NCBI GenBank assembly: GCA_947499725.1
Contig: CANMPK010000001.1
Location: forward strand, 434,001 to 498,000
Direction: 5' to 3'
DNA from: an uncultured Paracoccaceae bacterium
GTDB lineage: Bacteria > Pseudomonadota > Alphaproteobacteria > Rhodobacterales > Rhodobacteraceae
DNA: 64,000 bases
Of the stretch, positions 1 through 64,000 are shown piece after piece. The notes under the pieces were generated by a model. That model was not told the origin of the DNA. It saw only the letters and a list, made by a program, of their open reading frames with translations, and ran no database searches. Each line of letters starts with the position of its first letter. The stretch's first letter is position 1. Both the position numbers and the translations under genes were made by a program.

Positions 1-2
1 GG

Positions 3-239
3 GGGGAGCAGCAGCGTGTGGCCTTCTGCAGAGCCTTGGCAAATAGCCCGAAAATTCTGTTGGCGGATGAACCAACAGGCAACCTTGATCCGGGCACGTC
101 TGACAAGGTGTTTGAAGCGCTGATGGCGCTGGTGCGGGGCACGGGATTGTCGGCTTTGATCGCCACCCACAACCTTGAACTGGCCGCGCGGATGGACCGT
201 GTGGTGCGGCTTGAGGACGGTCAGTTAACTTCTGAGTAA
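3..239 (+). CDS. lolD: LolD-like lipoprotein-releasing ABC transporter ATPase (C-terminal part)
   Basis: The window opens inside this gene. The visible frame begins in the ABC signature (GGEQQRVA) and continues through Walker B ([12 protein letters not shown]), the D-loop and the H-loop histidine (IATHNLE). The [10 protein letters not shown] wording and the short tail after the H-loop are typical of the LolD/MacB/FtsE group. LolD powers release of lipoproteins from the inner membrane with LolC/LolE. Only about 78 codons are present, with Walker A upstream of the window, so another member of the same ATPase group cannot be excluded. Confidence 0.72.
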
Positions 240-276
240 TGTGGCAATTCACCCCTTTGAGGGGCTGAAATGTACA
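237..276 (+). repeat. 40-bp intergenic repeat, copy 1
   Basis: This 40-base segment begins at the lolD stop codon and matches positions 42649-42688 at 36 of 40 bases by eye. It contains a small hairpin (CCCCT-TTG-AGGGG) followed by the invariant GCTGAAATGTACA. In the other copy the hairpin sequence differs but still pairs (CGCC with GGCG). Both copies lie just downstream of a coding region. I know of no named repeat family with this sequence. Confidence 0.6.
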
Positions 277-297
277 TTTCGCCGGTTTGAGCCGGCC

Positions 298-756
298 TTA
301 AGGCGTTTGCGCCCCAATTTGGGTGATCCAAACGCCAAGCGCCATGACCGCGATTCCGGCAATGCGGGTCAGCGACAGGCTGTTGATCTGCGCGCCGAAT
401 AATCCGAAGTGGTCGATCAGTGCGGCAGAGATCAACTGACCGAGCAACACAAAGAACACCGCGTTGCCCACGCCGAACTTTGGCGCGATCAATGTGATGG
501 TGATGATGTAGAAGGCCATAAAGGCACCCGCGAGGAACACGTATTTGGGTGCCGAGGCGATCTGCGAAAGATGCTGGGCTTGACCAGAGGCCAGAACAAC
601 GATCGCGCAGCTGAGCAGGGCGACGCAGAGCGTGACCGCGCTGGCCGCCAGACCTGAACCGATATGTTGTCCGAGGGCGGCGGAAAAACTGGCAAGCACG
701 GGAATGCCGATACCGGCGATCAGCATGATCACTGCGTAAAGCGTGGTTTGCGGCAT
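298..756 (-). CDS. DMT-superfamily transporter, YdcZ/DUF606 type
   Basis: This is a 152-residue, very hydrophobic protein with about five membrane segments and almost no extramembrane domain, the size and pattern of the YdcZ (DUF606) branch of the drug/metabolite transporter superfamily. These are short single-domain membrane proteins thought to act as dimers; the substrate is not predictable. An AGGA ribosome site lies eight bases before the ATG. It is convergent with lolD and lies downstream of the CGNR regulator gene on the same strand, about 75 bases away, so co-transcription is possible. Confidence 0.75.
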   Translation of the reverse strand: MPQTTLYAVIMLIAGIGIPVLASFSAALGQHIGSGLAASAVTLCVALLSCAIVVLASGQAQHLSQIASAPKYVFLAGAFMAFYIITITLIAPKFGVGNAVFFVLLGQLISAALIDHFGLFGAQINSLSLTRIAGIAVMALGVWITQIGAQTP

Positions 757-831
757 GATGGTTTTCCTGAGCTTGGTTTCAGGATTGGACCTTCGGCAGC
801 TTTAAGGGATGGGTCAAGCGTTTCGTTGGGT

Positions 832-1446
832 TTAGGTCCGCTCGGAACGGGCGCGGTAGGCGGCGGCTTTGGCGCGGTTGCCGCAGACTTCCATGCTGCA
901 CCAGCGGCGTTTGCGGTTTTTGCTGACATCTCGGAAATAGAGCGAACATTCCGGCCCTTCGCAATTGCGCACATGGGCGAAGTCTGCCTCGGCGATCAAT
1001 TCGGCGCAGGCGGCAGCGATGCGGGGCAGAAGATCATCTACGGTTTGCAGGCTGTGTTTGCTTTCAACGGAGAACCCGCCTTCGGGGGTTGGGGAGAGGT
1101 GCAGTGTTTGCGCGCCTTGGGACATCAAAGTGTTTAGGTGCGCGATCATTGGGTGATCGGCTGGCACTGTGCCGGATTCGCTGGCCTGATGCACAAAGGC
1201 GCGGAACTCTTCGCGGAAAGCGCGGATGGTTTCGGCGGCTTGGGTCAACTGTTTTGACAGGCTTGGATGTCTGAGCGCGGTGATCTCTGTCTCTGTGGCG
1301 AGATCAGCGGCCACCATCCAATTTAGCAGATCGGCACCCGCGTTCAGCCATTCAAATTGCACCGCTTTGGGTTTTGCGATGGTGTTGATGAAATCCAAAG
1401 CAAGGCTGTCTGCAATCAAGAAGGGGGCGGGGCGTTGATCGGCCAT
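832..1446 (-). CDS. CGNR zinc-finger protein (ABATE domain), probable transcriptional regulator
   Basis: The 204-residue protein has an N-terminal ABATE-type region (residues about 8-130, starting FLIADSLALDFINT) and a C-terminal CGNR zinc finger: C-EGPE-C, then W-C-SMEV-CGNR, followed by a basic tail (KAAAYRARSERT). The family is believed to bind DNA through the CGNR finger and to act as stress-linked regulators. GGAGAG precedes the ATG by four bases. It is divergent from a hydrolase-azoreductase pair, and the 147-base spacer holds two matching GTAAC-N21-GTTAC sites, so I infer that it controls itself and that pair. Confidence 0.85.
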   Translation of the reverse strand: MADQRPAPFLIADSLALDFINTIAKPKAVQFEWLNAGADLLNWMVAADLATETEITALRHPSLSKQLTQAAETIRAFREEFRAFVHQASESGTVPADHPMIAHLNTLMSQGAQTLHLSPTPEGGFSVESKHSLQTVDDLLPRIAAACAELIAEADFAHVRNCEGPECSLYFRDVSKNRKRRWCSMEVCGNRAKAAAYRARSERT

Positions 1447-1476
1447 TTGGCTCTCCGGCTACGGTGATCTTATCTC

Positions 1477-1507
1477 GTAACCCTCTAAGTGAATTTTTGC
1501 AAGTTAC
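1477..1507. promoter_or_regulatory. Operator-like inverted repeat GTAAC-N21-GTTAC, site 1
   Basis: GTAAC at 1477-1481 and GTTAC at 1503-1507 form an inverted repeat with a 21-base spacer. The spacer contains TCTAA-N-T-N-AATTTT, also found at the same offset in site 2. The site lies about 30 bases before the CGNR gene start on the minus strand, next to a GATAAG that could be its -10 box. The function is inferred from symmetry, duplication and context. Confidence 0.6.
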
Positions 1508-1548
1508 GAATATGTGATTTGCAAAAGGGGGATCGGGTTCGCCATTTA

Positions 1549-1579
1549 GTAACTGTCTAAATTAATTTTAAACGGTTAC
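1549..1579. promoter_or_regulatory. Operator-like inverted repeat GTAAC-N21-GTTAC, site 2
   Basis: GTAAC at 1549-1553 and GTTAC at 1575-1579 repeat the architecture of site 1 exactly, with the same 21-base spacer and 12 of 21 spacer bases shared. It ends 14 bases before the hydrolase ATG, so a bound protein would cover the promoter or leader of the hydrolase-azoreductase unit. The two sites start 72 bases apart. Confidence 0.6.
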
Positions 1580-1593
1580 AAAAGGAATACCCC

Positions 1594-2514
1594 ATGAAAC
1601 CGACCCCATTGGCTGCGCTTGCGGCTGTGTTGATCTCTTCTACGTCTGCTTTGGCAGGGCCATCTGTGAGCTATGGCTCTGTTGATGTTGGCGATGTCTC
1701 TGTCTTTTATCGCGAAGCGGGGCCGAAGGATGCGCCGACTTTGCTGTTGCTGCATGGCTTTCCGTCGTCATCGCATATGTTTCGCGATTTGATCCCTGAA
1801 CTGGCGGAAGACTATCGCGTGATTGCGCCGGATTATCCAGGGTTTGGCCAGTCTTCGGCGCCGGATGCTGCGGCGTATGATTATGACTTTGCGACGCTTT
1901 CGGCGACGATTGCGGATGTCACCGAGGCTTTGGACATCAGCAGCTACACCCTGTTTATGCAGGACTTTGGCGGGCCTGTGGGCTTTCGTTTGGCTTTGGC
2001 TGATCCAAGCAAGGTGGATGGGATTATCATCCAGAATGCCACCATTCATGCGGAAGGCTGGAACCCCGATATTGTGAGCCAGTTTGTGCCGTTTTGGCAG
2101 GGACGCAATCTTGATACCGAAGCGCCGCTGCGCGCGTTTTTCGCAGCGGAAACAACGCAGTGGCAATATACGCAGGGCGCGAGCTTGACGGACCGGATTA
2201 ACCCAGATGCTTGGGTCAGCGATCAAGCGGGATTGGACCGTCCGGGCAATCACGCGATCCAGTTGGAATACCTGTGGGACTACCAAGACAACGTGGCGCA
2301 ATACCCAGCGTGGCAGGCCTATTTGAAAGAGCATCAGCCAGACACGTTGATCGTGTGGGGGCAGAATGATCCGTTTTTCCTGACAGAGGGCGTGGATGCG
2401 CTGAAGGCCTTGGTGCCAGCGGCGGATGTGCATCTGTTTGATGCGGGGCATTTCGCGCTGGAGACCCACGCGCAGGAGATTGGCGATGCCGTTCTTACCT
2501 TCATGGCGCGCTAA
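1594..2514 (+). CDS. Exported alpha/beta hydrolase, haloalkane dehalogenase/epoxide hydrolase-like
   Basis: The protein has 306 residues. Residues 1-21 form a Sec signal peptide ending ALA-G, so the enzyme is probably periplasmic. The fold is shown by the oxyanion loop LLHGFPSSS, the nucleophile elbow FMQDFGGPVG, where Asp replaces the usual Ser, the acid region WGQNDPFF and the histidine DAGHFALE. An Asp nucleophile is typical of haloalkane dehalogenases and epoxide hydrolases, but the next residue is Phe rather than the usual halide-binding Trp, so the substrate is open. An AAAGGA site precedes the ATG. The azoreductase gene follows 43 bases later, and the pair probably responds to the divergent CGNR regulator. 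Confidence 0.85.
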   Translation: MKPTPLAALAAVLISSTSALAGPSVSYGSVDVGDVSVFYREAGPKDAPTLLLLHGFPSSSHMFRDLIPELAEDYRVIAPDYPGFGQSSAPDAAAYDYDFATLSATIADVTEALDISSYTLFMQDFGGPVGFRLALADPSKVDGIIIQNATIHAEGWNPDIVSQFVPFWQGRNLDTEAPLRAFFAAETTQWQYTQGASLTDRINPDAWVSDQAGLDRPGNHAIQLEYLWDYQDNVAQYPAWQAYLKEHQPDTLIVWGQNDPFFLTEGVDALKALVPAADVHLFDAGHFALETHAQEIGDAVLTFMAR

Positions 2515-2557
2515 GTTTTTTCGATTTTTTACCTCTGATCAAAAGGATACCCATCAG

Positions 2558-3187
2558 ATGACTAAGATACTTCATATCGTGGCTTCTCCGCGCGGCAGCG
2601 CGTCGCAATCGACGCAATTGGCTGAGGCATATGTGGATGCGGCTGTGCTCGCGGACCCTTCTGTAGAGGTCGATACGCTGGATTTGTGGCAGGAAGATCT
2701 GCCGGAGTTTGACGGCGATAAAGCCGCGGCCAAGATGACCTTTTTCGGGGTTGGTGACATGGGCGAGGCCGAGAAAACCGCGTGGGATCATGTGGTTGAT
2801 ATCACGGCGCGTTTTACGGCGGCGGATGTCTATGTGATTTCGGTGCCGATGTGGAATGGCGGCGTGCCGTATAAGCTGAAGCAATATATCGACATCATCA
2901 CGCAGCCTGGGTTGCTGTTCGGCTTTGATCCTGAGGCGGGCTATTCTGGGTTGCTTGAGGGCAAGAAGGCTGTGGTGTTTTACACCTCCGGTGTTTGGGC
3001 GCCCGGGGCGGATAAGAAATACGGTAGTGATTTCCATTCGGAATATCTGGCGTGGTGGCTGGATTTTGTGGGCATCACAGAGGTTGAGGCCGTGCGGTTC
3101 CAGCCGTCTTTGCTGACTGCTGATCCAGAAGCTGGAAAAAAGGCGGCTTTGGGCGAGGCTGAGGCCTTGGTGAAACTGCCGGCGTAA
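2558..3187 (+). CDS. azoR: FMN-dependent NADH:quinone/azo reductase
   Basis: This is a flavodoxin-fold reductase of 209 residues, the usual AzoR length. It opens TKILHIVASPRGSASQSTQL, the phosphate-binding loop for FMN. The central VPMWNGGVPYKLKQYIDIIT motif lines the flavin site. The enzyme performs two-electron reduction of quinones and azo compounds with NADH and is usually induced by electrophile stress. The start at 2558 is chosen because AAAGGA lies about ten bases upstream and the protein then begins at the flavodoxin strand; longer in-frame starts would run into the preceding hydrolase gene. It probably forms an operon with that hydrolase. Confidence 0.9.
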   Translation: MTKILHIVASPRGSASQSTQLAEAYVDAAVLADPSVEVDTLDLWQEDLPEFDGDKAAAKMTFFGVGDMGEAEKTAWDHVVDITARFTAADVYVISVPMWNGGVPYKLKQYIDIITQPGLLFGFDPEAGYSGLLEGKKAVVFYTSGVWAPGADKKYGSDFHSEYLAWWLDFVGITEVEAVRFQPSLLTADPEAGKKAALGEAEALVKLPA

Positions 3188-3228
3188 AGTGTGTGCGTTG
3201 CTCCCGTCGCCTGAGAGGGCGGCGGGGG

Positions 3229-3891
3229 TTAAACGCTCATCGCTAAGACGCGGCTGATTTGGGTGAGGCCGCGGCCGGATTGGTCCATCCAGTCGTTAAA
3301 GGCGGCTTGAACGGCGCGCAGGGCGGTTTTGGAGGTGGCGGGTTTGTCGATCACGCCTTCCGCGATCAAGCGTGCGGTGACGTCTTGGGATAGGATGAAA
3401 CTGTCTTTGCCCATGAAGCGCAGCGCGTAGGTGGCGCTGTTGCCGCCCATGCGGGAGGCGTTTTTCTTGAGCAATTCCAAGAGGCCGATGTAATCGGTGC
3501 TGGGCCAATTGCCGATGACCTCGCCGATGCCACCTTGTTCGCGCAGCTCTTGGATGAAGATCGCGTTGTCGATCACGGTGCGCAGTTTCATGCCGTTGCG
3601 CACGACGGCTTTGTTGGACAAGAGCGCGTCGAATTCTTCGTCGTTCAGAAAGGCGCAGCGGTTGACGTTGAAGCCGTCGAAGGCGTCTTCGAAACCGTCC
3701 CATTTGGCTTCGATGACTTTCCAGTTAAAGCCTGCCTGAAAGATGCTTTTTGTCATTTGCGCGAGCCAGCGATCTTCGGGGATCTTGGCAAGTTCCGCAG
3801 GGGAGAGGGGTGTTGGGAGGTCTGATAAGATCGCCTCTGCGCCGCCTTTGCGGTCGGCGGCGATTTGGAAAATCTCGTCAAAATGTCTCAT
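3229..3891 (-). CDS. tag: DNA-3-methyladenine glycosylase I family protein
   Basis: The 220-residue protein resembles Tag-type glycosylases, helix-hairpin-helix-fold enzymes that excise 3-methyladenine to start base excision repair. Family-like stretches include the ITKSIFQAGFNWKVIEAKW-like segment (here MTKSIFQAGFNWKVIEAKW, residues about 46-64), AFDGFNV and the NAIFIQELREQGG region. The N-terminal Cys/His zinc motif of E. coli Tag (CPW near the start) is missing, so this belongs to the divergent zinc-less branch. It stands alone, convergent with azoR and divergent from clpP. Confidence 0.78.
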   Translation of the reverse strand: MRHFDEIFQIAADRKGGAEAILSDLPTPLSPAELAKIPEDRWLAQMTKSIFQAGFNWKVIEAKWDGFEDAFDGFNVNRCAFLNDEEFDALLSNKAVVRNGMKLRTVIDNAIFIQELREQGGIGEVIGNWPSTDYIGLLELLKKNASRMGGNSATYALRFMGKDSFILSQDVTARLIAEGVIDKPATSKTALRAVQAAFNDWMDQSGRGLTQISRVLAMSV

Positions 3892-4107
3892 GCGTGGTTA
3901 TCCCTCGGCGCGTCGTTAGGGGGAGTGTGGCATCCAAGCGGATGAAACCCAAGGTAAAACCGCGCTTAACGGATGTGCAATTTTGCAAGTTGGATGCGCA
4001 GAAGTTACCGGAATTTCATACCTTGCCCTTGCAGCCCTTTGGACGCACTACTAAGACTCCATTAGGGACTGACCGTTATGGTCGGGCAAAGAAGAAGGCA
4101 GGCGATT

Positions 4108-4740
4108 ATGAACGATCCTTTAGAGACCTATATGAATACTTTGGTGCCTATGGTGGTGGAACAAACCAGCCGTGGTGAACGCGCCTATGATATTTTCTCG
4201 CGCCTGCTGAAAGAGCGCATTATTTTCCTGAATGGCCCAGTGCATGACGGCATGAGCAGCTTGATCGTTGCGCAGCTTCTGCACCTTGAAGCGGAAAACC
4301 CATCCAAAGAGATCAGCATGTATATCAACAGCCCAGGCGGCGTTGTGACATCTGGTCTGTCGATCTACGACACGATGCAATACATCAAGCCGAAGGTCTC
4401 TACTTTGGTGATTGGTCAAGCGGCCTCTATGGGCTCTTTGCTGTCTTGTGGCGGTGAAGCGGGCATGCGCTTTGCGCTGCCAAATTCCCGTATCATGGTG
4501 CACCAGCCATCTGGTGGCTATCAGGGTCAGGCGACGGATATTATGATCCACGCGCAGGAAACCCAGAAAATCAAAGACCGTTTGATTGATATTTACGTGC
4601 ATCACACCGGTCTGGATCGCGAAAAGGTTCGTCTGGATCTGGAGCGTGATAACTTTATGTCCCCTGAAGAAGCGAAAGACTGGGGCCATATCGACGAAAT
4701 CGTTTCTGCCCGTAAGACAGACGACGAAGACGCGAAGTAA
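4108..4740 (+). CDS. clpP: ATP-dependent Clp protease proteolytic subunit
   Basis: This is the 210-residue serine peptidase that forms the tetradecameric barrel used by ClpX and ClpA. The catalytic triad is visible: Ser107 in GQAASMGS, His132 in MVHQPSGG and Asp181 in ERDNF. The handle region MYINSPGG is present. The start at 4108 gives the family-typical [15 protein letters not shown]-terminus; an ATG ten codons earlier adds only a basic tail. AAGAAGGCAGG just upstream supplies the ribosome site. clpX follows after 182 bases that hold two hairpins, so the two genes may be partly uncoupled. Confidence 0.97.
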
Positions 4741-4748
4741 TTAAGCAA

Positions 4749-4788
4749 TGCCCCGTCTGAATGATCTTTGGATCGCGCAGATGGGGCA
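4749..4788 (+). terminator. Hairpin downstream of clpP, possible terminator or attenuator
   Basis: TGCCCCGTCTG pairs with CAGATGGGGCA over eleven base pairs including one G-U, around an 18-base loop that itself carries GATC/GATC. No run of T follows, so it may be a processing or stability element rather than an intrinsic terminator. Confidence 0.45.
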
Positions 4789-4844
4789 CTTTGCGATTGT
4801 GCCCGCCAAAGTGCTGTCCTAAGCTGCACTGAAACGGACTAAGA

Positions 4845-4870
4845 CACGAGAGGGGATCGCCCCTTTTGTG
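4845..4870 (+). other. Hairpin in the clpP-clpX intergenic region
   Basis: CACGAGAGGGG and CCCCTTTTGTG pair over eleven positions, two of them G-U, around an ATCG tetraloop. The 3' arm carries TTTT. It lies about 50 bases before the clpX start and could act as a partial terminator or an RNA processing site that sets the ClpP:ClpX ratio. Confidence 0.4.
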
Positions 4871-4922
4871 AAGACCTAGCGCAAAAGCCTAGGCATAGGT
4901 TGTGAGGCCTGAAAGGTAGAAC

Positions 4923-6191
4923 ATGGCGACAAATTCCGGTAGCGGCGATAGCAAGAATACCCTGTACTGTAGCTTTTGCGGCAAGAGCCAGCATGAGGTG
5001 CGTAAGCTGATTGCAGGCCCAACGGTGTTTATCTGTGATGAATGTGTCGAACTGTGCATGGACATCATTCGCGAAGAAACCAAAGCCACTGGACTGAAAT
5101 CATCTGAAGGTGTGCCAACACCGAAAGAGATTTGCGAAGTTCTGGATGACTATGTGATCGGCCAAGGCATGGCGAAACGCGTGCTGTCTGTGGCGGTGCA
5201 TAACCATTACAAACGTTTGAACCACGCCCAGAAGGGTGGGGATATTGAACTGGCGAAATCCAACATTCTGCTGATGGGTCCAACCGGTTGCGGTAAAACG
5301 CTGCTGGCGCAAACACTGGCGCGTATTCTGGATGTGCCGTTTACCATGGCGGATGCCACCACCCTGACCGAAGCCGGTTATGTGGGTGAAGATGTTGAGA
5401 ACATCATTCTGAAGCTGTTGCAGGCGTCTGAATATAACGTGGAACGCGCGCAGCGCGGCATCGTGTATATCGATGAGGTCGATAAGATCACACGTAAATC
5501 AGAGAACCCTTCGATCACACGCGATGTGTCTGGCGAAGGTGTGCAGCAAGCGCTGTTGAAGCTGATGGAAGGCACGGTTGCTTCTGTGCCGCCGCAGGGC
5601 GGGCGTAAGCATCCGCAGCAGGAATTCCTGCAAGTGGACACTACGAACATTCTGTTCATCTGTGGTGGTGCCTTTGCTGGCTTGGATCGCATTATTGCGG
5701 CACGTGGCAAGGGCTCTGCGATGGGCTTTGGCGCGGATGTGCGTGATGATGACGAACGCGGCGTGGGTGAGATCTTCCAAGATCTGGAACCAGAAGATCT
5801 GTTGAAATTCGGTTTGATCCCTGAATTTGTGGGTCGTCTGCCGGTTTTGGCGACTTTGGAAGATCTGGACCAAGACGCCTTGGTGACGATCCTGACTGAG
5901 CCGAAGAACGCGCTGATCAAACAGTACCAACGTCTGTTTGAGATCGAAGAAACAGAGCTGACCTTTACGGATGAAGCGCTGGCCGCGATTGCGCGCCGTG
6001 CGATTGAACGTAAGACTGGTGCGCGTGGCTTGCGCTCTATCCTGGAAGATATCCTGCTGGATACGATGTTTGATCTGCCAGGTCAGGAGAGCGTGACAGA
6101 GGTTGTGGTGAACGAAGAGGTTGTGAACTCTGACGCCAAGCCGCTGATGATCCATGCGGATGCTGAAAAAGAGCCTGCGAACGCAGGGTAA
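4923..6191 (+). CDS. clpX: ATP-dependent Clp protease ATP-binding subunit ClpX
   Basis: This is the 422-residue AAA+ unfoldase that feeds substrates to ClpP. The N-terminal zinc-binding domain has Cys16, Cys19, Cys38 and Cys41. Walker A is GPTGCGKT at 119-126, the GYVGEDVE pore loop follows at about 151, and Walker B is [10 protein letters not shown] near 183. The C-terminal small domain ([15 protein letters not shown]) is complete. Length and motif order are standard. It lies directly downstream of clpP, the usual order in alphaproteobacteria. Confidence 0.98.
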
Positions 6192-6203
6192 CGCGCGGGC
6201 CTG

Positions 6204-6755
6204 ATGCTGTTTTTGATGCGTTGGGCTTTTCGCCTGTTGGTTTTTAAACTTTTAAGAATGCTCGCGCCTGTCGCGGGCATTTTTGCCGTTTTGGGGATCG
6301 GTTGGGATCAAGTGCGCGATGCGCATAACGAAGCGGCTGATGATCCGGCTTATGCGGTTGAGCTGTTTACAGCGGTGGCGCCCATTACCGAGGTTTTGGC
6401 GAGCCGGAAGTTCACACATTGGGATGAGAACTGGCCGAACTGGGATTGCACCTTTGCGATTGCGCGATTGGCTGAGGGCGCGCCTGAGGCGCCGCCTACG
6501 GTGCGGGGCGAGGATGTGCGCTGGCAGTACCGGTTTGGGGGCGATTGGCAGGCTACGCCTGTCTCAGAGCCGGAGAGCGATACGCGGGATGCGGTGGCGT
6601 TTTGTAGCCGCTATTGGCCCGAGACATTGGTGGCGCAAATGCAGAAGGTCTTGTCGGAACCCGGCCATTGGGTGGTGCGCGATCGCATTGGAGAGACGGT
6701 GTTTGTGTATTCCGCGTCAGAGAGGCTTGCAGCTCGCGTGCGATACGGCGATTAA
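6204..6755 (+). CDS. Unknown protein with one N-terminal membrane segment
   Basis: I do not recognise the family. The 183-residue protein begins with a hydrophobic segment (residues about 6-32) that fits a membrane anchor or uncleaved signal. The rest looks like a small soluble domain rich in Trp and Asp (for example THWDENWPNWDCTF) with two cysteines. It starts 12 bases after clpX and is followed 23 bases later by the RidA gene, so the three genes may share transcripts. Codon use resembles that of its neighbours, which supports a real gene. Confidence 0.62.
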   Translation: MLFLMRWAFRLLVFKLLRMLAPVAGIFAVLGIGWDQVRDAHNEAADDPAYAVELFTAVAPITEVLASRKFTHWDENWPNWDCTFAIARLAEGAPEAPPTVRGEDVRWQYRFGGDWQATPVSEPESDTRDAVAFCSRYWPETLVAQMQKVLSEPGHWVVRDRIGETVFVYSASERLAARVRYGD

Positions 6756-6778
6756 GAGGGCAAACAAGGAGATATGAG

Positions 6779-7132
6779 ATGATCAAACGTATTCATTCCG
6801 GCGGTGAATTTGAGCCAAAGATCGGCTATTGCCGCGCGGTTGTGGCTGGTGGTTTTGTGCATGTGGCCGGCACTGTGGGGCAGGGTGACACTGTGACCGA
6901 GCAATGTGCCTCTGCTTTGGAGACCATCAAAGGTGCTTTGGAACAGGCTGGCAGCGGTTTTGATAAGGTGGTGCGTGTGAATTACTACCTGCCGGATGCG
7001 GCGGAATTTGAGCCGTGTTGGCCTATTCTGGCGGAAGCCTTCGGTGAGAACCCTCCAGCAGCCACGATGATTGCTTGTGAGCTGATCGATCCGAAATACC
7101 GTATCGAGATCGAAGTGACTGCGCTGGCGTAA
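6779..7132 (+). CDS. RidA family protein (YjgF/YER057c/UK114)
   Basis: This 117-residue protein has the size and sequence signs of the Rid family, homotrimeric enzymes that hydrolyse reactive enamine/imine intermediates from PLP enzymes. The start of the fold (SGGEFEPKIGYCRAVVAGGFVHVAGTVG) and the C-terminal strand with a conserved Arg (DPKYRIEIEVTAL) are visible. The ATG at 6779 is chosen because AAGGAG lies eight bases before it; the longer in-frame alternative overlaps the preceding gene. The subfamily is not the archetypal RidA, so the substrate is uncertain. Confidence 0.88.
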   Translation: MIKRIHSGGEFEPKIGYCRAVVAGGFVHVAGTVGQGDTVTEQCASALETIKGALEQAGSGFDKVVRVNYYLPDAAEFEPCWPILAEAFGENPPAATMIACELIDPKYRIEIEVTALA

Positions 7133-7140
7133 GCTGGCTG

Positions 7141-7779
7141 TTAGAGGTTTGGCCTGAGGCTTGCGAGTTTTAGGCCAAACCCCATAAAGACAACGCCGGT
7201 CACGCCTTTGAGCCAGCGTTGGAAACTGTTGCTGCGCAGGTTGCGAGAGAGGCGGGCGAGGAGTACCGTCATCGTTGAAAACCACAGGCCGCAGATCAGC
7301 GCATGGACCGTGACGAGCGAGAAGGCCGCGACTGCAGTGGTTTCGCCAGCCGTGATGAACTGCGGAAAAGCGGCCAGATAGAACATCGAGACCTTTGGAT
7401 TAAGCGCGTTGGTGAGAAGCCCTTCGCCATAGGCGCGCAGGAGCGAGCGTTTATGCTTTGCAGCGGCAACCGTTTGCGCCGTAGTTTCGCCTTTCATGGC
7501 CGCGTAAAGGGCTTTTGCGCCGATCCAAAACAGATAAGCCGCGCCGATATATTTGACAGCGGCAAAGGCCCAAGCGGATTGCAGCAGGATCACCGAGATC
7601 CCGAGGATGGACAGGGCGCCGTGCAAGTAGAAGGCAGACATGAACCCCAAAGTATTGGCCAGCCCTGCAGCACGTCCTGAAGTAGGCACGGTCTTTGTGA
7701 TCAACACGCCATTGGGGCCGGGGGACATCACCAAAAGCGCGGCGACAATGGCAAAGGTCAGGATATCTGCAAAGCTCAT
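7141..7779 (-). CDS. LysE/RhtB family amino-acid exporter
   Basis: This 212-residue inner-membrane protein has about six hydrophobic segments and opens with the family pattern FADILTFAIVAALLVMSPGPN. The MSPGPN motif in the first helix and the later GLANTLGF segment are diagnostic of the LysE/RhtB exporters, which extrude amino acids such as homoserine, threonine or lysine. The specific substrate cannot be read from the sequence. AAGAGG precedes the ATG. It converges with the RidA gene, only eight bases apart. Confidence 0.9.
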   Translation of the reverse strand: MSFADILTFAIVAALLVMSPGPNGVLITKTVPTSGRAAGLANTLGFMSAFYLHGALSILGISVILLQSAWAFAAVKYIGAAYLFWIGAKALYAAMKGETTAQTVAAAKHKRSLLRAYGEGLLTNALNPKVSMFYLAAFPQFITAGETTAVAAFSLVTVHALICGLWFSTMTVLLARLSRNLRSNSFQRWLKGVTGVVFMGFGLKLASLRPNL

Positions 7780-7879
7780 TTTGGCCTCTTAAAAGTTGGT
7801 ACCTTAGCGAAAGCCTTTCACATGGCGAAACGGGACGCAAGGCAATCACGGCCTTGGCTGAAGAGGCGCACTCAAAAAT

Positions 7880-7910
7880 AAAACGCCCCGCTGCAAAGCG
7901 AGGCGTTTTT
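7880..7910 (-). terminator. Intrinsic terminator of the Hint-domain gene
   Basis: AACGCCCCGCT and AGCGAGGCGTT pair around a GCAA loop, one mismatch. Read on the minus strand the hairpin is followed by TTTTATTTTT; the plus-strand side also ends in TTTTT, so it could work in both directions. Confidence 0.85.
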
Positions 7911-7940
7911 ACTGAAACGATCTTTTGGAGATCAGAGAGA

Positions 7941-8558
7941 TCAGTGGGCGCGCAGTAGCGCGGCTTCTTTTTTGTTCAGGGAACGACGGGCCGCTGCGAA
8001 ATCTTGCAGGGCGCCTTGTTCTTTCAGCTCTGGGAAGAGCGTGAAGATTTCGTTGCGTTGATCACCGTCCAGCGTGGTCATGGAATAGTCGCCTGGCTGG
8101 AAGCTTTCGGACCATGCGCCATTGCCCAGTACAACTTCGTGGTTCTCAAAGAGAATGTGGAAGTAGGTGACTGTTGCAGGCGCCGCGATTTCTACGCCGG
8201 CTTTGCCAACCAGATGTTTGGCAGCAACCAGAGTTTCGCGTTCGTCAAACAGCAGCGTTGTGGCATCGTTTGCCATCAACATGCGGTGGTTTGGTGACAC
8301 CATGATGTCGCGCTCTGGCTGGTTATGGCCCAAGCTACCTGCTTTGATCAAAATCGGGCTCAGCTTTGGAGCCGCCTTCAGATCAATTGTTTTGTGACCG
8401 ATCCATGCAATTTCCTGCAGGCCGTTGTCACGGGTGATAATCTTGTCGCCTTCACGCAGTGTTTCCACTGTGCGTTCGCCGGTGATCGTCGCGATCATTG
8501 TGCCGTGGGCAAAACAGATCGAGCCTGGATCATTTGGTTCGTCTACATAATCAACCAT
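7941..8558 (-). CDS. Hint (Hedgehog/intein) domain protein
   Basis: The protein is 205 residues when started at the ATG at 8558, preceded by GAGGGA at six bases; an in-frame ATG ten codons upstream lacks such a site. Nearly the whole protein is a Hint_2-type domain: the splice-junction block SICFAHGTMIAT with the nucleophilic Cys at about residue 15, VETLREGDKIIT, and the later block VSPNHRMLM. Hint domains catalyse acyl shifts that cleave or splice proteins. Here there is almost no N-terminal partner to process, which is unusual. Similar proteins are common in Rhodobacterales near RTX and type I secretion genes, as here. Its role is unknown. Confidence 0.85.
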   Translation of the reverse strand: MVDYVDEPNDPGSICFAHGTMIATITGERTVETLREGDKIITRDNGLQEIAWIGHKTIDLKAAPKLSPILIKAGSLGHNQPERDIMVSPNHRMLMANDATTLLFDERETLVAAKHLVGKAGVEIAAPATVTYFHILFENHEVVLGNGAWSESFQPGDYSMTTLDGDQRNEIFTLFPELKEQGALQDFAAARRSLNKKEAALLRAH

Positions 8559-9255
8559 ACTATATCCCTCTACGATACGAAATCGCATCGATGGTTAGTC
8601 ACCAGAGGAGGCGCTCAGTTGCCCCGGCTTAACGCGAACCCACTGGATCAATAAAAAGCCCTCATCCCTAAAGGCTAATTTGTATCTAGAATGCGACCCT
8701 CTGCCTGAGTGAACATGAGAGAGGACCACACTTAAGTCTGACGCTACGTTAACAATTGCAGCGAGGGGTGCGAAAGGTTGCGCCCCAATAGTTTGGGAAT
8801 TCTGAAGTAAATAATCGGTGAGAATTCGGTTAAAACTGCGAAAAACATACCAAGTTGTTTCCGGAATGGAAACGGGATGCGGATAATCCGCTAGATATTG
8901 CGGTAAGTTGCCCGATTTTTACCTCGCGGCCATAGATTGTTGCTGTTTTTGGGACAGTAAGGGCAAAACAGGGGTTTCCCCCCTTGTGGCTTCTTTGTCA
9001 TAGATCGGCAAATGCATTGTTCAAAAAAGAGAACCAATTCAATACGTTCTAAAAGATTGTGCGAAATTAAAGGGATCAGTGTGAGACAAGGCGTTGGCTC
9101 ACTGGTTTCTGTAGTGGGTTGATTCGGTGTGAAACTTTCCCAAACAGCCGCGCTGCTCTGCGCTGGTATCAGTCTTTTCGCGCCCTGATACATGTGCCTA
9201 CTGCGCGGCCGATCTGTTGATGCTTTTGGTTTTGTAAATGCCTATTAAGAGTGAT
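8559..9255. other. Long intergenic region between the Hint gene and the hlyD-like gene
   Basis: I see no convincing gene in this stretch of about 700 bases. A 100-codon minus-strand frame at 8891-9193 has an arbitrary composition and no ribosome site. The part nearest the Hint gene should carry its promoter. A weak stem (AGCC/GGCT near 8657-8677), followed on the minus strand by TTTTTATT, could end the type I secretion transcript. Confidence 0.4.
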
Positions 9256-10557
9256 CTATGTTTCGCGGAAGGCGCGTTGGAAATAGTCTGAGAGTGGTTT
9301 CGCGAGATAAGAAAGGGGCGTTCGCTCCCCTGTTTTGATGAAGGCTTCTACGGGCATACCAGGAAGTAACTCTTGGTTTTTGAGTTTTAAAAGTTCATCT
9401 GATTTGGGGATGAACTCCGCTTGGTAAAAACTTTGTCCTGAATGTTCGTCCTGAAAAACGTCTGCTGAGAGTTTGGACACAACCCCTTCGATTTCCGGTG
9501 TTGTTCTTTGATCAAAGGCCGTGAAGCGCAGCGACACTTCCTGGCCAAGGTGAACCTGATCTATGTGAATGGCCTCGACACGTGCGGAGACAATCAGTGG
9601 TTGGTCTTGTGGGATTACGTACATGATGGGTTCTGCAGGAGAGACAACTGATTGGATCGCAAAGACACGGCTCCCGTAGATCACTCCAGAGACTGGGGTT
9701 TTGATATCCATTTTGCCCAAAGCATCCAACAAGCTGCGCTTTTGTTCGGTGAGTTCCAAGGCCCGGTATTGCAGATCTCTTAACGTGGTGATCGCTTCTT
9801 CGCGACGCGCCGATTTGAGGCGCAGGATTTCAATTTTGTACCCAGCAATTTGGCCGTTGAGACGTGCCATATTGGCGGTCAGTTTCCCGATTTCTCCACG
9901 AAGCTGTGCGTTTTCCTGTTGAAGCGACGTTACAACGCGCAGCTGCACCAGGTTCTTTTCATACAGGCTGACATTGCGGGCCAGCTCTTCGGAGGCGAGC
10001 TGCTGCTGTTCGGCATAAGCATCGAGCTGAGATTGCTCACCGCGGATTTGGTTCTCGGTCTGTGCAATCTGCTCATTGATCTGCTCGACTTGCTGATGCA
10101 GTGCAGTCTGTCTTGCATCAAACAGTCTCGTTTGACCGGCCAAAATTTCAGCAACTTCGCCATCAGTTTGAGCGATCTTTAGAAGCGTTCCTTGGAAGTG
10201 AACTTGGTCTAACCCATCACGTTCGGCGGTCAGCCGAGCGACCCTTGCATTGATCTCATAAAGTTCGTTCTCTGCGATTGAATGCGCGCTGCTGAGCGCT
10301 GTGTCATCCAAGCTTAGAACGATGTCACCGGCGTCTACCCAGTCACCATCGCGGACTAGAATCTCGCCAACCACACCTCCGTCAGGATGCTGAAGAACTT
10401 GGCGGTTGCTTTCAACTTGGATCATGCCGCTGGATATAACAGCGCCTGCGATGCGGGCTTGAGTGCCCCAGACGCCAACGCCAGCAACCAATACGGCCAA
10501 GGCCGCGAAGCCAATCAGAATAGGAAAGCCGACATTCAATTTTGGTGAAGGGGTCAT
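9256..10557 (-). CDS. HlyD-family type I secretion membrane fusion protein
   Basis: This 433-residue adaptor has one N-terminal membrane helix (residues about 12-35), a lipoyl-like segment (QHPDGGVVGEILVRDGDWVDAG), a long coiled coil (about 100-270) and a C-terminal beta-barrel with the HlyD-type ending (PGMPVEAFIKTGERTPLSYLAKPL). It links the ABC exporter to an outer-membrane TolC channel in type I secretion. It overlaps the exporter gene by four bases and so is translationally coupled to it. No tolC gene is in the window. Confidence 0.93.
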   Translation of the reverse strand: MTPSPKLNVGFPILIGFAALAVLVAGVGVWGTQARIAGAVISSGMIQVESNRQVLQHPDGGVVGEILVRDGDWVDAGDIVLSLDDTALSSAHSIAENELYEINARVARLTAERDGLDQVHFQGTLLKIAQTDGEVAEILAGQTRLFDARQTALHQQVEQINEQIAQTENQIRGEQSQLDAYAEQQQLASEELARNVSLYEKNLVQLRVVTSLQQENAQLRGEIGKLTANMARLNGQIAGYKIEILRLKSARREEAITTLRDLQYRALELTEQKRSLLDALGKMDIKTPVSGVIYGSRVFAIQSVVSPAEPIMYVIPQDQPLIVSARVEAIHIDQVHLGQEVSLRFTAFDQRTTPEIEGVVSKLSADVFQDEHSGQSFYQAEFIPKSDELLKLKNQELLPGMPVEAFIKTGERTPLSYLAKPLSDYFQRAFRET

Positions 10558-12287
10558 TTTGCTGCCTTTTGGACCAAAGTGGTTTGAACCGCATTTGCAT
10601 TTTTGACTCTGGAGCGCAGGACTTCGTCCCTTGGACCGAAACTTCGGATGGCGCCTTTGTCCAGAATCGCCAAGGTGTCACATTCAGCGATGGCCGTGGG
10701 TCGGTGGGTCATGATCAACACGCTTTTACCCGTCGATTTGAAATCTCGAATTGCTTGGTTCAGAGCGGCTGACCCCTCCGCATCCAATGCGCTGTTGGGT
10801 TCGTCCAGAACCAATAAAACTGGATCAGCATAGAGTGCGCGGGCCAGCGCAATGCGTTGCTTTTGACCACCAGACAGCTGGTTGTCGCCACGTCGAATGA
10901 CCGTTTTGTATCCTTCTGGCAGCGCCAAAATCAGCTCATGGGCATTGGCTGCAACCGCCGATTTGACGACCTGTTCTTCATTTGGTTCGCGCGACATGCG
11001 TGCAATGTTTTCAGCGATCGTACCGTCAAACAAAGTCAGATCTTGGGGGAGATACCCGATATGCGCACCGATGGCGTTTGTGCCGTATTGGGCTAGGGTT
11101 GCGCCACCAAGTCGGATTTCTCCGGTGGTGGGGCGAACAAGCCCTAAGACGGTTTTCGCCAGAGTCGATTTCCCTGATCCACTTTTGCCGATAACTCCCA
11201 GTGCTTCTCCGGGTTTTAGCTCAAGAGAGATACCGCTCAGTATTGGGGAGCGGGTCTCCTCCGCGAGTAGGTTTAGGTTTTTTATAGACAGCTGGGCTTC
11301 CGGCCGCGGAAGCTGCATTGGTGTGTCTTCCATAGGGTTCGTCGACAGAAGAAAACCCAGGGATTTCCATCCTGCGATGGATTTTTGGAACAAGGTCCAT
11401 TGTCCGATGGTTTGTTCAATAGGCGCAAGGGCGCGGCCCAGCAAAATCGAGCCAGCAATCATTGCACCTGCCGTCAACTCGCTTTGCAGAACAAGCCATG
11501 CCCCAACGGCCAACATCGCGGATTGCAGGAAAATGCGAAACGCTTTGGAAAAGGTGCTGAAAAACCCAGTCCAGTCAGAGGCACGTACACCTTTTTCCAG
11601 CGAAAGGTATTTTAACGTCAACCATCTGTCCTGAACGACTGGCGCTAGCCCCTGAGAACTTACGATTTCAACAGCCTGCCGAGCCTCCTCGGCAAAGCTT
11701 TTTGCCTGCATGGAGGCGGATTGCATTTCAAGTGTTCGGCGGCGCGTCAGAAAGTTGTTGAGCAGTGCAAAGACGATCAAAATGGCACCACCTGCAAGCG
11801 CGACCCATCCTAAAATTGGATGAAAAATGAATATCGCAAAAATGAAGACTGGGGCCCAAGGCACGTCGAAAATGGCCATTGCTGCTGGGGAATTTGTGAG
11901 CGCTTGCAAAGTTTCCAGATCGCGCAAGCCTTCGGCGGCCTGAGCCCGTAATTTTGGATGCTTGGCTTTCAGAAGCTCCGCGTTGAAGACACGCAAAGCA
12001 ACTGCCTTTTGGAAACGGGCCCCAATGCGCACCATGAGACGCGCACGCGCGTAGTCTAGTACGCCCATTAAGAGAAAGAGTAGCGAAACAAGTGCAAAGA
12101 GGGCTACGAGCGTTTCTTCAGATCTTGACCCTAAAACCCTGTCGTAAACCTGCAGCATGAACAGGGGACCTGTTAGCATAAGGATATTAGCAAATACGGA
12201 AAACACAAAAACGATGCCAAGCAAATTCAGGTCTTCTTTATGTGCGCTTTTCAGCTCTTTAAAACCGTTGATCAAAGTTGCTGCCAT
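10554..12287 (-). CDS. Type I secretion ABC transporter, PrtD-like permease/ATPase
   Basis: This 577-residue half-transporter has an N-terminal six-helix membrane domain (about 20-310) and a C-terminal ATPase domain. Walker A is GKSGSGKST, the signature is LSGGQKQRIALARAL, and Walker B plus D-loop are VLLVLDEPNSALD. The length and lack of an N-terminal C39 domain fit the PrtD/AprD subgroup, which exports RTX-type proteins with C-terminal signals. It is followed by the HlyD gene with a four-base overlap. A likely substrate is the RTX protein at 14773, encoded on the other strand. Confidence 0.93.
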   Translation of the reverse strand: MAATLINGFKELKSAHKEDLNLLGIVFVFSVFANILMLTGPLFMLQVYDRVLGSRSEETLVALFALVSLLFLLMGVLDYARARLMVRIGARFQKAVALRVFNAELLKAKHPKLRAQAAEGLRDLETLQALTNSPAAMAIFDVPWAPVFIFAIFIFHPILGWVALAGGAILIVFALLNNFLTRRRTLEMQSASMQAKSFAEEARQAVEIVSSQGLAPVVQDRWLTLKYLSLEKGVRASDWTGFFSTFSKAFRIFLQSAMLAVGAWLVLQSELTAGAMIAGSILLGRALAPIEQTIGQWTLFQKSIAGWKSLGFLLSTNPMEDTPMQLPRPEAQLSIKNLNLLAEETRSPILSGISLELKPGEALGVIGKSGSGKSTLAKTVLGLVRPTTGEIRLGGATLAQYGTNAIGAHIGYLPQDLTLFDGTIAENIARMSREPNEEQVVKSAVAANAHELILALPEGYKTVIRRGDNQLSGGQKQRIALARALYADPVLLVLDEPNSALDAEGSAALNQAIRDFKSTGKSVLIMTHRPTAIAECDTLAILDKGAIRSFGPRDEVLRSRVKNANAVQTTLVQKAAK

Positions 12288-12305
12288 TTTGAAAACTCAG
12301 CTTGT

Positions 12306-12638
12306 CTATTCGAATTTTGCATTGCCGCTGAAATAGCAATCGGTATCGCAATTAAGTGTCGGATTGGTTAAAATTTCTGCGGGTATGTATGGTCGGCGTC
12401 TAAAGCCCGCGTTTGAAAAGAAGGATTTCAACCACCGATTTTTTGCGGTTTCCGCTTCGCTTTGTTGGGCCACGCTGCTTGCGGTTTGGCGGTCAATTTT
12501 CTTTTCCAGCTTCTCTACCCATTTCTTAGCGGATTTCATTGTGGTAAAGCCGCTCTGACTATCGTGGAACTTGGGGGGCTTGCGTTGGGTTTGCTCGGTT
12601 TTGCTGAGTTTCCACAGCTTTCTATGTGTAAGCTTCAA
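12306..12638 (-). CDS. Possible small basic protein upstream of the type I secretion operon
   Basis: The frame ends 18 bases before the ABC exporter gene on the same strand. The full frame starts at TTG; an internal ATG at 12539 would give a 77-residue protein rich in Lys and Glu that may form a short coiled coil (KKWVEKLEKKIDRQ). I recognise no family and see no good ribosome binding site for either start. Only the tight spacing to the exporter gene argues for it. The remainder of the 423-base gap to dusA shows nothing else. Confidence 0.35.
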   Translation of the reverse strand: MKLTHRKLWKLSKTEQTQRKPPKFHDSQSGFTTMKSAKKWVEKLEKKIDRQTASSVAQQSEAETAKNRWLKSFFSNAGFRRRPYIPAEILTNPTLNCDTDCYFSGNAKFE

Positions 12639-12713
12639 TTGTCGCGAAGATGGAATGACGCTTTAGATTTTGGAATGACCACGAGTCATTCTAGCAAAAA
12701 ATAGGGCAATTTG

Positions 12714-13772
12714 ATGCTGTTTAGTGCGGATGACATGACGGAAAAATTAGATTTAGATCCTCAAAAAATAGGGATTCATCGCTCTGCAAGCCTTTCCGTT
12801 GCCCCGATGATGGATTGGACGGATCGGCATTGTCGGTATTTCCATCGCCTGCTGTCGCGTGAGACGTTGTTGTATACGGAAATGGTGACGGCCCCTGCGC
12901 TGGTGCGGGGAGGGGCGTTGCATTTGTTGGACTATGACGCGGCTGAGCATCCGGTGGCTTTGCAATTGGGCGGCTCTGATCCGGTGGAATTGGCAGAGGC
13001 CACGAAGCTGGGCGCTGCGGCTGGTTATGATGAGATCAACCTGAATGTGGGTTGCCCGTCGGATCGGGTGCAGTCTGGCACCTTTGGGGCCATTTTGATG
13101 AAACAGCCTGAACTGGTGGCCGAATGTGTGGCTGCGATGCAGGCTGTGACGGAAGTTGAGGTGACGGTGAAATGTCGTCTTGGGGTGGATGATCAGGAAC
13201 CTGCGGAGATTTTGCCAGCCTTTCTTGAGACCGTATCGAAGACGGGGATCTCTCGGTTTACGTTGCATGCGCGTAAGGCGTGGCTGAAGGGGCTGTCGCC
13301 TAAGGAAAACCGCGATATTCCGCCGCTGGATTATGACTTGGTGCATCAGATGAAGGCGGATTTTCCGCAGTTGCATCTGTCTATCAATGGCGGGATCTCC
13401 TCTTTGGATGAGGCTTTGCCACATCTGGAGAAAGGCTTGGATGGGGTGATGATTGGCCGCGCGGCGTATCATGATCCGGCGCAGGTGTTGCTGGAGGCGG
13501 ATCGGCGTGTGTATGGAACGGATTTCCAGACAACAGCGGATGCGGCTGTGCGCGACATGGTGCCTTATATCGAGGCGCATTTGACGGCGGGCGGTAAGCT
13601 GAACCAGATCACGCGGCATATGCTTGGGTTGTTTACGGGCCGTCCGGGCGCGCGGATGTGGCGGCGGATGCTGTCGGATGGGGCCTCTAAGCCCGGCATG
13701 GGGCCTGAGCTGGTGCTGGAGGCGCTGGATCATGTGATGCGCAGCCAGATTGACCACGCGGCGGCAGAGTAA
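12714..13772 (+). CDS. dusA: tRNA-dihydrouridine(20/20a) synthase
   Basis: This FMN-dependent TIM-barrel enzyme reduces uridine 20/20a in the tRNA D-loop. The product is 352 residues with the start at the ATG at 12714; a second ATG at 12735 is also possible, since the conserved sequence begins only at LSVAPMMDWTDRHCRYF. The catalytic Cys lies in NLNVGCPSDRVQ, the phosphate-site motif is INGGISS, and DGVMIGRAAYHDP matches DusA. The DusA rather than DusB/C assignment rests on the WTDRHCR and RMWRRML wording. The TauE-type gene follows after ten bases. Confidence 0.94.
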   Translation: MLFSADDMTEKLDLDPQKIGIHRSASLSVAPMMDWTDRHCRYFHRLLSRETLLYTEMVTAPALVRGGALHLLDYDAAEHPVALQLGGSDPVELAEATKLGAAAGYDEINLNVGCPSDRVQSGTFGAILMKQPELVAECVAAMQAVTEVEVTVKCRLGVDDQEPAEILPAFLETVSKTGISRFTLHARKAWLKGLSPKENRDIPPLDYDLVHQMKADFPQLHLSINGGISSLDEALPHLEKGLDGVMIGRAAYHDPAQVLLEADRRVYGTDFQTTADAAVRDMVPYIEAHLTAGGKLNQITRHMLGLFTGRPGARMWRRMLSDGASKPGMGPELVLEALDHVMRSQIDHAAAE

Positions 13773-13782
13773 GGAACGCATT

Positions 13783-14604
13783 ATGCCAGAGCTGTCTCTT
13801 CTTTTGCCGATGGCGGCGATGCTGGTGGTGATTGGTGCGTTTGCTGGTGTTTTGGCGGGCTTGCTTGGTGTTGGCGGCGGGATCGTTTTGGTGCCCGCCT
13901 TTTTCTATGCGTTTCAAACGCTTGGCTATGATGGGCCGCAGCTGATGCAGATGTGTTTGGGCACGTCTTTGGCGACGATCATTGTGACCTCTGTGCGGTC
14001 TGTGTTGAGCCATAACAAAAAGGGCGCTGTGGATTGGGATGTGTTGCGCACATGGGCGCCGGGCATTGTGATTGGGGCGGCTTTGGGGGTGTTTCTGGCC
14101 GCGCGGTTGCAAAGCGGGGTCTTGCAGGCCTTGTTTGGTGTGCTGGGTGTCGTGATCGGGTTGTACATGGGGTTTGGGCGGTCGGACTGGCGGTTGGGCG
14201 CTGCGATGCCCACGGGCGGTTTGCGCGCTGTATTGAGCCCTGGGGTTGGCTTTCTTTCCGTTTTGATGGGGATTGGAGGCGGCAGTTTTGGCGTACCTTT
14301 GATGAGCCTGTTTAACACGCCGATCCACCGCGCCGTGGCGACAGCGGCTGGGTTTGGGGTGTTGATTGCGGTGCCGGGCGTGATCGGGTTTCTGATGGTG
14401 CCGGTTGATGCGGCTGCGCGCCCGCCCTTTACGCTGGGCGCGGTGAACTTTGCGGCCTTTGGTTTGATTATCGCGATGACATTGATCACCGCACCCGTTG
14501 GGGTTGCGTTGGCGCACCGCATGGATCCGAAACCTTTGAAGCGAATCTTTGCGGTTTTCCTAACGCTGGTGGCATTGAATATGTTGCGTAAGGCGCTGTT
14601 TTAA
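13783..14604 (+). CDS. TauE/SafE family anion exporter
   Basis: This 273-residue membrane protein has seven to eight hydrophobic segments and the two family glycine motifs: GVLAGLLGVGGGIVLVPAFF early and FLSVLMGIGGGSFGVPLM in the second half. TauE/SafE proteins export sulfite, sulfoacetate or related organic anions; the substrate cannot be deduced here. The start at 13783 follows AAGGAACGC; a longer frame would start inside dusA. It is probably co-transcribed with dusA. A second family member lies at 38709. Confidence 0.88.
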   Translation: MPELSLLLPMAAMLVVIGAFAGVLAGLLGVGGGIVLVPAFFYAFQTLGYDGPQLMQMCLGTSLATIIVTSVRSVLSHNKKGAVDWDVLRTWAPGIVIGAALGVFLAARLQSGVLQALFGVLGVVIGLYMGFGRSDWRLGAAMPTGGLRAVLSPGVGFLSVLMGIGGGSFGVPLMSLFNTPIHRAVATAAGFGVLIAVPGVIGFLMVPVDAAARPPFTLGAVNFAAFGLIIAMTLITAPVGVALAHRMDPKPLKRIFAVFLTLVALNMLRKALF

Positions 14605-14733
14605 TTGTTTTCTGGGGTTTGCGCCCGATTATTGCCCCAATTTAGACAACATTCCGACCTGTAATTAGGGATTGTTTCGCACACGCATACATTGATATTT
14701 TTTAATTTAATTTCACATTGTTATTACTTAGCG

Positions 14734-14741
14734 TGACGTCA
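14734..14741. promoter_or_regulatory. TGACGTCA palindrome upstream of the RTX gene
   Basis: A perfect 8-base palindrome lies 32 bases before the RTX gene ATG, at the end of a strongly AT-rich stretch (14695-14730). It may be an operator or mark the promoter, but a site this short can arise by chance. Confidence 0.25.
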
Positions 14742-14772
14742 GTGTGAGGGTATTTTCGAGGGTACATTCAAA

Positions 14773-15798
14773 ATGGAAATTCTACTTTTGCTGGGCGTGT
14801 TTGCCATCGGCACTTTCCTATTTACAGATTCCGATGATGATAGCACCGACAGCGCATCTGGCGGCGGTGATGATGACGATACAACAGATGGCACCACAGG
14901 TGGCGGCGAAGATGATGGCTCTGACATCACAGATGGCTTCACTATTTTGGATACAGTCACTGGCGCGGAGTTGGATGTTCCTGGGTTCCCTGAAATCGAC
15001 AATGTGATCGAAGGCAGTGCGTCTGCTGAAGAGATCAATGGCACAAGCGGCAACGACGCGATTGATGGCGGCAATGGTGCTGACACGATTGTTGGCAGCG
15101 GCGGCGCTGATGTGGTTCTGGCCGGTGGCGGCGCAGATGTTGTGACGGGCAACAGCGGCACAGATTTCATTGATGGTGAAAACGGCGCGGACACCATTGA
15201 AGGCAATGGCGGCAATGACGTGATCTTTGGCGGCACTGGCGATGATGAGCTGGACGGTCAGGATGGCGGCGATCTGTTGTTTGGTGAAGCGGGCGATGAC
15301 AACGTGCATGGCGGCGAAGGCAATGACATTATCGTTGGTGATGAAGGTGAAGATACGCTGCGCGGCGGTGCGGGTGATGACTATATCATCGGCCATCAGC
15401 CAACTGGCGATCTGGCTGTTGTGGGCGAAGCTGACGCAATTGACGCGGATACCATCCGTGGCGGCGCCGGTAATGACTTTATTCTGCTTGGTTCTGGAGA
15501 CTATGCGAACGGTGGCGAGGGCTTTGATGAGTTCCGCACAGGTACGCATGTTGATGGTGACAACCTGCCAGTTGTAACCGGCTATGTGCCAAATGATGAT
15601 GTGGTGAGCGTTGTTGTACCAGAGGGTGCAGCGGGCGTGATCACGATTGAAGAGGGCTCAACACCAAATGACGCGGTTATTCTGGTAGATGGTCAGGAAG
15701 TTGTGATCATTGAGAACACATTTGAATACATGGAGCCAGCTGACGTGAACGTTGTATTTGAGTTCACGCCTCTGGAAGCTGTGGAAGCTACTGCGTAA
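14773..15798 (+). CDS. RTX (hemolysin-type) calcium-binding repeat protein with N-terminal hydrophobic segment
   Basis: The protein has 341 residues. Residues 1-18 are a hydrophobic helix without a clear cleavage site, followed by an Asp/Gly-rich acidic linker (about 19-60). Roughly a dozen RTX nonapeptides of the GGxGxDxUx type occupy about 95-245 (for example GGNGADTIV, GGTGDDELD, GGAGDDYII), which bind calcium as a parallel beta roll. The C-terminal 90 residues are non-repetitive and strongly acidic. RTX proteins normally leave by type I secretion, whose ABC/HlyD genes lie 2.5 kb away. The N-terminal segment is odd for such a substrate and may anchor it. Confidence 0.9.
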   Translation: MEILLLLGVFAIGTFLFTDSDDDSTDSASGGGDDDDTTDGTTGGGEDDGSDITDGFTILDTVTGAELDVPGFPEIDNVIEGSASAEEINGTSGNDAIDGGNGADTIVGSGGADVVLAGGGADVVTGNSGTDFIDGENGADTIEGNGGNDVIFGGTGDDELDGQDGGDLLFGEAGDDNVHGGEGNDIIVGDEGEDTLRGGAGDDYIIGHQPTGDLAVVGEADAIDADTIRGGAGNDFILLGSGDYANGGEGFDEFRTGTHVDGDNLPVVTGYVPNDDVVSVVVPEGAAGVITIEEGSTPNDAVILVDGQEVVIIENTFEYMEPADVNVVFEFTPLEAVEATA

Positions 15799-15822
15799 GA
15801 GCCAACTCTTACTTTCGCTTAG

Positions 15823-15855
15823 GCCCCTCGTGACGAATGTCGCGGGGGGCTTTTT
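15823..15855 (+). terminator. Intrinsic terminator of the RTX gene
   Basis: GCCCCTCGTGAC pairs with GTCGCGGGGGGC, two G-U pairs, around a GAAT loop and is followed by TTTTT. It lies 24 bases after the stop codon. Confidence 0.88.
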
Positions 15856-15861
15856 CATTGG

Positions 15862-16389
15862 CTATCTGATCCAGTTGACCTGCGCGATGATTTCGGCTGC
15901 GATGTCTGTGAGTGCGCGGTTGTCGGTTGCGACGGTGACATCTTCAAACGGGGATTGGGTCAGTTGGGCCGATAGTTCCAGCGCGCGGTTTTCGTGCCAT
16001 GCCAAGCCTGACCCCGTTTCGCGTTTGCGCACGCGGGCAAGCAGGGTGTCATCGCTGGCGGTGAGGCGGCAAAGGATCGGGTTTGCGATACCAAGCGCCT
16101 GCGCGATGCTGGCGACGTAACCCGGGTTTTCGCACACGCGGGGCACGATCAGGTTTTTGGATCCGCGTTTTTGGGCGTTGGCCCAGATGGCTTTCAGGTT
16201 CTCGGTGGCAAGCGCATTGCCGTAAGGGTCTGAAGCTGCGCGTGGAAACGTGTAGGTGAGCGCGTCTAGATCCACAAAAGTATGTGGAATGCCTTGGTCT
16301 TCGAGTTGATTACTGATCTCGTTGCCGGTTGAGGTTTTGCCAACGCCCACAGGGCCGGAGATCATGAGAAGGGTTGCTGCGTTATCCAT
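15862..16389 (-). CDS. P-loop ATPase/kinase-like protein
   Basis: The 175-residue protein has a Walker A loop near the N-terminus (MISGPVGVGKTSTG, residues about 9-22) and a following FVDLDAL segment that resembles the nucleoside/shikimate kinase arrangement. The later VRKRE segment may belong to a lid. Small one-domain proteins of this type phosphorylate metabolites or antibiotics; the substrate cannot be told. It lies at the end of the ccmI-ruvX-DUF1289 group with a 31-base gap and ends just before the RTX terminator. Confidence 0.7.
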   Translation of the reverse strand: MDNAATLLMISGPVGVGKTSTGNEISNQLEDQGIPHTFVDLDALTYTFPRAASDPYGNALATENLKAIWANAQKRGSKNLIVPRVCENPGYVASIAQALGIANPILCRLTASDDTLLARVRKRETGSGLAWHENRALELSAQLTQSPFEDVTVATDNRALTDIAAEIIAQVNWIR

Positions 16390-16420
16390 GGCTGATGGGT
16401 AGAGCCGCAGCTGTCGCGCG

Positions 16421-16639
16421 TCAACGCTGGCGTTTGCCTGTTGGTTTTAGGCGGCTTGCGCGGGCGGGCAGGGTTTGCATGATCGCTTGGCGCGTTTCGC
16501 TGTCGAGTTTGCCCCAGTCGGTGATTTCATCAATCGTGCGGTAGCAGCCTTTGCAGAGGCGCTCGTTTGAATCGATCACGCAAAGGTCGATGCAGGGGCT
16601 TTCTGCGTTCTTGCGCTTTTGGGGTTTGGATTTGGCCAT
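16421..16639 (-). CDS. DUF1289 family small cysteine protein
   Basis: This is a 72-residue basic protein with the DUF1289 pattern: SPCIDLCVID, then LCKGCYRTIDEI, then W. The four cysteines (CxxxC and CxxC) probably bind a metal. The family is common in proteobacteria and has no settled function. AAGGCTGA precedes the ATG. It lies 11 bases after ruvX on the same strand. Confidence 0.88.
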   Translation of the reverse strand: MAKSKPQKRKNAESPCIDLCVIDSNERLCKGCYRTIDEITDWGKLDSETRQAIMQTLPARASRLKPTGKRQR

Positions 16640-16650
16640 GGTGTTCAGCC

Positions 16651-17133
16651 TTATGCGCGGCGCAGGTGGCCGAGGCGGTCCAGCACGCCTTGCAGGATAT
16701 AGCCGGCGGCCACATGGTCGATCACTTCAGAGCGGCGTTTGCGGGAGGTATCAGCCTCGAGCAGGGCGCGTTCGGCGGCGACGGTGGAGAGGCGTTCATC
16801 CCAGAAGATAATCGGCAGAGGCGTGAGCTTTGCCAAGTTGCGAGCGAAGGCGCGGGTGGATTGCACGCGGGGGCCTTCGGAGCCGTCCATGTTCAGGGGC
16901 AGACCCAGAACAATGGCGCCGATGTTGCGTTCTGCGATGATGTCCAGCAGGCGCTGCGCATCGACGCCGAATTTCTTGCGTTTGACCGTTTCAATGGGCG
17001 TGGCCACGGTTTGAAAGCTGTCCGAGACCGCAACGCCGATGGTTTTGGTGCCCAGATCAAGGCCGATCAACGCCTGCATTTGCGGGATGGCAGAGGCATG
17101 CTCATCAAGGTTGTCGATCAACTGGTCTGTCAT
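16651..17133 (-). CDS. ruvX: Putative pre-16S rRNA nuclease / Holliday junction resolvase-like YqgF
   Basis: This is a 160-residue RNase H-fold protein. The first acidic motif is IGLDLGTKTIGVAVSD (Asp at about residue 25), followed by VLGLPLNMDGSEG, the second acidic motif in FWDERLSTVAAE, and a final DHVAAGYIL Asp. YqgF processes the 16S rRNA 5' end in E. coli and has also been described as a Holliday junction resolvase. It follows ccmI closely and precedes DUF1289, a conserved order in the group. Confidence 0.95.
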   Translation of the reverse strand: MTDQLIDNLDEHASAIPQMQALIGLDLGTKTIGVAVSDSFQTVATPIETVKRKKFGVDAQRLLDIIAERNIGAIVLGLPLNMDGSEGPRVQSTRAFARNLAKLTPLPIIFWDERLSTVAAERALLEADTSRKRRSEVIDHVAAGYILQGVLDRLGHLRRA

Positions 17134-17155
17134 GCGCGCGGCTCGCTTTGCTGGC

Positions 17156-18397
17156 TTATTGCGCCAGACCGGAGCGGCTGGCAGCGCCGTTGATTACCGC
17201 TAGAGCCTCTGAATTGCCAGCAAAAACGGTTTGCGCTTCGTCTAGGATGGCGGTGGCTTGCTCGGTTTCGCCAAGCACACCATAGGCCATGATGAGCTGC
17301 GCCCATTCTTGTGGGGTGCCGCCTTCAGTGGCCAAACGATCGGACAGGCCGCTGACCATGCCGCGGATCATGGCGGCTTGATCGGAGGCGTCGAGTTCGC
17401 TGGCAGCTTCGATGTCTTCGGCGGTTGGGCCGCGCAGTGGGGCGGCTTCGGCGACGGTTGCCGCTGGTGGCAGGGTGTAATCCACTCCTGCGAACCATGC
17501 GAGTTCTTCGATATTGGTGCGGATCGGATCGATCCAAGGGGCATTGGCTGGGCTGTCGTTCAGCAGGTTGCGCCAGATGCGGAAGGTCATATCTGGGCGG
17601 CCGTTTTGAAACAGCATGCTGCCAAGATAATAGCGCGCGAAGCCTTCGGTTGGGTCAAGATCAAGCGCGGTGCGCAGGGCGGTGTCGGCCTCTGGCGAGA
17701 TATAGCCTTGGGCGGCGCGGATCATCAGTGTGGCGAATTGGGTGTAATCAGACGCTGTGGCTTGATCGCCTTTCAGCGAAATCACAACCTGCTGGGCTTC
17801 ATAGGCGGCTTTGAAATTGCCCAATGTGGCCTCGTTGCGCACGAGCAGTTGGTGACCTTGCAGATCATCTGGGCGCTCAGCGACTTTGGCGCGGAGTTCT
17901 TCCATAAGGGTTAGAAATTCCGCATCTGCTTGTGGTGCTGGAGATGGGCCAAGCGCGGCTTCTTGGGCCGCTTGTGAGGGGCGGTTGTCTAGACGGGTTT
18001 GGGCGGCGGCGAAGCGATCTTGTAGCGGTTGATCCGCATAGCCCGGCGCGCCGAATTCGGTATAGGCAAACAAGCCTCCGCCTACGAGGAACAAGGCCAC
18101 GATGGCCGTCATGGCATAGGTGGCGGTTTTGGGTTGGTCGCCTTCGGATTTGGCTTTTTGCAACTGGGCATCTGCCGTCAGAATGCGGCGGGAGATTTCG
18201 GTGCGGGTGCGCTCTGCGTCTTCTGGGGCGATCACGCCGCGCGCCAGATCGCGATCCACTTCCTTAAGCTGGTCGCGATAGACTTTGAGATCATAGGCGG
18301 CTGGTGAGACCTCGCCAGATTGACCCCGCAAAAGGGCAGCGCCCAGAAACAGGGTGATAATCAGAGCGATCAGCGCGGCGATGATCCAAAACAGCAT
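17156..18397 (-). CDS. ccmI: Cytochrome c biogenesis protein CcmI
   Basis: This 413-residue protein has two N-terminal membrane helices (MLFWIIAALIALIITLFLGAA and, at about 95, a second) separated by a cytoplasmic loop with the family-typical YRDQLKEVDRDLARG and SRRIL. A periplasmic domain with TPR-like repeats follows (about 150-330). CcmI presents apocytochrome c to the CcmF/H ligation complex. The start at 18397 has AAAGGA at nine bases; the upstream in-frame extension contains no plausible signal. Other ccm genes sit at 39840-42604. Confidence 0.92.
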   Translation of the reverse strand: MLFWIIAALIALIITLFLGAALLRGQSGEVSPAAYDLKVYRDQLKEVDRDLARGVIAPEDAERTRTEISRRILTADAQLQKAKSEGDQPKTATYAMTAIVALFLVGGGLFAYTEFGAPGYADQPLQDRFAAAQTRLDNRPSQAAQEAALGPSPAPQADAEFLTLMEELRAKVAERPDDLQGHQLLVRNEATLGNFKAAYEAQQVVISLKGDQATASDYTQFATLMIRAAQGYISPEADTALRTALDLDPTEGFARYYLGSMLFQNGRPDMTFRIWRNLLNDSPANAPWIDPIRTNIEELAWFAGVDYTLPPAATVAEAAPLRGPTAEDIEAASELDASDQAAMIRGMVSGLSDRLATEGGTPQEWAQLIMAYGVLGETEQATAILDEAQTVFAGNSEALAVINGAASRSGLAQ

Positions 18398-18632
18398 GGG
18401 GTGGTCCTTTTGTGGTCGCATATGATGTAGCGATGAAGCGGCGCACGTAAAAGGGACAAACAGCTTTGTGACCCTGTGACACAAGGCGCACGCAAAAAAA
18501 TCAGTCGCTTTGGCGGTTTGCCGCAAAGTTAATCGTTAATTCGACGCAGGAGGGGGCTTTTCACTTGACCTTTTGCGGCAAAAACTCACATCTGTGCCCC
18601 CAGAGACCGAAAGAATTTTTGAGGAGGCTACC

Positions 18633-19235
18633 ATGGCTTTTGAACTTCCTGATCTTCCATATGCACACGACGCGCTGGCACAACACGGCATGTCTGCAGA
18701 AACACTGGAATTCCACCACGACCTGCACCACAACGCTTACGTGACAAACGGCAACGCGGCGATCGCGGGCACAGAGTGGGAGGGCAAGTCCCTCGAAGAG
18801 ATCATTGTTGGCACATACAACAAGACATCCGTTGCGCAAAACGGCATCTTCAACAACATCTCTCAGCTGTGGAACCACAACCAGTTCTGGGAAATGATGG
18901 GCCCGAACAAAACAGCGATGCCAGGCGAGCTGGAAAAAGCGATCGTTGAGTCCTTTGGTTCCGTTGATGAATTCAAAAAGCAATTCTCTGCAGCAGGTGC
19001 GGGCCAATTCGGTTCCGGCTGGTGCTGGTTGGTGAAAGACACTGACGGTGGCCTGAAAGTGACAAAGACAGAGAACGGTGTGAACCCTCTGTGCTTCGGT
19101 CAAACAGCGCTGCTGGGTTGTGATGTTTGGGAGCACTCCTACTACATCGACTTCCGCAACAAGCGTCCGGTTTACCTGACAAACTTCCTGGACAACCTGG
19201 TTGACTGGGAAAACGTTGCATCCCGTCTGGGCTAA
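18633..19235 (+). CDS. sodB: Iron superoxide dismutase
   Basis: This is a 200-residue Fe/Mn-family SOD that converts superoxide to peroxide and oxygen in the cytoplasm. Metal ligands are visible in FHHDLHHNAYV, WNHNQFW and DVWEHSYY. The active-site Gln lies in the ISQLWNH helix, and NGVNPL occupies the place where Mn enzymes have their Gln, which points to the iron type. The start at 18633 follows GAGGAGG by seven bases. A possible promoter is TTGACC (18565), 17 bases, ACATCT. Confidence 0.96.
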   Translation: MAFELPDLPYAHDALAQHGMSAETLEFHHDLHHNAYVTNGNAAIAGTEWEGKSLEEIIVGTYNKTSVAQNGIFNNISQLWNHNQFWEMMGPNKTAMPGELEKAIVESFGSVDEFKKQFSAAGAGQFGSGWCWLVKDTDGGLKVTKTENGVNPLCFGQTALLGCDVWEHSYYIDFRNKRPVYLTNFLDNLVDWENVASRLG

Positions 19236-19257
19236 TCGCCTGAGATAACGGATTAGG

Positions 19258-19290
19258 AAAAGGCGCCCATTGGGGCGCCTTTTTTGTTTT
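19258..19290 (+). terminator. Intrinsic terminator between sodB and the LOG gene
   Basis: AAGGCGCCC and GGGGCGCCTT form a strong stem around a short ATT loop, followed by TTTTTTGTTTT. It serves sodB; the stem could also act on the converging gene. Confidence 0.9.
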
Positions 19291-19302
19291 GGGCTATTTT
19301 AC

Positions 19303-19848
19303 TTAGGCGCTTTCGAGCTGGCTGAGCGCTGTCTCGACCGTATCTGCCACTGTGAAATAGGTTTTCAGGCTCGCATCCGCAAAGCCCTGATCAATGATGT
19401 GATCCAGAAGCGCCAGAAGGGGCTGCCAGTAGTTTTCTGTGTTCAGCAGCACAATTGGTTTGTCGTGGAGCCCGATTTGCCGCCATGTGAGCACTTCGAA
19501 GAATTCATCCAAAGACCCAGCGCCGCCGGGCAGAAGCACGATGGCGTCGCAGTTCATGAACATGACCTTCTTGCGCTCGTGCATGTTTTCGGTGACCACG
19601 AATTGGTCCAGATCGGTTTTGCCCACTTCGCGTTTCAGCAAGTGGGTTGGGATCACGCCGAAGGTTTTGCCAGAGGCTGCTTGGTTGCTGCGGGCGACGG
19701 CGCCCATCAGGCCCACATCTCCAGCACCATAGACCAAACGCCAGTTTTTCTGGGCGATGGCTTGCCCTAGGGTTGTGGCGTCGGCTTCGTAAGCGGGGTT
19801 TGCGCCGGAACGTGAACCGCAAAAGACACAAATCGATAGGCTGGTCAT
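19303..19848 (-). CDS. LOG family protein (TIGR00730; cytokinin riboside 5'-monophosphate phosphoribohydrolase-like)
   Basis: This Rossmann-fold protein of 181 residues has the LOG signature PGGAGSLDEFFEVLTWRQIG and the N-terminal SICVFCGSRSG. The family hydrolyses nucleoside 5'-monophosphates to base and ribose phosphate. In plants and some bacteria this makes cytokinins; in most bacteria the biological substrate is unclear. The ATG at 19848 is preferred over a GTG four codons upstream because the fold begins immediately after it. It is divergent from the LysM gene. Confidence 0.9.
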   Translation of the reverse strand: MTSLSICVFCGSRSGANPAYEADATTLGQAIAQKNWRLVYGAGDVGLMGAVARSNQAASGKTFGVIPTHLLKREVGKTDLDQFVVTENMHERKKVMFMNCDAIVLLPGGAGSLDEFFEVLTWRQIGLHDKPIVLLNTENYWQPLLALLDHIIDQGFADASLKTYFTVADTVETALSQLESA

Positions 19849-19948
19849 GGAAAATCTCACGTTTTTCAGAGCTCTTTTGACCAGTGTTACCCAACTTGAT
19901 AGTGTGCCTCAACTAAAACGACTGCCAAAATCTGGGGAACGCGCAGCC

Positions 19949-21403
19949 ATGAGTAAATTCGCATCTATTTTGTCCGGCCCAACGGCTGTTGTTGGGGCTG
20001 GTGCTGTCGCTGTTGTGGGGGCCGCAGGGCTTTATTTTGGTGGGGTGTTTGACCCGAAAACGACGCCTGAAGCTGTGCCAGAGGCCGTGGTAGAAGCGGC
20101 GGCTGTAGAGGCAACGCCAGCGGCGCCGGTTGTGACGCCTGAGTCTGCGCCAGAAGCTGTTGAAGAGGCTGCTGTTGAATTGGTTCTGCCAAGTTTCGAT
20201 GTTGTACGCGTTGAGGCGGATGGCTCGGCTTTGGTTGCAGGGCAAGGCGCGGCTGGGGCCGTGATTGAGATTTTGCTGGATGGTGCGGTTTTGACAGAGG
20301 TTGAGGCGGACGGGTCTGGTCAGTTCACCAGCTTTGCCAGCGTCACGCCAAGTGAAGCGCCGCGTGTGATGAGCCTGTCGCAGACGGTGGATGGCCAAAC
20401 ATATGTGTCTGATGAGACAGTGATTATTGCGCCAGCGCCGGTTGTGGTGGCCGAAGCAGAGACATCTGCGGAAGAGGTGGCTGAAGACGCTGCGCCGGTC
20501 GGCACTGTTGTTGAAGCGGCAACTGAGGCCGTGGCTGAGGTTGCAGAAGAAGCGGTTGAGACGGCAGAAGCAAGTGTTGCGGCCGTTGCTGAAACCGTTG
20601 TTGAGGCGGCTGAAGAGGTTGCTGAGGCGGCGCAAGATGCTGTCGCAGATGCGGTGCAGGATGTTGCGCAGGCAGCGGTTGAAACGCCAGCGCCTGTTGC
20701 GCAGGAGGCTCCGACCGCTGCGGCGACGGATGCGCCTGCGGCGGCCGTAGAGGTGGCAGAGGCTGCCGTTGAAGAGACGGCTGTGGTTGCTGAAGCAGAG
20801 ACGGCAGAAGCGCCCGCCTCGACTGAGGTTGCAGAGGCAGCGCCTGAACCTGCGGCTCCGGCTGCTCCGTCTGTTATCATTGCCAGCAATGAAGGTGTGC
20901 GGGTGGTGCAATCGGCAGAGCCTGCCAGCCCAGAAGTGCAGGCGGCGATTGCTTTGGATGCGATCACTTATTCAGAAGCGGGCGAGGTCTTGCTGTCTGG
21001 CCGTGCGCAGACGCCGGGTTTTGTGCGTATCTATGTGAATAATGACCCGCAGGCCTATGAAACCATTGCGGAAAACGGCGAGTGGCGTGCGGAGCTGCCG
21101 AGCGTCGCGCCGGGGGTTTATACGTTGCGTGTGGATCAAGTGGACGCGGCTGATGCGGTGCTGTCTCGTGTGGAAACCCCGTTTAAGCGCGAAGCTCCGG
21201 TGGAGTTGGAAGTGGCCGCTGAAGAGGTGGAAACCAAACGCGTCGTGGCCATCACCGTGCAGCCGGGCAATACGCTTTGGGCGATTGCCAAGGAAAACTA
21301 CGGGGATGGCGTGCAATTCGTGAAAGTGTTTGAAGCCAACAAAGACCGCATCAAGAACCCAGATCTGATCTACCCAGGTCAGGTGTTTACGGTGCCAGAA
21401 TAA
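19949..21403 (+). CDS. LysM domain protein with long Ala/Val/Glu-rich linker
   Basis: The 484-residue protein has an N-terminal membrane or signal segment (GAGAVAVVGAAGLYFGG, about 14-31), several beta-sandwich-like regions (about 75-150 and 325-425) and a low-complexity Ala/Val/Glu/Pro tract at about 155-315. A C-terminal LysM domain (ITVQPGNTLWAIAKENYGDG to YPGQVFTVPE, about 436-484) should bind peptidoglycan. The architecture matches Rhodobacterales proteins that bridge inner membrane and cell wall. The start at 19949 is chosen because the upstream extension reads into the divergent gene region. Confidence 0.85.
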   Translation: MSKFASILSGPTAVVGAGAVAVVGAAGLYFGGVFDPKTTPEAVPEAVVEAAAVEATPAAPVVTPESAPEAVEEAAVELVLPSFDVVRVEADGSALVAGQGAAGAVIEILLDGAVLTEVEADGSGQFTSFASVTPSEAPRVMSLSQTVDGQTYVSDETVIIAPAPVVVAEAETSAEEVAEDAAPVGTVVEAATEAVAEVAEEAVETAEASVAAVAETVVEAAEEVAEAAQDAVADAVQDVAQAAVETPAPVAQEAPTAAATDAPAAAVEVAEAAVEETAVVAEAETAEAPASTEVAEAAPEPAAPAAPSVIIASNEGVRVVQSAEPASPEVQAAIALDAITYSEAGEVLLSGRAQTPGFVRIYVNNDPQAYETIAENGEWRAELPSVAPGVYTLRVDQVDAADAVLSRVETPFKREAPVELEVAAEEVETKRVVAITVQPGNTLWAIAKENYGDGVQFVKVFEANKDRIKNPDLIYPGQVFTVPE

Positions 21404-21437
21404 GCTAGTTTGGCTTAAAATGACTGCTGATTGGAAC

Positions 21438-21465
21438 AGAGAGGCTGCGGCCTCTCTTTTCTTTT
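21438..21465 (+). terminator. Intrinsic terminator of the LysM gene
   Basis: AGAGAGGC and GCCTCTCT form a perfect eight-base stem around TGCG, followed by TTTCTTTT. Confidence 0.88.
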
Positions 21466-21548
21466 GGATTAATGTGGGCTGAGCGCTGGTCAATCATAGG
21501 GCGCTGCCCTAGGTTTTTACAGGTAGCTAGGCACCAGAGAAGATACCC

Positions 21549-23372
21549 ATGCAACGATGGAAAACCGCTTCGGACGAAGAACTTGAACGCGCAAAAGACC
21601 GAAACGGTTGGCTGATTATCCGCAAAGTGCTGCCTTATCTTTGGCCTGAGGGTCAGACTTGGGTGAAACGGCGTGTGATTTTGGCAGTGATGGCTTTGGT
21701 GATGTCCAAGGTGATCGCTGTGCTTGGACCGCAGATTTATGGCCGCGCGGTGAATGCTTTGTCAGAGGATGGGGTGTCGACCTTTGTGCTGGGCGCGGTT
21801 GGGTTGACCGTGGCTTATGGCATGGCGCGCCTGATGACGGTTGGTTTTCAGAACCTGCGTGATGTGATCTTTGCCAAGGTGGGGCAACGCGCGTTGCGGC
21901 AGCTGGCGTTGCAGACTTTTGAGCACATTCACAGACTGTCCATGCGCTATCACATCACGCGCAAGACGGGCGGTTTGAGCCGGATCATTGAGCGCGGTGT
22001 GAAGGGCGTGGAGTTTTTGCTGCGCTTTATGCTGTTTTCGATTGGGCCTTTGGTGCTTGAGCTGCTGATGATCGCAGCCTTTTTGTATTTCGCTTTGGAT
22101 GTTTGGTATCTGGTGGTGATCTTGGTCACGCTGGTTCTGTATGGGGCCTATACGTTTAAGGTGACCGAGTGGCGCGTGAAGCTGCGTCGGATCATGAATG
22201 ATCAGGACACGGACGCCAATCAGAAGGCCATCGACAGCCTGCTGAACTTTGAAACCGTCAAGTATTTCGGCGCCGAAGGGCGTGAAGCGGCGCGCTATGA
22301 TCAGTCTATGAAGGGCTATGAGGCTGCGGCGATCAAGACGGCCTATTCTTTGGCGGGTTTGAATGTCGGTCAGTCGCTGATCATCAGCGCAGGGCTTGTG
22401 ACGGTGATGGTGATGGCGGCCATTGGTGTTGAGAATGGCACGCTGACCGTGGGCGATTTTGTGATGGTGAATGCGTATATGATCCAGATCACCATGCCAT
22501 TGAACTTCCTAGGGACTGTTTATCGCGAAATCCGTCAGGCTTTGGTGGATATGGGTGAGATGTTTGATCTGCTGGAGCAGCCAGCCGAGGTGAAGGATGC
22601 GCCGAATGCGCCTGATTTGAAGGTGAATGGCGGGCAGATCGAATTGGATAACGTCGCCTTTGGCTATGAAGAGACCCGCGCGATCTTGAAAGGCGTGAGC
22701 CTGACCGTAGGTGCTGGGCAGAACGTGGCGATTGTGGGGGCCTCTGGGTCGGGGAAATCCACCATTGGGCGGCTGTTGTTCCGGTTTTACGATGTGCAGG
22801 GCGGGGCTTTGCGCATTGACGGACAAGACGTGCGCGCGGTGACGCAGCAGAGCCTGCATGACGCTATTGGTGTCGTGCCGCAGGATACGGTGCTGTTTAA
22901 CGATACGATCCGCTACAACATTGCTTATGGGCGTGCGGATGCCACAGAGGATGACATTATCGCGGCTGCAAAAGCTGCGCAGATCCATGACTTTGTGATG
23001 TCCTTGCCGGATGGTTATGAGACCACGGTTGGTGAGCGCGGGTTGAAGCTGTCTGGCGGTGAGAAGCAGCGTGTAGGCATTGCGCGCACCTTGCTGAAGG
23101 ATCCGCCGCTTTTGTTGTTGGATGAGGCGACCTCTGCTTTGGATACAGAGACCGAGCAATCCATCAAAGAGGCTTTGGCCCATGCGGGCAAAGGGCGCAC
23201 GGTGATCACCATTGCGCACCGTTTGTCGACGATTGCCGAAGCTGATCGCATTGTGGTGCTTGAGGCAGGGGCCGTCGTCGAAGAGGGCACCCATGCCGAA
23301 TTGCTAGAGCGTGAAGGGCGCTATGCGCAGCTTTGGCATCGTCAGCTAAATGACGAGACCGCGGCGGCCTAA
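21549..23372 (+). CDS. Atm1/HMT1-type ABC exporter (permease and ATPase)
   Basis: This 607-residue half-transporter has six membrane helices in the first 340 residues and a C-terminal ATPase: Walker A GASGSGKST, signature LSGGEKQRVGIARTLLKDPPLLLLDEATSALD. The membrane-domain segment YHITRKTGGLSRIIERGVKG and the NFETVKYFGAE motif are characteristic of the Atm1 (ABCB7) group. Those transporters export glutathione-linked metal or persulfide species and support cytosolic iron-sulfur protein maturation and metal resistance. It ends four bases before the converging SnoaL-like gene. Confidence 0.92.
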   Translation: MQRWKTASDEELERAKDRNGWLIIRKVLPYLWPEGQTWVKRRVILAVMALVMSKVIAVLGPQIYGRAVNALSEDGVSTFVLGAVGLTVAYGMARLMTVGFQNLRDVIFAKVGQRALRQLALQTFEHIHRLSMRYHITRKTGGLSRIIERGVKGVEFLLRFMLFSIGPLVLELLMIAAFLYFALDVWYLVVILVTLVLYGAYTFKVTEWRVKLRRIMNDQDTDANQKAIDSLLNFETVKYFGAEGREAARYDQSMKGYEAAAIKTAYSLAGLNVGQSLIISAGLVTVMVMAAIGVENGTLTVGDFVMVNAYMIQITMPLNFLGTVYREIRQALVDMGEMFDLLEQPAEVKDAPNAPDLKVNGGQIELDNVAFGYEETRAILKGVSLTVGAGQNVAIVGASGSGKSTIGRLLFRFYDVQGGALRIDGQDVRAVTQQSLHDAIGVVPQDTVLFNDTIRYNIAYGRADATEDDIIAAAKAAQIHDFVMSLPDGYETTVGERGLKLSGGEKQRVGIARTLLKDPPLLLLDEATSALDTETEQSIKEALAHAGKGRTVITIAHRLSTIAEADRIVVLEAGAVVEEGTHAELLEREGRYAQLWHRQLNDETAAA

Positions 23373-23376
23373 GCGC

Positions 23377-23817
23377 TTAGGCGACGGGCTCTGCGGTTTC
23401 ACTGTCTTGTCCGGACAGTTGGAACGTGCGCAGTTGCGCGCTGATGTTGGCTTTGGTGATGCGCCAGCCGCGTTGGGACTTGCGCAGCAGGTAGCTGGAT
23501 GTCCACTTGGCTTTGATTTTGCCGCTTTCCGCGATGGCCTGAAAGACCGAAGCACAAATGGCTTCGTCTTCGGAGGTTTCGTGCAAGAACTCTAGGTCGG
23601 CTTTGACCTTGGTGATGCCTTGCGTTTGATAAAACTCATGCAGGCCGCGAAGTCCGGAGCGCATTTCTTGAGGTGTGTTCAAGGTGAGATTGCGCTCGGG
23701 CATCGTGATTTCCACAGGGAAATCCCAGCACGAGAGAATGCGTGTGTAATCGTAATGAGCAAGGCCATCATGAAAGTCATTCATGACGGCCTTGGCTGAA
23801 TTCGTTATAGCCTGCAT
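23377..23817 (-). CDS. NTF2/SnoaL-like small protein
   Basis: This 146-residue protein shows the pattern of the NTF2-like alpha+beta barrel: an N-terminal helix, the DYTRILSCWDFPVEITMP segment and alternating strands ending SSYLLRKSQRGWRITKANIS. Such domains are used as enzymes or ligand-binding proteins and the function cannot be told. It starts 12 bases after the RND permease stop, with GAGG before its ATG, so it is probably the third gene of that operon. Confidence 0.7.
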   Translation of the reverse strand: MQAITNSAKAVMNDFHDGLAHYDYTRILSCWDFPVEITMPERNLTLNTPQEMRSGLRGLHEFYQTQGITKVKADLEFLHETSEDEAICASVFQAIAESGKIKAKWTSSYLLRKSQRGWRITKANISAQLRTFQLSGQDSETAEPVA

Positions 23818-23829
23818 TTGGGCCTCAAA

Positions 23830-26800
23830 TTACTCTGCCGCGCGTAGCCCTGTTTCCTCGTCAGGTGCTTCGCCTAAAGGTTTCCGTTCATCCTCCCATA
23901 GAATTTCCGGTGCTTTAATCTGTTTGGCTGCGCGACGTAGGGCCCAGTCTTGGGCTGCGCGGCTACCGCGTCCTTTTGTGAGACGTGCGACGAGGCGAAG
24001 ACCCCAATCAACATACGTCCAAATCCAGACACGCAGAGCAAGCATTGAGGGGGTAAACACCAAAGTTAGGACAGTTGCAATACCCAAGCCAAACACCACC
24101 GCAGTGGCGAGTTGTTTCCACCACAGCGCGGTTGGGCTGTCGATGGAATAGCCGCCGCCAACGAAGTCTAGGCTGAGGCCAAACATCATTGGCGCGAGGC
24201 CTGCCATAGTGGTGATTGTGGTCAACAGAACAGGGCGCAGACGATCCTGAGCGGTGCGTACGATTGCCTCGATACGTGGCATGAACTGGCTGTATTCTTG
24301 ATAGGTATCAATGAGTACGATGTTGTTGTTCACCACGATCCCAGCCAGCGCGACGATGCCTGTGCCGGTCATAATGATCGAGAAGGCTTGATCCATAACA
24401 AGCATCCCGATCAACACGCCTGTGGTGGATAGGATCACCGCCAGAAGCACGAGAACCGAGTTATAGAAGCTGTTGAACTGTGCCAGCAGAATGATGAACA
24501 TCAGCCCTAAAGCGCCTGCGAAGGCGTTTGATAGGAAGGCTTGGCTCTCTGCTTCGTCCTCTTGATCACCGGTCCATTCCCATTCGATGCCTTGTGGGAA
24601 GGGATCTGATTCGTTGATCCAATCGGTGATCTGAGCGATCTGAACCGCTGGCGTCAAAGGCTGTGCGGTGAAGCCATCGTTTTCATATTCAGCCTGAAGA
24701 TCGCTGTCAGCATCCCATGTTTCGGTTGGGATCACTTCTATTTCACCAGTGTCTTCATTGGACAGGAAGGTCATGCCTGCTTCAACACCAGCTTTGACAT
24801 CAAAGATGCGGGTTTGATCAACACGGTTGATCTCGGCCAGTTTTGGCACTGGTTTGCGGGTGATGAAGTTTGAGAGCGGCACCAGACCATCTGGTGTGCG
24901 CACTTTCAGACCATCAAGTGTGGATAGCACACGATCTTCTTCTGGCAGGCGGACACGGATTTCGATTTCCTCATCCGAGCTGTCGACGCGCATTGTGTCG
25001 AGCAGGATGCCGCGTGTCACAAGTTGGACCATTGCGCCGACTGTGGCCACATCTGCGCCGTAGCGGCCCGCTTTTTGCACATCAACGTCGATCTGCCAGT
25101 CGATGCCGGGCAGGGGACGTGTGTCCTCGATCAGGTTCAGGCCTGCGGTGCTGTCAAACTTGTTGCGCGCTGTGGCGATGGCGGCGATCAGGTCTTCCCA
25201 ATCATCGCCTTTCACACGCAGATGCACAGGTTTGGCCGAGGCTGGGCCACGGTCCGCGGCCAAGATTTCGATCTTGGCACCTGGGATCAGCGAGAGCTGT
25301 TGGGTGAGTTCGTCGATGATCAGATCGCCATCAAAGTCAGCGGCTTTGATCTCGCGGTTGACGGTGCCGATCAAAGGAAGGCTGAACCACTCTTCGCGGG
25401 CATCCGGGCGATCTTCCCAAGCAATGGTTTCAAACTGCACTTGGCCGATTGTGTCTTTCGGAGGTTGCGCGCCACCGGTGTTGTTGTCGAGCCCGCCTGT
25501 TCCTGCAAAGGAGAAAGCGGTTTTGACGCCAGGGTGCGCCAACACAATGGTTTCGGCTTGGCGCACGATTTCATCTTTTTGCTCAAGCGACAGGTTACCC
25601 TTGGCCAAAACGTAGACGATGGCTTGCTCTGGTTCGGATTCCACGAAGAATTCGACGCCGTTGTTGTTTTCACCGAAGTAGCTGAACACGCTCATCACGA
25701 AGCCAATCACGAAGACGATTGAGACAATCGGCATGATTGGGTTGCCTGCGATGAATTTGATGAACATCCCAAATGGTGAGAGGCGGCGGCCCACTTTCAA
25801 ACGGCGCTCGCGACGTTCGATCATAACCGCATCCACAGTGATGGATGTGGCAAAGGTGCCGAGTACAAACAGGATGAAGCCCACGATGAAGGGGCCAAAG
25901 CCGCCCTCGGCGCCAGCAGTGCCCATCAGGAAGGTTGGATTGAGCACCTGCATGATCCCGATGAAAAGCAGCGCCAAGGCGGGCATTACCAGTGCGATGC
26001 GCAGGTACCACGGAGTGGAATTTCGCAACACCAAAGAGGCATTGCCAAAGAAGCGGCTCATGCGGCCAGAGACGCCGCCCATGACGGGAAGATAGATCAG
26101 CGCAACCACGAGTGAGGCGGAAAGAACGAAGATCAATGTCACCGGCAACATGCCCATGAACTGGCCCGGAACACCCGGCCAGAAGAGCATTGGCAAGAAG
26201 GCGCAGAGCGTTGTCGCCGTGGAGGATACGATTGGCCAGAACATGCGTTTGGCGGCCTCGACGTAGGCGACCATTGGGCCGGCGCCTTGCTTGATGCGTT
26301 TATCCGCATATTCCACCACAACGATGGCGCCATCCACTAGCATCCCGACGGCCAAGATCAGGCCGAACATGACGATGTTGGAGATGGTGATGCCCATCAA
26401 GGCAAGGAGAACGAAACACAGAAGGAAGGATGTTGGGATGGCGAAGCCAACCAGCAGCGCAGCACGGGTGCCGAGCGCTGCGAGGACAACGATCATCACA
26501 AGCGCAATCGCGGTCAGAACAGAGCCTTCAAGCTGGCTGACCATAGAGCCAACGATGCGGCTTTGGTCGTTTGACGTGCCCACTTCGACGGCGGCTTTGA
26601 GTTCATGCGGCCAATCGGCAGAGGCGTCTTCCACGGTCTGGCGTACCAGATCAGCGGTGTCGATCAGGTTGAAGCCTTTGCGTTTCACCACCTGAAGGGC
26701 AATTGTGTTGACGCCGTTGAAGCGCGCGGTGCCTTCGCGGTCTTCAAAGGTCAGGTTGATCTCGGCCAGATCGCCAAGGGTTACGATGCTGTCGCCGTTG

Positions 26801-27537
26801 GTTTTGACCGGCAGGCCGTAAACATCGCGCGGCTCATCAAAGCTGGAAGGGATTTTAACCGCGAACTTACCCTGTGCGGTTTCCACTTCACCGGCCGCGA
26901 TCAATTGGTTGTTGTTTCGCACAACGGTGATCAGCTCGGCGGCTGTGACGTTATAGGATTCCAGACGCAGCGGATCGATCAGAACCTCGAGCATTTCATC
27001 ACGTTTGCCAGCGATGCCAGCTTCGAGCACGGCATCTAGACCTTCGAGGCGATCTTGCAGGCGGTCAGCATAGATCGACATGGTGCGTTCTGGCACGCGG
27101 CCAGACAGGTTCACGATGATGATCGGGAATTCTGAGAAGTTGATTTCGTTGATCGAATATTTGTCAAAGCCACTTGGGAATTGGCTTTCGGCGGTGCTCA
27201 TAGAGTCGCGCACGTCAGCCATGATTTTGGTTTTGTCCCAGCCGAATTCAAATTCTAGCGCGACACCCGCGTAGCCTTCGGCTGCGGTGGAAGACATGGT
27301 TTTCAGACCATCCAAATCGGACAGTTCTGTTTCCATAGGTTTGACAAGAAGCGTTTCGGCATCCGAGGCAGAAATGCCGGGGAAGGGGACCGACACAAAG
27401 AGCGCAGGGATTTCAATGTCTGGTTCACCTTCTTTTGGAAGGTTCCAGTAAGCAAAACCGCCAGCCAGAAGAGACAAGGCGATAAAGGCAATGACCATGC
27501 GGGCCCGTGATGCGGCCCAATCGACAACCCCGATCAT
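23830..27537 (-). CDS. RND-family efflux permease (AcrB/MexB superfamily), enlarged
   Basis: This is a 1235-residue inner-membrane pump, about 150-200 residues longer than AcrB. The N-terminal helix, porter domains, the GLILAVGMLVDGAIVVVE proton-relay helix 4 and the second-half GIVALAGIVVNNNIVLIDTY helix are all present. An extra stretch at about residues 505-600 holds two additional hydrophobic segments and a basic loop before the usual helix 7. The pump uses proton flow to expel compounds through a periplasmic adaptor and an outer-membrane channel. It overlaps the adaptor gene by four bases. The substrate is unknown and no tolC-like gene is nearby. Confidence 0.92.
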   Translation of the reverse strand: MIGVVDWAASRARMVIAFIALSLLAGGFAYWNLPKEGEPDIEIPALFVSVPFPGISASDAETLLVKPMETELSDLDGLKTMSSTAAEGYAGVALEFEFGWDKTKIMADVRDSMSTAESQFPSGFDKYSINEINFSEFPIIIVNLSGRVPERTMSIYADRLQDRLEGLDAVLEAGIAGKRDEMLEVLIDPLRLESYNVTAAELITVVRNNNQLIAAGEVETAQGKFAVKIPSSFDEPRDVYGLPVKTNGDSIVTLGDLAEINLTFEDREGTARFNGVNTIALQVVKRKGFNLIDTADLVRQTVEDASADWPHELKAAVEVGTSNDQSRIVGSMVSQLEGSVLTAIALVMIVVLAALGTRAALLVGFAIPTSFLLCFVLLALMGITISNIVMFGLILAVGMLVDGAIVVVEYADKRIKQGAGPMVAYVEAAKRMFWPIVSSTATTLCAFLPMLFWPGVPGQFMGMLPVTLIFVLSASLVVALIYLPVMGGVSGRMSRFFGNASLVLRNSTPWYLRIALVMPALALLFIGIMQVLNPTFLMGTAGAEGGFGPFIVGFILFVLGTFATSITVDAVMIERRERRLKVGRRLSPFGMFIKFIAGNPIMPIVSIVFVIGFVMSVFSYFGENNNGVEFFVESEPEQAIVYVLAKGNLSLEQKDEIVRQAETIVLAHPGVKTAFSFAGTGGLDNNTGGAQPPKDTIGQVQFETIAWEDRPDAREEWFSLPLIGTVNREIKAADFDGDLIIDELTQQLSLIPGAKIEILAADRGPASAKPVHLRVKGDDWEDLIAAIATARNKFDSTAGLNLIEDTRPLPGIDWQIDVDVQKAGRYGADVATVGAMVQLVTRGILLDTMRVDSSDEEIEIRVRLPEEDRVLSTLDGLKVRTPDGLVPLSNFITRKPVPKLAEINRVDQTRIFDVKAGVEAGMTFLSNEDTGEIEVIPTETWDADSDLQAEYENDGFTAQPLTPAVQIAQITDWINESDPFPQGIEWEWTGDQEDEAESQAFLSNAFAGALGLMFIILLAQFNSFYNSVLVLLAVILSTTGVLIGMLVMDQAFSIIMTGTGIVALAGIVVNNNIVLIDTYQEYSQFMPRIEAIVRTAQDRLRPVLLTTITTMAGLAPMMFGLSLDFVGGGYSIDSPTALWWKQLATAVVFGLGIATVLTLVFTPSMLALRVWIWTYVDWGLRLVARLTKGRGSRAAQDWALRRAAKQIKAPEILWEDERKPLGEAPDEETGLRAAE

Positions 27538-28787
27538 TCGTTATGCTCCTGATAGCTGGCTTCCACTGGGACGCCGGTAATGACGTATTCTTGGCCGATG
27601 ACGATGACGTCGGCTTGCTCTGGCAGGCCAGAGATCCAGATGCCATCGATCGTGTCGCGTTGAACGGTGACTGGCATAAACTTGGCTTCTTTGGCCTCTG
27701 TTACGATGCGCACGCCCAGTTGGCCTTCGTCGTTTAGTGTGAGTGCCGATTGCGGCACCAGATGCGCCTGTGCGCCTTCAGAGCCGATGATGATTTCAGC
27801 GGTTTGACCATCGCGGATGGTCAAGTCTGGGTTTGGAACGGCGATTTCAACGCGGAAAGTACGCGTTGCTGGGTCGGCGGCGCGTGACAGGAAGGTCACT
27901 TGGCCGCTGACTTCTTGGCCGCTGGCCAAACGCGCACCAGAAAGAGCCCCGACGGATACGCGGGAGACTTCGGTTTCAGGTACGAAGCCAACCAGTTTGA
28001 TTGGATCCAGCTCAATGATCGTGGCGCAATGAGCGCCATTTGGGCCGTTGGATTGCAGCAGGCTGCCGAATTCGGCTGTGTCTGTTTCCAGCAGGCCAGC
28101 GAAAGGCGCGCTAACGGTTAGGCGGTCAATCTCTTTTTGAGCGGCAGCGACACCTGCTTCGGCGGATTGGATGGCTGCTTGAGCGCTTTCCAAGCCTGAG
28201 AGCGCAGCGGCCACGGTGGCCTCGGCGGCACGCACCGAAGCTTGGGTTGCGGCAACGCGAGTATCTGAAGCGAAACCACCCGCAGAGAGTTTTTCTGCAG
28301 CGTTATCATTGATACGAGCTTCTTCAAGGCGGGCGTTGGCTTCTTCAACGCGGGCTGCTGCACTTGGCACGCCAGCGCGCGCTTCGGCGAGGCGGGCTTT
28401 GGCTTCGGCCAAGCTGGCGCCGCGTGTGCCTGGGTCGATTTCACATAGCATTTGGCCTGCTTCTACAAATGCCCCTTTGCGCAGAGGCTCTGAGATCACT
28501 TGGCCGGAGGTTTCTGCCATCACATCAATCTGGCGTTCCGCTTCGGTTTCGCCGCGCACCACAACGGCGCTGTCGATCACACGCGCTTGAGACTTTAGCG
28601 CGACGACACGAACCACATTGTTGTTCACATCGTCCTTAGAAGCGTCGCTTGCTTCGTCTTCGATTGCCGTGGTTTCTTCTTCTGTCGAATCCGTTGCTGC
28701 AAAAGCGAGCAGGCGGTCGCGCTCGATGATGAAGAAGTACATGAATGCTGATACAGCGATAGCGATGATAAGCGGAATAATTCGCAT
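27534..28787 (-). CDS. RND efflux periplasmic adaptor (HlyD/AcrA family)
   Basis: This 417-residue membrane fusion protein has an N-terminal membrane segment (IIPLIIAIAVSAFMYFFI) and an acidic linker. Lipoyl halves lie at GQVISEPLRKGAFVEAGQMLCEI and VSAPFAGLLETDTAEFGSLL, and a coiled-coil hairpin of Ala-rich heptads (about 130-215) separates them. Beta-barrel and membrane-proximal domains follow. The start at 28787 gives a proper membrane helix; the longer frame adds a sequence without signal character. It is translationally coupled (ATGA) to the RND permease. Confidence 0.92.
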   Translation of the reverse strand: MRIIPLIIAIAVSAFMYFFIIERDRLLAFAATDSTEEETTAIEDEASDASKDDVNNNVVRVVALKSQARVIDSAVVVRGETEAERQIDVMAETSGQVISEPLRKGAFVEAGQMLCEIDPGTRGASLAEAKARLAEARAGVPSAAARVEEANARLEEARINDNAAEKLSAGGFASDTRVAATQASVRAAEATVAAALSGLESAQAAIQSAEAGVAAAQKEIDRLTVSAPFAGLLETDTAEFGSLLQSNGPNGAHCATIIELDPIKLVGFVPETEVSRVSVGALSGARLASGQEVSGQVTFLSRAADPATRTFRVEIAVPNPDLTIRDGQTAEIIIGSEGAQAHLVPQSALTLNDEGQLGVRIVTEAKEAKFMPVTVQRDTIDGIWISGLPEQADVIVIGQEYVITGVPVEASYQEHNE

Positions 28788-28992
28788 CGTGATGTGCCTT
28801 GTGTTCGCGTTGATTACCGAAGCAGTTAGGGGTTCATTGGCCAAAAACAATGGGGCCAAGTGCAAAATCTGAACCGTTGAGTTCAGTTTAGGGCTTTGAG
28901 GCAACAGTTTCAAGTGTGGCAACTTATCAGCCGAGGCTTGGCACTTGGGTGTCAGCAGGGTATGAGAGACGCAAATCAATAGGGGTTGGGCC

Positions 28993-29673
28993 GTGAGTAA
29001 TACCGACAGTTTCATCGAAGAAGTGTCTGAAGAGGTCCGTCGCGACCGTTTGTTCGCGATGATGCGCCGTTATGGCTGGATCGCCGTTGTGGCTGTGGTC
29101 GCGATTGTTGGCGGTGCGGCTTACAATGAATATCAGAAAGCACAAAAGACAGCCGTTGCTGAGGCGACTGGTGATGCGCTGCTGAATGCATTGGCCGAGG
29201 ATGACACCTCGAATCGTATCTCAGCTTTGCAGGATGCGACCCTTGAAGCGCCAGCGGCGGATGTGGTGCGTCAGTATTTGCTGAGTGCAGAACAAGCGGC
29301 AAACGGGGATACTGCAGCGGCATCAGAAACGCTGGATGCGTTTTTGGCGGCAGCGCCTGAGACCTCTGCTATCTATAAAGATGTGGCTGAACTGAAGGCA
29401 TTGATGCTGGCGGGCGATAGCATGCCGGTGGCAGAACGCCGCGAGCGTTTGGAATTCATGGCGCAGCCGGGTCAGGCTTTGGCGTTGCTGGCGTCTGAGC
29501 AGTTGGCGCTGATTGATGTGGCAGAAGGCGAAACGGATGCGGCGGTAGAGCGCTTGCAGTCCATCTTGCTGGACGCAGCAGTGACTACGGGCTTGCGTCA
29601 GCGCGCAAGTCAGTTGATTGTAGCTTTGGGCGGGGAACCTGAAACCCTGCCGTCGCTGAGCGTAACTGAATAA
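28993..29673 (+). CDS. YfgM-like tetratricopeptide membrane protein
   Basis: The 226-residue protein starts at GTG. It has a short cytoplasmic N-terminus (SFIEEVSEEVRRDRLFAMMRRYG), one membrane helix (WIAVVAVVAIVGGAAYNEYQK) and a periplasmic helical domain with TPR-like spacing. This matches the YfgM/TPR_21 family, which in E. coli associates with SecYEG and periplasmic chaperones. The next gene is bamB and then der, the same neighbourhood as yfgM-bamB-der in E. coli, which supports the assignment. Confidence 0.85.
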   Translation: MSNTDSFIEEVSEEVRRDRLFAMMRRYGWIAVVAVVAIVGGAAYNEYQKAQKTAVAEATGDALLNALAEDDTSNRISALQDATLEAPAADVVRQYLLSAEQAANGDTAAASETLDAFLAAAPETSAIYKDVAELKALMLAGDSMPVAERRERLEFMAQPGQALALLASEQLALIDVAEGETDAAVERLQSILLDAAVTTGLRQRASQLIVALGGEPETLPSLSVTE

Positions 29674-29698
29674 GCGCAACCGACTGGAGGGCAGGGCC

Positions 29699-31003
29699 GT
29701 GAAACATACAAATTGGATGCTGGCAGCAATTGCCGCAACAACGTTGTCGGCCTGCGCCGGTGGAGAAGTTCTTCTGACAGGAGAACGTGAAGAGCTGCGT
29801 GGTCAGGAGACAGTGACCGAGCTGCCATCTGAAACACGTGCGATCCGCTTGGCAGGGCAAACCAGCAACGCAAGCTGGACGCACCGTATTGGCACGCCGA
29901 AATATCGCGTCAGCCATCCGGCTTTGTCCGCGGCGCCGACGCTGGCATGGTCTTCTGTGATTGGCGAGGGCGAGAAGCGCAGCCAACGCATTGCGACCGA
30001 TCCTGTGATTGCAGACGGGCGTATCTTTACAATTGATAGCACCGCGACTTTGACAGCGACCTCGACAGCGGGTGCACGTCTTTGGTCTGTGGATATGACG
30101 CCATCGGGAGACAAATCCAACGAAGCCTCTGGCGGTGGTTTGGCGCTTGGCAATGGTAAGCTGTTTGTGACCACTGGTTTTGGCCGTTTGATGGCCGTTG
30201 AACCTGCGAGTGGCGAGGTCCTATGGGAGCAGCGTTTGGGCGGTGTCGGGAACGGCGCGCCAACGGTGTTCGGTAATCTGGTTTACCTCGTGTCTGGCGA
30301 CAATCTGGCTTGGGCTTTGAATACCGACACGGGCCGCATTGAATGGCAGCTAAGTTCTTCGCCGGATGTGACGAACTTGCAGGTGCCTTCTGCGCCAGCG
30401 GTGACAGATAAGTTCGCCATTTTTGCTTTCGGGTCTGGTGAGATCCAAACTGCCTTCCGCAAAGGTGGTCTGCGTTTCTGGGATGCGGGTATCCAAGGGC
30501 AACGCACAGGCCGTGCGCTGTCTACGATTGGCGATATCTCAGGTGATCCAGTTGTTGTGGGTAAGTCCGTCTATGTGGCGAACCACTCTGGTCGTCTTGT
30601 GTCACTGGATATCGACACAGGCAAACGCAATTGGACCGTGGAAGAGGGCGCGCTAAGCCCTGTTTGGCCTGCGGGCGGGTCTTTGTTCCTTGTGAACGAG
30701 CAAAACCAATTGGTGCGTTTGGATGCCGCCACTGGCGAGACAATTTGGGCCAAGCGCTTACCTGATTTTGTGAAAGACAAACCGCGCCGTCAGGTGCGTC
30801 GTCATGCGCATTACGGCCCTGTGATTGCGGGTGGCCGTTTGGTTCTAGCGTCTTCGGATGGGGTTTTGCGCAGCTTTGATCCAGCCTCTGGCGAGCTGCT
30901 GCGCAGCACTGCATTGCCGGATGGCGCGGCGTCTAATCCGATTGTGGCGGGCAACACTCTGTACGTTGTTAACAAAAAAGGCGAATTGCTCGCTTTCCGT
31001 TAA
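29699..31003 (+). CDS. bamB: Outer membrane protein assembly factor BamB
   Basis: The 434-residue lipoprotein starts at GTG, with lipobox LSAC at about residues 17-20. The rest is an eight-bladed PQQ-like beta-propeller, visible as repeated units such as VEPASGEVLWEQRL, NTDTGRIEWQL, DIDTGKRNWTV and DAATGETIWAKRL. BamB assists the BamA complex in inserting outer-membrane beta-barrels. It begins 25 bases after the YfgM-like gene and lies 47 bases before der. Confidence 0.93.
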   Translation: MKHTNWMLAAIAATTLSACAGGEVLLTGEREELRGQETVTELPSETRAIRLAGQTSNASWTHRIGTPKYRVSHPALSAAPTLAWSSVIGEGEKRSQRIATDPVIADGRIFTIDSTATLTATSTAGARLWSVDMTPSGDKSNEASGGGLALGNGKLFVTTGFGRLMAVEPASGEVLWEQRLGGVGNGAPTVFGNLVYLVSGDNLAWALNTDTGRIEWQLSSSPDVTNLQVPSAPAVTDKFAIFAFGSGEIQTAFRKGGLRFWDAGIQGQRTGRALSTIGDISGDPVVVGKSVYVANHSGRLVSLDIDTGKRNWTVEEGALSPVWPAGGSLFLVNEQNQLVRLDAATGETIWAKRLPDFVKDKPRRQVRRHAHYGPVIAGGRLVLASSDGVLRSFDPASGELLRSTALPDGAASNPIVAGNTLYVVNKKGELLAFR

Positions 31004-31050
31004 GCAAAAACTGATGTAAGGCCCACGCTTCAGAGTCTCTGGAGAGTCAA

Positions 31051-32517
31051 ATGAGTTTCACCCTGGCCATTGTGGGGCGCCCGAATGTGGGCAAATCCAC
31101 GCTGTTCAACCGTCTTGTTGGTAAAAAACTGGCGCTGGTCGATGACCAACCCGGTGTCACGCGCGATTTGCGCGAGGGCGAGGCGCGCCTTGGGGATATG
31201 CGTTTCACCGTGATCGACACGGCCGGTTTGGAAGACGCAACCGACGACTCTTTGCAGGGGCGGATGCGTCGCTTGACTGAACGTGCAGTGGATATGGCTG
31301 ACATTTGCCTGTTCATGATTGATGCGCGTGCTGGTGTGACGCCAACGGATATGATTTTCGCTGAAATCCTGCGCAAGAAATCGGCGCATGTGATTTTGGC
31401 AGCTAACAAAGGCGAAGGCGCGGCTGCGGATGCAGGCGTTTTGGATGCCTATTCCTTGGGGCTGGGCGAGCCGATCCGTCTGTCCGCGGAACACGGCGAG
31501 GGGATGAACGACCTTTACGGTCAGCTTTTGCCGATCGAAGAGAAATTCACCAAGATCGCCGAAGACAATGCGCCGATCACGGATGTGACGTTGGACGAGG
31601 ACGACGAGGATATCGACGCCGTCCCAATGCCAACCAACGAAAAGCCGTTGCAGATTGCCGTGGTAGGCCGCCCGAATGCGGGTAAATCGACGCTGATCAA
31701 CCAATTGCTTGGTGAAGACAAGATGCTGACCGGCCCAGAGGCGGGGATCACGCGTGATGCGATTTCGTCCCGTTTCGATTGGAACGGCACGCCGGTGCGT
31801 ATCTTTGATACCGCTGGGATGCGCAAAAAGGCCAAGGTGCAGGAGAAGCTCGAAAAGCTTTCCGTCTCTGATGGTCTGCGCGCTGTGAAATTTGCTGAGG
31901 TGGTTGTGGTTCTGCTGGATGCGGCCATTCCGTTTGAGCAACAAGACCTGCGGATCGCCGATCTGGCTGAGCGCGAAGGGCGCGCGGTTGTGGTTGCGGT
32001 GAACAAGTGGGACATCGAAGACGAAAAGCAAGAAAAGCTGCGTAACTTGAAAGAGGCCTTTGGCCGTCTGTTGCCGCAGTTGCGTGGTGCGCCGCTGATT
32101 ACCGTGTCTGCAAAAACTGGCCGCGGCATGGAGCGCCTGCATGAGGCTGTGATGCGTGCCTATGATGTTTGGAACCGCCGCGTGACAACGGCTCAGCTGA
32201 ACCGCTGGCTGACGGGCATGCTAGAGCAGCACCCGCCGCCCGCTCCGCAAGGCAAGCGCATCAAACTGCGCTATATGACCCAAGCGAAAAGCCGTCCGCC
32301 GGGGTTTGTTGTGATGTGTTCGCATCCGGACAAGCTGCCAGAGAGCTATAGCCGCTATTTGGTGAACGGGCTGCGCGAAGATTTCGACATGCCGGGCACG
32401 CCGATCCGTCTGTATATGCGCGGTCAGAGCGACAAGAACCCGTATAAAGGCGTTCGTAAAAAGAACGCAGGGGCGCTGAAGAAGCACGTAACCCCGCGCG
32501 CGCGTCGCGAAAAGTGA
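31051..32517 (+). CDS. der: Ribosome biogenesis GTPase Der
   Basis: This is a 488-residue tandem GTPase. Domain 1 has GRPNVGKST (about 8-16), DTAG and NKGEG. Domain 2 has GRPNAGKST (about 207-215), DTAGMRKK and NKWDIE. The C-terminal KH-like domain ends in a basic tail ([12 protein letters not shown]). NKGEG in place of NKxD in domain 1 is a mild variant. Der acts in 50S subunit maturation. An acidic insertion between the domains ([13 protein letters not shown]) is longer than usual. Confidence 0.97.
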
Positions 32518-32521
32518 TGTA

Positions 32522-32549
32522 AACCCCGCCCCCTGAGGCGGGGTTTTTT
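32522..32549 (+). terminator. Intrinsic terminator of der
   Basis: AACCCCGCC and GGCGGGGTT form a nine-base stem around CCCTGA, followed by TTTTTT. Confidence 0.93.
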
Positions 32550-32836
32550 CTGCGATATACTGCTGTTTTTTAGGATTGCACGCGGCTGGCTTTTGCTGGC
32601 CCGCGCGATCGGCCTTGTTTGGCTGATGCCTGCGCGGATTGCGGCCGGTGGGCGTTATTTTGCTGGGGTGTCTTGCGAAATTGCGCGCAGATTTTGCGCG
32701 GGATCGTGCGCAACCTATGCGGGCGCTTGCCGTGTTTGGCAGGTTTGCTGAGGGGCTGTTGAGAGGGGCGAAAGGGCTTGTCACCTTATGGGTAGGCATG
32801 ACGCCGTAACTCAAGTTTCTTTGAAAGGACGACCTT
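32550..32836. other. Intergenic stretch between der and the EF-hand gene, no confident gene
   Basis: This GC-rich stretch has no frame over 60 codons on the plus strand, although its base composition looks coding. One plus-strand frame from a TTG near 32637 to a stop near 32808 would encode about 57 residues with a lipobox-like LLGC and an Arg-rich amphipathic remainder. I see no ribosome site and cannot support it. It may be a decayed gene. AAAGGA before 32837 belongs to the EF-hand gene. Confidence 0.35.
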
Positions 32837-33088
32837 ATGAAACCGATGATGACACCTGTAACAACGCTGACATTCCTCGCGGCTTCTGTGATTACGACAA
32901 CCACAGCGATGGCTGAAACCCAGATTGAAGACACCAACGGCAATGGCACGTTCGACTATATCGAGATGTCGATTGCCTTCCCAAAGATCACGGCGGAAGA
33001 ATTCACCGCGATGGATCTGGATGAAGATGGTGAGATCAGCGCAGAAGAGCTGCAGGCGGCTTATGACGCTGAGGTGCTGGCAAAGTAA
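32837..33088 (+). CDS. Small secreted EF-hand protein
   Basis: This is an 83-residue precursor. Residues 1-26 are a Sec signal peptide ending AMA. The mature part holds two EF-hand-like calcium loops: DTNGNGTFDYIE and the canonical DLDEDGEISAEE. Small periplasmic EF-hand proteins of this type are common in alphaproteobacteria; their role is unclear, probably calcium binding or buffering. AAAGGA precedes the ATG and a terminator follows, so it is probably a single-gene unit. Confidence 0.85.
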   Translation: MKPMMTPVTTLTFLAASVITTTTAMAETQIEDTNGNGTFDYIEMSIAFPKITAEEFTAMDLDEDGEISAEELQAAYDAEVLAK

Positions 33089-33108
33089 GCTGACGCGATG
33101 ATCGAGAG

Positions 33109-33135
33109 CGCCCTGCCGTTTGGTGGGGCGTTTTC
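33109..33135 (+). terminator. Intrinsic terminator of the EF-hand gene
   Basis: CGCCCTGCC pairs with GGTGGGGCG, two G-U pairs, around a GTTT loop and is followed by TTTTC. Confidence 0.8.
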
Positions 33136-33209
33136 TTTGGGTATGCTCACCTTTTGTTAACCAAGACCACCCCAGTTTGGAGCCATAGCAACAAAATCTG
33201 GGGGGATTT

Positions 33210-34175
33210 ATGTCTACATTTCGAATGTCTTTGGCGTACCGCGAAGTGGATAGCGCGAAGGCGATTTTTCATTTGATCACCACATTGGCCGCATACTTTG
33301 GCTGCGGATTATCAGCGCTGTTTTATGCGCATAACCTATGGGTGGCGCTGCCCTTTGCGGCTGTTACCTCTGTCATGGCGGTGCGGCTGTATATGTTGCA
33401 GCATGACTGTATGCATCGCTGTTTCATCAAGCCTAAATGGCTGAATGATGTGATTGGGGTTGCCTTATCGCCCTTCACGCTGACGCCCTTTTATGTGGGG
33501 CGGTATAACCACATGCAGCATCATGGGCATGTGGGCGACTTGGATCACCGCGATACCTTTGAGATCAATGTCTTAACGCTGGAAGAATACCGCGCGTTGC
33601 CGTGGCGCAAGCGCATGGCGTACCGTGCCTATCGCCATCCGTTGACCTTGCTGATTGTCGGGCCCTTTGTGGTCTATGCGATTTTTAACCGCTTTCCTAA
33701 GAACACCCGCGCGCAAGGCTTCGTGGCGGATGTGTTCGTGCACAATGCGTTGATCCTGTTGATGGGGATTGGGGTTTTTCTGCTGGCGGGCAGTGCTGGG
33801 CTATGGATATGGGGCTTTTCCGTTTATCTTGCGGCATCCTGCGGCGCGATCATTCCTTATGTGGAGCATAACTTTGAAACCGTGCAATGGGGGCGGCGGC
33901 CTGAGCTAACCCATGAAAACGCGGCGCTCTATGGATCTGCGGTTTTGGATTTTGGGGATGTGTTTCATTTTCTGACGGCCAATATTGGCTATCACGATTT
34001 GCATCACCTCAACCCAACAATCCCAAGCTATCGTTTGAAAACCTGCCATGAGGCTTTGGAGGCCGAAGGGCTTTTGCATTCGACCAAGATCGGTTGGCGC
34101 GAGGCGCTTCAATGTTTTCAATGGAAGCTTTGGGATGAGGACGCAGGCCGCATGGTGAGCTTTGCGGCCGTTTAG
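33210..34175 (+). CDS. Membrane fatty acid desaturase
   Basis: This 321-residue protein has four to five membrane segments and the three histidine boxes of the di-iron desaturase/hydroxylase superfamily: QHDCMH at about 68, NHMQHH at about 103 and YHDLHH near 265. It introduces double bonds into acyl chains of membrane lipids, or modifies a related lipid; the regiospecificity cannot be predicted. GGGGGGA lies five bases before the ATG. It stands alone and converges with serS. Confidence 0.88.
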   Translation: MSTFRMSLAYREVDSAKAIFHLITTLAAYFGCGLSALFYAHNLWVALPFAAVTSVMAVRLYMLQHDCMHRCFIKPKWLNDVIGVALSPFTLTPFYVGRYNHMQHHGHVGDLDHRDTFEINVLTLEEYRALPWRKRMAYRAYRHPLTLLIVGPFVVYAIFNRFPKNTRAQGFVADVFVHNALILLMGIGVFLLAGSAGLWIWGFSVYLAASCGAIIPYVEHNFETVQWGRRPELTHENAALYGSAVLDFGDVFHFLTANIGYHDLHHLNPTIPSYRLKTCHEALEAEGLLHSTKIGWREALQCFQWKLWDEDAGRMVSFAAV

Positions 34176-34182
34176 GGCGCGC

Positions 34183-34218
34183 AAACAAAAAGGGCGACCC
34201 ATAGGAAATGGATCGCCC
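34183..34218 (-). terminator. Intrinsic terminator of serS
   Basis: GGGCGA and TCGCCC, extended by CCAT/ATGG past one mismatch, pair around AGGAA. On the minus strand the hairpin is followed by TTTTTGTTT, placing it just after the serS stop. Confidence 0.85.
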
Positions 34219-34240
34219 GAATAGATTATATTTCAGTGGC

Positions 34241-35533
34241 TTACGCCAGATCACCTGCGGCTGTCAGGGTTGTCTTGCCGCCCAAATATGGCGCCAAAGC
34301 CTCTGGCAGTTTGACAGAGCCGTCTTCCTGCTGGCCGTTCTCTAGCACAGCGATCAAGCAGCGCCCCACGGCCAGACCGGAGCCGTTCAACGTGTGTACA
34401 AACTCTGGCTTGCCGCCATCGGCTGGTTTGAAACGCGCATTCATGCGGCGGGCTTGGAAATCGCCTGTTGTGGAAACAGAGCTGATCTCGCGATAGGCAT
34501 TTTGGCCAGGCAACCACGCTTCGATATCGAAAGTACGACGCGCGCCAAAGCCCATGTCGCCCGTGCATAGGATCACGGTGCGGTATGGGATGTTCAGCGC
34601 TTCCAGAATGCCCTCGGCGCAGCGCAGCATGCGCTTTTGCTCGGCGTCGGACTCATCTGGGTGCGTAATGGAAACCATCTCGACCTTTTCGAACTGATGT
34701 TGACGCAGCATGCCAGAGGTATCTCGGCCCGCAGAGCCTGCCTCGGAGCGGAAGCACAGGGAGTGCGATGTCATGCGGATCGGCAGTTTGCTGGCGTCTA
34801 GAACGTCGCCGGCGGCTGTATAGGTCAGCGGGATTTCAGAGGTCGAGATCAACCACCAGCCGTTTGTGGTTTGATAGCTGTCTTCTGCGAATTTTGGCAA
34901 TTTATCCGTGCCATACATCGCTTCATCGCGCACCAGAACCGGAGTGTTGATTTCGGTCAGGCCGTTTTCATCAACATGTTTGTCGATCATGAACTGCGCC
35001 AAAGCGCGGTGGATACGGGCCACGGCGCCTTTCAGCATCACAAAACGCGCGCCGGATGTTTTGGCGGCGGTTTCAAAGTCCATCGCCTTGGCGACGCCTT
35101 TGATTTCGTAGTGCTCTAGGGTGTCAAAGCCAAATTCCGCAGGCGTGCCCCATGTGCTGACTTCGACATTGTCATCTTCGTCTGCGCCATTTGGCACATC
35201 GTCTGCTGGCAGGTTTGGAATGCGCGCCAGCATGTCTGTCAGTTTGGCGTCGATCTCTTTGGCCTCATTTTGCATGTTGGCCACGTCTTCTTTTTTCTGA
35301 CCAACCAATGCGCGCAGGCGTTCAAATTCGGCTTCGTCGCCTTTGGCTTTCGCAGCGCCCACTTCTTTGGCAGCTTTTTTCTGATCGGACTGGGCGGTTT
35401 CCGCCTCTGTGATCTTGGCGCGGCGCTCTGCGTCTAGGGCGAGCAGCTCGGACGACATCGGCGCGTCTCCACGGCGGGAGAGGGCGGCATCAAACGCAGC
35501 CGGATTTTCGCGGATCGCACGGATGTCATGCAT
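34241..35533 (-). CDS. serS: Serine--tRNA ligase
   Basis: This is a class II aminoacyl-tRNA synthetase of 430 residues. The N-terminal coiled-coil arm that grips tRNA-Ser lies at about 28-100. Motif 2 is [22 protein letters not shown] and motif 3 contains [25 protein letters not shown] precedes the start [10 protein letters not shown]. Length and motif order are standard. The 240-base spacer to yajC must hold both divergent promoters. Confidence 0.98.
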
Positions 35534-35772
35534 GGGATCTAGTCCTTTGATAGTGATTCAGTCGTGCCGGTGTTATGGCCTATTTTTTTACGGATCGTAA
35601 CCTGTGAAAACCCAATCTGATGGGGATGTGGCGCTTGTGCTTGGCGATCTTGGAAAACTTAGTCTGCGAACTTAGGGGCTTTCCTGTTTCACGCCTTGCA
35701 TAAAGGTGCATGGACACATAGGTTCCCTGCAAATTTCGCGCGGGATGGCGCGGCCAAAACAAGGAAGAACCA

Positions 35773-36054
35773 ATGGAAGCCTTTGCACAATTTATCCCAC
35801 TTATTCTGATCTTCGGTATCATGTATTTCTTGCTGATCCGTCCTCAGCAGAAAAAAGTGAAAGAACATCAGGCAATGGTTGCGGCAGTGCGTCGCGGCGA
35901 CGAAGTGGTGACACAAGGCGGCTTGATCGGCAAAGTTGTGAAAGTGAAAGACAACAACGAAGTCGAAGTTGAGCTGGCAGACGGCGTGAAAGTGCGCGTT
36001 GTTCAGTCCACACTGGCGAATGTTGTTTCTAAAACAGAACCGGTTGAATCCTAA
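35773..36054 (+). CDS. yajC: Preprotein translocase subunit YajC
   Basis: This 93-residue protein has one N-terminal membrane helix (FIPLILIFGIMYFLLIRPQQ) ending in the family-typical RPQQKK, followed by a small cytoplasmic domain (RRGDEVVTQGGLIGKVVKV). YajC forms a membrane complex with SecD and SecF that assists protein export. It is followed 29 bases later by secD. AAGGAAG precedes the ATG. Confidence 0.95.
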   Translation: MEAFAQFIPLILIFGIMYFLLIRPQQKKVKEHQAMVAAVRRGDEVVTQGGLIGKVVKVKDNNEVEVELADGVKVRVVQSTLANVVSKTEPVES

Positions 36055-36083
36055 GTTTCTCTGAAAAGTAAGGCAGGCGCATT

Positions 36084-37745
36084 ATGCTGCAAATCGACCT
36101 CTGGAAACGGGTCCTGATCTCGTGCCTTTGTGCACTGGGTCTTCTACTTGCGTTGCCCAACGCGTTTTACCCACGTGTTGAGGCGCATAATGACGCCACA
36201 GCATCGATTGAAGCAGGCTTTTCCGGCAATGGGCTGGAAGAGCAGGCTGCGATGTGGCCGAACTGGATGCCATCTTCACTGGTGAACCTAGGCTTGGATT
36301 TGCGCGGTGGTGCGCATTTGCTGGCAGAGGTTCAAGTTGAGGATGTGTATGAATCTCGCATGGAGGCCCTGTGGCCAGAAGTGCGGGACATTCTGCGTGC
36401 AGAGCGCGCTACGGTTGGCACCATTCGGCTGCAACCCTCCGCTGCGGATGCGCTGCGCGTGAAGATTTCGCAACCCGACGCTATTCAAGAAGCGGTGACG
36501 TTTGTGCGTGGTCTGGCGCAGCCGATTGTGTCTTTGACACAAGCCGGCGCGTCTGATCTGACAGTGTCTGCCGAAGATGACGTTGTTGTTGTGACCCTGT
36601 CTGATGCTGAAAAGCTGGCAACGGACGAGCGCACAGTACAGCAGTCTTTGGAAATCATTCGCCGTCGTATCGATGAAGTCGGTACACGCGAGCCAACCAT
36701 TCAGCGCCAAGGCACCGATCGTATCTTGATCCAAGTGCCGGGCATTGGGTCGGCCAGTGAATTGAAAGAGATCATCGGCACCACGGCGCAGTTGACGTTT
36801 AAACCTGTTGTGGGCCGTGCGTCTTCGCCAGATGCGCCAGCGGGCGCCGGCAACGAAGTTGTGCCAAGCTTGGACGAAGAGGGCGTGTTCTACACACTCG
36901 AAAGCGCTCCAGTTGTCACAGGCGAAGAACTGGTGGATGCGCAGCCATCCTTTGATCAAAACGGCCGCCCAGCGGTGTCTTTCCGCTTTAACCCAGCGGG
37001 TGCGCGTAAATTTGGCGATTATACGGCTGAGAACATCGGCTCGCCTTTTGCGATTGTTTTGGACAACGAAGTGATCTCTGCGCCGACAATCCAAAGCCAT
37101 ATCCCAGGCGGGTCTGGCATTATCACGGGCCAGTTCACCGTTGAAGACAGCACGAACCTCGCGGTTCTGTTGCGCGCCGGTGCTTTGCCGGCTGGTCTGG
37201 AATTCTTGGAAGAGCGCACCATTGGCCCAGAGTTGGGCCAAGACAGCATCGAAGCAGGGCGTATCGCCTGTATCGTCGCCTTTGCAGCCGTGCTTGTGTT
37301 TATGTTCCTAAGCTATGGCACCTTCGGGATTTTCGCCAATATCGCTTTGATCATCAACGTGGGTCTGATCTTTGGCTTGCTGTCCTTGGTCGGCGCAACG
37401 CTGACGCTGCCGGGTATCGCGGGTATCGTTCTGACGATTGGTATGGCGGTGGATGCCAACGTGCTGGTGTTTGAACGTATCAAAGAAGAGCTGAAGGCCA
37501 AGAAAGGCCCAGCTCGCGCGATTGATCTGGGCTATGAAAAAGCCCTGTCTGCGATTGTGGATGCGAATATCACCACATTCATTACCGCTGTGATCCTGTT
37601 TGCTATGGGCTCTGGCCCAGTGCGCGGCTTTGCGATCACTTTGGGTCTGGGCATCCTGACCTCTGTATTCACTGCGATTTATGTGACTCGCCTGATGGTT
37701 GTCATCTGGTTTGAACGCCGTCGCCCTAAGACGATCGAGGTATAA
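36084..37745 (+). CDS. secD: Protein translocase subunit SecD
   Basis: This 553-residue SecD has the first membrane helix near the N-terminus, the conserved GLDLRGGAHLLAEV segment, a large periplasmic domain, and the RND-type membrane domain with IVLTIGMAVDANVLVFERIKEE, in which Asp is used for proton coupling. SecDF pulls exported proteins through the SecYEG channel using the proton gradient. secF follows after two bases. Confidence 0.97.
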   Translation: MLQIDLWKRVLISCLCALGLLLALPNAFYPRVEAHNDATASIEAGFSGNGLEEQAAMWPNWMPSSLVNLGLDLRGGAHLLAEVQVEDVYESRMEALWPEVRDILRAERATVGTIRLQPSAADALRVKISQPDAIQEAVTFVRGLAQPIVSLTQAGASDLTVSAEDDVVVVTLSDAEKLATDERTVQQSLEIIRRRIDEVGTREPTIQRQGTDRILIQVPGIGSASELKEIIGTTAQLTFKPVVGRASSPDAPAGAGNEVVPSLDEEGVFYTLESAPVVTGEELVDAQPSFDQNGRPAVSFRFNPAGARKFGDYTAENIGSPFAIVLDNEVISAPTIQSHIPGGSGIITGQFTVEDSTNLAVLLRAGALPAGLEFLEERTIGPELGQDSIEAGRIACIVAFAAVLVFMFLSYGTFGIFANIALIINVGLIFGLLSLVGATLTLPGIAGIVLTIGMAVDANVLVFERIKEELKAKKGPARAIDLGYEKALSAIVDANITTFITAVILFAMGSGPVRGFAITLGLGILTSVFTAIYVTRLMVVIWFERRRPKTIEV

Positions 37746-37747
37746 TC

Positions 37748-38716
37748 ATGCGTCTAAGACTTGTTCCTGCTCAGACGAATTGGGATTTCTTCGGAAAGAC
37801 GAAGATCAGCCTTGGGTTTTCAACCATCATGGTTGTGCTGTCGATTGTGTTCTTCTTTGTACAAGGTTTGAACTTCGGGATTGATTTCCGAGGCGGTACT
37901 ACGATCCGTACGGAAAGCCAACAGACGGTTGTGGTTGCGGATTACCGCGCTGCGATTGAACCTTTGGGGCTTGGTGACATCACCATCACCGAAGTGTTTG
38001 ACCCAACTTTTGAAGACAATCAAAACGTCACCATGATCCGCATTCAGGCTCAAGAGGGCCAAGAGGCGGTTACTTCTGCGGTGATTGATGAAGTGAACAC
38101 AGCACTGTTGGCGGTTGCACCGGATATTACCTTTGTGTCCGTTGAATCCGTTGGCCCGAAAGTCTCTGGCGAGTTGATCCAAACCGCTGCAATCGCTGTG
38201 CTTTTGGCGATTGGCGCTGTGCTTGTGTATATCTGGCTGCGCTTTGAGTGGCAGTTTGCCGTGGGCGCTGTGGCTGCGCTGGTGCACGATGTTTTGCTGA
38301 CGATTGGTGTTTTTTCGATCCTGCAAATTCGGTTCGATCTGGCGATCATTGCAGCACTGCTGACCATCGTGGGTTATTCTTTGAACGATACCGTGGTTGT
38401 ATTTGACCGTGTGCGTGAGAACCTGCGTCGCTACAAAAAGAAAGCGTTGAAAGAGGTTCTAAACCTGTCGATCAACGAAACCCTCAGCCGGACTGTGATG
38501 ACATCTGTCACTACACTGCTGGCGCTTCTGGCCCTATTCGTTCTGGGTGGGGATGTTATTCGTGGCTTCGTCTTTGCTATGATTTGGGGCGTTATCGTGG
38601 GTACCTATTCTTCGGTCTTTATCGCATCTACTGTTCTGTTGAAGCTTGGCGTGAAACGCGACTGGTCTAAGCCAGATGCGACGGCTGGCAACCAATACGC
38701 CAACATTGATGCTTGA
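37748..38716 (+). CDS. secF: Protein translocase subunit SecF
   Basis: This 322-residue partner of SecD opens with the helix around FFGKTKISLGFSTIMVVLSIVFFF, then GLNFGIDFRGGTTIRTE, and carries the RND motif YSLNDTVVVFDRVRENLR with the conserved Asp. GAGGT lies before its ATG. The following TauE-type gene overlaps its last eight bases. Confidence 0.97.
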   Translation: MRLRLVPAQTNWDFFGKTKISLGFSTIMVVLSIVFFFVQGLNFGIDFRGGTTIRTESQQTVVVADYRAAIEPLGLGDITITEVFDPTFEDNQNVTMIRIQAQEGQEAVTSAVIDEVNTALLAVAPDITFVSVESVGPKVSGELIQTAAIAVLLAIGAVLVYIWLRFEWQFAVGAVAALVHDVLLTIGVFSILQIRFDLAIIAALLTIVGYSLNDTVVVFDRVRENLRRYKKKALKEVLNLSINETLSRTVMTSVTTLLALLALFVLGGDVIRGFVFAMIWGVIVGTYSSVFIASTVLLKLGVKRDWSKPDATAGNQYANIDA

Positions 38717-39461
38717 TGGCTTTCACACAGCCTTGGCCACGCCGGGGTTGATTTGGTTAGCACTGACAATCGGAGTCGCGGGCATTGTCCGCGGCTTCGC
38801 TGGTTTTGGGACCGCGTTAATCTTGGTGCCGATTGGCAACCTGTTCTTATCTTCCGCGGATGTGATTGCGTTGACTGTGATCGCGGGCCTGTTTAGCGGA
38901 GCGGCTTTGGTGCCGCGCGCCTTGAAAGTGGCGGATATCAAAGAGGTTTCAATTTTGGCCGTTGCTTCGGCGCTGACGGTGCCAGTTGGGCTTTGGGTTC
39001 TCTCGCAACTAGACCAAGTGGCAATCCGTTGGATCGCGGCTGTGGTTTCGGCTTTGTTGCTGTGTGCGTTGATCTCTGGCTGGCGGTATCGCGGAAAGAT
39101 GGACACGGCGCGTCAAACCGGCGTCGGGGCAGGCGCAGGGGTGCTCGGCGGCATGACGGGGCTGACGGGGCCTGTGGTGATTTTGTTCTACCTTGCGCGC
39201 GCCACGCGGGCCGAGGTCGTGCGGGCCAATACGATCCTGTATTTGGCGCTTCTGGATGTGATCATCGTCGCGCATATGCTTTGGCAGGACCTGATCGGCT
39301 TTTCTATTGTTGCAATTTCTATCATCTTAGCAGTGCCTTATGTAGGCGGTGCGCGGATCGGGCAGGCCTTGTTTCGCGCGGAATACGAAAAAACCTATCG
39401 CACTGTCGCCTATACTGTCATAGCTTTGGCGGTGATCACTGGCCTGCCGGTGTGGGACTAA
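38709..39461 (+). CDS. TauE/SafE family anion exporter (second copy in window)
   Basis: This membrane protein of 250 residues has about seven hydrophobic segments and the family motifs GIVRGFAGFGTALILVPI and GVLGGMTGLTGPVVILFYL. It starts at the ATG overlapping the secF stop by eight bases, so it should be translated from the sec transcript. TauE/SafE proteins export sulfite-like or organic anions; no link to protein export or heme delivery is known to me. The sequence is only distantly similar to the member at 13783. Confidence 0.86.
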   Translation: MLDGFHTALATPGLIWLALTIGVAGIVRGFAGFGTALILVPIGNLFLSSADVIALTVIAGLFSGAALVPRALKVADIKEVSILAVASALTVPVGLWVLSQLDQVAIRWIAAVVSALLLCALISGWRYRGKMDTARQTGVGAGAGVLGGMTGLTGPVVILFYLARATRAEVVRANTILYLALLDVIIVAHMLWQDLIGFSIVAISIILAVPYVGGARIGQALFRAEYEKTYRTVAYTVIALAVITGLPVWD

Positions 39462-39479
39462 TTGCGCCAAGAGGGCGAG

Positions 39480-39839
39480 ATGCAGCTGAACGAAATTCAA
39501 TATTCCGACGCTTTGCCGATTGAGGGCTATGGCGACGATTTCTTCCGGATTGATGGTGAAAAGATTGCCGCGCCTGCGCTGGTCCATGCAGGGGGCGCCG
39601 TGCATTGGGCTGGGCTTGATGACCCATCCGCGATTATCGCCATGGCGGGACAGTTGGATTTCATTCTGCTGGGCACCGGCAAAGACTTGGCCCATGCGCC
39701 CAAAGCCTTTCGCGAAGCGGTGGAGGCCGCTGGGATCGGGGTGGAGGTCATGAAAACGGATTCCGCCTGCCGCACATACAATGTGTTGGTGTCTGAAGGG
39801 CGACGCGTGGCGGCGGCTTTGCTGCCGGTGGCTGGCTAA
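39480..39839 (+). CDS. Mth938-like domain protein (DUF498)
   Basis: The 119-residue protein has the compact Mth938 fold pattern: YGDDFFRIDGEKIAAPALVH at the start and LLGTGKDLAHAPKAFREAVEAAGIGVEVMKTDSACRTYN, with a conserved Asp-Ser-Ala-Cys-Arg-Thr-Tyr-Asn segment. The family is widespread and of unsettled function; a mitochondrial relative (NDUFAF3) helps assemble complex I. The ATG at 39480 follows GAGGG. Its stop codon is directly abutted by the ccmA ATG. The position between secF and ccmA is conserved in Rhodobacterales as I know them. Confidence 0.88.
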   Translation: MQLNEIQYSDALPIEGYGDDFFRIDGEKIAAPALVHAGGAVHWAGLDDPSAIIAMAGQLDFILLGTGKDLAHAPKAFREAVEAAGIGVEVMKTDSACRTYNVLVSEGRRVAAALLPVAG

Positions 39840-40451
39840 ATGCTTGACGTTAAAGACCTTTCTGTTGCGCGCGGAGGCGTTCCGGTTTTGGAGGGGCTGT
39901 CCTTTTCAGTGCCAGCGGGCCAAGCGTTGATCCTGCGCGGGCCGAATGGATCGGGCAAAACCACCTTGCTGCGCACCATAGCGGGGCTGCAGCCTGCGCT
40001 GTCTGGGCAGGTTGAGGCCGAGGCCGACAGCATCGCCTATGCCGCCCATTCAGATGGGGTGAAGGGCAACTTAACAGTCACCGAAAACCTGCGGTTTTGG
40101 GCGGATGTCTTTGGCACAAAGGGCATCGAACATGCCTTACAACAGTTTGATTTAGAATCGCTTTTTGATCGTCCGGCGCATGCGTTATCCGCTGGCCAAA
40201 AGCGCCGCCTTGGGCTGGCGCGACTGGTTGTGACAGGGCGTAAGAATTGGATCTTGGATGAGCCGACCGTTTCGCTGGATACAGCCTCGGTTCAAATGTT
40301 CGCAGATACGGTGCGGGGGCATCTGGCAGAGGGCGGCTCTGCCGTGATTGCCACGCATATTGATCTGGGATTGGACGGCACAAATTTTGACGTGACCCCC
40401 TATAAAGCCACGCAGAAAAAGCTGGTTGGATTTGATGAGGGGTTCTTATGA
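39840..40451 (+). CDS. ccmA: Heme exporter ATP-binding protein CcmA
   Basis: This 203-residue ABC ATPase has Walker [10 protein letters not shown] (about 37-45), signature [15 protein letters not shown] and Walker [12 protein letters not shown]. The alanine in LSAGQ and the short length are typical of CcmA. With CcmB and CcmC it forms the complex that frees heme-loaded CcmE for cytochrome c maturation. It overlaps ccmB by four bases. Confidence 0.95.
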
Positions 40452-41104
40452 AGTCCTTGTTTTTCAGAGACTTAAAGCTTGCCATTCGCGCGGGCGGTGG
40501 CTTTGGTTTGGGGCTGGCGTTCTTTTTGATCCTTGTGGTTTTGGTGCCATTTGGCGTTGGACCACAATCGGAATTACTCTCGCGCATTGCGCCGGGGATT
40601 TTGTGGGTTGGCGCGTTGCTGGCCTGCCTTTTGTCGCTGGATCGCATGTTTGCGCTGGACCACGAAGATGGCTCGCTTGATTTGCTGGCCACATCCGCCT
40701 TGCCGATGGAGGGCGCTTGCGCCGCCAAAGCCTTGGCGCATTGGGTGACAACGGGCTTGCCACTGACACTGGCCGCGCCGGTATTGGCGATTTTGCTGAA
40801 CATGCCACCAGATGGTTTTCTGTGGATTTTCATATCCTTAGCGGTTGGCACGCCCGCGATGTCGGTGATTGGTGGCTTTGGCGCGGCGCTGACGGTGGGG
40901 ATCAAACGCGGTGGTTTGCTGCTGTCGCTTCTGGTTTTGCCGCTGTATGTGCCGACGCTGATCTTTGGCGCAGAGGTTGCGCGGCGCGGGGCGGAGGGGC
41001 TGCAAACCACGACTCCGCTTTTGATGTTGGCGGGGATCACTTTGGCGGTTTCGGCGGTTTTGCCCTTTGTCAGTGCGATGGTGTTAAAGGTTAATTTGCG
41101 CTAG
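40448..41104 (+). CDS. ccmB: Heme exporter membrane protein CcmB
   Basis: This 218-residue protein has six membrane helices. The opening [22 protein letters not shown] and the loop [21 protein letters not shown] are family hallmarks, as is the [13 protein letters not shown] segment. It partners CcmA. GAGGGG precedes its ATG within the ccmA end. Confidence 0.95.
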
Positions 41105-41194
41105 AGCGCCTGAAATTTGTGCAATTGCAATTTGTCGCATATGTGATGACCGATCGTCTGGTGCATCTGCGATCTCTGATGGATAAAAGACAGC

Positions 41195-41926
41195 ATGGCT
41201 TCACTTTGGGAATATGCGAACCCTTTAAAGTTTATGCGGCTCACGGATCGTGTGCTGCCTTGGGTTTCGGTGGGTGCTGCTGCCTGTTTGGCAGTGGGCC
41301 TGATCTGGGGGTTCTTTTTTACGCCGGATGACTTCCGGCAGGGCTCTACTGTTAAAATTATCTACATTCACGTGCCTGCGGCGTTGATGGCGATCAATGC
41401 GTGGTTCATGATGCTTGTGGCCTCGTTGATCTGGTTGATCCGTCGCCACCACGTAAGCGCTTTGGCGGCCAAAGCCGCCGCGCCTGTGGGCGTTGTGATG
41501 ACGCTTATCGCCTTGATAACAGGGGCGATTTGGGGCCAGCCCATGTGGGGCACTTGGTGGGAGTTTGACCCGCGCCTGACGTCTTTCTTGGTGCTGTTTC
41601 TGTTCTATCTTGGCTATATGGCGCTGTGGTCTGCGATCGAAGATGCAGACACAGCGGCGGACCTGACGGCTGTTCTGTGCATGGTTGGATCTGTTTTTGC
41701 GGTGCTGAGCCGCTATGCGGTGAACTTCTGGAATCAGGGGCTGCATCAGGGGGCCTCGCTGAGCCTTGATAAGGAAGAAAACGTAGCCGATGTGTTCTAT
41801 CAGCCGTTGCTTGTGTCGATTGCGGGCTTTGTGTTGTTGTTCTTGGCTTTGGTGCTGTTGCGCACGCGCACAGAAATTAGGCTTCGTCGGGCGTCTGCCC
41901 TGATGGCGCGGGAGAAACTGCAATGA
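41195..41926 (+). CDS. ccmC: Heme exporter/CcmE-loading protein CcmC
   Basis: This 243-residue protein has six membrane helices and the tryptophan-rich heme-handling motif WGQPMWGTWWEFDPRLTSF (about 111-129), flanked by conserved His residues (YIHVPAALM and LHQGASL). CcmC transfers heme to CcmE in the periplasm. It starts about 90 bases after ccmB and overlaps ccmD by four bases. Confidence 0.96.
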   Translation: MASLWEYANPLKFMRLTDRVLPWVSVGAAACLAVGLIWGFFFTPDDFRQGSTVKIIYIHVPAALMAINAWFMMLVASLIWLIRRHHVSALAAKAAAPVGVVMTLIALITGAIWGQPMWGTWWEFDPRLTSFLVLFLFYLGYMALWSAIEDADTAADLTAVLCMVGSVFAVLSRYAVNFWNQGLHQGASLSLDKEENVADVFYQPLLVSIAGFVLLFLALVLLRTRTEIRLRRASALMAREKLQ

Positions 41927-42072
41927 TGCCTGATCTTGGTAAATATTCGGATACGGTTTTGTCGGCTTATGGGGCGACTTTGATTTTGCTGGTGGCTTTG
42001 GTGGTTCTAAGCCTGCGCGCCTCGCGTAAGGCATTGGTTCAGTTGAAGAAGTTGGAGAAAGAAGATGGCTAA
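41923..42072 (+). CDS. ccmD: Heme exporter protein CcmD
   Basis: This is a 49-residue single-pass membrane protein. It begins MMPDLGKYSDTVLSAYGA, with a helix at about 17-32 and then a basic, Lys-rich tail (ASRKALVQLKKLEKEDG). The frame runs from the ATG overlapping the ccmC stop (ATGA) to a TAA that overlaps the ccmG start by eight bases. CcmD tethers holoCcmE to the CcmABC complex. Small size, topology and position make the call secure despite weak sequence conservation. Confidence 0.9.
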   Translation: MMPDLGKYSDTVLSAYGATLILLVALVVLSLRASRKALVQLKKLEKEDG

Positions 42073-42604
42073 AATCTCTCCGATGATGATTGCGCCGCCT
42101 GCTGTTTTTCTTGGGCTGGCGGCACTGTTTTACTTTGGCATGCATCGCGATAACCCAGATGAATTGCCAAGCGCTGCCGTGGGGCGTGCGGCGCCTGTGG
42201 TGACTTTGGAGAACTTTGAGGGGCTTGAGACCTTCACCGATGCGGACCTGCGCGATGGGTCTGTGAAGCTGGTGAACTTCTGGGCCTCTTGGTGTGGGCC
42301 ATGCCGTGCAGAGCATCCGACGTTGATGCAGTTGCAGGCGGAGGGTCTTGATATCTATGGCGTAAATTACAAAGACGTGCCGGCCAATGGGGCGGCGTTT
42401 TTGGAAGAATTGGGTAACCCTTATACGAAGGGCGGCGCGGATGCTTTGGGTAAGATGGCGCTGAACTGGGGGCTGTATGGCGTGCCGGAGACCTATTTGG
42501 TGGATGGCGATGGCACGGTTTTGGCGCGGGTTGCGGGGCCTTTGGTACAGCGTGAGTTGAATGAGCGGTTACGCCCGTTGATTGATGAGGCGCTTGAAAA
42601 GTAA
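42065..42604 (+). CDS. ccmG: Thiol:disulfide interchange protein CcmG/DsbE
   Basis: This 179-residue periplasmic thioredoxin-like protein is anchored by one N-terminal helix (MMIAPPAVFLGLAALFYFG). The active site is NFWASWCGPCRAEHP, and the cis-Pro region is GVPETYLVDGDG. It reduces the CXXCH cysteines of apocytochrome c before heme attachment. It ends the yajC-secDF-ccm run and a terminator follows. Confidence 0.95.
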   Translation: MAKISPMMIAPPAVFLGLAALFYFGMHRDNPDELPSAAVGRAAPVVTLENFEGLETFTDADLRDGSVKLVNFWASWCGPCRAEHPTLMQLQAEGLDIYGVNYKDVPANGAAFLEELGNPYTKGGADALGKMALNWGLYGVPETYLVDGDGTVLARVAGPLVQRELNERLRPLIDEALEK

Positions 42605-42618
42605 GCTCTACAAAAGTT

Positions 42619-42645
42619 AACGCAGCGGGCGGCTGCGTTCGTTTT
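42619..42645 (+). terminator. Intrinsic terminator after ccmG
   Basis: AACGCAGC and GCTGCGTT form a perfect eight-base stem around GGGCG, followed by CGTTTT. Confidence 0.85.
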
Positions 42646-42648
42646 GGT

Positions 42649-42688
42649 TAATGTTGCAATTCGCCCCTTTCAGGCGCTGAAATGTACA
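42649..42688 (+). repeat. 40-bp intergenic repeat, copy 2
   Basis: This copy differs at four positions from the segment at 237-276. The hairpin here is CGCC/GGCG rather than CCCCT/AGGGG, so pairing is kept although the bases differ. The GCTGAAATGTACA end is identical. It lies directly after the ccmG terminator. The rest of the 250-base gap to the DUF1223 gene shows nothing else I can name. Confidence 0.6.
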
Positions 42689-42857
42689 AATGCTATCGTA
42701 ACGATTCTTTGAGTAGTGCTATTGGGGCTCGCCGGAAACGAACTGTTTATTTGCAAATTGTTTAATTTTTTAAATAAACATGAGCTCTCGATTGGTTGAT
42801 TGGCCTTTTGCCGTTTGGCGTTTTATGCAGAAAAGACGCTAGAGAGGATCTTGCCCC

Positions 42858-43568
42858 ATGAACAGATTTGCGCGCTTTTTGGCTTTGGCCGGTTTTTCCC
42901 TGACGGGTTTCTCCGGAGTTGCTTTGGCTGATCCGCATCCTGTTGTTGTTGAACTGTACACGTCGCAAGGCTGTAGCAGTTGCCCGCCTGCGGATGCCTA
43001 TTTCGCGGATGCTTTGGTGGGGCGCAGTGATGTGATCGCTTTGGCGTTGCATGTGGATTATTGGGATTACATCGGTTGGAAAGATGATCTGGCGAATCCG
43101 GCCTTTTCTGATCGTCAGCGCAACTATGCGCGGGTGGCTGGGAAGCGGTCTGTGTATACGCCGCAAATGATCATTGGTGGCGAGGATTTTGTGATTGGCA
43201 CGAAGCCTGCCCAGGTGAGCGCATACATCGACAAGCACAGCACGCGTGAGACCGGTTTGACCATTGAGGCGCGCCGCGATGCGGGGTCTTTGGTGGTGGA
43301 CTTGGCGTCTTCCAATGCGGATGCGAGCGATTTGGTGGTGTTTGCGGTTGAATATGAGCCGATGACCATGCGCGAGATCAAACGCGGTGAAAACGCGGGG
43401 CGGTCTTTGCTGTATGCCAACACGGTCACCAACTGGACAGAGATCGGCACATGGGACGGGCAGGGTGATGTGACCCTAACGGCGGATGTTGCTGACGGTG
43501 CCGTGGCGATTTTGGTTCAAAAAGAGCGTTATGGCCGCATTCTGGCCTCGGCTGTTTTAACAAACTAA
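42858..43568 (+). CDS. DUF1223 secreted thioredoxin-like protein
   Basis: This is a 236-residue precursor with a signal peptide ending VALA-DP. The mature part begins VVVELYTSQGCSSCPPADAYF, a thioredoxin-like CxxC site (CSSC), followed by the family motifs ALHVDYWDYIGWKD and SVYTPQMIIGG. DUF1223 proteins are widespread in alphaproteobacteria; a redox role in the periplasm is inferred. GAGAGGA precedes the ATG. It converges with the fliG-like gene with a four-base overlap of the ends. Confidence 0.9.
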   Translation: MNRFARFLALAGFSLTGFSGVALADPHPVVVELYTSQGCSSCPPADAYFADALVGRSDVIALALHVDYWDYIGWKDDLANPAFSDRQRNYARVAGKRSVYTPQMIIGGEDFVIGTKPAQVSAYIDKHSTRETGLTIEARRDAGSLVVDLASSNADASDLVVFAVEYEPMTMREIKRGENAGRSLLYANTVTNWTEIGTWDGQGDVTLTADVADGAVAILVQKERYGRILASAVLTN

Positions 43569-44608
43569 CCCTCTTCCTCTTCTGGGATGATGAATGTGAT
43601 TTCGCCCGCGGCTTGAAGCTGGCGGATGGCGGCGACCACTTGGTTGAAGGCCGCTTCGCCGTCTTTTTCAGAGACTTTGCCGATTTCCCCCACTTCTTCG
43701 CGCAGTTGATCGGCCATGCGGCTGGACATGTTTTCCAAGATGAATTGACTTGTGGCGCCTGTCTCGCCCTCTGATCCGTAGGCGATGGCGCGGATCAGAT
43801 CGTCTTGCGCGATCTCGCGCAGGACTTTCGGAATATCACGCGCTTCGATGCGGGCGGGGATGTCTGGGTAGGTGAAGATGGCTTTGCGCACTTCATCGGC
43901 GAAGGGTTCGTCATCTTCGGTGAGGCCGGCGAGCAGATCATCGCGGGTAGAGGCGGGCGAGAAGTTCAGGATCGCGCCGACACGGTCCACCGGTTGATCG
44001 GTGAAGGCGCGGGGGGCAACGTCATCCAGTTCGGCGGCGAGCGCGATGCCGATGCGTTGCACGGCTTCGGGGGTGATCGCGTCGGTGAGCGATATGGCAT
44101 AGGTGATGCGGCGGGCGACTTCGCCGGGCAGGCCTGACAGAAGATCAGCGGCTTTTGTGACCTCGAGTTTGGCGAGAATGATCGCTGCAACCTCGGTGCT
44201 TTGGCCAGTGATCAAAGGCGCCAGCTTTTCAGTTTCTAAAGCGCGTACGCGATCCCATGGGTCGCCCAGCTCCAGCACACCAGCTTCGCGGCGCAGGCGA
44301 TCTGCTGTGTGTTGGCTGATTTTACCTTCCAAGGCGCTGAGCGCTTCGCCGATACCTTTGGGGAAGGAAAGTCCAATGGTTTCAAGTTCTTGCGCAAATT
44401 CCATGACCACATTGCTGAGCGTTTCACGATCCACATAGCGCATGCTGCCCATCATCTGCGCCAGATCCGCCTGCATATCGTCGGTCAGCCGATCAATCGA
44501 CAGTTCAGCCCCTTCGTTCATCAGAAAACGCACAATCACCGCAGCCTTTTGGCGGCGGGTCAAACGGGGGGCGGGTGTGGCAGCGATTTTCGCAAGGGCA
44601 GGGGACAT
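43565..44608 (-). CDS. fliG: FliG-like flagellar motor switch protein, stand-alone
   Basis: This 347-residue protein has FliG architecture: an N-terminal domain (RLTRRQKAAVIVRFLMNEGAE), a middle domain (EVAAIILAKLEVTKAADLLSGLPGEVARRITYAIS) and a C-terminal domain that should carry the torque helix (DDLIRAIAYGSEGETGATSQFILENMSSRMADQLREEV). FliG couples the rotor to the stator. The protein sits among unrelated genes with no other flagellar gene in the 64 kb, so it is either a dispersed motor gene or a paralogue. Its tail is acidic (EEEEG). Confidence 0.82.
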   Translation of the reverse strand: MSPALAKIAATPAPRLTRRQKAAVIVRFLMNEGAELSIDRLTDDMQADLAQMMGSMRYVDRETLSNVVMEFAQELETIGLSFPKGIGEALSALEGKISQHTADRLRREAGVLELGDPWDRVRALETEKLAPLITGQSTEVAAIILAKLEVTKAADLLSGLPGEVARRITYAISLTDAITPEAVQRIGIALAAELDDVAPRAFTDQPVDRVGAILNFSPASTRDDLLAGLTEDDEPFADEVRKAIFTYPDIPARIEARDIPKVLREIAQDDLIRAIAYGSEGETGATSQFILENMSSRMADQLREEVGEIGKVSEKDGEAAFNQVVAAIRQLQAAGEITFIIPEEEEG

Positions 44609-44680
44609 AACATCACAAGGGCTTTTTCAAAGTCCCTGCCTGTATGGCGCGCCAAGTCTTACCAAGCCCCCAATGAAAAC

Positions 44681-44712
44681 AAAAAGGCCCGCCAAATTTG
44701 GCGAGCCTTTTA
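44681..44712 (-). terminator. Intrinsic terminator of purB
   Basis: AAAAGGCCCGCCAAA and TTTGGCGAGCCTTTT form a near-perfect palindrome with one mismatch. On the minus strand it is followed by TTTTTGTTTT. Confidence 0.9.
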
Positions 44713-44734
44713 ATTGATTTTGAGAAATCAGCGT

Positions 44735-46036
44735 TTAGCCGAAGACGCGCTTGAAAATCGTGTCGACGTGCTTTGTGTGGTATTCCATGTTGAACTTCTC
44801 GTTGATGCCGTCTTCGCCAAGGGCTTTGACAACATCTGCGTCAGACAGCAGTTCTTCGCGGAAGTCTGTGCGGAATTCCCATACTTTCAAGGCGTTACGC
44901 TGAACCATAACGTATGCGTCTTCGCGCGATACGCCAGCTTGCGTGAGGGCCAGCAGAACGCGCTGAGACATCACCAGACCTGGGAATTTGTTCATGTTGT
45001 CCAGCATGTTTTCTGGGAACACGAGCATTTTGTCGATCACGCCTGTCAGACGTGCCAGTGCGAAATCAAGCGTTACACAAGCGTCTGGGCCAATCGCGCG
45101 CTCTACAGAAGAGTGAGAGATATCACGCTCGTGCCACAGGGCGACGTTTTCCATTGCTGGGATCACAGACATACGCACCAAACGCGCCAGACCTGTCAGG
45201 TTTTCTGTCAGAACTGGGTTCTTTTTGTGTGGCATCGCGGAAGAGCCTTTTTGGCCCATAGAGAAGAACTCTGCGCCTTCCAGAACTTCAGTCCGCTGCA
45301 TGTGGCGGATTTCGATGGCGACGTTTTCGATAGAAGACGCGATCACGCCCAGTACCGCAAAGAACATCGCGTGACGGTCGCGTGGAATAACTTGGGTGGA
45401 GATCGGCTCTGGCTTCAGGCCAAGCTTCTCGCAGACGTGCTCTTCAACCGCTGGGTCGATGTTGGCGAATGTGCCCACCGCGCCAGAGATCGCGCCGGTT
45501 GCGATTTCATCGCGTGCCGCTTTCAGACGGTCCAGGTTACGATCCATTTCCGCGTAGAAACGTGCGAAGGTCAGACCCATTGTGGTTGGCTCTGCGTGGA
45601 TACCGTGAGAGCGGCCAACACGGACTGTGTCTTTATGCTCGATTGCGCGTTTTTTCAGCGCGGCCAGCAGGCCCTTCATGTCTTCGATCAGGATGTCTGC
45701 AGAGCGCACCAATTGCACGTTCAAGCATGTGTCCAGTACGTCGGACGAAGTCATGCCTTGGTGCACAAAGCGTGCTTCTTCAGAGCCAACATGTTCTGCA
45801 AGGTGAGTCAGGAAGGCGATGACGTCGTGTTTGGTAACCGCTTCGATTTCATCGATGCGCGCGACGTCGAACTCAACGTCTTTGGCTTTCCAAACCGCGT
45901 CAGCGTTTTCGCGTGGGATGACACCCAGATCAGCCTGTGCGTCACAGGCATGGGCCTCGATTTCGTACCAAATTTTGAACTTGGTTTCAGGGGACCAGAT
46001 GGCCACCATATCTGGACGGGAATAACGAGGGATCAT
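44735..46036 (-). CDS. purB: Adenylosuccinate lyase
   Basis: This 433-residue member of the fumarase/aspartase superfamily catalyses two purine-pathway steps (SAICAR to AICAR, adenylosuccinate to AMP). The signature loop KGSSAMPHKKNPVLTENL is present, with the catalytic His region TSSDVLDTCL and the VGRSHGIHAEPTT segment. AAGGCG precedes the ATG. It is a single-gene unit ended by a strong terminator. Confidence 0.97.
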   Translation of the reverse strand: MIPRYSRPDMVAIWSPETKFKIWYEIEAHACDAQADLGVIPRENADAVWKAKDVEFDVARIDEIEAVTKHDVIAFLTHLAEHVGSEEARFVHQGMTSSDVLDTCLNVQLVRSADILIEDMKGLLAALKKRAIEHKDTVRVGRSHGIHAEPTTMGLTFARFYAEMDRNLDRLKAARDEIATGAISGAVGTFANIDPAVEEHVCEKLGLKPEPISTQVIPRDRHAMFFAVLGVIASSIENVAIEIRHMQRTEVLEGAEFFSMGQKGSSAMPHKKNPVLTENLTGLARLVRMSVIPAMENVALWHERDISHSSVERAIGPDACVTLDFALARLTGVIDKMLVFPENMLDNMNKFPGLVMSQRVLLALTQAGVSREDAYVMVQRNALKVWEFRTDFREELLSDADVVKALGEDGINEKFNMEYHTKHVDTIFKRVFG

Positions 46037-46160
46037 AGCAGCGCCTTATCTAATTCGCAGGAGTCGCGAGGGGGTATAAACCCTGTGCGCCAAAGGAACA
46101 AGAGAGGGGCTGAAATGCCTTTTTAAACTACTTTTTCTTGGCGAAAATACCTCGGGGAGC

Positions 46161-46180
46161 GCGAGGGGCTGGCCCCTCGC
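46161..46180. repeat. Perfect intergenic palindrome
   Basis: GCGAGGGG and CCCCTCGC form a perfect hairpin with a CTGG loop in the spacer between the purB start and the end of the hydrolase-OsmC gene. No T run follows. The preceding GGCGAAAATACCTCGGGG resembles GC-rich intergenic elements I associate with Rhodobacterales, but this is from memory only. Confidence 0.45.
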
Positions 46181-46208
46181 ATGCTTGGCCTAATGCTTGA
46201 TCCGAGGG

Positions 46209-47426
46209 TTAGTCGTTTGCAAGTTCTGTCACCACTTCGCTGGATTTCTCGAGCGTGCGATGCACTGGGCAGCGATCTGCGATTTCCAAAAGGCGCTGGC
46301 GTTGGGTTTCGTCCAGATCTCCTTTCAGGTGAATCACCCGTTGGAATTGGTCAATCCGTTCGCCAGACACGGTGCCTGCGTCTTGTGCGTGGACCTTGTT
46401 GTGGCGCACATCGACCCAGACATGTTCGAGCGCCCAGCCTTTGCGGCGGGCATACATGCGGATGGTCATTGAGGTGCAGGCGCCCAGACCAGAGGACAGG
46501 AAACCATATGGCGTCATGCCCTTGTTGGTGCCGCCATAGGCCAGCGGTTCATCTGCCAGAGTATGATGGAATGGACCGGCGTTGACGTCTTGCAGGAAAC
46601 CGTTGGCATCGGCCTCTGTCACGCGGACAACGCCTTCGGGGGCGCCGATGGGGGGCGCAGGGGGCGTGAGGTGCAGATAGCGTGCGGCCCAAGCGGCGAT
46701 GACCTCGGCGGCGTATTCCGCATCTTCTGGGCGGCTGATCAGGTGATCGGCGTCATCAAGGGTGACAAAGCTTTTCGGATGGCGCGCGGCTGCGAAGATG
46801 CTGGCTGCATTGTCGATATCGACGATTGTATCGAGCGGCGCGTGCATCACCAGCAGGGCTTGTTCCAGCTTATGCACAATCGGGCCGAGTTCTTGCGCGT
46901 TTACGTCATCCACAAATTCTTTGCGAATGGTGAAGGGACGACCGCCAAGGTTGACCTTGGCTTGGCCTTTTTGCGCGATGGTTTGCAACGCACCATCAAA
47001 GTTATCTGTCACATGAGCCGGATCAAAAGGCGCCCCGAGCGTGACAACGGCGCGGCTGCTGGCGATGCCGGGCGCGGCGCGCAGAACGGCAGCTCCGCCC
47101 AAGGAATGGCCGATGAGCATATCGGGCGCCATGCCGCGGTCTGTCAAATACGCAGCGGCGGCGTGGATGTCTGCCACGTTGGACGTGAAGGTGGTGTTGG
47201 AGAACTCGCCTTCGGAATGGCCAAGGCCTGTGAAATCAAACCGCAACACGGCCAGACCCATGGCGGCCAGTCGGCCTGCAATGCGGCGCGCGGCGGGGAT
47301 GTCTTTGGAACAGGTGAAACAATGGGCAAACAGCACCGTCGCAAGATGCGGCCCATCTGGCAGGTCCAGACGGGCGGCAAGCTGCTCGCCACTGTGGCCT
47401 GTGAAGGTGATGCGTTCGGTTTTCAT
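46209..47426 (-). CDS. Alpha/beta hydrolase fused to OsmC-like domain
   Basis: The 405-residue protein has two domains. Residues about 1-250 form an alpha/beta hydrolase (HCFTCSKD, nucleophile elbow IGHSLGGAAVL with Ser, and DDADHLISR with the His). Residues about 265-405 form an OsmC/YhfA-type domain with conserved cysteines in LSSGLGACTSMTIRMYA and DRCPVHRTLE. OsmC domains reduce organic hydroperoxides through two cysteines. The fusion is known in several proteobacteria and may couple ester cleavage to peroxide removal; the substrate is unknown. AAGAGGA precedes the ATG. Confidence 0.9.
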   Translation of the reverse strand: MKTERITFTGHSGEQLAARLDLPDGPHLATVLFAHCFTCSKDIPAARRIAGRLAAMGLAVLRFDFTGLGHSEGEFSNTTFTSNVADIHAAAAYLTDRGMAPDMLIGHSLGGAAVLRAAPGIASSRAVVTLGAPFDPAHVTDNFDGALQTIAQKGQAKVNLGGRPFTIRKEFVDDVNAQELGPIVHKLEQALLVMHAPLDTIVDIDNAASIFAAARHPKSFVTLDDADHLISRPEDAEYAAEVIAAWAARYLHLTPPAPPIGAPEGVVRVTEADANGFLQDVNAGPFHHTLADEPLAYGGTNKGMTPYGFLSSGLGACTSMTIRMYARRKGWALEHVWVDVRHNKVHAQDAGTVSGERIDQFQRVIHLKGDLDETQRQRLLEIADRCPVHRTLEKSSEVVTELAND

Positions 47427-47640
47427 TGTCTCAATCGTCCTCTTGACTGCTCGACCCCAATTTGGGGGATTGCGTGGCTTAGGGAAAGAGCTGTGACGGC
47501 TTTGTCACGTCATGGTGAGAAGTTGAGAGCGATTTCTAGGCGTTTTGTAACATCTGTTTTTGCGCGGTTTGGCGCGGACCTGTGCGAAAGGATAGGGGAA
47601 CTATACGAGCGTGTTGGTAGGTATCACATAGAGACAAAAC

Positions 47641-47668
47641 TTGATTTTCTTACTGTGTTACAGATAAT
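47641..47668 (+). promoter_or_regulatory. Probable sigma-70-type promoter of the DUF1330 gene
   Basis: TTGATT at 47641-47646 and GATAAT at 47663-47668 are separated by 16 bases, 28 bases before the ATG. Agreement with the consensus is good for this organism group but unproven. Confidence 0.45.
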
Positions 47669-47695
47669 TAAGAAAGAAAGGGTGGAAGGGGTCTT

Positions 47696-48025
47696 ATGTC
47701 TGTCACAGTTGTCGCAATGACGAGTATCAATGAAGATGAGCCAATGGCATTGGCACAATACCTGAGCGTAACAGGGCCATTGCTTGAACGGGCAGGCGCG
47801 AAAATCCTGAAACGTTTCACTGTAAACGAGGTCGTGGTGGGCCACAGACCTGCCAAAACTGTCTTTATTGTTGAATACCCAAGCCGTGAGGCAGTTGAGA
47901 TGGTGTTTGGCAGTGAGGAGTATAAATCGGTGATTCCAGCGCGTGATACGGCCTTTTCAGAGTATAATGTGACTGTCGCATCTGACAGCGAAGGGGCGAT
48001 GATGCCCGAAGCGGCGTTAGAGTAA
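47696..48025 (+). CDS. DUF1330 family small protein
   Basis: This 109-residue protein has a ferredoxin-like alpha+beta pattern. The family signature is visible in YLSVTGPLLERAGAKILKRF and VFIVEYPSREAVEMVFGSEEYKSVIPARDTAFSEYNVTV. DUF1330 domains are dimeric folds related to antibiotic-biosynthesis monooxygenases; the function is unknown. GGAAGGGG lies six bases before the ATG and a promoter-like TTGATT/GATAAT lies upstream. Confidence 0.86.
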   Translation: MSVTVVAMTSINEDEPMALAQYLSVTGPLLERAGAKILKRFTVNEVVVGHRPAKTVFIVEYPSREAVEMVFGSEEYKSVIPARDTAFSEYNVTVASDSEGAMMPEAALE

Positions 48026-48124
48026 CAGCGCAGCTTTTCGGCGACAAACGGATCGCGCATCGCGACGGAAGATGCGGTGCGTTTCGTAATACCCTTCAAA
48101 CCTAGTCCGTTTGGAGGGATATCA

Positions 48125-49126
48125 TTGAAACATTTCATCTATGCGCTGCCATTGGCGGCGCTGCCTGCGCTTGGCGTGGCACATGAGTATTCGGATCGTT
48201 TGCACGATCTGAGCCACTTTTTTGAGACAGCCAATATCGTTGCGGGGCACACGATTGTGGAATGCACCCTGTCTGGCGGGGCAGAGACCTCTTGTTTTTC
48301 CATCACTGTCAAACCTGAGCCAACCAGCTATGAGCCAGGGCCGTGGTGTCCGACATCTGTGAATGACACAGCTGATGCGGGTGGGATTTGGTTCAAGGAT
48401 GGTGAGGTTTTGGATGTGGATGGCGCGTTCATCACCAAACTGGCCGAGCTGTATAACGATGATAACTGGAAGCTGTTTGATGAGGCGACAGGGCAGGTGC
48501 GGGTGACCGATACTTTGGAATCCTGTCTGGCGGCGGCGCGGCCAAATGTGGATCCAGAGTATCAGAACCACTGTGTACAATGTTTGCTGGAGTATGTGGA
48601 TGAGGATCACACGATGACCTATGTGATCCCGCTTGAGCCTCAGCCGAGCGAGGCGCCTGTGCCCACGCAGCAGGCAGGGTCAGGTGTTGCTTTGAATGGT
48701 ATTCGTTTGGACGGGCCTGCGCCTGTGGATGCGATCTTGTCAGCCTATACGATTGCGGCTTTTGATGATTGCGGCGGGCATGTGAATGAACATGTGGGCT
48801 ATCACTATCATGCGGTGACCGATTGTTTGACCGATGGCGCAAGCGCTGAGACCGACACACAGGTTGGGATCGCGATGGATGGCTATCCAATCTATGAGGC
48901 CAGCGATGATCCAGCGGTTCTGGCGCAGCTTGATGCTTGCCATGGCTATACCGATGACGTACTGGGCTATCACTACCGTGCTGGTGCGCCCGGTGGGAAT
49001 TTGATCGTGGGTTGCCTCACCGCGCAAGTGGGCTGCGTGATGGAAGGTGAGGGTGGCACATGTGATGCAACCGCGGTGCGCCATGGCCCGCCGCCGGGTG
49101 GGGCGCGGCCACCGCGTGCGGAGTGA
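48125..49126 (+). CDS. Secreted YHYH-domain protein, TTG start
   Basis: The product is 333 residues when started at the TTG at 48125, which has GGAGGG six bases upstream and gives a proper signal peptide (KHFIYALPLAALPALGVAHEY). The upstream ATG at 48077 has no site and would add 16 residues before the signal. The YHYH motif occurs as VGYHYHAVTDC and LGYHYRAGAPGG, with paired cysteines around it. YHYH proteins are exported and the His clusters suggest metal binding; the function is unknown. The C-terminal tail is Pro/Gly/Arg-rich. Confidence 0.82.
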   Translation: MKHFIYALPLAALPALGVAHEYSDRLHDLSHFFETANIVAGHTIVECTLSGGAETSCFSITVKPEPTSYEPGPWCPTSVNDTADAGGIWFKDGEVLDVDGAFITKLAELYNDDNWKLFDEATGQVRVTDTLESCLAAARPNVDPEYQNHCVQCLLEYVDEDHTMTYVIPLEPQPSEAPVPTQQAGSGVALNGIRLDGPAPVDAILSAYTIAAFDDCGGHVNEHVGYHYHAVTDCLTDGASAETDTQVGIAMDGYPIYEASDDPAVLAQLDACHGYTDDVLGYHYRAGAPGGNLIVGCLTAQVGCVMEGEGGTCDATAVRHGPPPGGARPPRAE

Positions 49127-49157
49127 GTTCCGGCGTTTTTGCTCTAACGAGAGCGGG

Positions 49158-49856
49158 TTAGGCAATGATGGTGTGGCGCACTTCCAAATTTGGGTTCGCC
49201 GCGCTTCTTGCGATCATCAGACCGGTTTCAGGAAACTTAAACAGCGAAAGGCCCTGTCGTTCAGTGCTGGCTTTCCATGTGATTGGAAAGTCTAGTTCGG
49301 CTGTTTGCAGCTGATACCATTCGGAGGAGCCAGCCGGCGGCGTGCTAAGACCATTCCAGTGAGAGCCATGCTGCATACTATAGCACTGGAAGGGCGTTTT
49401 CATGAGGCTGGCAAGGCTCTGGGCCTTGCGCATTAAACCGTCTGCTGTGAACTCAAAAAACGCACCGTTTCTTTGGTCCGGCGCCCAGATTGCCCGTTTT
49501 TTGTGTGGGAGATGCCCAGAATAGGCACCTTCGGCCAAGGCTTGCATTTCGACAGTGTCTTGCTTGCCTGTGGATTTGACGGACAGATCCTTCGGAGTGT
49601 AGCCCTGCGCGAGAATGCGCAGATGAGGGCTCATCACATCTTGATTGATATGTCCTTGTGCGTCGCTGAACCCTGCTAGCACGCCTTCTTCTTTTTCTGG
49701 AGCGCAGAATTGAATGACTGAGGCGCCGGCCACGGGGCAATGATGGCACAGATCGACCAAAGCCAAATCAAGCTGAAGCACATTGCTTTGGGCGGTTTCT
49801 GTCGAGGGGCTCTGTCCCCTTACCGAATGGTTTGAGGACGGTTGAACGTTTAACAT
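49158..49856 (-). CDS. Unknown protein with carboxypeptidase-regulatory-like beta-sandwich
   Basis: I do not recognise the 232-residue protein as a whole. Residues about 28-112 read like a carboxypeptidase-regulatory/transthyretin-type fold: LALVDLCHHCPVAGASVIQF, GVLAGFSDAQGHI, HLRILAQGYTPKDLSV. The rest has an F/W-rich C-terminal half (AIWAPDQRNGAFFEF, YSMQHGSHWNGLS). There is no signal peptide. The ribosome site is weak. It converges with the YHYH gene with only 31 bases between. Confidence 0.65.
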   Translation of the reverse strand: MLNVQPSSNHSVRGQSPSTETAQSNVLQLDLALVDLCHHCPVAGASVIQFCAPEKEEGVLAGFSDAQGHINQDVMSPHLRILAQGYTPKDLSVKSTGKQDTVEMQALAEGAYSGHLPHKKRAIWAPDQRNGAFFEFTADGLMRKAQSLASLMKTPFQCYSMQHGSHWNGLSTPPAGSSEWYQLQTAELDFPITWKASTERQGLSLFKFPETGLMIARSAANPNLEVRHTIIA

Positions 49857-50144
49857 GATCAGGCTGACTTCAGGTGATTGCGTAAAGGGCTTTTGAACTT
49901 GTTCTTTATACTGAGGAAATCTTGTAAATTGATTGGGTTTTGATCAAAGACAGCTGAAAAATCGATATTTTCAATGCTGGGTGGAACCTGAGAACATGGG
50001 TGTGTCCTTCTGGTTGACCTAAGGGAAGTATTCCCGATTGGCTATGTGTTCTTGAGGTTGTGAAGCGCATTTCGATTTCACCTTAATCCTGTGAATTTTC
50101 GAAATGATTCGCTGTTTCGCGCAAAGACGAGGTGCATTCGGGCA
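49857..50144. other. Intergenic region upstream of the 49158 gene and downstream of glnA
   Basis: This stretch holds the start region of the minus-strand gene ending at 49856 and is AT-rich around 49900-50000. I see no coding frame of merit and no clear repeat. Confidence 0.35.
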
Positions 50145-50173
50145 CAAAAAAGGCGCCCAATGGGCGCCTTTTC
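50145..50173 (-). terminator. Intrinsic terminator of glnA
   Basis: AAGGCGCCC and GGGCGCCTT form a perfect nine-base stem around AAT; on the minus strand it is followed by TTTTTTGTG. The sequence is nearly the same as the sodB terminator stem. Confidence 0.92.
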
Positions 50174-50192
50174 TATTGGTATAAAACCGAAA

Positions 50193-51599
50193 TTAGCAGC
50201 TGTAGTACAGGCTAAATTCAACTGGGTGAGGTGTGTGCTCGTAAGCTTCTACTTCACTCATTTTCAGGTCGATATAGCCTTCGATCTGGTCAGCAGTGAA
50301 CACGTCACCGGCCAGCAGGAAGTCTTTATCTTTCTGCAGCTCTTCCAGAGCTTCACGCAGGGAACCACATACTGTTGGGATATCTGCCAGCTCTTCTGCT
50401 GGAAGATCGTACAGGTTCTTGTCCATTGCTTCGCCTGGATCGATCTTGTTCTTGATGCCGTCAAGACCAGCCATCAGCAGTGCTGCGAAGCACAGGTATG
50501 GGTTGGAAGATGGATCTGGGAAGCGTGCTTCGACGCGCTTCGCTTTTGGAGACTCTGTCCAAGGAATACGTACACAACCGGAACGGTTACGTGCAGAGTA
50601 TGCGCGCAGAACTGGTGCTTCGAAGCCTGGGATCAGACGCTTGTAAGAGTTTGTGGATGGGTTTGTGAATGCGTTCAGCGCTTTCGCGTGCTTCAGAACA
50701 CCACCGATGAAGTACAGAGCTTCTTGAGACAGATCTGCGTATTTGTCGCCTGCGAACAATGGCTTGCCATCTTTCCAGATGGACATGTTCACGTGCATAC
50801 CTGTGCCGTTGTCGCCAGCGATTGGCTTTGGCATGAAGGTTGCGGATTTGCCGTAAGACTGAGCCACGTTGTGGATCACGTACTTATATTTCTGCAGTTC
50901 GTCCGCTTGCTTTGTCAGGCTATCAAAGATCAGGCCCAGCTCGTGCTGACAAGACGCAACCTCGTGGTGGTGCTTGTCAACTTTCATGCCCAGACGCTTC
51001 ATTGTGGACAGCATCTCGGAGCGGATGTCTTGTGCGTCGTCGATTGGGTTTACTGGGAAGTAACCACCCTTAACGCCAGGACGGTGGCCCGTGTTGCCCA
51101 TTTCGTATTCTGTGTCTGTGTTCCAGGACGCGTCCTGTGCATCAACTTCGTAGGATACTTTGTTGATGGAAGTGGAGAAACGCACGTCGTCGAACAGGAA
51201 GAATTCTGCTTCTGGGCCCATGTAAGCCGCGTCACCGATACCGGAAGACTTCAGGTAAGCTTCAGCTTTTTGCGCTGTGGAACGTGGGTCACGCTCGTAT
51301 GCTTCACCTGTGTCTGGCTCAACGATAGAGCAGTGAATACAGATTGTTTTCTCTGCATAGAACGGATCCACGTAGCAAGACGTTGTGTCTGGGATCAGTT
51401 TCATGTCGGAGTTTTCGATAGATTTCCAACCTTCGATGGAAGAACCGTCGAACATGAAGCCTTCTTCCAAGAAGTCTTCGTCGACCAGGTCCACGTCTAC
51501 TGTGACGTGCTGGAGTTTACCGCGTGTGTCGGTGAAACGGATATCAACGTATGCCGCTTCCTCGTCTTTGATCAGCTTGAGAACTGCATCTGCGCTCAT
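50193..51599 (-). CDS. glnA: Glutamine synthetase, type I
   Basis: This 468-residue GSI makes glutamine from glutamate, ammonia and ATP. The beta-Asp50 latch region ([15 protein letters not shown]), metal and ATP motifs ([36 protein letters not shown]) and the adenylylation loop [11 protein letters not shown] with its Tyr are all present, so the enzyme should be subject to GlnE control. It is transcribed with glnB, which lies 35 bases upstream, the standard alphaproteobacterial arrangement. AAAGGGA precedes the ATG. Confidence 0.98.
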
Positions 51600-51634
51600 G
51601 TCTGAGTCCCTTTGTTAAACTTAGTGTGGTTGGA

Positions 51635-52441
<807 letters not shown>

Positions 52442-52526
52442 GCGGGTGTGGCGGAATTGGTAGACGCACCAGATTTAGGTTCTGGCGCCGCAAGGCGTGG
52501 GGGTTCAAGTCCCTTCACCCGCACCA
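52442..52526 (+). tRNA. tRNA-Leu (anticodon UAG)
   Basis: This 85-nucleotide class II tRNA has acceptor stem GCGGGTG/CACCCGC, D-arm with GGTAGACGC, anticodon stem CCAGA/TCTGG around loop TTTAGGT with anticodon TAG (52476-52478), a long variable arm (CGCCGCAAGGCG) and the TTCAAGT T-loop. The terminal CCA is encoded (52524-52526). The 3' part from the first base of the anticodon loop is duplicated 1347 bases downstream. Confidence 0.97.
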
Positions 52527-52536
52527 CTTTGATTTT
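52474..52536 (+). repeat. 63-bp direct repeat within and after tRNA-Leu (attL-like)
   Basis: This segment is identical by eye over 63 bases to 53821-53883. It starts at the first nucleotide of the anticodon loop, covers the 3' part of the tRNA including CCA, and continues 10 bases past its end. Tyrosine recombinases that target tRNA genes often recombine in the anticodon loop, so this has the form of an attachment site. Confidence 0.88.
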
Positions 52537-52904
52537 AAATAAAAATTTTGTTTCGCTTGGTGTCGTAGGGAGAGTTTTTTTGCGCGGTTTCCCAGTTTTT
52601 CTCCCATTTCACGCTTTGTTTGCTATTTGTTCTTAATTTAAGTTATTGATTTTATTGAGTTTTATTTCTTGCGTCAGACCGGAAATCTGGTGAATATTCT
52701 TTGTTTTCAAAGCTCTTATATCAATTTTCTCATTAGCTCTGTAAAGTTGTGCAATCGATACTTTCTGAATTTGAAGTAAGCAACTGTATACACGAATTTT
52801 GTCTCAAAAGAGGTTCAGCATTTCTATCTTTCTTTCAGGCCCACAACCTGAATGCGCACTCAGCTAAGATAGGTAGGGCCTTGTTAACTAATTAAGGATT
52901 TACG
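52537..52904. other. AT-rich leader region inside the element
   Basis: The stretch contains the left inner repeat and the presumed promoter of the HNH gene. AATTAAGGA directly upstream of the ATG at 52905 includes an AAGGA ribosome site. No further reading frame is convincing. Confidence 0.4.
52587..52650 (+). repeat. Inner imperfect repeat, left (possible recombinase arm site)
   Basis: GTTTCCCAGTTT at 52587-52598 and TTAAGTTATTGAT at 52638-52650 recur in the same order and almost the same spacing (51 versus 50 bases) at 53738-53800. The left copy begins 50 bases after the left 63-bp repeat. Accessory binding sites of integrases have this kind of placement; the role is inferred. Confidence 0.5.
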
Positions 52905-53666
52905 ATGCTCTCTAGAACTATCCCGCCCCAAATTGCTCAGCAGCTTCGCGCTGAATCCGGATTTGGTTGCGCGGTTTGTGGATGCCCAATCGTCGAGTAC
53001 CATCACATTATCCCTTGGGCTGAACGTAAACATTATGAAGCAGAGCATATGGTAGCTCTTTGTCGGAATCACCACCAAGAACTTGGGAAACAACGCAAGG
53101 AAGTTTCCTACGCGGCTAAACGGAATCCGATCAATATTAGGCACAAAAAGCTCCAAGGCTACCTTGTGACAAATAAAGAGAACCAAGCATTGAGATTAGG
53201 TAACACTAGGTTTGTTGGCTTTACCCATGCTGTCTCATATTATGGCATCCCTCTTTTCGGACATCGAATTGTGAACAAGGAAATTCGCTTGAACTGTTTC
53301 ATTCCGGATGAAGATTTTTTTCCAGACATAGAAGTTTCCGACAATAATCTCTCAGCAATGATCGGCAATTTTTGGGACATTGAGTTTAAGTCAAACTACG
53401 TCAAATTTAGGCGCAAAAAAGGAGAGGTCTTTCTCGAGCTTGATTTTCGAGGCGATGACGTAACAGTAAGGGGGCGATTTGATATAGAGGGGCGAGAGTA
53501 CAGGTTTTCTCCAAATCGCTGTGATTTCGGCGGCCCAAGAATAGAGGGCATAACATTTCAAGGATTTCCCGGCGCTACGGCAATCGGACACGGTGAAGCT
53601 GGCGTGCGCCTGCTTAAGCCAAACTTCGCGATGCGAGCGCCGCGAAAAACGCTTGTCCGAAAGTAG
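52905..53666 (+). CDS. HNH endonuclease-like protein of the tRNA-Leu element
   Basis: The protein has 253 residues. The N-terminal 60 hold an HNH zinc module: Cys22 and Cys25 (CAVC), His33-His34 (EYHHIIPWAE), His48 and Cys53/His56-His57 (LCRNHH). HNH domains cut DNA and occur in restriction enzymes, phage and mobile-element proteins. The remaining 190 residues are not a domain I know: a hydrophilic stretch, then strand-rich sequence (FRRKKGEVFLELDFRGDDVTVRGRFDIEGREYRF). AT-rich codon use marks it as acquired. It is the only evident gene between the repeats. It could be a defence nuclease or a leftover of a larger island. Confidence 0.82.
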   Translation: MLSRTIPPQIAQQLRAESGFGCAVCGCPIVEYHHIIPWAERKHYEAEHMVALCRNHHQELGKQRKEVSYAAKRNPINIRHKKLQGYLVTNKENQALRLGNTRFVGFTHAVSYYGIPLFGHRIVNKEIRLNCFIPDEDFFPDIEVSDNNLSAMIGNFWDIEFKSNYVKFRRKKGEVFLELDFRGDDVTVRGRFDIEGREYRFSPNRCDFGGPRIEGITFQGFPGATAIGHGEAGVRLLKPNFAMRAPRKTLVRK

Positions 53667-53737
53667 TTTGCACAAAGCTCTCTTTTTAACGACGATGCGG
53701 CAACCTACAATGGCTGAAATATTTCTCATAAAATGCC

Positions 53738-53800
53738 GTTTCCCAGTTTCACCCCTTGTTCACGTCATGTCTTGGGAAACTTTTTTATTAAGTGATTGAT
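53738..53800 (+). repeat. Inner imperfect repeat, right (possible recombinase arm site)
   Basis: The right copy has GTTTCCCAGTTT (53738-53749) and TTAAGTGATTGAT (53788-53800) and ends 20 bases before the right 63-bp repeat. Within it GTTTCCCA and TGGGAAAC form an inverted repeat followed by TTTTTT, so it might also end transcription of the HNH gene. Confidence 0.5.
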
Positions 53801-53820
53801 AATAAACGAGATGGGTGGAT

Positions 53821-53873
53821 TTTAGGTTCTGGCGCCGCAAGGCGTGGGGGTTCAAGTCCCTTCACCCGCACCA
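53821..53873 (+). pseudogene. 3' fragment of tRNA-Leu
   Basis: The fragment runs from the anticodon loop to CCA and lacks the acceptor 5' strand, D-arm and anticodon 5' stem, so it cannot be a functional tRNA. It is the displaced or element-borne tRNA end at the right boundary. Confidence 0.88.
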
Positions 53874-53883
53874 CTTTGATTTT
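53821..53883 (+). repeat. 63-bp direct repeat, downstream copy (attR-like)
   Basis: This copy is identical to 52474-52536. It marks the right end of the element, after which sequence of ordinary composition resumes. Confidence 0.88.
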
Positions 53884-53915
53884 CAAGCAAAATACGGGTT
53901 CAGGGACTTAAGGTC

Positions 53916-55214
53916 TTATTGCGCTGTGGCTGTGATGTCGGCGCGTTTGGACAAGAGGTGCTCTGCGATTGCTATGAATTGCGCATCGCCCTTCGCCAGC
54001 AGGTCGTTTTGCTCGAGCGGGTCTTGCGCAAGATCAAACAACTTTGGGTCGGATTGTTCGGGTACCACCAGTTTGTAATCGCCTTCACGCAAGGACCAGC
54101 CATAGACGCCGCCGCCTTTGGTTTCACGGTTGGTGAAGTGTTCGACGTAGATGACATCGCGTTCGCTGGTGCCTCCGGCGAGGGCGGGGCTGAAATCAAT
54201 GCTGTCAGGCGATGAGAAACGTCCGCCCGTGAGGCTGGCGATGGTGGCGGTGAGGTCTGTTGTGTTGACGAAAGCCTCTGTGCGTCCGGCTGTGACACCT
54301 GGGCCTGATACGATCAAGGGCACATGGGTGCCGCTGTCGTAGATTGTGCCTTTGGCGCGGTGATTGCCGTAGAAACCGCGGGTGACTTGGTTGGGGGAGC
54401 CGTTGTCGCCGAGGAACATCACAAGCGTGTTGTCGCGTTCTTCTGGCGGAATGCTGTCGAGGAGACGTCCCATTTCAGTGTCGAGCGCCTCGAGCATGGC
54501 TTGGTAATAGGGCAGTGGGTTTTGGCCGATGTCGCTTTCGGTGTTGGGCAGATCGTCAAAGCTGTGCAGATCGTTTGGGGGCTGGTGGAACGGCGCGTGG
54601 GGGGCGTTGAACGCCAGCCAGAGGAACCACGGTTGAGATTGATCGTTGATCCAATCAATGGCGCGATCTGCGAGGACGGTGGTGGAATAGCCGTTGATTT
54701 GGGTTTCCTTGCCGTCTTGGATGGCTGTCCAGTTGAAGTAGTCTGGGATGCCGCCTGAATAGAGTCCGAAATAGTCGGAAACGCCCATGTCTGCAGGGGC
54801 ATCATAGCCGTTGCGGCGGCCTGAGATGTGCCATTTGCCGATCACATTGGAGGCGTAGCCGGTTGGGGCGAGGGCATCAAAGAGCGTGTAGGTGTCTGGT
54901 GAAAGTGCATCGCTGCCATTGGGCGCGACGGGCGCGCCGACGCCGGTGCGAAAGCCGTATTGGCCGCTCATGATTGTTGCGCGGGTGGGCGAGCAGGTTG
55001 GGGCGGCGTATGCGTTTTCAAAGACCACACCAGAAGCGCACATGGCTTCGAGGTTGGGCATTGGGGCCTGTTGATTGCCCAGATCGTAGCAGTTGGAGGC
55101 GTCCAGCCCCATGTCATCGGCGATGATGAGCAGAATATTGGGTTTGGCCTGGGCGGTTTGGGCCGCCGTTGCGCTGAGGGCGCAGATCGATAGGGACAGA
55201 ACGTGGCGTTTCAT
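53916..55214 (-). CDS. Secreted type I sulfatase
   Basis: This is a 432-residue precursor with a signal peptide (residues 1-23). The mature enzyme starts KPNILLIIADDMG, the first metal-site Asp pair. The formylglycine motif CSPTRATIMSGQYG has Cys74 as the residue oxidised to formylglycine. The GDNGSPNQ metal site and GKWHISG are also present. It hydrolyses sulfate esters, in marine bacteria often on polysaccharides. It needs a formylglycine-generating enzyme or anSME, which is not in the window. The trefoil-like gene precedes it by 71 bases on the same strand. Confidence 0.93.
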   Translation of the reverse strand: MKRHVLSLSICALSATAAQTAQAKPNILLIIADDMGLDASNCYDLGNQQAPMPNLEAMCASGVVFENAYAAPTCSPTRATIMSGQYGFRTGVGAPVAPNGSDALSPDTYTLFDALAPTGYASNVIGKWHISGRRNGYDAPADMGVSDYFGLYSGGIPDYFNWTAIQDGKETQINGYSTTVLADRAIDWINDQSQPWFLWLAFNAPHAPFHQPPNDLHSFDDLPNTESDIGQNPLPYYQAMLEALDTEMGRLLDSIPPEERDNTLVMFLGDNGSPNQVTRGFYGNHRAKGTIYDSGTHVPLIVSGPGVTAGRTEAFVNTTDLTATIASLTGGRFSSPDSIDFSPALAGGTSERDVIYVEHFTNRETKGGGVYGWSLREGDYKLVVPEQSDPKLFDLAQDPLEQNDLLAKGDAQFIAIAEHLLSKRADITATAQ

Positions 55215-55285
55215 GTGGCTCTTTCAAGTTGGGTGCAAGGCGTCAAAAGCTGCCTTGCGCAGTGACATGATGAACGCTGAGCTGC

Positions 55286-55810
55286 TTAGTTTTTGATGAC
55301 CCATTCTTTGAGGGACGCCTCGGTTGTCGCGCAGTCGGTGAGGACAAGCGTGCGGGACATGAAGGGGCCAGCTGATTTGCTCGCGTTCCCAACTGTTACG
55401 CAGAGCGCAGGGCTTTCCGTCGGATGGATCGTGTTTGCGGCGGCATCCAAGGTGAACTGTTGCGCCGTGTCGCTTGGATCGCAGGTGACCAGTGCGAAGG
55501 TGCTTTGATCGTTTGGCGCATGTGCCATGCAATAGTTTTCGTAGGCGACGGATGTGATGGCCTGTGCCTTTGCATCGTAGGAAAACTGCACATCACCGCC
55601 CTGCGGTTTGCAGGAGTGGGCTTGCAGGCGTTCGCCAAAGCCACGGCCGAGGGTGTCGATACACCAGCCGAGATTATCTTGTTCGTCGAGATTGTCGGCG
55701 AGGTAGATCACCGGCGCTGGGGTTTGCAGGGCCGGGGCTTCGGCAAAGGCAGGGGTGGTGACAGCGATCGGAAGGGCGCAGAGAAGGGCGTAATTTCGCA
55801 GTGTTTTCAT
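55286..55810 (-). CDS. Secreted ricin-type beta-trefoil-like protein
   Basis: This is a 174-residue precursor with a signal peptide ending AFA-EA. The mature part resembles the ricin B/beta-trefoil pattern: GWCIDTLGRG, LQAHSCKPQGGDVQFSYD, NYCMAHA, LVTCDPSDTAQQFTLD, PALCVTVGN, with paired cysteines in each lobe. Such domains bind sugars. Together with the sulfatase it suggests a role on sulfated glycans, but this is inference. AGGTGA precedes the ATG. Confidence 0.72.
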   Translation of the reverse strand: MKTLRNYALLCALPIAVTTPAFAEAPALQTPAPVIYLADNLDEQDNLGWCIDTLGRGFGERLQAHSCKPQGGDVQFSYDAKAQAITSVAYENYCMAHAPNDQSTFALVTCDPSDTAQQFTLDAAANTIHPTESPALCVTVGNASKSAGPFMSRTLVLTDCATTEASLKEWVIKN

Positions 55811-56032
55811 AAGGTCACCTATATGAATTGAATTGGTAAAATGGGTCTTTTGGCTACTATACCCAGCCTAGGCGATGGCGCAAAAGCGGATCAGGGGTTT
55901 CGGCAACTCTCTGCTTAAACAAGTGTTTCGAGCCTGTAGGGTGCCGTTTGGTTAATTTGAAAATCACATAATTTAATTCTTGACTCTTTTTGTCGGTAGG
56001 TGCAAATCGGCGCCAAGAGTCGTGCCCGCCTT

Positions 56033-56091
56033 TAGAAGCTAGCCGTTGAAATCGCATGTGTCGATTGCGGCTGGGAAAAGCTTCTAGGGGA
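56033..56091 (+). promoter_or_regulatory. Structured leader of the heme receptor mRNA
   Basis: TAGAAGCT (56033-56040) pairs with AGCTTCTA (56079-56086); inside it AGCCG pairs with CGGCT (56068-56072) and AATCG with CGATT (56062-56066). The 3' arm runs into AGGGGA (56086-56091), the ribosome binding site of the receptor gene. A fold this close to the site could modulate translation. The TTTAGAA at 56031 also resembles half of an Irr-type iron box. Confidence 0.5.
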
Positions 56092-56096
56092 ATGAG

Positions 56097-58112
56097 ATGC
56101 TAAACAAAACTTCAGTGATTGCGCTTTGCGCAAGCATGGTAACGACTGGGCTTCACGCGCAGGATTTTGGGGATGCCGAGTATATCGGCGAGGTGACTTT
56201 GGGCCAGAGCCGTCGCGGGGTGCAGACGGATGTGGCGGCGTCTACCACTGTGATTGACCAAGCCGAGATCGAGGCGCGTCAGGCGACCACATTGGGTCAG
56301 CTGGTGGATTCCATCCCGAACGTGTCTTTGATCAACGGTATTCTGCCGCAGGGCTCTGGGATTACGATCCGTGGTCTGGGCGCGCAGGCGGGGACCTATG
56401 GGACCGACGGCAAGGTGAACATTGTTGTGGATGGCGTGCAATCTGGCGCGGAAGAAATTTACCGTAACGGGTCTTTCTTGTCTTTGGAGCCCGAGCTGTT
56501 CAAAGAGTTGAACGTGACACGCGGCCCTGCGGATGGGTTCCGCTATTCTGGTGGCGCTGTTGGCGGTACGGTTGAGGCCACAACCAAGGATGCGCGTGAT
56601 TTCTTGGAAGGGGATGATACGTTCTCTTTCCGTCAGAAGCTGGGCTATGAATCCAATGGCAACGGTACGCTGACAACATCCATTCTGTCCTTCGCGCCGG
56701 ATGAGAAATTTGACGTGATTGCCTTTTATGGCAAACGTACATCCGAAGATCGTGTGGATGGCGCGGGCAATACGCTGACGGGCACAGAGTTCGATCAAAC
56801 TGGCGCGATGCTGAAGGCGAATTATCGGTTAAACGACGAACACAAGCTGACGTTTGGCTATATCTACAACGAGATCCCAGAGCGCGATGTGTTCTACAGC
56901 GCCTATGATCCAAGTTTTTCCACCGAGAAAGTGGATCGCGATACGCAGGATACAACGGGGTATCTGGAGTATAACTATAATCCAGTCGACAATGATGCCA
57001 TCAATCTGACTGCGCGGTTGCAGTACAAGAAAGAAGTGATCGATATCCTGTCTTTGACAGGGGCGGGCAGCATTTATGATGCGGATCACCAGTCGACAAC
57101 GACGTCGCTGCGCATCACAAACGAAGCTTTGTTCAACACGGGCAACATTGCGCATACTTTGCTCACTGGCATTGAAGTTGGTGAGCGTGAGCGGACGTCT
57201 TATGCGGATGGGACAACAACCAACGATATTTCTGCGCCGGGTGGAACGGATGAATATGTTGCGGTTTACCTGACCGACGAAATTGAACTGTCTGATCGTT
57301 TCACGCTGACGCCTCAGCTGCGCTATGAAAGCCAGACTTTGACGTCTTTGAATAACGGTTCTGGGTTCTCTCGCGGGGCGGTTGTTCCTGCAATTGCAGA
57401 TGGCACGTCGTATTCTTCGCAAGCCTTTACGGGTGCGCTGTCTGCGCGTTACGAGCTGACAGATAGCGTGGCTGTGTTTGGTACGGTTGCCTACAACGAG
57501 AACCTGCCAATTCTAGATGATCTGCGCAGCGCCTTTATCACCCAGTCTGAAAAAGCTGAGAGCCTCGAGCTAGGTGTTTCTTACGATGGCTTTGATGTCT
57601 TCACTGGTGGGGACACATTGCAGGCGAAGTTGACGGGGTACAAAACTAATATTTGGGATGTGACCACCTACTTTGGCGTCACAGATGTTGAACTGTATGG
57701 CGCAGAGCTGGAGCTGTCTTATGCGAACCCGAACTTCTATGTTGATTTCAACATGGCGCGGGCGCGTGGTGAGCAGAATGGCGGCACAGCCTATTTTAGC
57801 CGCGCAACTGGTGACACGGCGCAGCTGACACTGGGTAAGCGTTTCATGGATGACCAGTTGGATGTGAGCATCGAAGCGAAACACGCTTGGGCGAACAACC
57901 GCACGACCTCGACCACTGGCGCGCTGGCGCCGTCTGAGGATTACACTGTGTTCACTTTGGCCAGCAGCTACACAGCGGATTCCGGTGCGCTGGAAGGTGT
58001 TCAGTTCAACGCGAGTGTCGAGAACCTGTTTGACACGGAATACCGCGCTTACGGCAACACGCGTAATGGCGCAGGCCGTACATTCAAGTTCAGCGTTTCC
58101 AAAACATTCTAA
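56097..58112 (+). CDS. hmuR: TonB-dependent heme/hemoglobin receptor
   Basis: This 671-residue outer-membrane receptor has a signal peptide ending LHA-Q, a TonB-box-like EYIGEVTLG, and a plug domain (TTLGQLVDSIPNVSLINGI, GITIRGLG, ELNVTRGPADGFRYSGGAVGGTVEATTKD). A 22-strand barrel ends in the typical aromatic residue (VSKTF). The following genes encode a heme-degrading factor, a heme ABC importer and ExbBD/TonB, so heme or hemoglobin is the inferred ligand. AGGGGA lies five bases before the ATG, next to a hairpin. Confidence 0.93.
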   Translation: MLNKTSVIALCASMVTTGLHAQDFGDAEYIGEVTLGQSRRGVQTDVAASTTVIDQAEIEARQATTLGQLVDSIPNVSLINGILPQGSGITIRGLGAQAGTYGTDGKVNIVVDGVQSGAEEIYRNGSFLSLEPELFKELNVTRGPADGFRYSGGAVGGTVEATTKDARDFLEGDDTFSFRQKLGYESNGNGTLTTSILSFAPDEKFDVIAFYGKRTSEDRVDGAGNTLTGTEFDQTGAMLKANYRLNDEHKLTFGYIYNEIPERDVFYSAYDPSFSTEKVDRDTQDTTGYLEYNYNPVDNDAINLTARLQYKKEVIDILSLTGAGSIYDADHQSTTTSLRITNEALFNTGNIAHTLLTGIEVGERERTSYADGTTTNDISAPGGTDEYVAVYLTDEIELSDRFTLTPQLRYESQTLTSLNNGSGFSRGAVVPAIADGTSYSSQAFTGALSARYELTDSVAVFGTVAYNENLPILDDLRSAFITQSEKAESLELGVSYDGFDVFTGGDTLQAKLTGYKTNIWDVTTYFGVTDVELYGAELELSYANPNFYVDFNMARARGEQNGGTAYFSRATGDTAQLTLGKRFMDDQLDVSIEAKHAWANNRTTSTTGALAPSEDYTVFTLASSYTADSGALEGVQFNASVENLFDTEYRAYGNTRNGAGRTFKFSVSKTF

Positions 58113-58121
58113 TGCAATCGC

Positions 58122-58145
58122 GGGGGCGGCCTTTGGGTCGCCCTT
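58122..58145 (+). terminator. Intercistronic hairpin between hmuR and hmuS
   Basis: GGGCGGCC and GGTCGCCC pair with one G-U around a TTTG loop. Only TTGG follows, so full termination is unlikely. It may protect the receptor message or reduce read-through into the downstream genes. Confidence 0.5.
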
Positions 58146-58174
58146 GGCGCTACCGATATTGAAAGGGTGCAGCA

Positions 58175-59230
58175 ATGGCACAACCTGTGACAGCACAAGA
58201 CATTCGCCAAGCAAAACTGGACAATCCGAAGACCCGTGACCGTGATTTGGCGCAGTCTTTGGGGATTTCTGAAGCGCAGCTGGTGGCCGCGCATTTGGGC
58301 CATGGTGTGAAAGCCATCAACCCGCATCCTGATGCCTTTATGCCTGCAGTTGGCGAGCTGGGGGACGTGATGGCTCTGACGCGCAATGAAAGTGCGGTGC
58401 ATGAACGTGTGGGCACGTATCGTGATTATCGCTCTGGACCGCATGCGTCGATGGTTCTGGGTAAAGAGATCGATCTGCGGATCTTCCCAAAGCACTGGGT
58501 GCATGGGTTTGCGATTGAACAAGAAACAGACCGTGGCATGCGTCGCACTTTGCAGGTGTTTGATGCGGCCGGTGATGCGGTTCACAAGGTTTTCATGCGC
58601 GAAGAGTCCAAGCTGGATCAATGGGATCGCATTGTTGCGGGCTTGGCTGTCGAAGGCGCTGGCCCTGAGTTGCAAGTAGAGCCGCGCAATCCAACCGAAG
58701 CTGCGAAAGAGAACCCTGCGAAGCGTGAACAGTTGCTGGAAGACTGGGCGGCCATGACGGATACGCATCAGTTCATGCGTCTGACATCGAAGCTGGGCAT
58801 GAACAAGCTTGGTGCTTATCGCCAAGTGGATGGCGAGCGCTGGGTGCGTCGTTTGGACAATAGCGCGGTTGAACAGATGTTGAATGCAACCAGCGCGGCG
58901 GGGCAGGACACGATCCTGTTTGTCGGCAACCGCGGCAATATCCAAATTCACTGGGGTCCGCTTGAAAATATCAAGCCGATGGGGCCTTGGCTGAATGTGA
59001 TGGACCCACGTTTCAACCTGCATCTGCGGGGCGATCATGTGGCTGAGGTTTATGCGGTGGACAAGCCGACCAAACGCGGCAAGGCGCTTTCTGTTGAGGC
59101 GTTCGACAAGGACGGCATGTTGATTGCGCAGGTCTTTGGGCAGCGTGACCGCGAGACCAATGATCTGAGCGTTTGGGAAGGGATCGTGGACGATCTGCCT
59201 AGCTTTGCGAAGGAAGAGGTTGAGGCATGA
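58175..59230 (+). CDS. hmuS: Heme-degrading/heme-trafficking factor HmuS
   Basis: This 351-residue protein has the HemS/ChuS tandem-fold pattern, with two similar halves (about 20-170 and 195-345). Family segments include DLAQSLGISEAQLVAAHLG, ALTRNESAVHERVG and the second-half FVGNRGNIQIHWGPLENIKPMGPWLNVMDPRFNLHL. HmuS binds incoming heme and degrades or hands it on. It overlaps hmuT by four bases. Confidence 0.95.
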   Translation: MAQPVTAQDIRQAKLDNPKTRDRDLAQSLGISEAQLVAAHLGHGVKAINPHPDAFMPAVGELGDVMALTRNESAVHERVGTYRDYRSGPHASMVLGKEIDLRIFPKHWVHGFAIEQETDRGMRRTLQVFDAAGDAVHKVFMREESKLDQWDRIVAGLAVEGAGPELQVEPRNPTEAAKENPAKREQLLEDWAAMTDTHQFMRLTSKLGMNKLGAYRQVDGERWVRRLDNSAVEQMLNATSAAGQDTILFVGNRGNIQIHWGPLENIKPMGPWLNVMDPRFNLHLRGDHVAEVYAVDKPTKRGKALSVEAFDKDGMLIAQVFGQRDRETNDLSVWEGIVDDLPSFAKEEVEA

Positions 59231-60081
59231 TGCGTTTATTCTCTTTCATGGCAGCCTGCGCGATTGCGGGCAGTGTTCAGGCGGAAAGCTATCCTGAGAG
59301 TTCGGCGATTGTGTCCGTTGGTGGGCCGATCACTGAAATCATCTATGCATTGGGGGCTGAAGATCGGCTTGTGGCGCGTGATACGACGTCTGTTTTTCCG
59401 CCTGCGGCCAATGCGTTGCCAGATGTCGGGTATATGCGAAAATTATCTGCTGAAGGCGTTTTGTCTGTGTCGCCTGATTTGATCGTGGCCCGCGCCACAT
59501 CGGGCCCGCCTGAGGCGCTTGAGCAATTGGCGGCCTCTTCGGTGCCGGTTGTTTTGGTTGAGGATCAATTCACCAAAGAGGCTGTGGCTGCCTCGGTTTT
59601 GACGGTTGGCGAAGCGATTGGCGAGACAGAAAAGGCTGAGGCTTTGGCTGGTCAGATCTCGTCGGATTTTGCGGCGCTTGATGCGGATTTGGCGGCTGTG
59701 GCAGGCAAGAAGCGCGTGATGTTTGTGCTGTCTATGGATGGCGGGCGTTTGAATGCGGCCGGGGCTGGCACGGGCGCAAATGGCATCATCACTTTGGCGG
59801 GCGCTGAGAATGTGTTTGCGGATCAATTCCAGAGCTACAAGCTTGTGGATGCGGAAGCAGTGATCAAAGCGGCGCCAGAGGTCATTATTATGATGACTGG
59901 TCGTGGTGATCATACGCTGAAGGCTCAGCAATTGTGGGGCATTCCTGCGGTGGCTTTGACGCCTGCGGGGCAAGCGAAAGCATTGCATCACGTGCCGGGA
60001 GCGGCTTTGGGCTTTGGCCCGCGCACGGCGACCTTTGCACGCGACTTGCATGATGCGCTGTATGCGCAGGCTGCGGAGTAA
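59227..60081 (+). CDS. hmuT: Heme ABC transporter substrate-binding protein HmuT
   Basis: This is a 284-residue periplasmic protein with a signal peptide ending VQA-ES. It is a cluster A (BtuF-like) binding protein: IVSVGGPITEIIYALGAEDRLVARDTTS, then VGYMRKLSAEGVLSVSPDLIVA with the family's conserved Tyr-Met-Arg segment. The long backbone helix separates two lobes, the second carrying AAPEVIIMMTGRGD. It delivers heme to HmuUV. The ATGA overlap couples it to hmuS. Confidence 0.94.
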   Translation: MMRLFSFMAACAIAGSVQAESYPESSAIVSVGGPITEIIYALGAEDRLVARDTTSVFPPAANALPDVGYMRKLSAEGVLSVSPDLIVARATSGPPEALEQLAASSVPVVLVEDQFTKEAVAASVLTVGEAIGETEKAEALAGQISSDFAALDADLAAVAGKKRVMFVLSMDGGRLNAAGAGTGANGIITLAGAENVFADQFQSYKLVDAEAVIKAAPEVIIMMTGRGDHTLKAQQLWGIPAVALTPAGQAKALHHVPGAALGFGPRTATFARDLHDALYAQAAE

Positions 60082-60086
60082 ACCCA

Positions 60087-61190
60087 ATGGCAGCGCTGGA
60101 TAAGCCATTTGGAACAAAGCGGTCTTTTGACCCAGGAGGGATGCGCCTTTCGGGGGATCGTACCCACCGCGCGCGCCGGATGAGCTTTGTTTTGGTGGCG
60201 GCTTTGGCGCTGACCTTTCTTGTCAGCCTCGGGTGGGGCGCGGCTGATGATGCTGATGTGATCCGAGCGCTGCTTGCAAAGTTTGGATGGGCAGATGCCA
60301 GCGTGCGGGATGTGGTGATCCTGTGGGATATTCGCATGCCGCGCGCTGTGATTGGGGCGCTGGTAGGCGCGTCTTTGGCGGTTTCTGGCGCGATTATGCA
60401 GGGGTTGTTTCGCAATCCCTTGGCCGATCCGGGTTTGGTGGGCGTGAGCGCTGGCGCTGGCTTTGGCGCGGTGGCGGCGATTGTTTTGGGGGGCTTGTTG
60501 CCTTTGTCGCTGCAAAGCGTGTTTGGGTTTTATCTTGTGCCTTTTGCAGCCTTTCTTGGAGGCTGGCTTAGCACAATTTTACTGTATCTGATTGCCACGC
60601 AAAATGGGCGGACTTCTGTGGCGACCATGCTGCTCGCGGGGATTGCCTTGGGCGCTTTGACTGGCGCGATGACGGGGTTAATCGTGTATCACGCCGATGA
60701 TGATCAACTGCGTGATCTGACGTTTTGGAGCATGGGATCTATTGCTGGGGCCACGTGGCCCAAGGTTTGGACTGCTGCGCCTTTGATTGGGCTGACGCTT
60801 TGTGCGGCGCCGTTTATGGCGCGGGCTTTGAATGCTTTGGCTTTGGGCGAGGCTTCTGCGCAGCATCTCGGGATATCCGTGCAGCGCATGAAGAACATCG
60901 CGATTTTGACGGTGGCCGGAAGCGTAGGGGCTTCGGTGGCTGTGACCGGCGGGATTGGGTTTGTGGGCATTGTGGTGCCGCACTTGCTGCGTTTGGTGCA
61001 GGGGCCGGATCATCGCGGGTTGTTGGTGAACTCTGCCTTGTTGGGGGCGATTTTGCTGCTGATTGCGGATTGTGTGTCGCGCACGGTGATTGCCCCTGCG
61101 GAATTGCCGATTGGGATTATCACTGCGGTGATTGGTGGTCCGTTCTTCCTGTGGATTTTGTTGAAAAACAGAAAGCTGGTGGACCTATGA
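60087..61190 (+). CDS. hmuU: Heme ABC transporter permease HmuU
   Basis: This 367-residue FecCD-family permease has about ten membrane helices. Motifs DIRMPRAVIGALVGASLAVSGAIMQGLFRNPLADPGLVGVSAGAGFGAV and FVGIVVPHLLRLVQGPDHR are diagnostic. An unusual basic cytoplasmic leader of about 30 residues precedes the first helix. It is overlapped by four bases by hmuV. Confidence 0.95.
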   Translation: MAALDKPFGTKRSFDPGGMRLSGDRTHRARRMSFVLVAALALTFLVSLGWGAADDADVIRALLAKFGWADASVRDVVILWDIRMPRAVIGALVGASLAVSGAIMQGLFRNPLADPGLVGVSAGAGFGAVAAIVLGGLLPLSLQSVFGFYLVPFAAFLGGWLSTILLYLIATQNGRTSVATMLLAGIALGALTGAMTGLIVYHADDDQLRDLTFWSMGSIAGATWPKVWTAAPLIGLTLCAAPFMARALNALALGEASAQHLGISVQRMKNIAILTVAGSVGASVAVTGGIGFVGIVVPHLLRLVQGPDHRGLLVNSALLGAILLLIADCVSRTVIAPAELPIGIITAVIGGPFFLWILLKNRKLVDL

Positions 61191-62005
61191 GCCTGTTGCA
61201 AGCCACTGCGATTGAAGTGTCCTACGGCGCGCGTCCGACGCTTGATGGTGTGGATTTTAGCGCCAAAGCCGGAGAGCTGACGGCGATTGTTGGTCCGAAT
61301 GGATCTGGCAAAACCACGCTTCTGCGCGCGATGACCGGCGAGCTGGCCTATGAAGGCCGCGTGCGCATGAACGGCGAAGATTGCGCAGAGGTTTCTGTGC
61401 AAGAGCTGGCGATGCGGCGGGCTGTGCTGCCGCAAGCCTCGCGTTTGGCCTTTCCGTTTACGGTGCTGGAGGTGGTGCGGTTGGGGCTGACGGCTGGCAT
61501 GGGCTCGGATCGATTGGAGGATCGCGAATATCTTCCGCAGGAGGCTTTGTGCCGTGTGGGCCTGTCGGGCTTTGAGGGGCGGATGTTCCAAGAGCTTTCT
61601 GGCGGTGAGAAGCAGCGCGTGCAATTGGCGCGGGTTCTGGTGCAGATTTGGCAGCCGGTTTGGCAGGGTGAGCCGCGTTGGCTGTTGCTGGACGAGCCTG
61701 TGTCGGCGCTGGATATCGGCCATCAGATGGTCGTGATGCAGATCGCCAAAGACTATGCCGCTGCGGGTGGGGGCGTTGTTGCGGTGATGCATGATCTGAA
61801 CCTGACGGCGATGTTTGCTGACAGCGTGGCTTTGTTGGACCGCGGGCGTTTGGTCAAACAGGGCACGCCGCGCGAGGTCTTCACAACAGATATTTTGCGC
61901 GAGACCTATGCCTGCCCCGTGCAGATGAACACAGCGCCAGCGGGTAATGTGCCGTGGTTGTTGCCGCAAAGCGTGGTGATGCCAGAGCAGGCAGCGGCGG
62001 AATGA
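61187..62005 (+). CDS. hmuV: Heme ABC transporter ATP-binding protein HmuV
   Basis: This is a 272-residue ATPase: Walker [10 protein letters not shown] (about 35-43), signature LSGGEKQRVQLARVLVQIW and Walker B WLLLDEPVSALD. The insertion QIWQPVWQGEPRWLLLDEP is typical of HmuV rather than siderophore ATPases. The ATG at 61187 overlaps the hmuU stop; a longer frame upstream runs antiregister through hmuU. Confidence 0.95.
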   Translation: MSLLQATAIEVSYGARPTLDGVDFSAKAGELTAIVGPNGSGKTTLLRAMTGELAYEGRVRMNGEDCAEVSVQELAMRRAVLPQASRLAFPFTVLEVVRLGLTAGMGSDRLEDREYLPQEALCRVGLSGFEGRMFQELSGGEKQRVQLARVLVQIWQPVWQGEPRWLLLDEPVSALDIGHQMVVMQIAKDYAAAGGGVVAVMHDLNLTAMFADSVALLDRGRLVKQGTPREVFTTDILRETYACPVQMNTAPAGNVPWLLPQSVVMPEQAAAE

Positions 62006-62037
62006 GAAACAGATTTCAAGATATCGGAGATCGGATC

Positions 62038-62433
62038 ATGAAACTTAAACTAGGTGTATTGGCGGTAATGCTGTACGGGCAGGTAGCCGCTGCGCAAGAG
62101 GCAGATGTGGCCAAGCTGGAGCTGAACACGGTGGCGCAGGCGGGGGATGCTTGTCGATTGGTGTTCACGGCGTCTGCGGATGCTGGGCTCGATCAGTTGA
62201 TCGTGGAAACGGTTCTGTTTGATGGCGCCGGTCAGGTGAAGCTGCTGACACTGTTTGACTTTGGCGCCTTGCCGGCCAGCAAGCTGCGGGTGCGTCAGTT
62301 TGATATTCCGCAGAGCCAATGCAGCGATGTGGCGCGGATTTTGTTTAACGGCGTGGATCAATGCAGCGGCGCGTCTTGCGCGGGCGCATTGGCTGTGACT
62401 TCGCGTGTAGACGGCGTGGAGGTGCTGGGATGA
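62038..62433 (+). CDS. Small secreted protein of the heme operon, unknown
   Basis: This is a 131-residue precursor with a signal peptide ([20 protein letters not shown]). The mature part reads like a compact beta-sandwich ([29 protein letters not shown]) and has four cysteines (one early, C-S-D-V, and a DQCSGASC pair). I recognise no named family. GGAGA precedes the ATG and it overlaps exbB by three bases, so it belongs to the TonB energising set. It may assist the Ton complex in the periplasm. Confidence 0.78.
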
Positions 62434-63023
62434 TTGATCTGGTAGTCGCACGAATTGAGGGGCTGATCGATCTGGGCGGCCCTGTGATTGCGGTGCTGAT
62501 GGTGATGTCAGTGTTGGCTTTGGCTGTGACGGTTTGGAAAGCGATTGTGTTTGAAGCGCAGGGCATTGGCCGCAATTTGCAGCGTGGTTTCAGTGCTGAG
62601 GTGCTGGATCAGGTGGCTGTGCATCGCCATGGTGCGGATGCGTTGCGTCAGCGTTTGCTCGCGCAATACGAAGAGGCGGTTGGGCAGGCGGCCTCTGGTT
62701 TGCGTATTTTGGATTTGACCTCGCAGATTGCGCCTTTGTTGGGCTTGTTTGGTACGGTTCTGGGCATGATCGCGGCGTTTCAGACGTTGCAAGAAGCGGG
62801 GAGCTCGGCGGATCCGTCTGTTTTGGCGGGGGGCATTTGGGTGGCTTTGATGACCACAGCGGCGGGGCTTGTTGTGGCTATTCCGGCCTCAGTGTTGCTC
62901 GGCTGGTTTGATAGCCGTTTGGAGAAGCACGATCTGATGCTGCGCAATGCTTTGGAAGCCGCCTTGGCGCCTGAGATTGGCGCCCAAGAGGCCGCGCCAG
63001 CGCAGGGTTTGGTTCATGCCTAG
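62430..63023 (+). CDS. exbB: ExbB/TolQ family proton channel subunit
   Basis: This 197-residue protein has three membrane helices: the first at about 15-40 ([22 protein letters not shown]), and two after a cytoplasmic loop in the MotA/TolQ/ExbB core ([48 protein letters not shown]). It forms the proton channel that energises TonB. It overlaps its neighbours on both sides. Confidence 0.92.
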
Positions 63024-63399
63024 GCGGCGGGGGCGGCGGCGGTTGTCGATGACGTCTTTGATTGACGTCATCTTTTTGCTGCTGCTGTTTTTCATGCTGT
63101 CTTCGACCTTTTCCAAGTTTGGCGAGGTGCCGTTGTTGACGGCTGGTCAGGGCAATGTAGCGCGACAGACGCAGGATCAGCTGCCGCCCGTTTTGGTGCG
63201 TATTGCTGAAGGCGGCGTGAGCCTGAATGGGCTGCCCACTGAGATGGATCTGCTGAAGGATGAGACGTTGCGCTTGAATGCGGCGGAGCAGCCGAAGGTA
63301 CTGATCAGCCTAGCACAAGGCGCACAGTCCGAGCAGTTGGTGCAGGCGCTCTATCATCTGCGCAAGATCCCTCAGGCGCAGATTGTGGTGGTGAACTGA
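63016..63399 (+). CDS. exbD: ExbD/TolR family protein, first copy
   Basis: This 127-residue protein has a basic N-terminus ([31 protein letters not shown]), whose single helix starts with the proton-carrying Asp (LIDVIF), and a periplasmic domain. It overlaps exbB by eight bases and the second ExbD by one. The two ExbD-type proteins in tandem could form a mixed dimer in the ExbB ring. Confidence 0.9.
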
Positions 63400-63809
63400 T
63401 GGCACAGCGGTTTTCCAAAGGGATTTCCAGGCGTGGTGGGCAGACAGAGCCGACTTTGCCATTGATCAATATCGTTTTCTTGATGCTGATCTTCTTTTTA
63501 GTGTCTGCGCAATTGGCGCGGCCGATTGATCCGGACTTACAGCTGGCTGAAACCGATCATCCAGAGCTGACCCCACCGCCGGATGCGGTGGTTTTGGATC
63601 AAGCGGGGAAGGTGACGTTTCGCGGTATTGAGCAGCCCTATGAGGCTATTTTTACGGCGCTTCAGGCGGAAGCGGGGGACACCGATGTGACCGTTCGTAT
63701 TTTGCCAGATCGGCGCAGTGATGCGCTGGCCTTGACGGCTTTGACAGCAGAGCTGCGCGGTTTGGGGGCAAGCCGTGTTTCGATTGTCACGCAAAGAGGG
63801 CTTGAGTGA
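63399..63809 (+). CDS. ExbD/TolR family protein, second copy
   Basis: This 136-residue protein has a helix starting TLPLINIVFLMLIFFLVSAQL. At the place of the proton-carrying Asp of the first copy (LID-VIF) this one has Asn (LIN-IVF), so it may not carry protons and could act as a structural partner. The periplasmic domain (DAVVLDQAGKVTFRGIEQPYEAIFTAL to SIVTQRGLE) is intact. It abuts tonB with a one-base overlap. Confidence 0.88.
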   Translation: MAQRFSKGISRRGGQTEPTLPLINIVFLMLIFFLVSAQLARPIDPDLQLAETDHPELTPPPDAVVLDQAGKVTFRGIEQPYEAIFTALQAEAGDTDVTVRILPDRRSDALALTALTAELRGLGASRVSIVTQRGLE

Positions 63810-64000
63810 TGTTTCTACGATTATCCTTCTTCCTCGGTATCGCAGTTTCGATGTCATGCCACTTTGCACTGGCCGCTTTGTTCCCGCCTAAAGAGCATGT
63901 GCTTTCAGGTGGGGACATCGCCGGCGAGGTGGCTTTGGGCCAGACTTTTGCCAATTTGGCGGAAGGTGTTTTGGACGGTGAGGCCAAGCCTGCGGAGCTG
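63809..64000 (+). CDS. tonB: TonB protein (N-terminal part, runs off the window)
   Basis: The first 64 codons are visible: one N-terminal membrane helix (LSFFLGIAVSMSCHFALAALF) with the conserved Ser-x3-His arrangement by which TonB contacts ExbB/ExbD, then the start of the periplasmic spacer. Position directly after two exbD genes supports the call. The C-terminal receptor-binding domain lies outside the window. Confidence 0.8.
   Translation, partial: MFLRLSFFLGIAVSMSCHFALAALFPPKEHVLSGGDIAGEVALGQTFANLAEGVLDGEAKPAEL

What the first reader, a model, noticed from the sequence alone, without database searches (positions are those of the whole stretch)
52474..53883. A 1.35 kb mini-element in tRNA-Leu(UAG) bounded by perfect 63-bp repeats and carrying one HNH gene
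The sequence shows an intact tRNA-Leu, a perfect 63-bp repeat that starts exactly at the anticodon loop, AT-rich content between the repeats and one clear gene. Integration at tRNA anticodon loops by tyrosine recombinases is well established, but such islands normally encode their integrase. An element this short without one is either the stump of a deleted island or a trans-mobilised satellite with an HNH cargo, which would be a poorly described class.
Basis: partly seen in the sequence, partly recalled or inferred. Interest (0 to 1): 0.8.

Follow-up and report, generated by a model that had tools for sequence, protein, structure and literature searches.

The report
Integrase-less HNH mini-island in tRNA-Leu
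A tiny 1.35-kb insertion in a bacterial leucine tRNA gene carries both sets of DNA docking sites of a known group of phage-type integrases and a single nuclease-like gene, but no integrase of its own, so it is either a stripped-down relic or a hitch-hiker that depends on a phage to move it.

Summary
A perfect 63-bp repeat (52474-52536 / 53821-53883) starts at the first base of the tRNA-Leu(UAG) anticodon loop and encloses AT-rich DNA with one intact HNH gene. New here: both ends carry integrase arm-type sites (GTTTCCC) at the positions seen in integrase-bearing elements at the same tRNA (+60/+72 left; -83/-47 right). The arm motif tracks the integrase clade. GTTTCCC goes with 333-aa integrases of prophages (L055, L057, G312) that are 74-90% identical to one another. 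The element therefore arose by tyrosine-recombinase integration and keeps both arms, yet shows no trace of int, and none of the five integrase-family proteins found in its genome is of that clade. It fits the known idea of a cis-mobilizable element (CIME) in extreme miniature. Int loss is common here (10 of 16 uncut attL sites), so a deletion origin is likeliest. But of the six int-less sites this is the only one with an intact attR in the stretch examined, so a unit mobilised in trans stays open. HNH relatives sit just downstream of tRNA-Tyr, tRNA-Gly and, inside a satellite-like element, tRNA-Thr.

The parts
52442..52526 (+). tRNA-Leu(UAG), intact; its 3' half from 52474 is inferred to be element-derived after integration
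   Evidence: ARAGORN; Rfam RF00005 55.7 bits
52474..52536 (+). attL core: 63-bp perfect repeat starting at the first base of the anticodon loop and ending 10 bp past CCA
   Evidence: sequence
52587..52594 (+). left arm-type site 1, GTTTCCCA, +60 after CCA
   Evidence: +60/+61 in five int-bearing relatives (G312, G388, G229, G100, G246); spacer 58-61 in 19 of 20 loci examined, though the pattern allowed 54-68
52599..52606 (+). left arm-type site 2, degenerate (TTCTCCCA), +72 after CCA
   Evidence: second site at +72/+73 in six int-bearing relatives
52614..52904 (+). 34% G+C leader without a convincing ORF, at the place where int would lie in relatives; no int homology
52905..53666 (+). HNH-family gene, 253 aa: N-terminal HNH domain (EYHHIIPW, CxxC...CxxxH) plus a long C-terminal beta domain without a structural match
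53738..53744 (+). right outer arm-type site, GTTTCCC, starts 83 bp before the attR core
   Evidence: -83 in L055, L057 and (ATTTCCC) G312; with each element's own motif, -83/-84 in 10 of 10 attR compared, 5-7 of 7 bases matching
53774..53780 (-). right inner arm-type site, inverted (GGGAAAC), starts 47 bp before the attR core
   Evidence: -47 in G312, L055, L057, G388, G229; -48 in G100, L056, G246, G102; one search shows the 40-bp spacing to the core
53821..53883 (+). attR core: the displaced 3' half of the original tRNA-Leu plus 10 bp

Best explanation
This is a non-autonomous, att-bounded mini-island: in kind a CIME (cis-mobilizable element: att sites kept, integration genes lost) of phage or phage-satellite origin. 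Shown: it lies in tRNA-Leu(UAG), its two 63-bp cores are identical, its four arm-type sites have the geometry of the tRNA-Leu(UAG) integrase family and the arm motif (GTTTCCC) of one integrase clade, it has no recognisable integrase or int fragment, and its one gene is an intact reading frame. Inferred: a phage or satellite carrying that integrase clade integrated here; the element then lost everything but the attP arms and the HNH cargo gene, or was already in that form when it came in. It can be cut out or re-integrated only when a phage or prophage of that clade supplies the integrase and excision factor. The HNH protein most likely acts as a DNA nuclease with a recognition domain of its own, of the kind that phages and satellites carry against competing phages.
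For: Perfect 63-bp repeat from the anticodon loop. Arm sites at +60/+72 and -83/-47 as in int-bearing elements. Arm motif follows int clade: GTTTCCC with the ints of G312, L055 and L057 (74-90% identical to one another) and with the truncated int of G083; GTTTCGC with G388/G229 (74% identical); GTTTTACA with G100 and with the cut int of G246 (82% over 87 aa). No int homology in the element (best tblastn E about 0.04, chance level). The own genome shows 5 PF00589 proteins; compared with seven ints of this family, three give only 21-33% partial identity and two none at E 0.001. Int decay is frequent at this site: of 18 attL-like loci at a called tRNA-Leu(UAG) with an arm site at the right spacing, 6 have full-length int, 4 a truncated or interrupted one, 2 are cut by a contig end, 6 have none nearby. 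HNH relatives sit at attL of a 10.7-kb head-gene-bearing element in tRNA-Thr (L164) and in two phage records at 25-28% identity.
Against: The left arm's second site is degenerate, so the attP may be weak. No exact empty site was found. No donor phage carrying this HNH gene at tRNA-Leu(UAG) was found. The clean loss of every trace of int just beyond the arm sites is tidier than the int pieces left in G083, G266 and G310. The nuclease and defence role is untested; the C-terminal domain has no convincing structural match.
Confidence: 0.62

Rival explanations
1. A true trans-mobilised mini-satellite: the 1.35-kb unit itself integrates, excises and spreads using the integrase of GTTTCCC-clade phages, the phage counterpart of a MITE, paying its way with an HNH nuclease.
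For: Both cores and both arms are present at the expected positions with no int residue. The two cores are still identical, whereas the only other int-less locus with a visible attR has a diverged copy (G026, 9.55 kb away). Of the 6 int-less attL-like loci only the window showed an intact attR in the stretch examined. The cargo ORF is intact, and HNH relatives recur next to other tRNA genes with no integrase seen beside them (L004 tRNA-Tyr, L015 tRNA-Gly).
Against: Only one copy is known: no other HNH element at tRNA-Leu(UAG) in 394 family genomes. One arm site is degenerate. No helper integrase of the clade found in the present genome. The L004 and L015 insertions show no clear direct repeat.
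Confidence: 0.27
2. A recently formed deletion stump of an ordinary prophage or satellite that no integrase can use any more (dead relic).
For: 10 of 16 uncut attL-like loci at this tRNA lack a full-length int beside attL; degenerate second left arm site.
Against: Identical cores, arm sites on both sides and an intact 253-aa frame are not what the other int-less sites show.
Confidence: 0.25
3. The HNH gene is itself the mobilising agent (homing-endonuclease-like): it cuts conserved loci (tRNA, parE, ribosomal operons) and is copied in by repair.
For: Relatives lie beside tRNA-Tyr, tRNA-Gly and tRNA-Thr, directly after parE (L016, L018) and inside ribosomal-protein operons (L003, L013).
Against: The window copy has integrase arm sites with conserved geometry, which homing does not need; the reconstituted tRNA would still be a target; no duplicated target was found around the relatives L003, L013, L016 and L018 (L016 again).
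Confidence: 0.05
4. Chance or assembly artefact: repeat-induced misassembly or a simple tRNA fragment duplication.
For: tRNA duplications do occur (G211 has a tandem tRNA-Leu(UAG) duplication 238 bp apart).
Against: The insert begins at the anticodon loop, has foreign composition and a gene with homologues, and has arm sites at phage positions; the contig is 1.35 Mb long.
Confidence: 0.02

Closest known systems
CIME (cis-mobilizable element), as in the IME review PMC5704250 (12 of 21 passages seen) and ssrA islands without integration module in Dehalococcoides, PMC3146451 (12 of 52 passages seen)
   Same: att sites retained, integration and transfer genes absent, integrated in the 3' end of an RNA gene
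   Different: Those are decayed ICE/IME or larger islands, often described in tandem with a neighbour; this one is 1.35 kb, has one gene, stands alone, and its arms point to a phage integrase clade
Phage satellites (PICI, cf-PICI, PICMI; PMC10803314, 12 of 13 passages seen)
   Same: tRNA-type site-specific integration; a relative of the HNH gene is cargo of a head-gene-bearing element (L164); satellites carry anti-phage cargo
   Different: [quoted passage not shown] here there is no int, regulator, replication or packaging gene
Prophages and islands with the 333-343 aa tyrosine integrases at tRNA-Leu(UAG) of Rhodobacteraceae (G312, L055, L057, G388, G229, G100, G246, G102)
   Same: attB, core, arm-site positions and (G312, L055, L057) arm motif
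   Different: They encode the integrase (next to attL where attL is held); the three whose two ends lie on one contig span about 7, 13 and 42 kb (G388, G102, G312)
MITEs and CALINs (hitcher review PMC11389934, passages with the searched terms seen)
   Same: short non-autonomous unit that keeps the recombinase's sites and relies on a recombinase in trans
   Different: Those rely on transposases or integron integrases; here a phage-type tyrosine integrase would be needed

Membership tests
CIME | attL and attR of a site-specific recombinase both retained | tested here: met
   63-bp perfect cores, arm sites on both sides with conserved geometry
CIME | no integration or transfer genes inside | tested here: met
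   ORF list; no int homology
CIME | mobilised in cis or trans with a related element | not testable with these tools
   Needs an excision or transfer assay; no helper int of the clade found in the own genome
tRNA-Leu(UAG) tyrosine-integrase element family | core starting at the anticodon loop of tRNA-Leu(UAG) | tested here: met
tRNA-Leu(UAG) tyrosine-integrase element family | two left arm sites at about +60/+72 and right arm sites at about -83/-47 | tested here: met
   second left site degenerate
tRNA-Leu(UAG) tyrosine-integrase element family | integrase gene next to attL | tested here: not met
Phage satellite (PICI, cf-PICI, PICMI) | own integrase/excision, regulator and replication genes | tested here: not met
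   One convincing ORF only; requirement as stated in PMC10803314
HNH nuclease | HNH motif with conserved cysteines and HNH fold | tested here: met
   Invariant EYHHIIPW, C22, C25, C53, H57 in 8 of 8 aligned sequences; model pLDDT 86.8; Foldseek prob 1.00 to EcoKMcrA, though E 0.017; Pfam HNH just below cut-off; catalytic activity not tested
Type IV (McrA-like) restriction enzyme | modified-base recognition domain plus HNH, restriction of modified DNA | tested here: inconclusive
   PADLOC mREase_IV E 0.003 over the HNH part only; C-terminal domain unmatched; activity not testable here

The most novel reading that the evidence does not exclude
A sub-1.5-kb, one-gene hitch-hiker of phage integrases: a full set of attP arms plus a single nuclease gene that moves only when a phage of the matching integrase clade supplies Int in trans, with the nuclease serving host and element against rival phages. 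It would be the phage-integrase counterpart of a MITE and smaller than the satellites described in the papers whose passages I saw. The lone HNH genes downstream of tRNA-Tyr and tRNA-Gly in other genomes could be further members.
Probability: 0.27. Interest if true: 0.75.

Novelty: new variant of a known kind. Interest (0 to 1): 0.47.

Why it matters
If mobile, it shows how little DNA is needed to ride on phage integrases (a few hundred bases of att arms plus one gene) and gives a route by which single defence-like genes can spread without their own recombinase. Even if it is a relic, the locus gives a readable code linking arm-type motif to integrase clade at one tRNA (GTTTCCC, GTTTCGC, GTTTTACA), so integrase-less islands can be assigned to a helper from sequence alone and the prediction tested in a two-plasmid assay.

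Tried and rejected
Exact empty site: the downstream flank (53884-58100) is not beside tRNA-Leu in any congener. DNA matches to it occur in 5 of the 8 congeners (G002, G003, G005, G006, G007), partial and at other places; 3 have none.

Similar DNA: no blastn match of the insert in phages or plasmids. The right arm region 53667-53840 is matched by blastn in 1 of 198 family genomes, the own one; arm sites are recognisable only by motif and position.

Direct repeats around the HNH relatives L003, L004, L013-L018: none significant. A 13-of-15 match to the tRNA-Gly end lies about 140 bp after the HNH gene of L015 but is no better than shuffles (36 of 100 reach it), so it is not claimed. On the opposite strand of L004 a match reached the shuffle maximum (1 of 100) but lies outside the insert and is not used.

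RNA families: only the tRNA. Promoter and terminator scans: 4 and 4 found against means of 2.1 and 1.9 in shuffles. Viral contigs: the core pattern hit 4 contigs, three prophage ends (L055-L057) and L054, a virus with 19 tRNA genes of its own; the arm patterns gave 10, 8 and 0 stretches, of which only L055 and L057 are this kind of attR. Homing endonuclease and assembly artefact: see rivals.

Controls that limit the pattern searches: the reversed pattern gave 5 matches against 8 real ones, and of the 8, G028, G234 and G148 are the tRNA itself. In one search the reversed pattern gave 9 matches against 34 real ones. So the raw numbers are not specific; I rely on the tRNA beside the match and on the narrow spacing.

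Dropped rows: one search listed 34 places in 32 genomes. 30 came as loci and were examined; 10 without a tRNA were dropped as chance and 20 went into: 19 at an ARAGORN tRNA-Leu(UAG), and G253. G265 (spacer 55, no second site) is set aside as chance, leaving 18 at the tRNA. G253 has only the last bases of the core and no tRNA upstream, so it is not counted. Four places had no locus: G259 and G337 were not examined; two of G256 lie in L154. A weak NCBIfam match of the HNH part to IscB (E 0.004 for the window protein, far below cut-off) is taken as shared HNH fold only.

Full report
1. Observation. The window contains one tRNA gene, tRNA-Leu at 52442-52526, anticodon TAG. A perfect 63-bp direct repeat lies at 52474-52536 and 53821-53883. 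Its first base is the first base of the anticodon loop, and it runs 10 bp past the encoded CCA. The DNA between is 42.4% G+C against 51-55% in the flanks and holds one convincing gene, 52905-53666, 253 aa. In the own genome the element occurs once. The host is probably of the Rhodobacteraceae: of the 7 named loci with HNH relatives the six nearest are of that family, by name or, for Frigidibacter, Celeribacter, Shimia and Pseudooctadecabacter, by recall.

2. A second layer: arm-type sites. GTTTCCCA occurs four times in the 64-kb window, all inside the element (the 7-mer GTTTCCC six times, four inside); one is in the HNH coding sequence, three are in the non-coding ends. To see whether these are integrase arm sites I looked for other elements at the same tRNA. 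In 295 family genomes, 277 carry the tRNA core and 13, the own one included, list two or more copies. Of four IMG/VR contigs with the core, three (L055, L056, L057) hold a prophage end at attR; the fourth, L054, is a virus with its own tRNA genes. The arms show a fixed architecture: two direct sites at +60/61 and +72/73 after the tRNA's CCA, next to which the integrase gene ends, and, scored with each element's own motif, an outer site starting 83-84 bp and an inner inverted site starting 47-48 bp before the attR core, in 10 of 10 attR compared (5 to 7 of 7 bases matching). The free motif scan also flagged extra sites at -63 or -76 in G388, G229, G100 and G102. The window element has all four positions, with exact matches at three and a degenerate second left site (TTCTCCCA).

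3. Which integrase. The motif differs between elements: GTTTCCC in G312 (both sides) and in L055 and L057 (right side; the left end is not in the record), GTTTCGC in G388 and G229 (both sides), GTTTTACA-like in G100, G246 and (right side) L056. The G312 integrase (333 aa) is 74% identical to those of L055 and L057, which are 90% identical to each other; between motif groups identity is 48-61%. L055 carries beside attR a tail protein of PHROG 52; P2-like is my label, recalled. G083, also GTTTCCC, has a truncated integrase 97% identical to L057's over 156 aa. So the element's arms predict a GTTTCCC-clade phage integrase as its recombinase. The own genome shows five PF00589 proteins. Compared with seven integrases of this family, three give partial identities of 21-33% and two nothing at E 0.001, and the surroundings of the three island-type ones show no arm-site cluster. 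So no helper of the clade was found in this genome.

4. No integrase inside. tblastn of eight and then seven integrases against 52400-53900 gives nothing better than E about 0.04, and a search of the open frames next to the left arm gives none. The likeness to int-bearing elements stops at the arm sites; beyond them is a 291-bp, 34% G+C leader and then the HNH gene.

5. How common is int loss here? A pattern for core end plus arm site, searched in 394 family genomes, hit 34 places in 32 genomes (9 for the reversed control). 18 loci lie at a called tRNA-Leu(UAG) with a spacer of 58-61 nt, although the pattern allowed 54-68. Of these 18, 6 have a full-length int (G100, G072, G388, G312, G229, G102), 4 a truncated or interrupted one (G196, G083, G266, G310), 2 are cut by a contig end (G301, G246) and 6 have none in the 1.5 kb examined (G000, G256, G223, G235, G026, G054). 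So 10 of 16 uncut loci lack a full-length int beside attL, which favours a reduction origin. Against a dead relic: of the six int-less loci only the window has an intact attR in the stretch examined (about 8-19 kb downstream of the tRNA for the other five); G026 has a diverged copy 9.55 kb away and G256, G223, G235 and G054 show none there. G256 has further core copies on another contig, so its far end is unresolved.

6. The cargo gene. HNH motif residues are invariant in 8 of 8 aligned sequences. The best family is PHROG 6544, unknown function (E 1e-23). The AlphaFold2 model has mean pLDDT 86.8 and pTM 0.82: a small HNH domain followed by a long beta domain. Foldseek gives no match at E 0.001 in PDB or in viral models; the best in PDB are EcoKMcrA (E 0.017) and, from E 0.05, the CBASS effector Cap5. 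The beta domain is unmatched. A nuclease with its own recognition domain is my inference.

7. Where relatives live. 2 of 9 genus genomes and 10 of 394 family genomes, the own one included in both, hold a match at E 0.001; 6 of the 10 match only the HNH part. Genome contigs gave 7 loci, viral contigs 1, phages 2 records, plasmids 10. Of nine full-length copies of this family of bacteria (window, L003, L004, L013-L018), four lie 156-472 bp downstream of a tRNA gene and point away from it: tRNA-Leu (window), tRNA-Tyr (L004), tRNA-Gly (L015), tRNA-Thr (L017). The other five lie after parE (L016; L018, where the start overlaps the parE stop), in ribosomal-protein operons (L003, L013) and in another intergenic place (L014) (gene names by eye). 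None of the eight weak loci L005-L012 has a tRNA within about 1.5 kb. L017 is the left end of a 10.7-kb element, tRNA-Thr attL - HNH - head genes - terminase - integrase - attR (L164). Four of its proteins were searched (as L020): major head, head protease and terminase matched, one (portal-like by eye) had no match. I saw no tail gene, but the other ORFs were not searched. That is the layout of a capsid-forming satellite (cf-PICI; label recalled). So this HNH family does travel as attL-side cargo of a satellite-like element. A second element of 7.1 kb with head, portal and replication genes sits in tRNA-Leu(UAG) itself (G388, L092).

8. Presence and absence. All 8 congeners have tRNA-Leu(UAG) without this element. 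What follows the tRNA differs widely between them and none has the window's downstream flank there, so the site is a hot spot and the exact empty site is not seen.

9. Mechanism. Shown: the signature of integration by a tyrosine recombinase at the anticodon loop; arm sites of one integrase clade on both sides; no integrase. Inferred: Int (and an excision factor) must come from a phage of that clade. How it would pass between cells is open: with the helper phage or, since many Rhodobacteraceae make gene transfer agents that package a few kb (recalled, not tested here), by general DNA transfer and recombination in the conserved flanks. I put reduction from a phage or satellite, with possible mobility in trans, first; dead relic and independent mini-satellite are the two poles of that view, so the stated confidences overlap.

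10. What is known. CIMEs (PMC5704250 and PMC3146451, passages seen) are the closest class. The hitcher review (PMC11389934, passages seen) lists MITEs and CALINs as recombinase-less hitchers; the passages on integrase that I saw name no phage-integrase counterpart. PMC10803314 (passages seen) says that excision of satellites requires integrases that they encode. The Rhodobacteraceae prophage survey PMC8224337 (passages seen; [quoted passage not shown] My seven searches (listings seen) showed no description of this element; they cover open-licence papers only.

Noticed in passing
L164:1456-12230 (Shimia sp. CNT1-13L.2, G405:C7): 10.7-kb element in tRNA-Thr with HNH cargo at attL, major head, protease, terminase and integrase, no tail gene seen by eye: cf-PICI-like satellite in Rhodobacteraceae.
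   Followed up: partly
L092:207-7411 (G388): 7.1-kb element in tRNA-Leu(UAG) with integrase, head/protease, portal and replication initiator; the tRNA's variable region differs between attL and attR.
   Followed up: partly
L018:7990-8010 and L016:7960-8004: HNH relatives directly after parE in two genera; in L018 a TTG start overlaps the parE stop codon, as if translationally coupled.
   Followed up: no
L003:1483-2240 and L013:3100-5600: HNH relatives inserted inside ribosomal-protein operons (near rplO; between rplP and rpmC).
   Followed up: no
L068:1611-1933 (G211): Tandem duplication of a whole tRNA-Leu(UAG) 238 bp apart, not an att repeat.
   Followed up: no
L027 (G008), L057:2398-3966: Genes that look by eye like large serine recombinases lie beside the same tRNA-Leu(UAG) end or attR, so a second recombinase class may use this hot spot.
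   Followed up: no
window:52671-52692: A 22-nt stretch in the leader is 82% complementary to the tRNA anticodon arm (52467-52488) and can form a small hairpin; possibly chance.
   Followed up: no
G256 C9 and C22 (L155, L154): Three core-plus-arm copies in one genome with both GTTTCCC and GTTTCGC types, and integrase-like frames in several pieces: apparently layered elements.
   Followed up: partly
L146 (G253): A core end with arm site and the start of an integrase match but no tRNA upstream: possibly an internal or displaced att copy.
   Followed up: no
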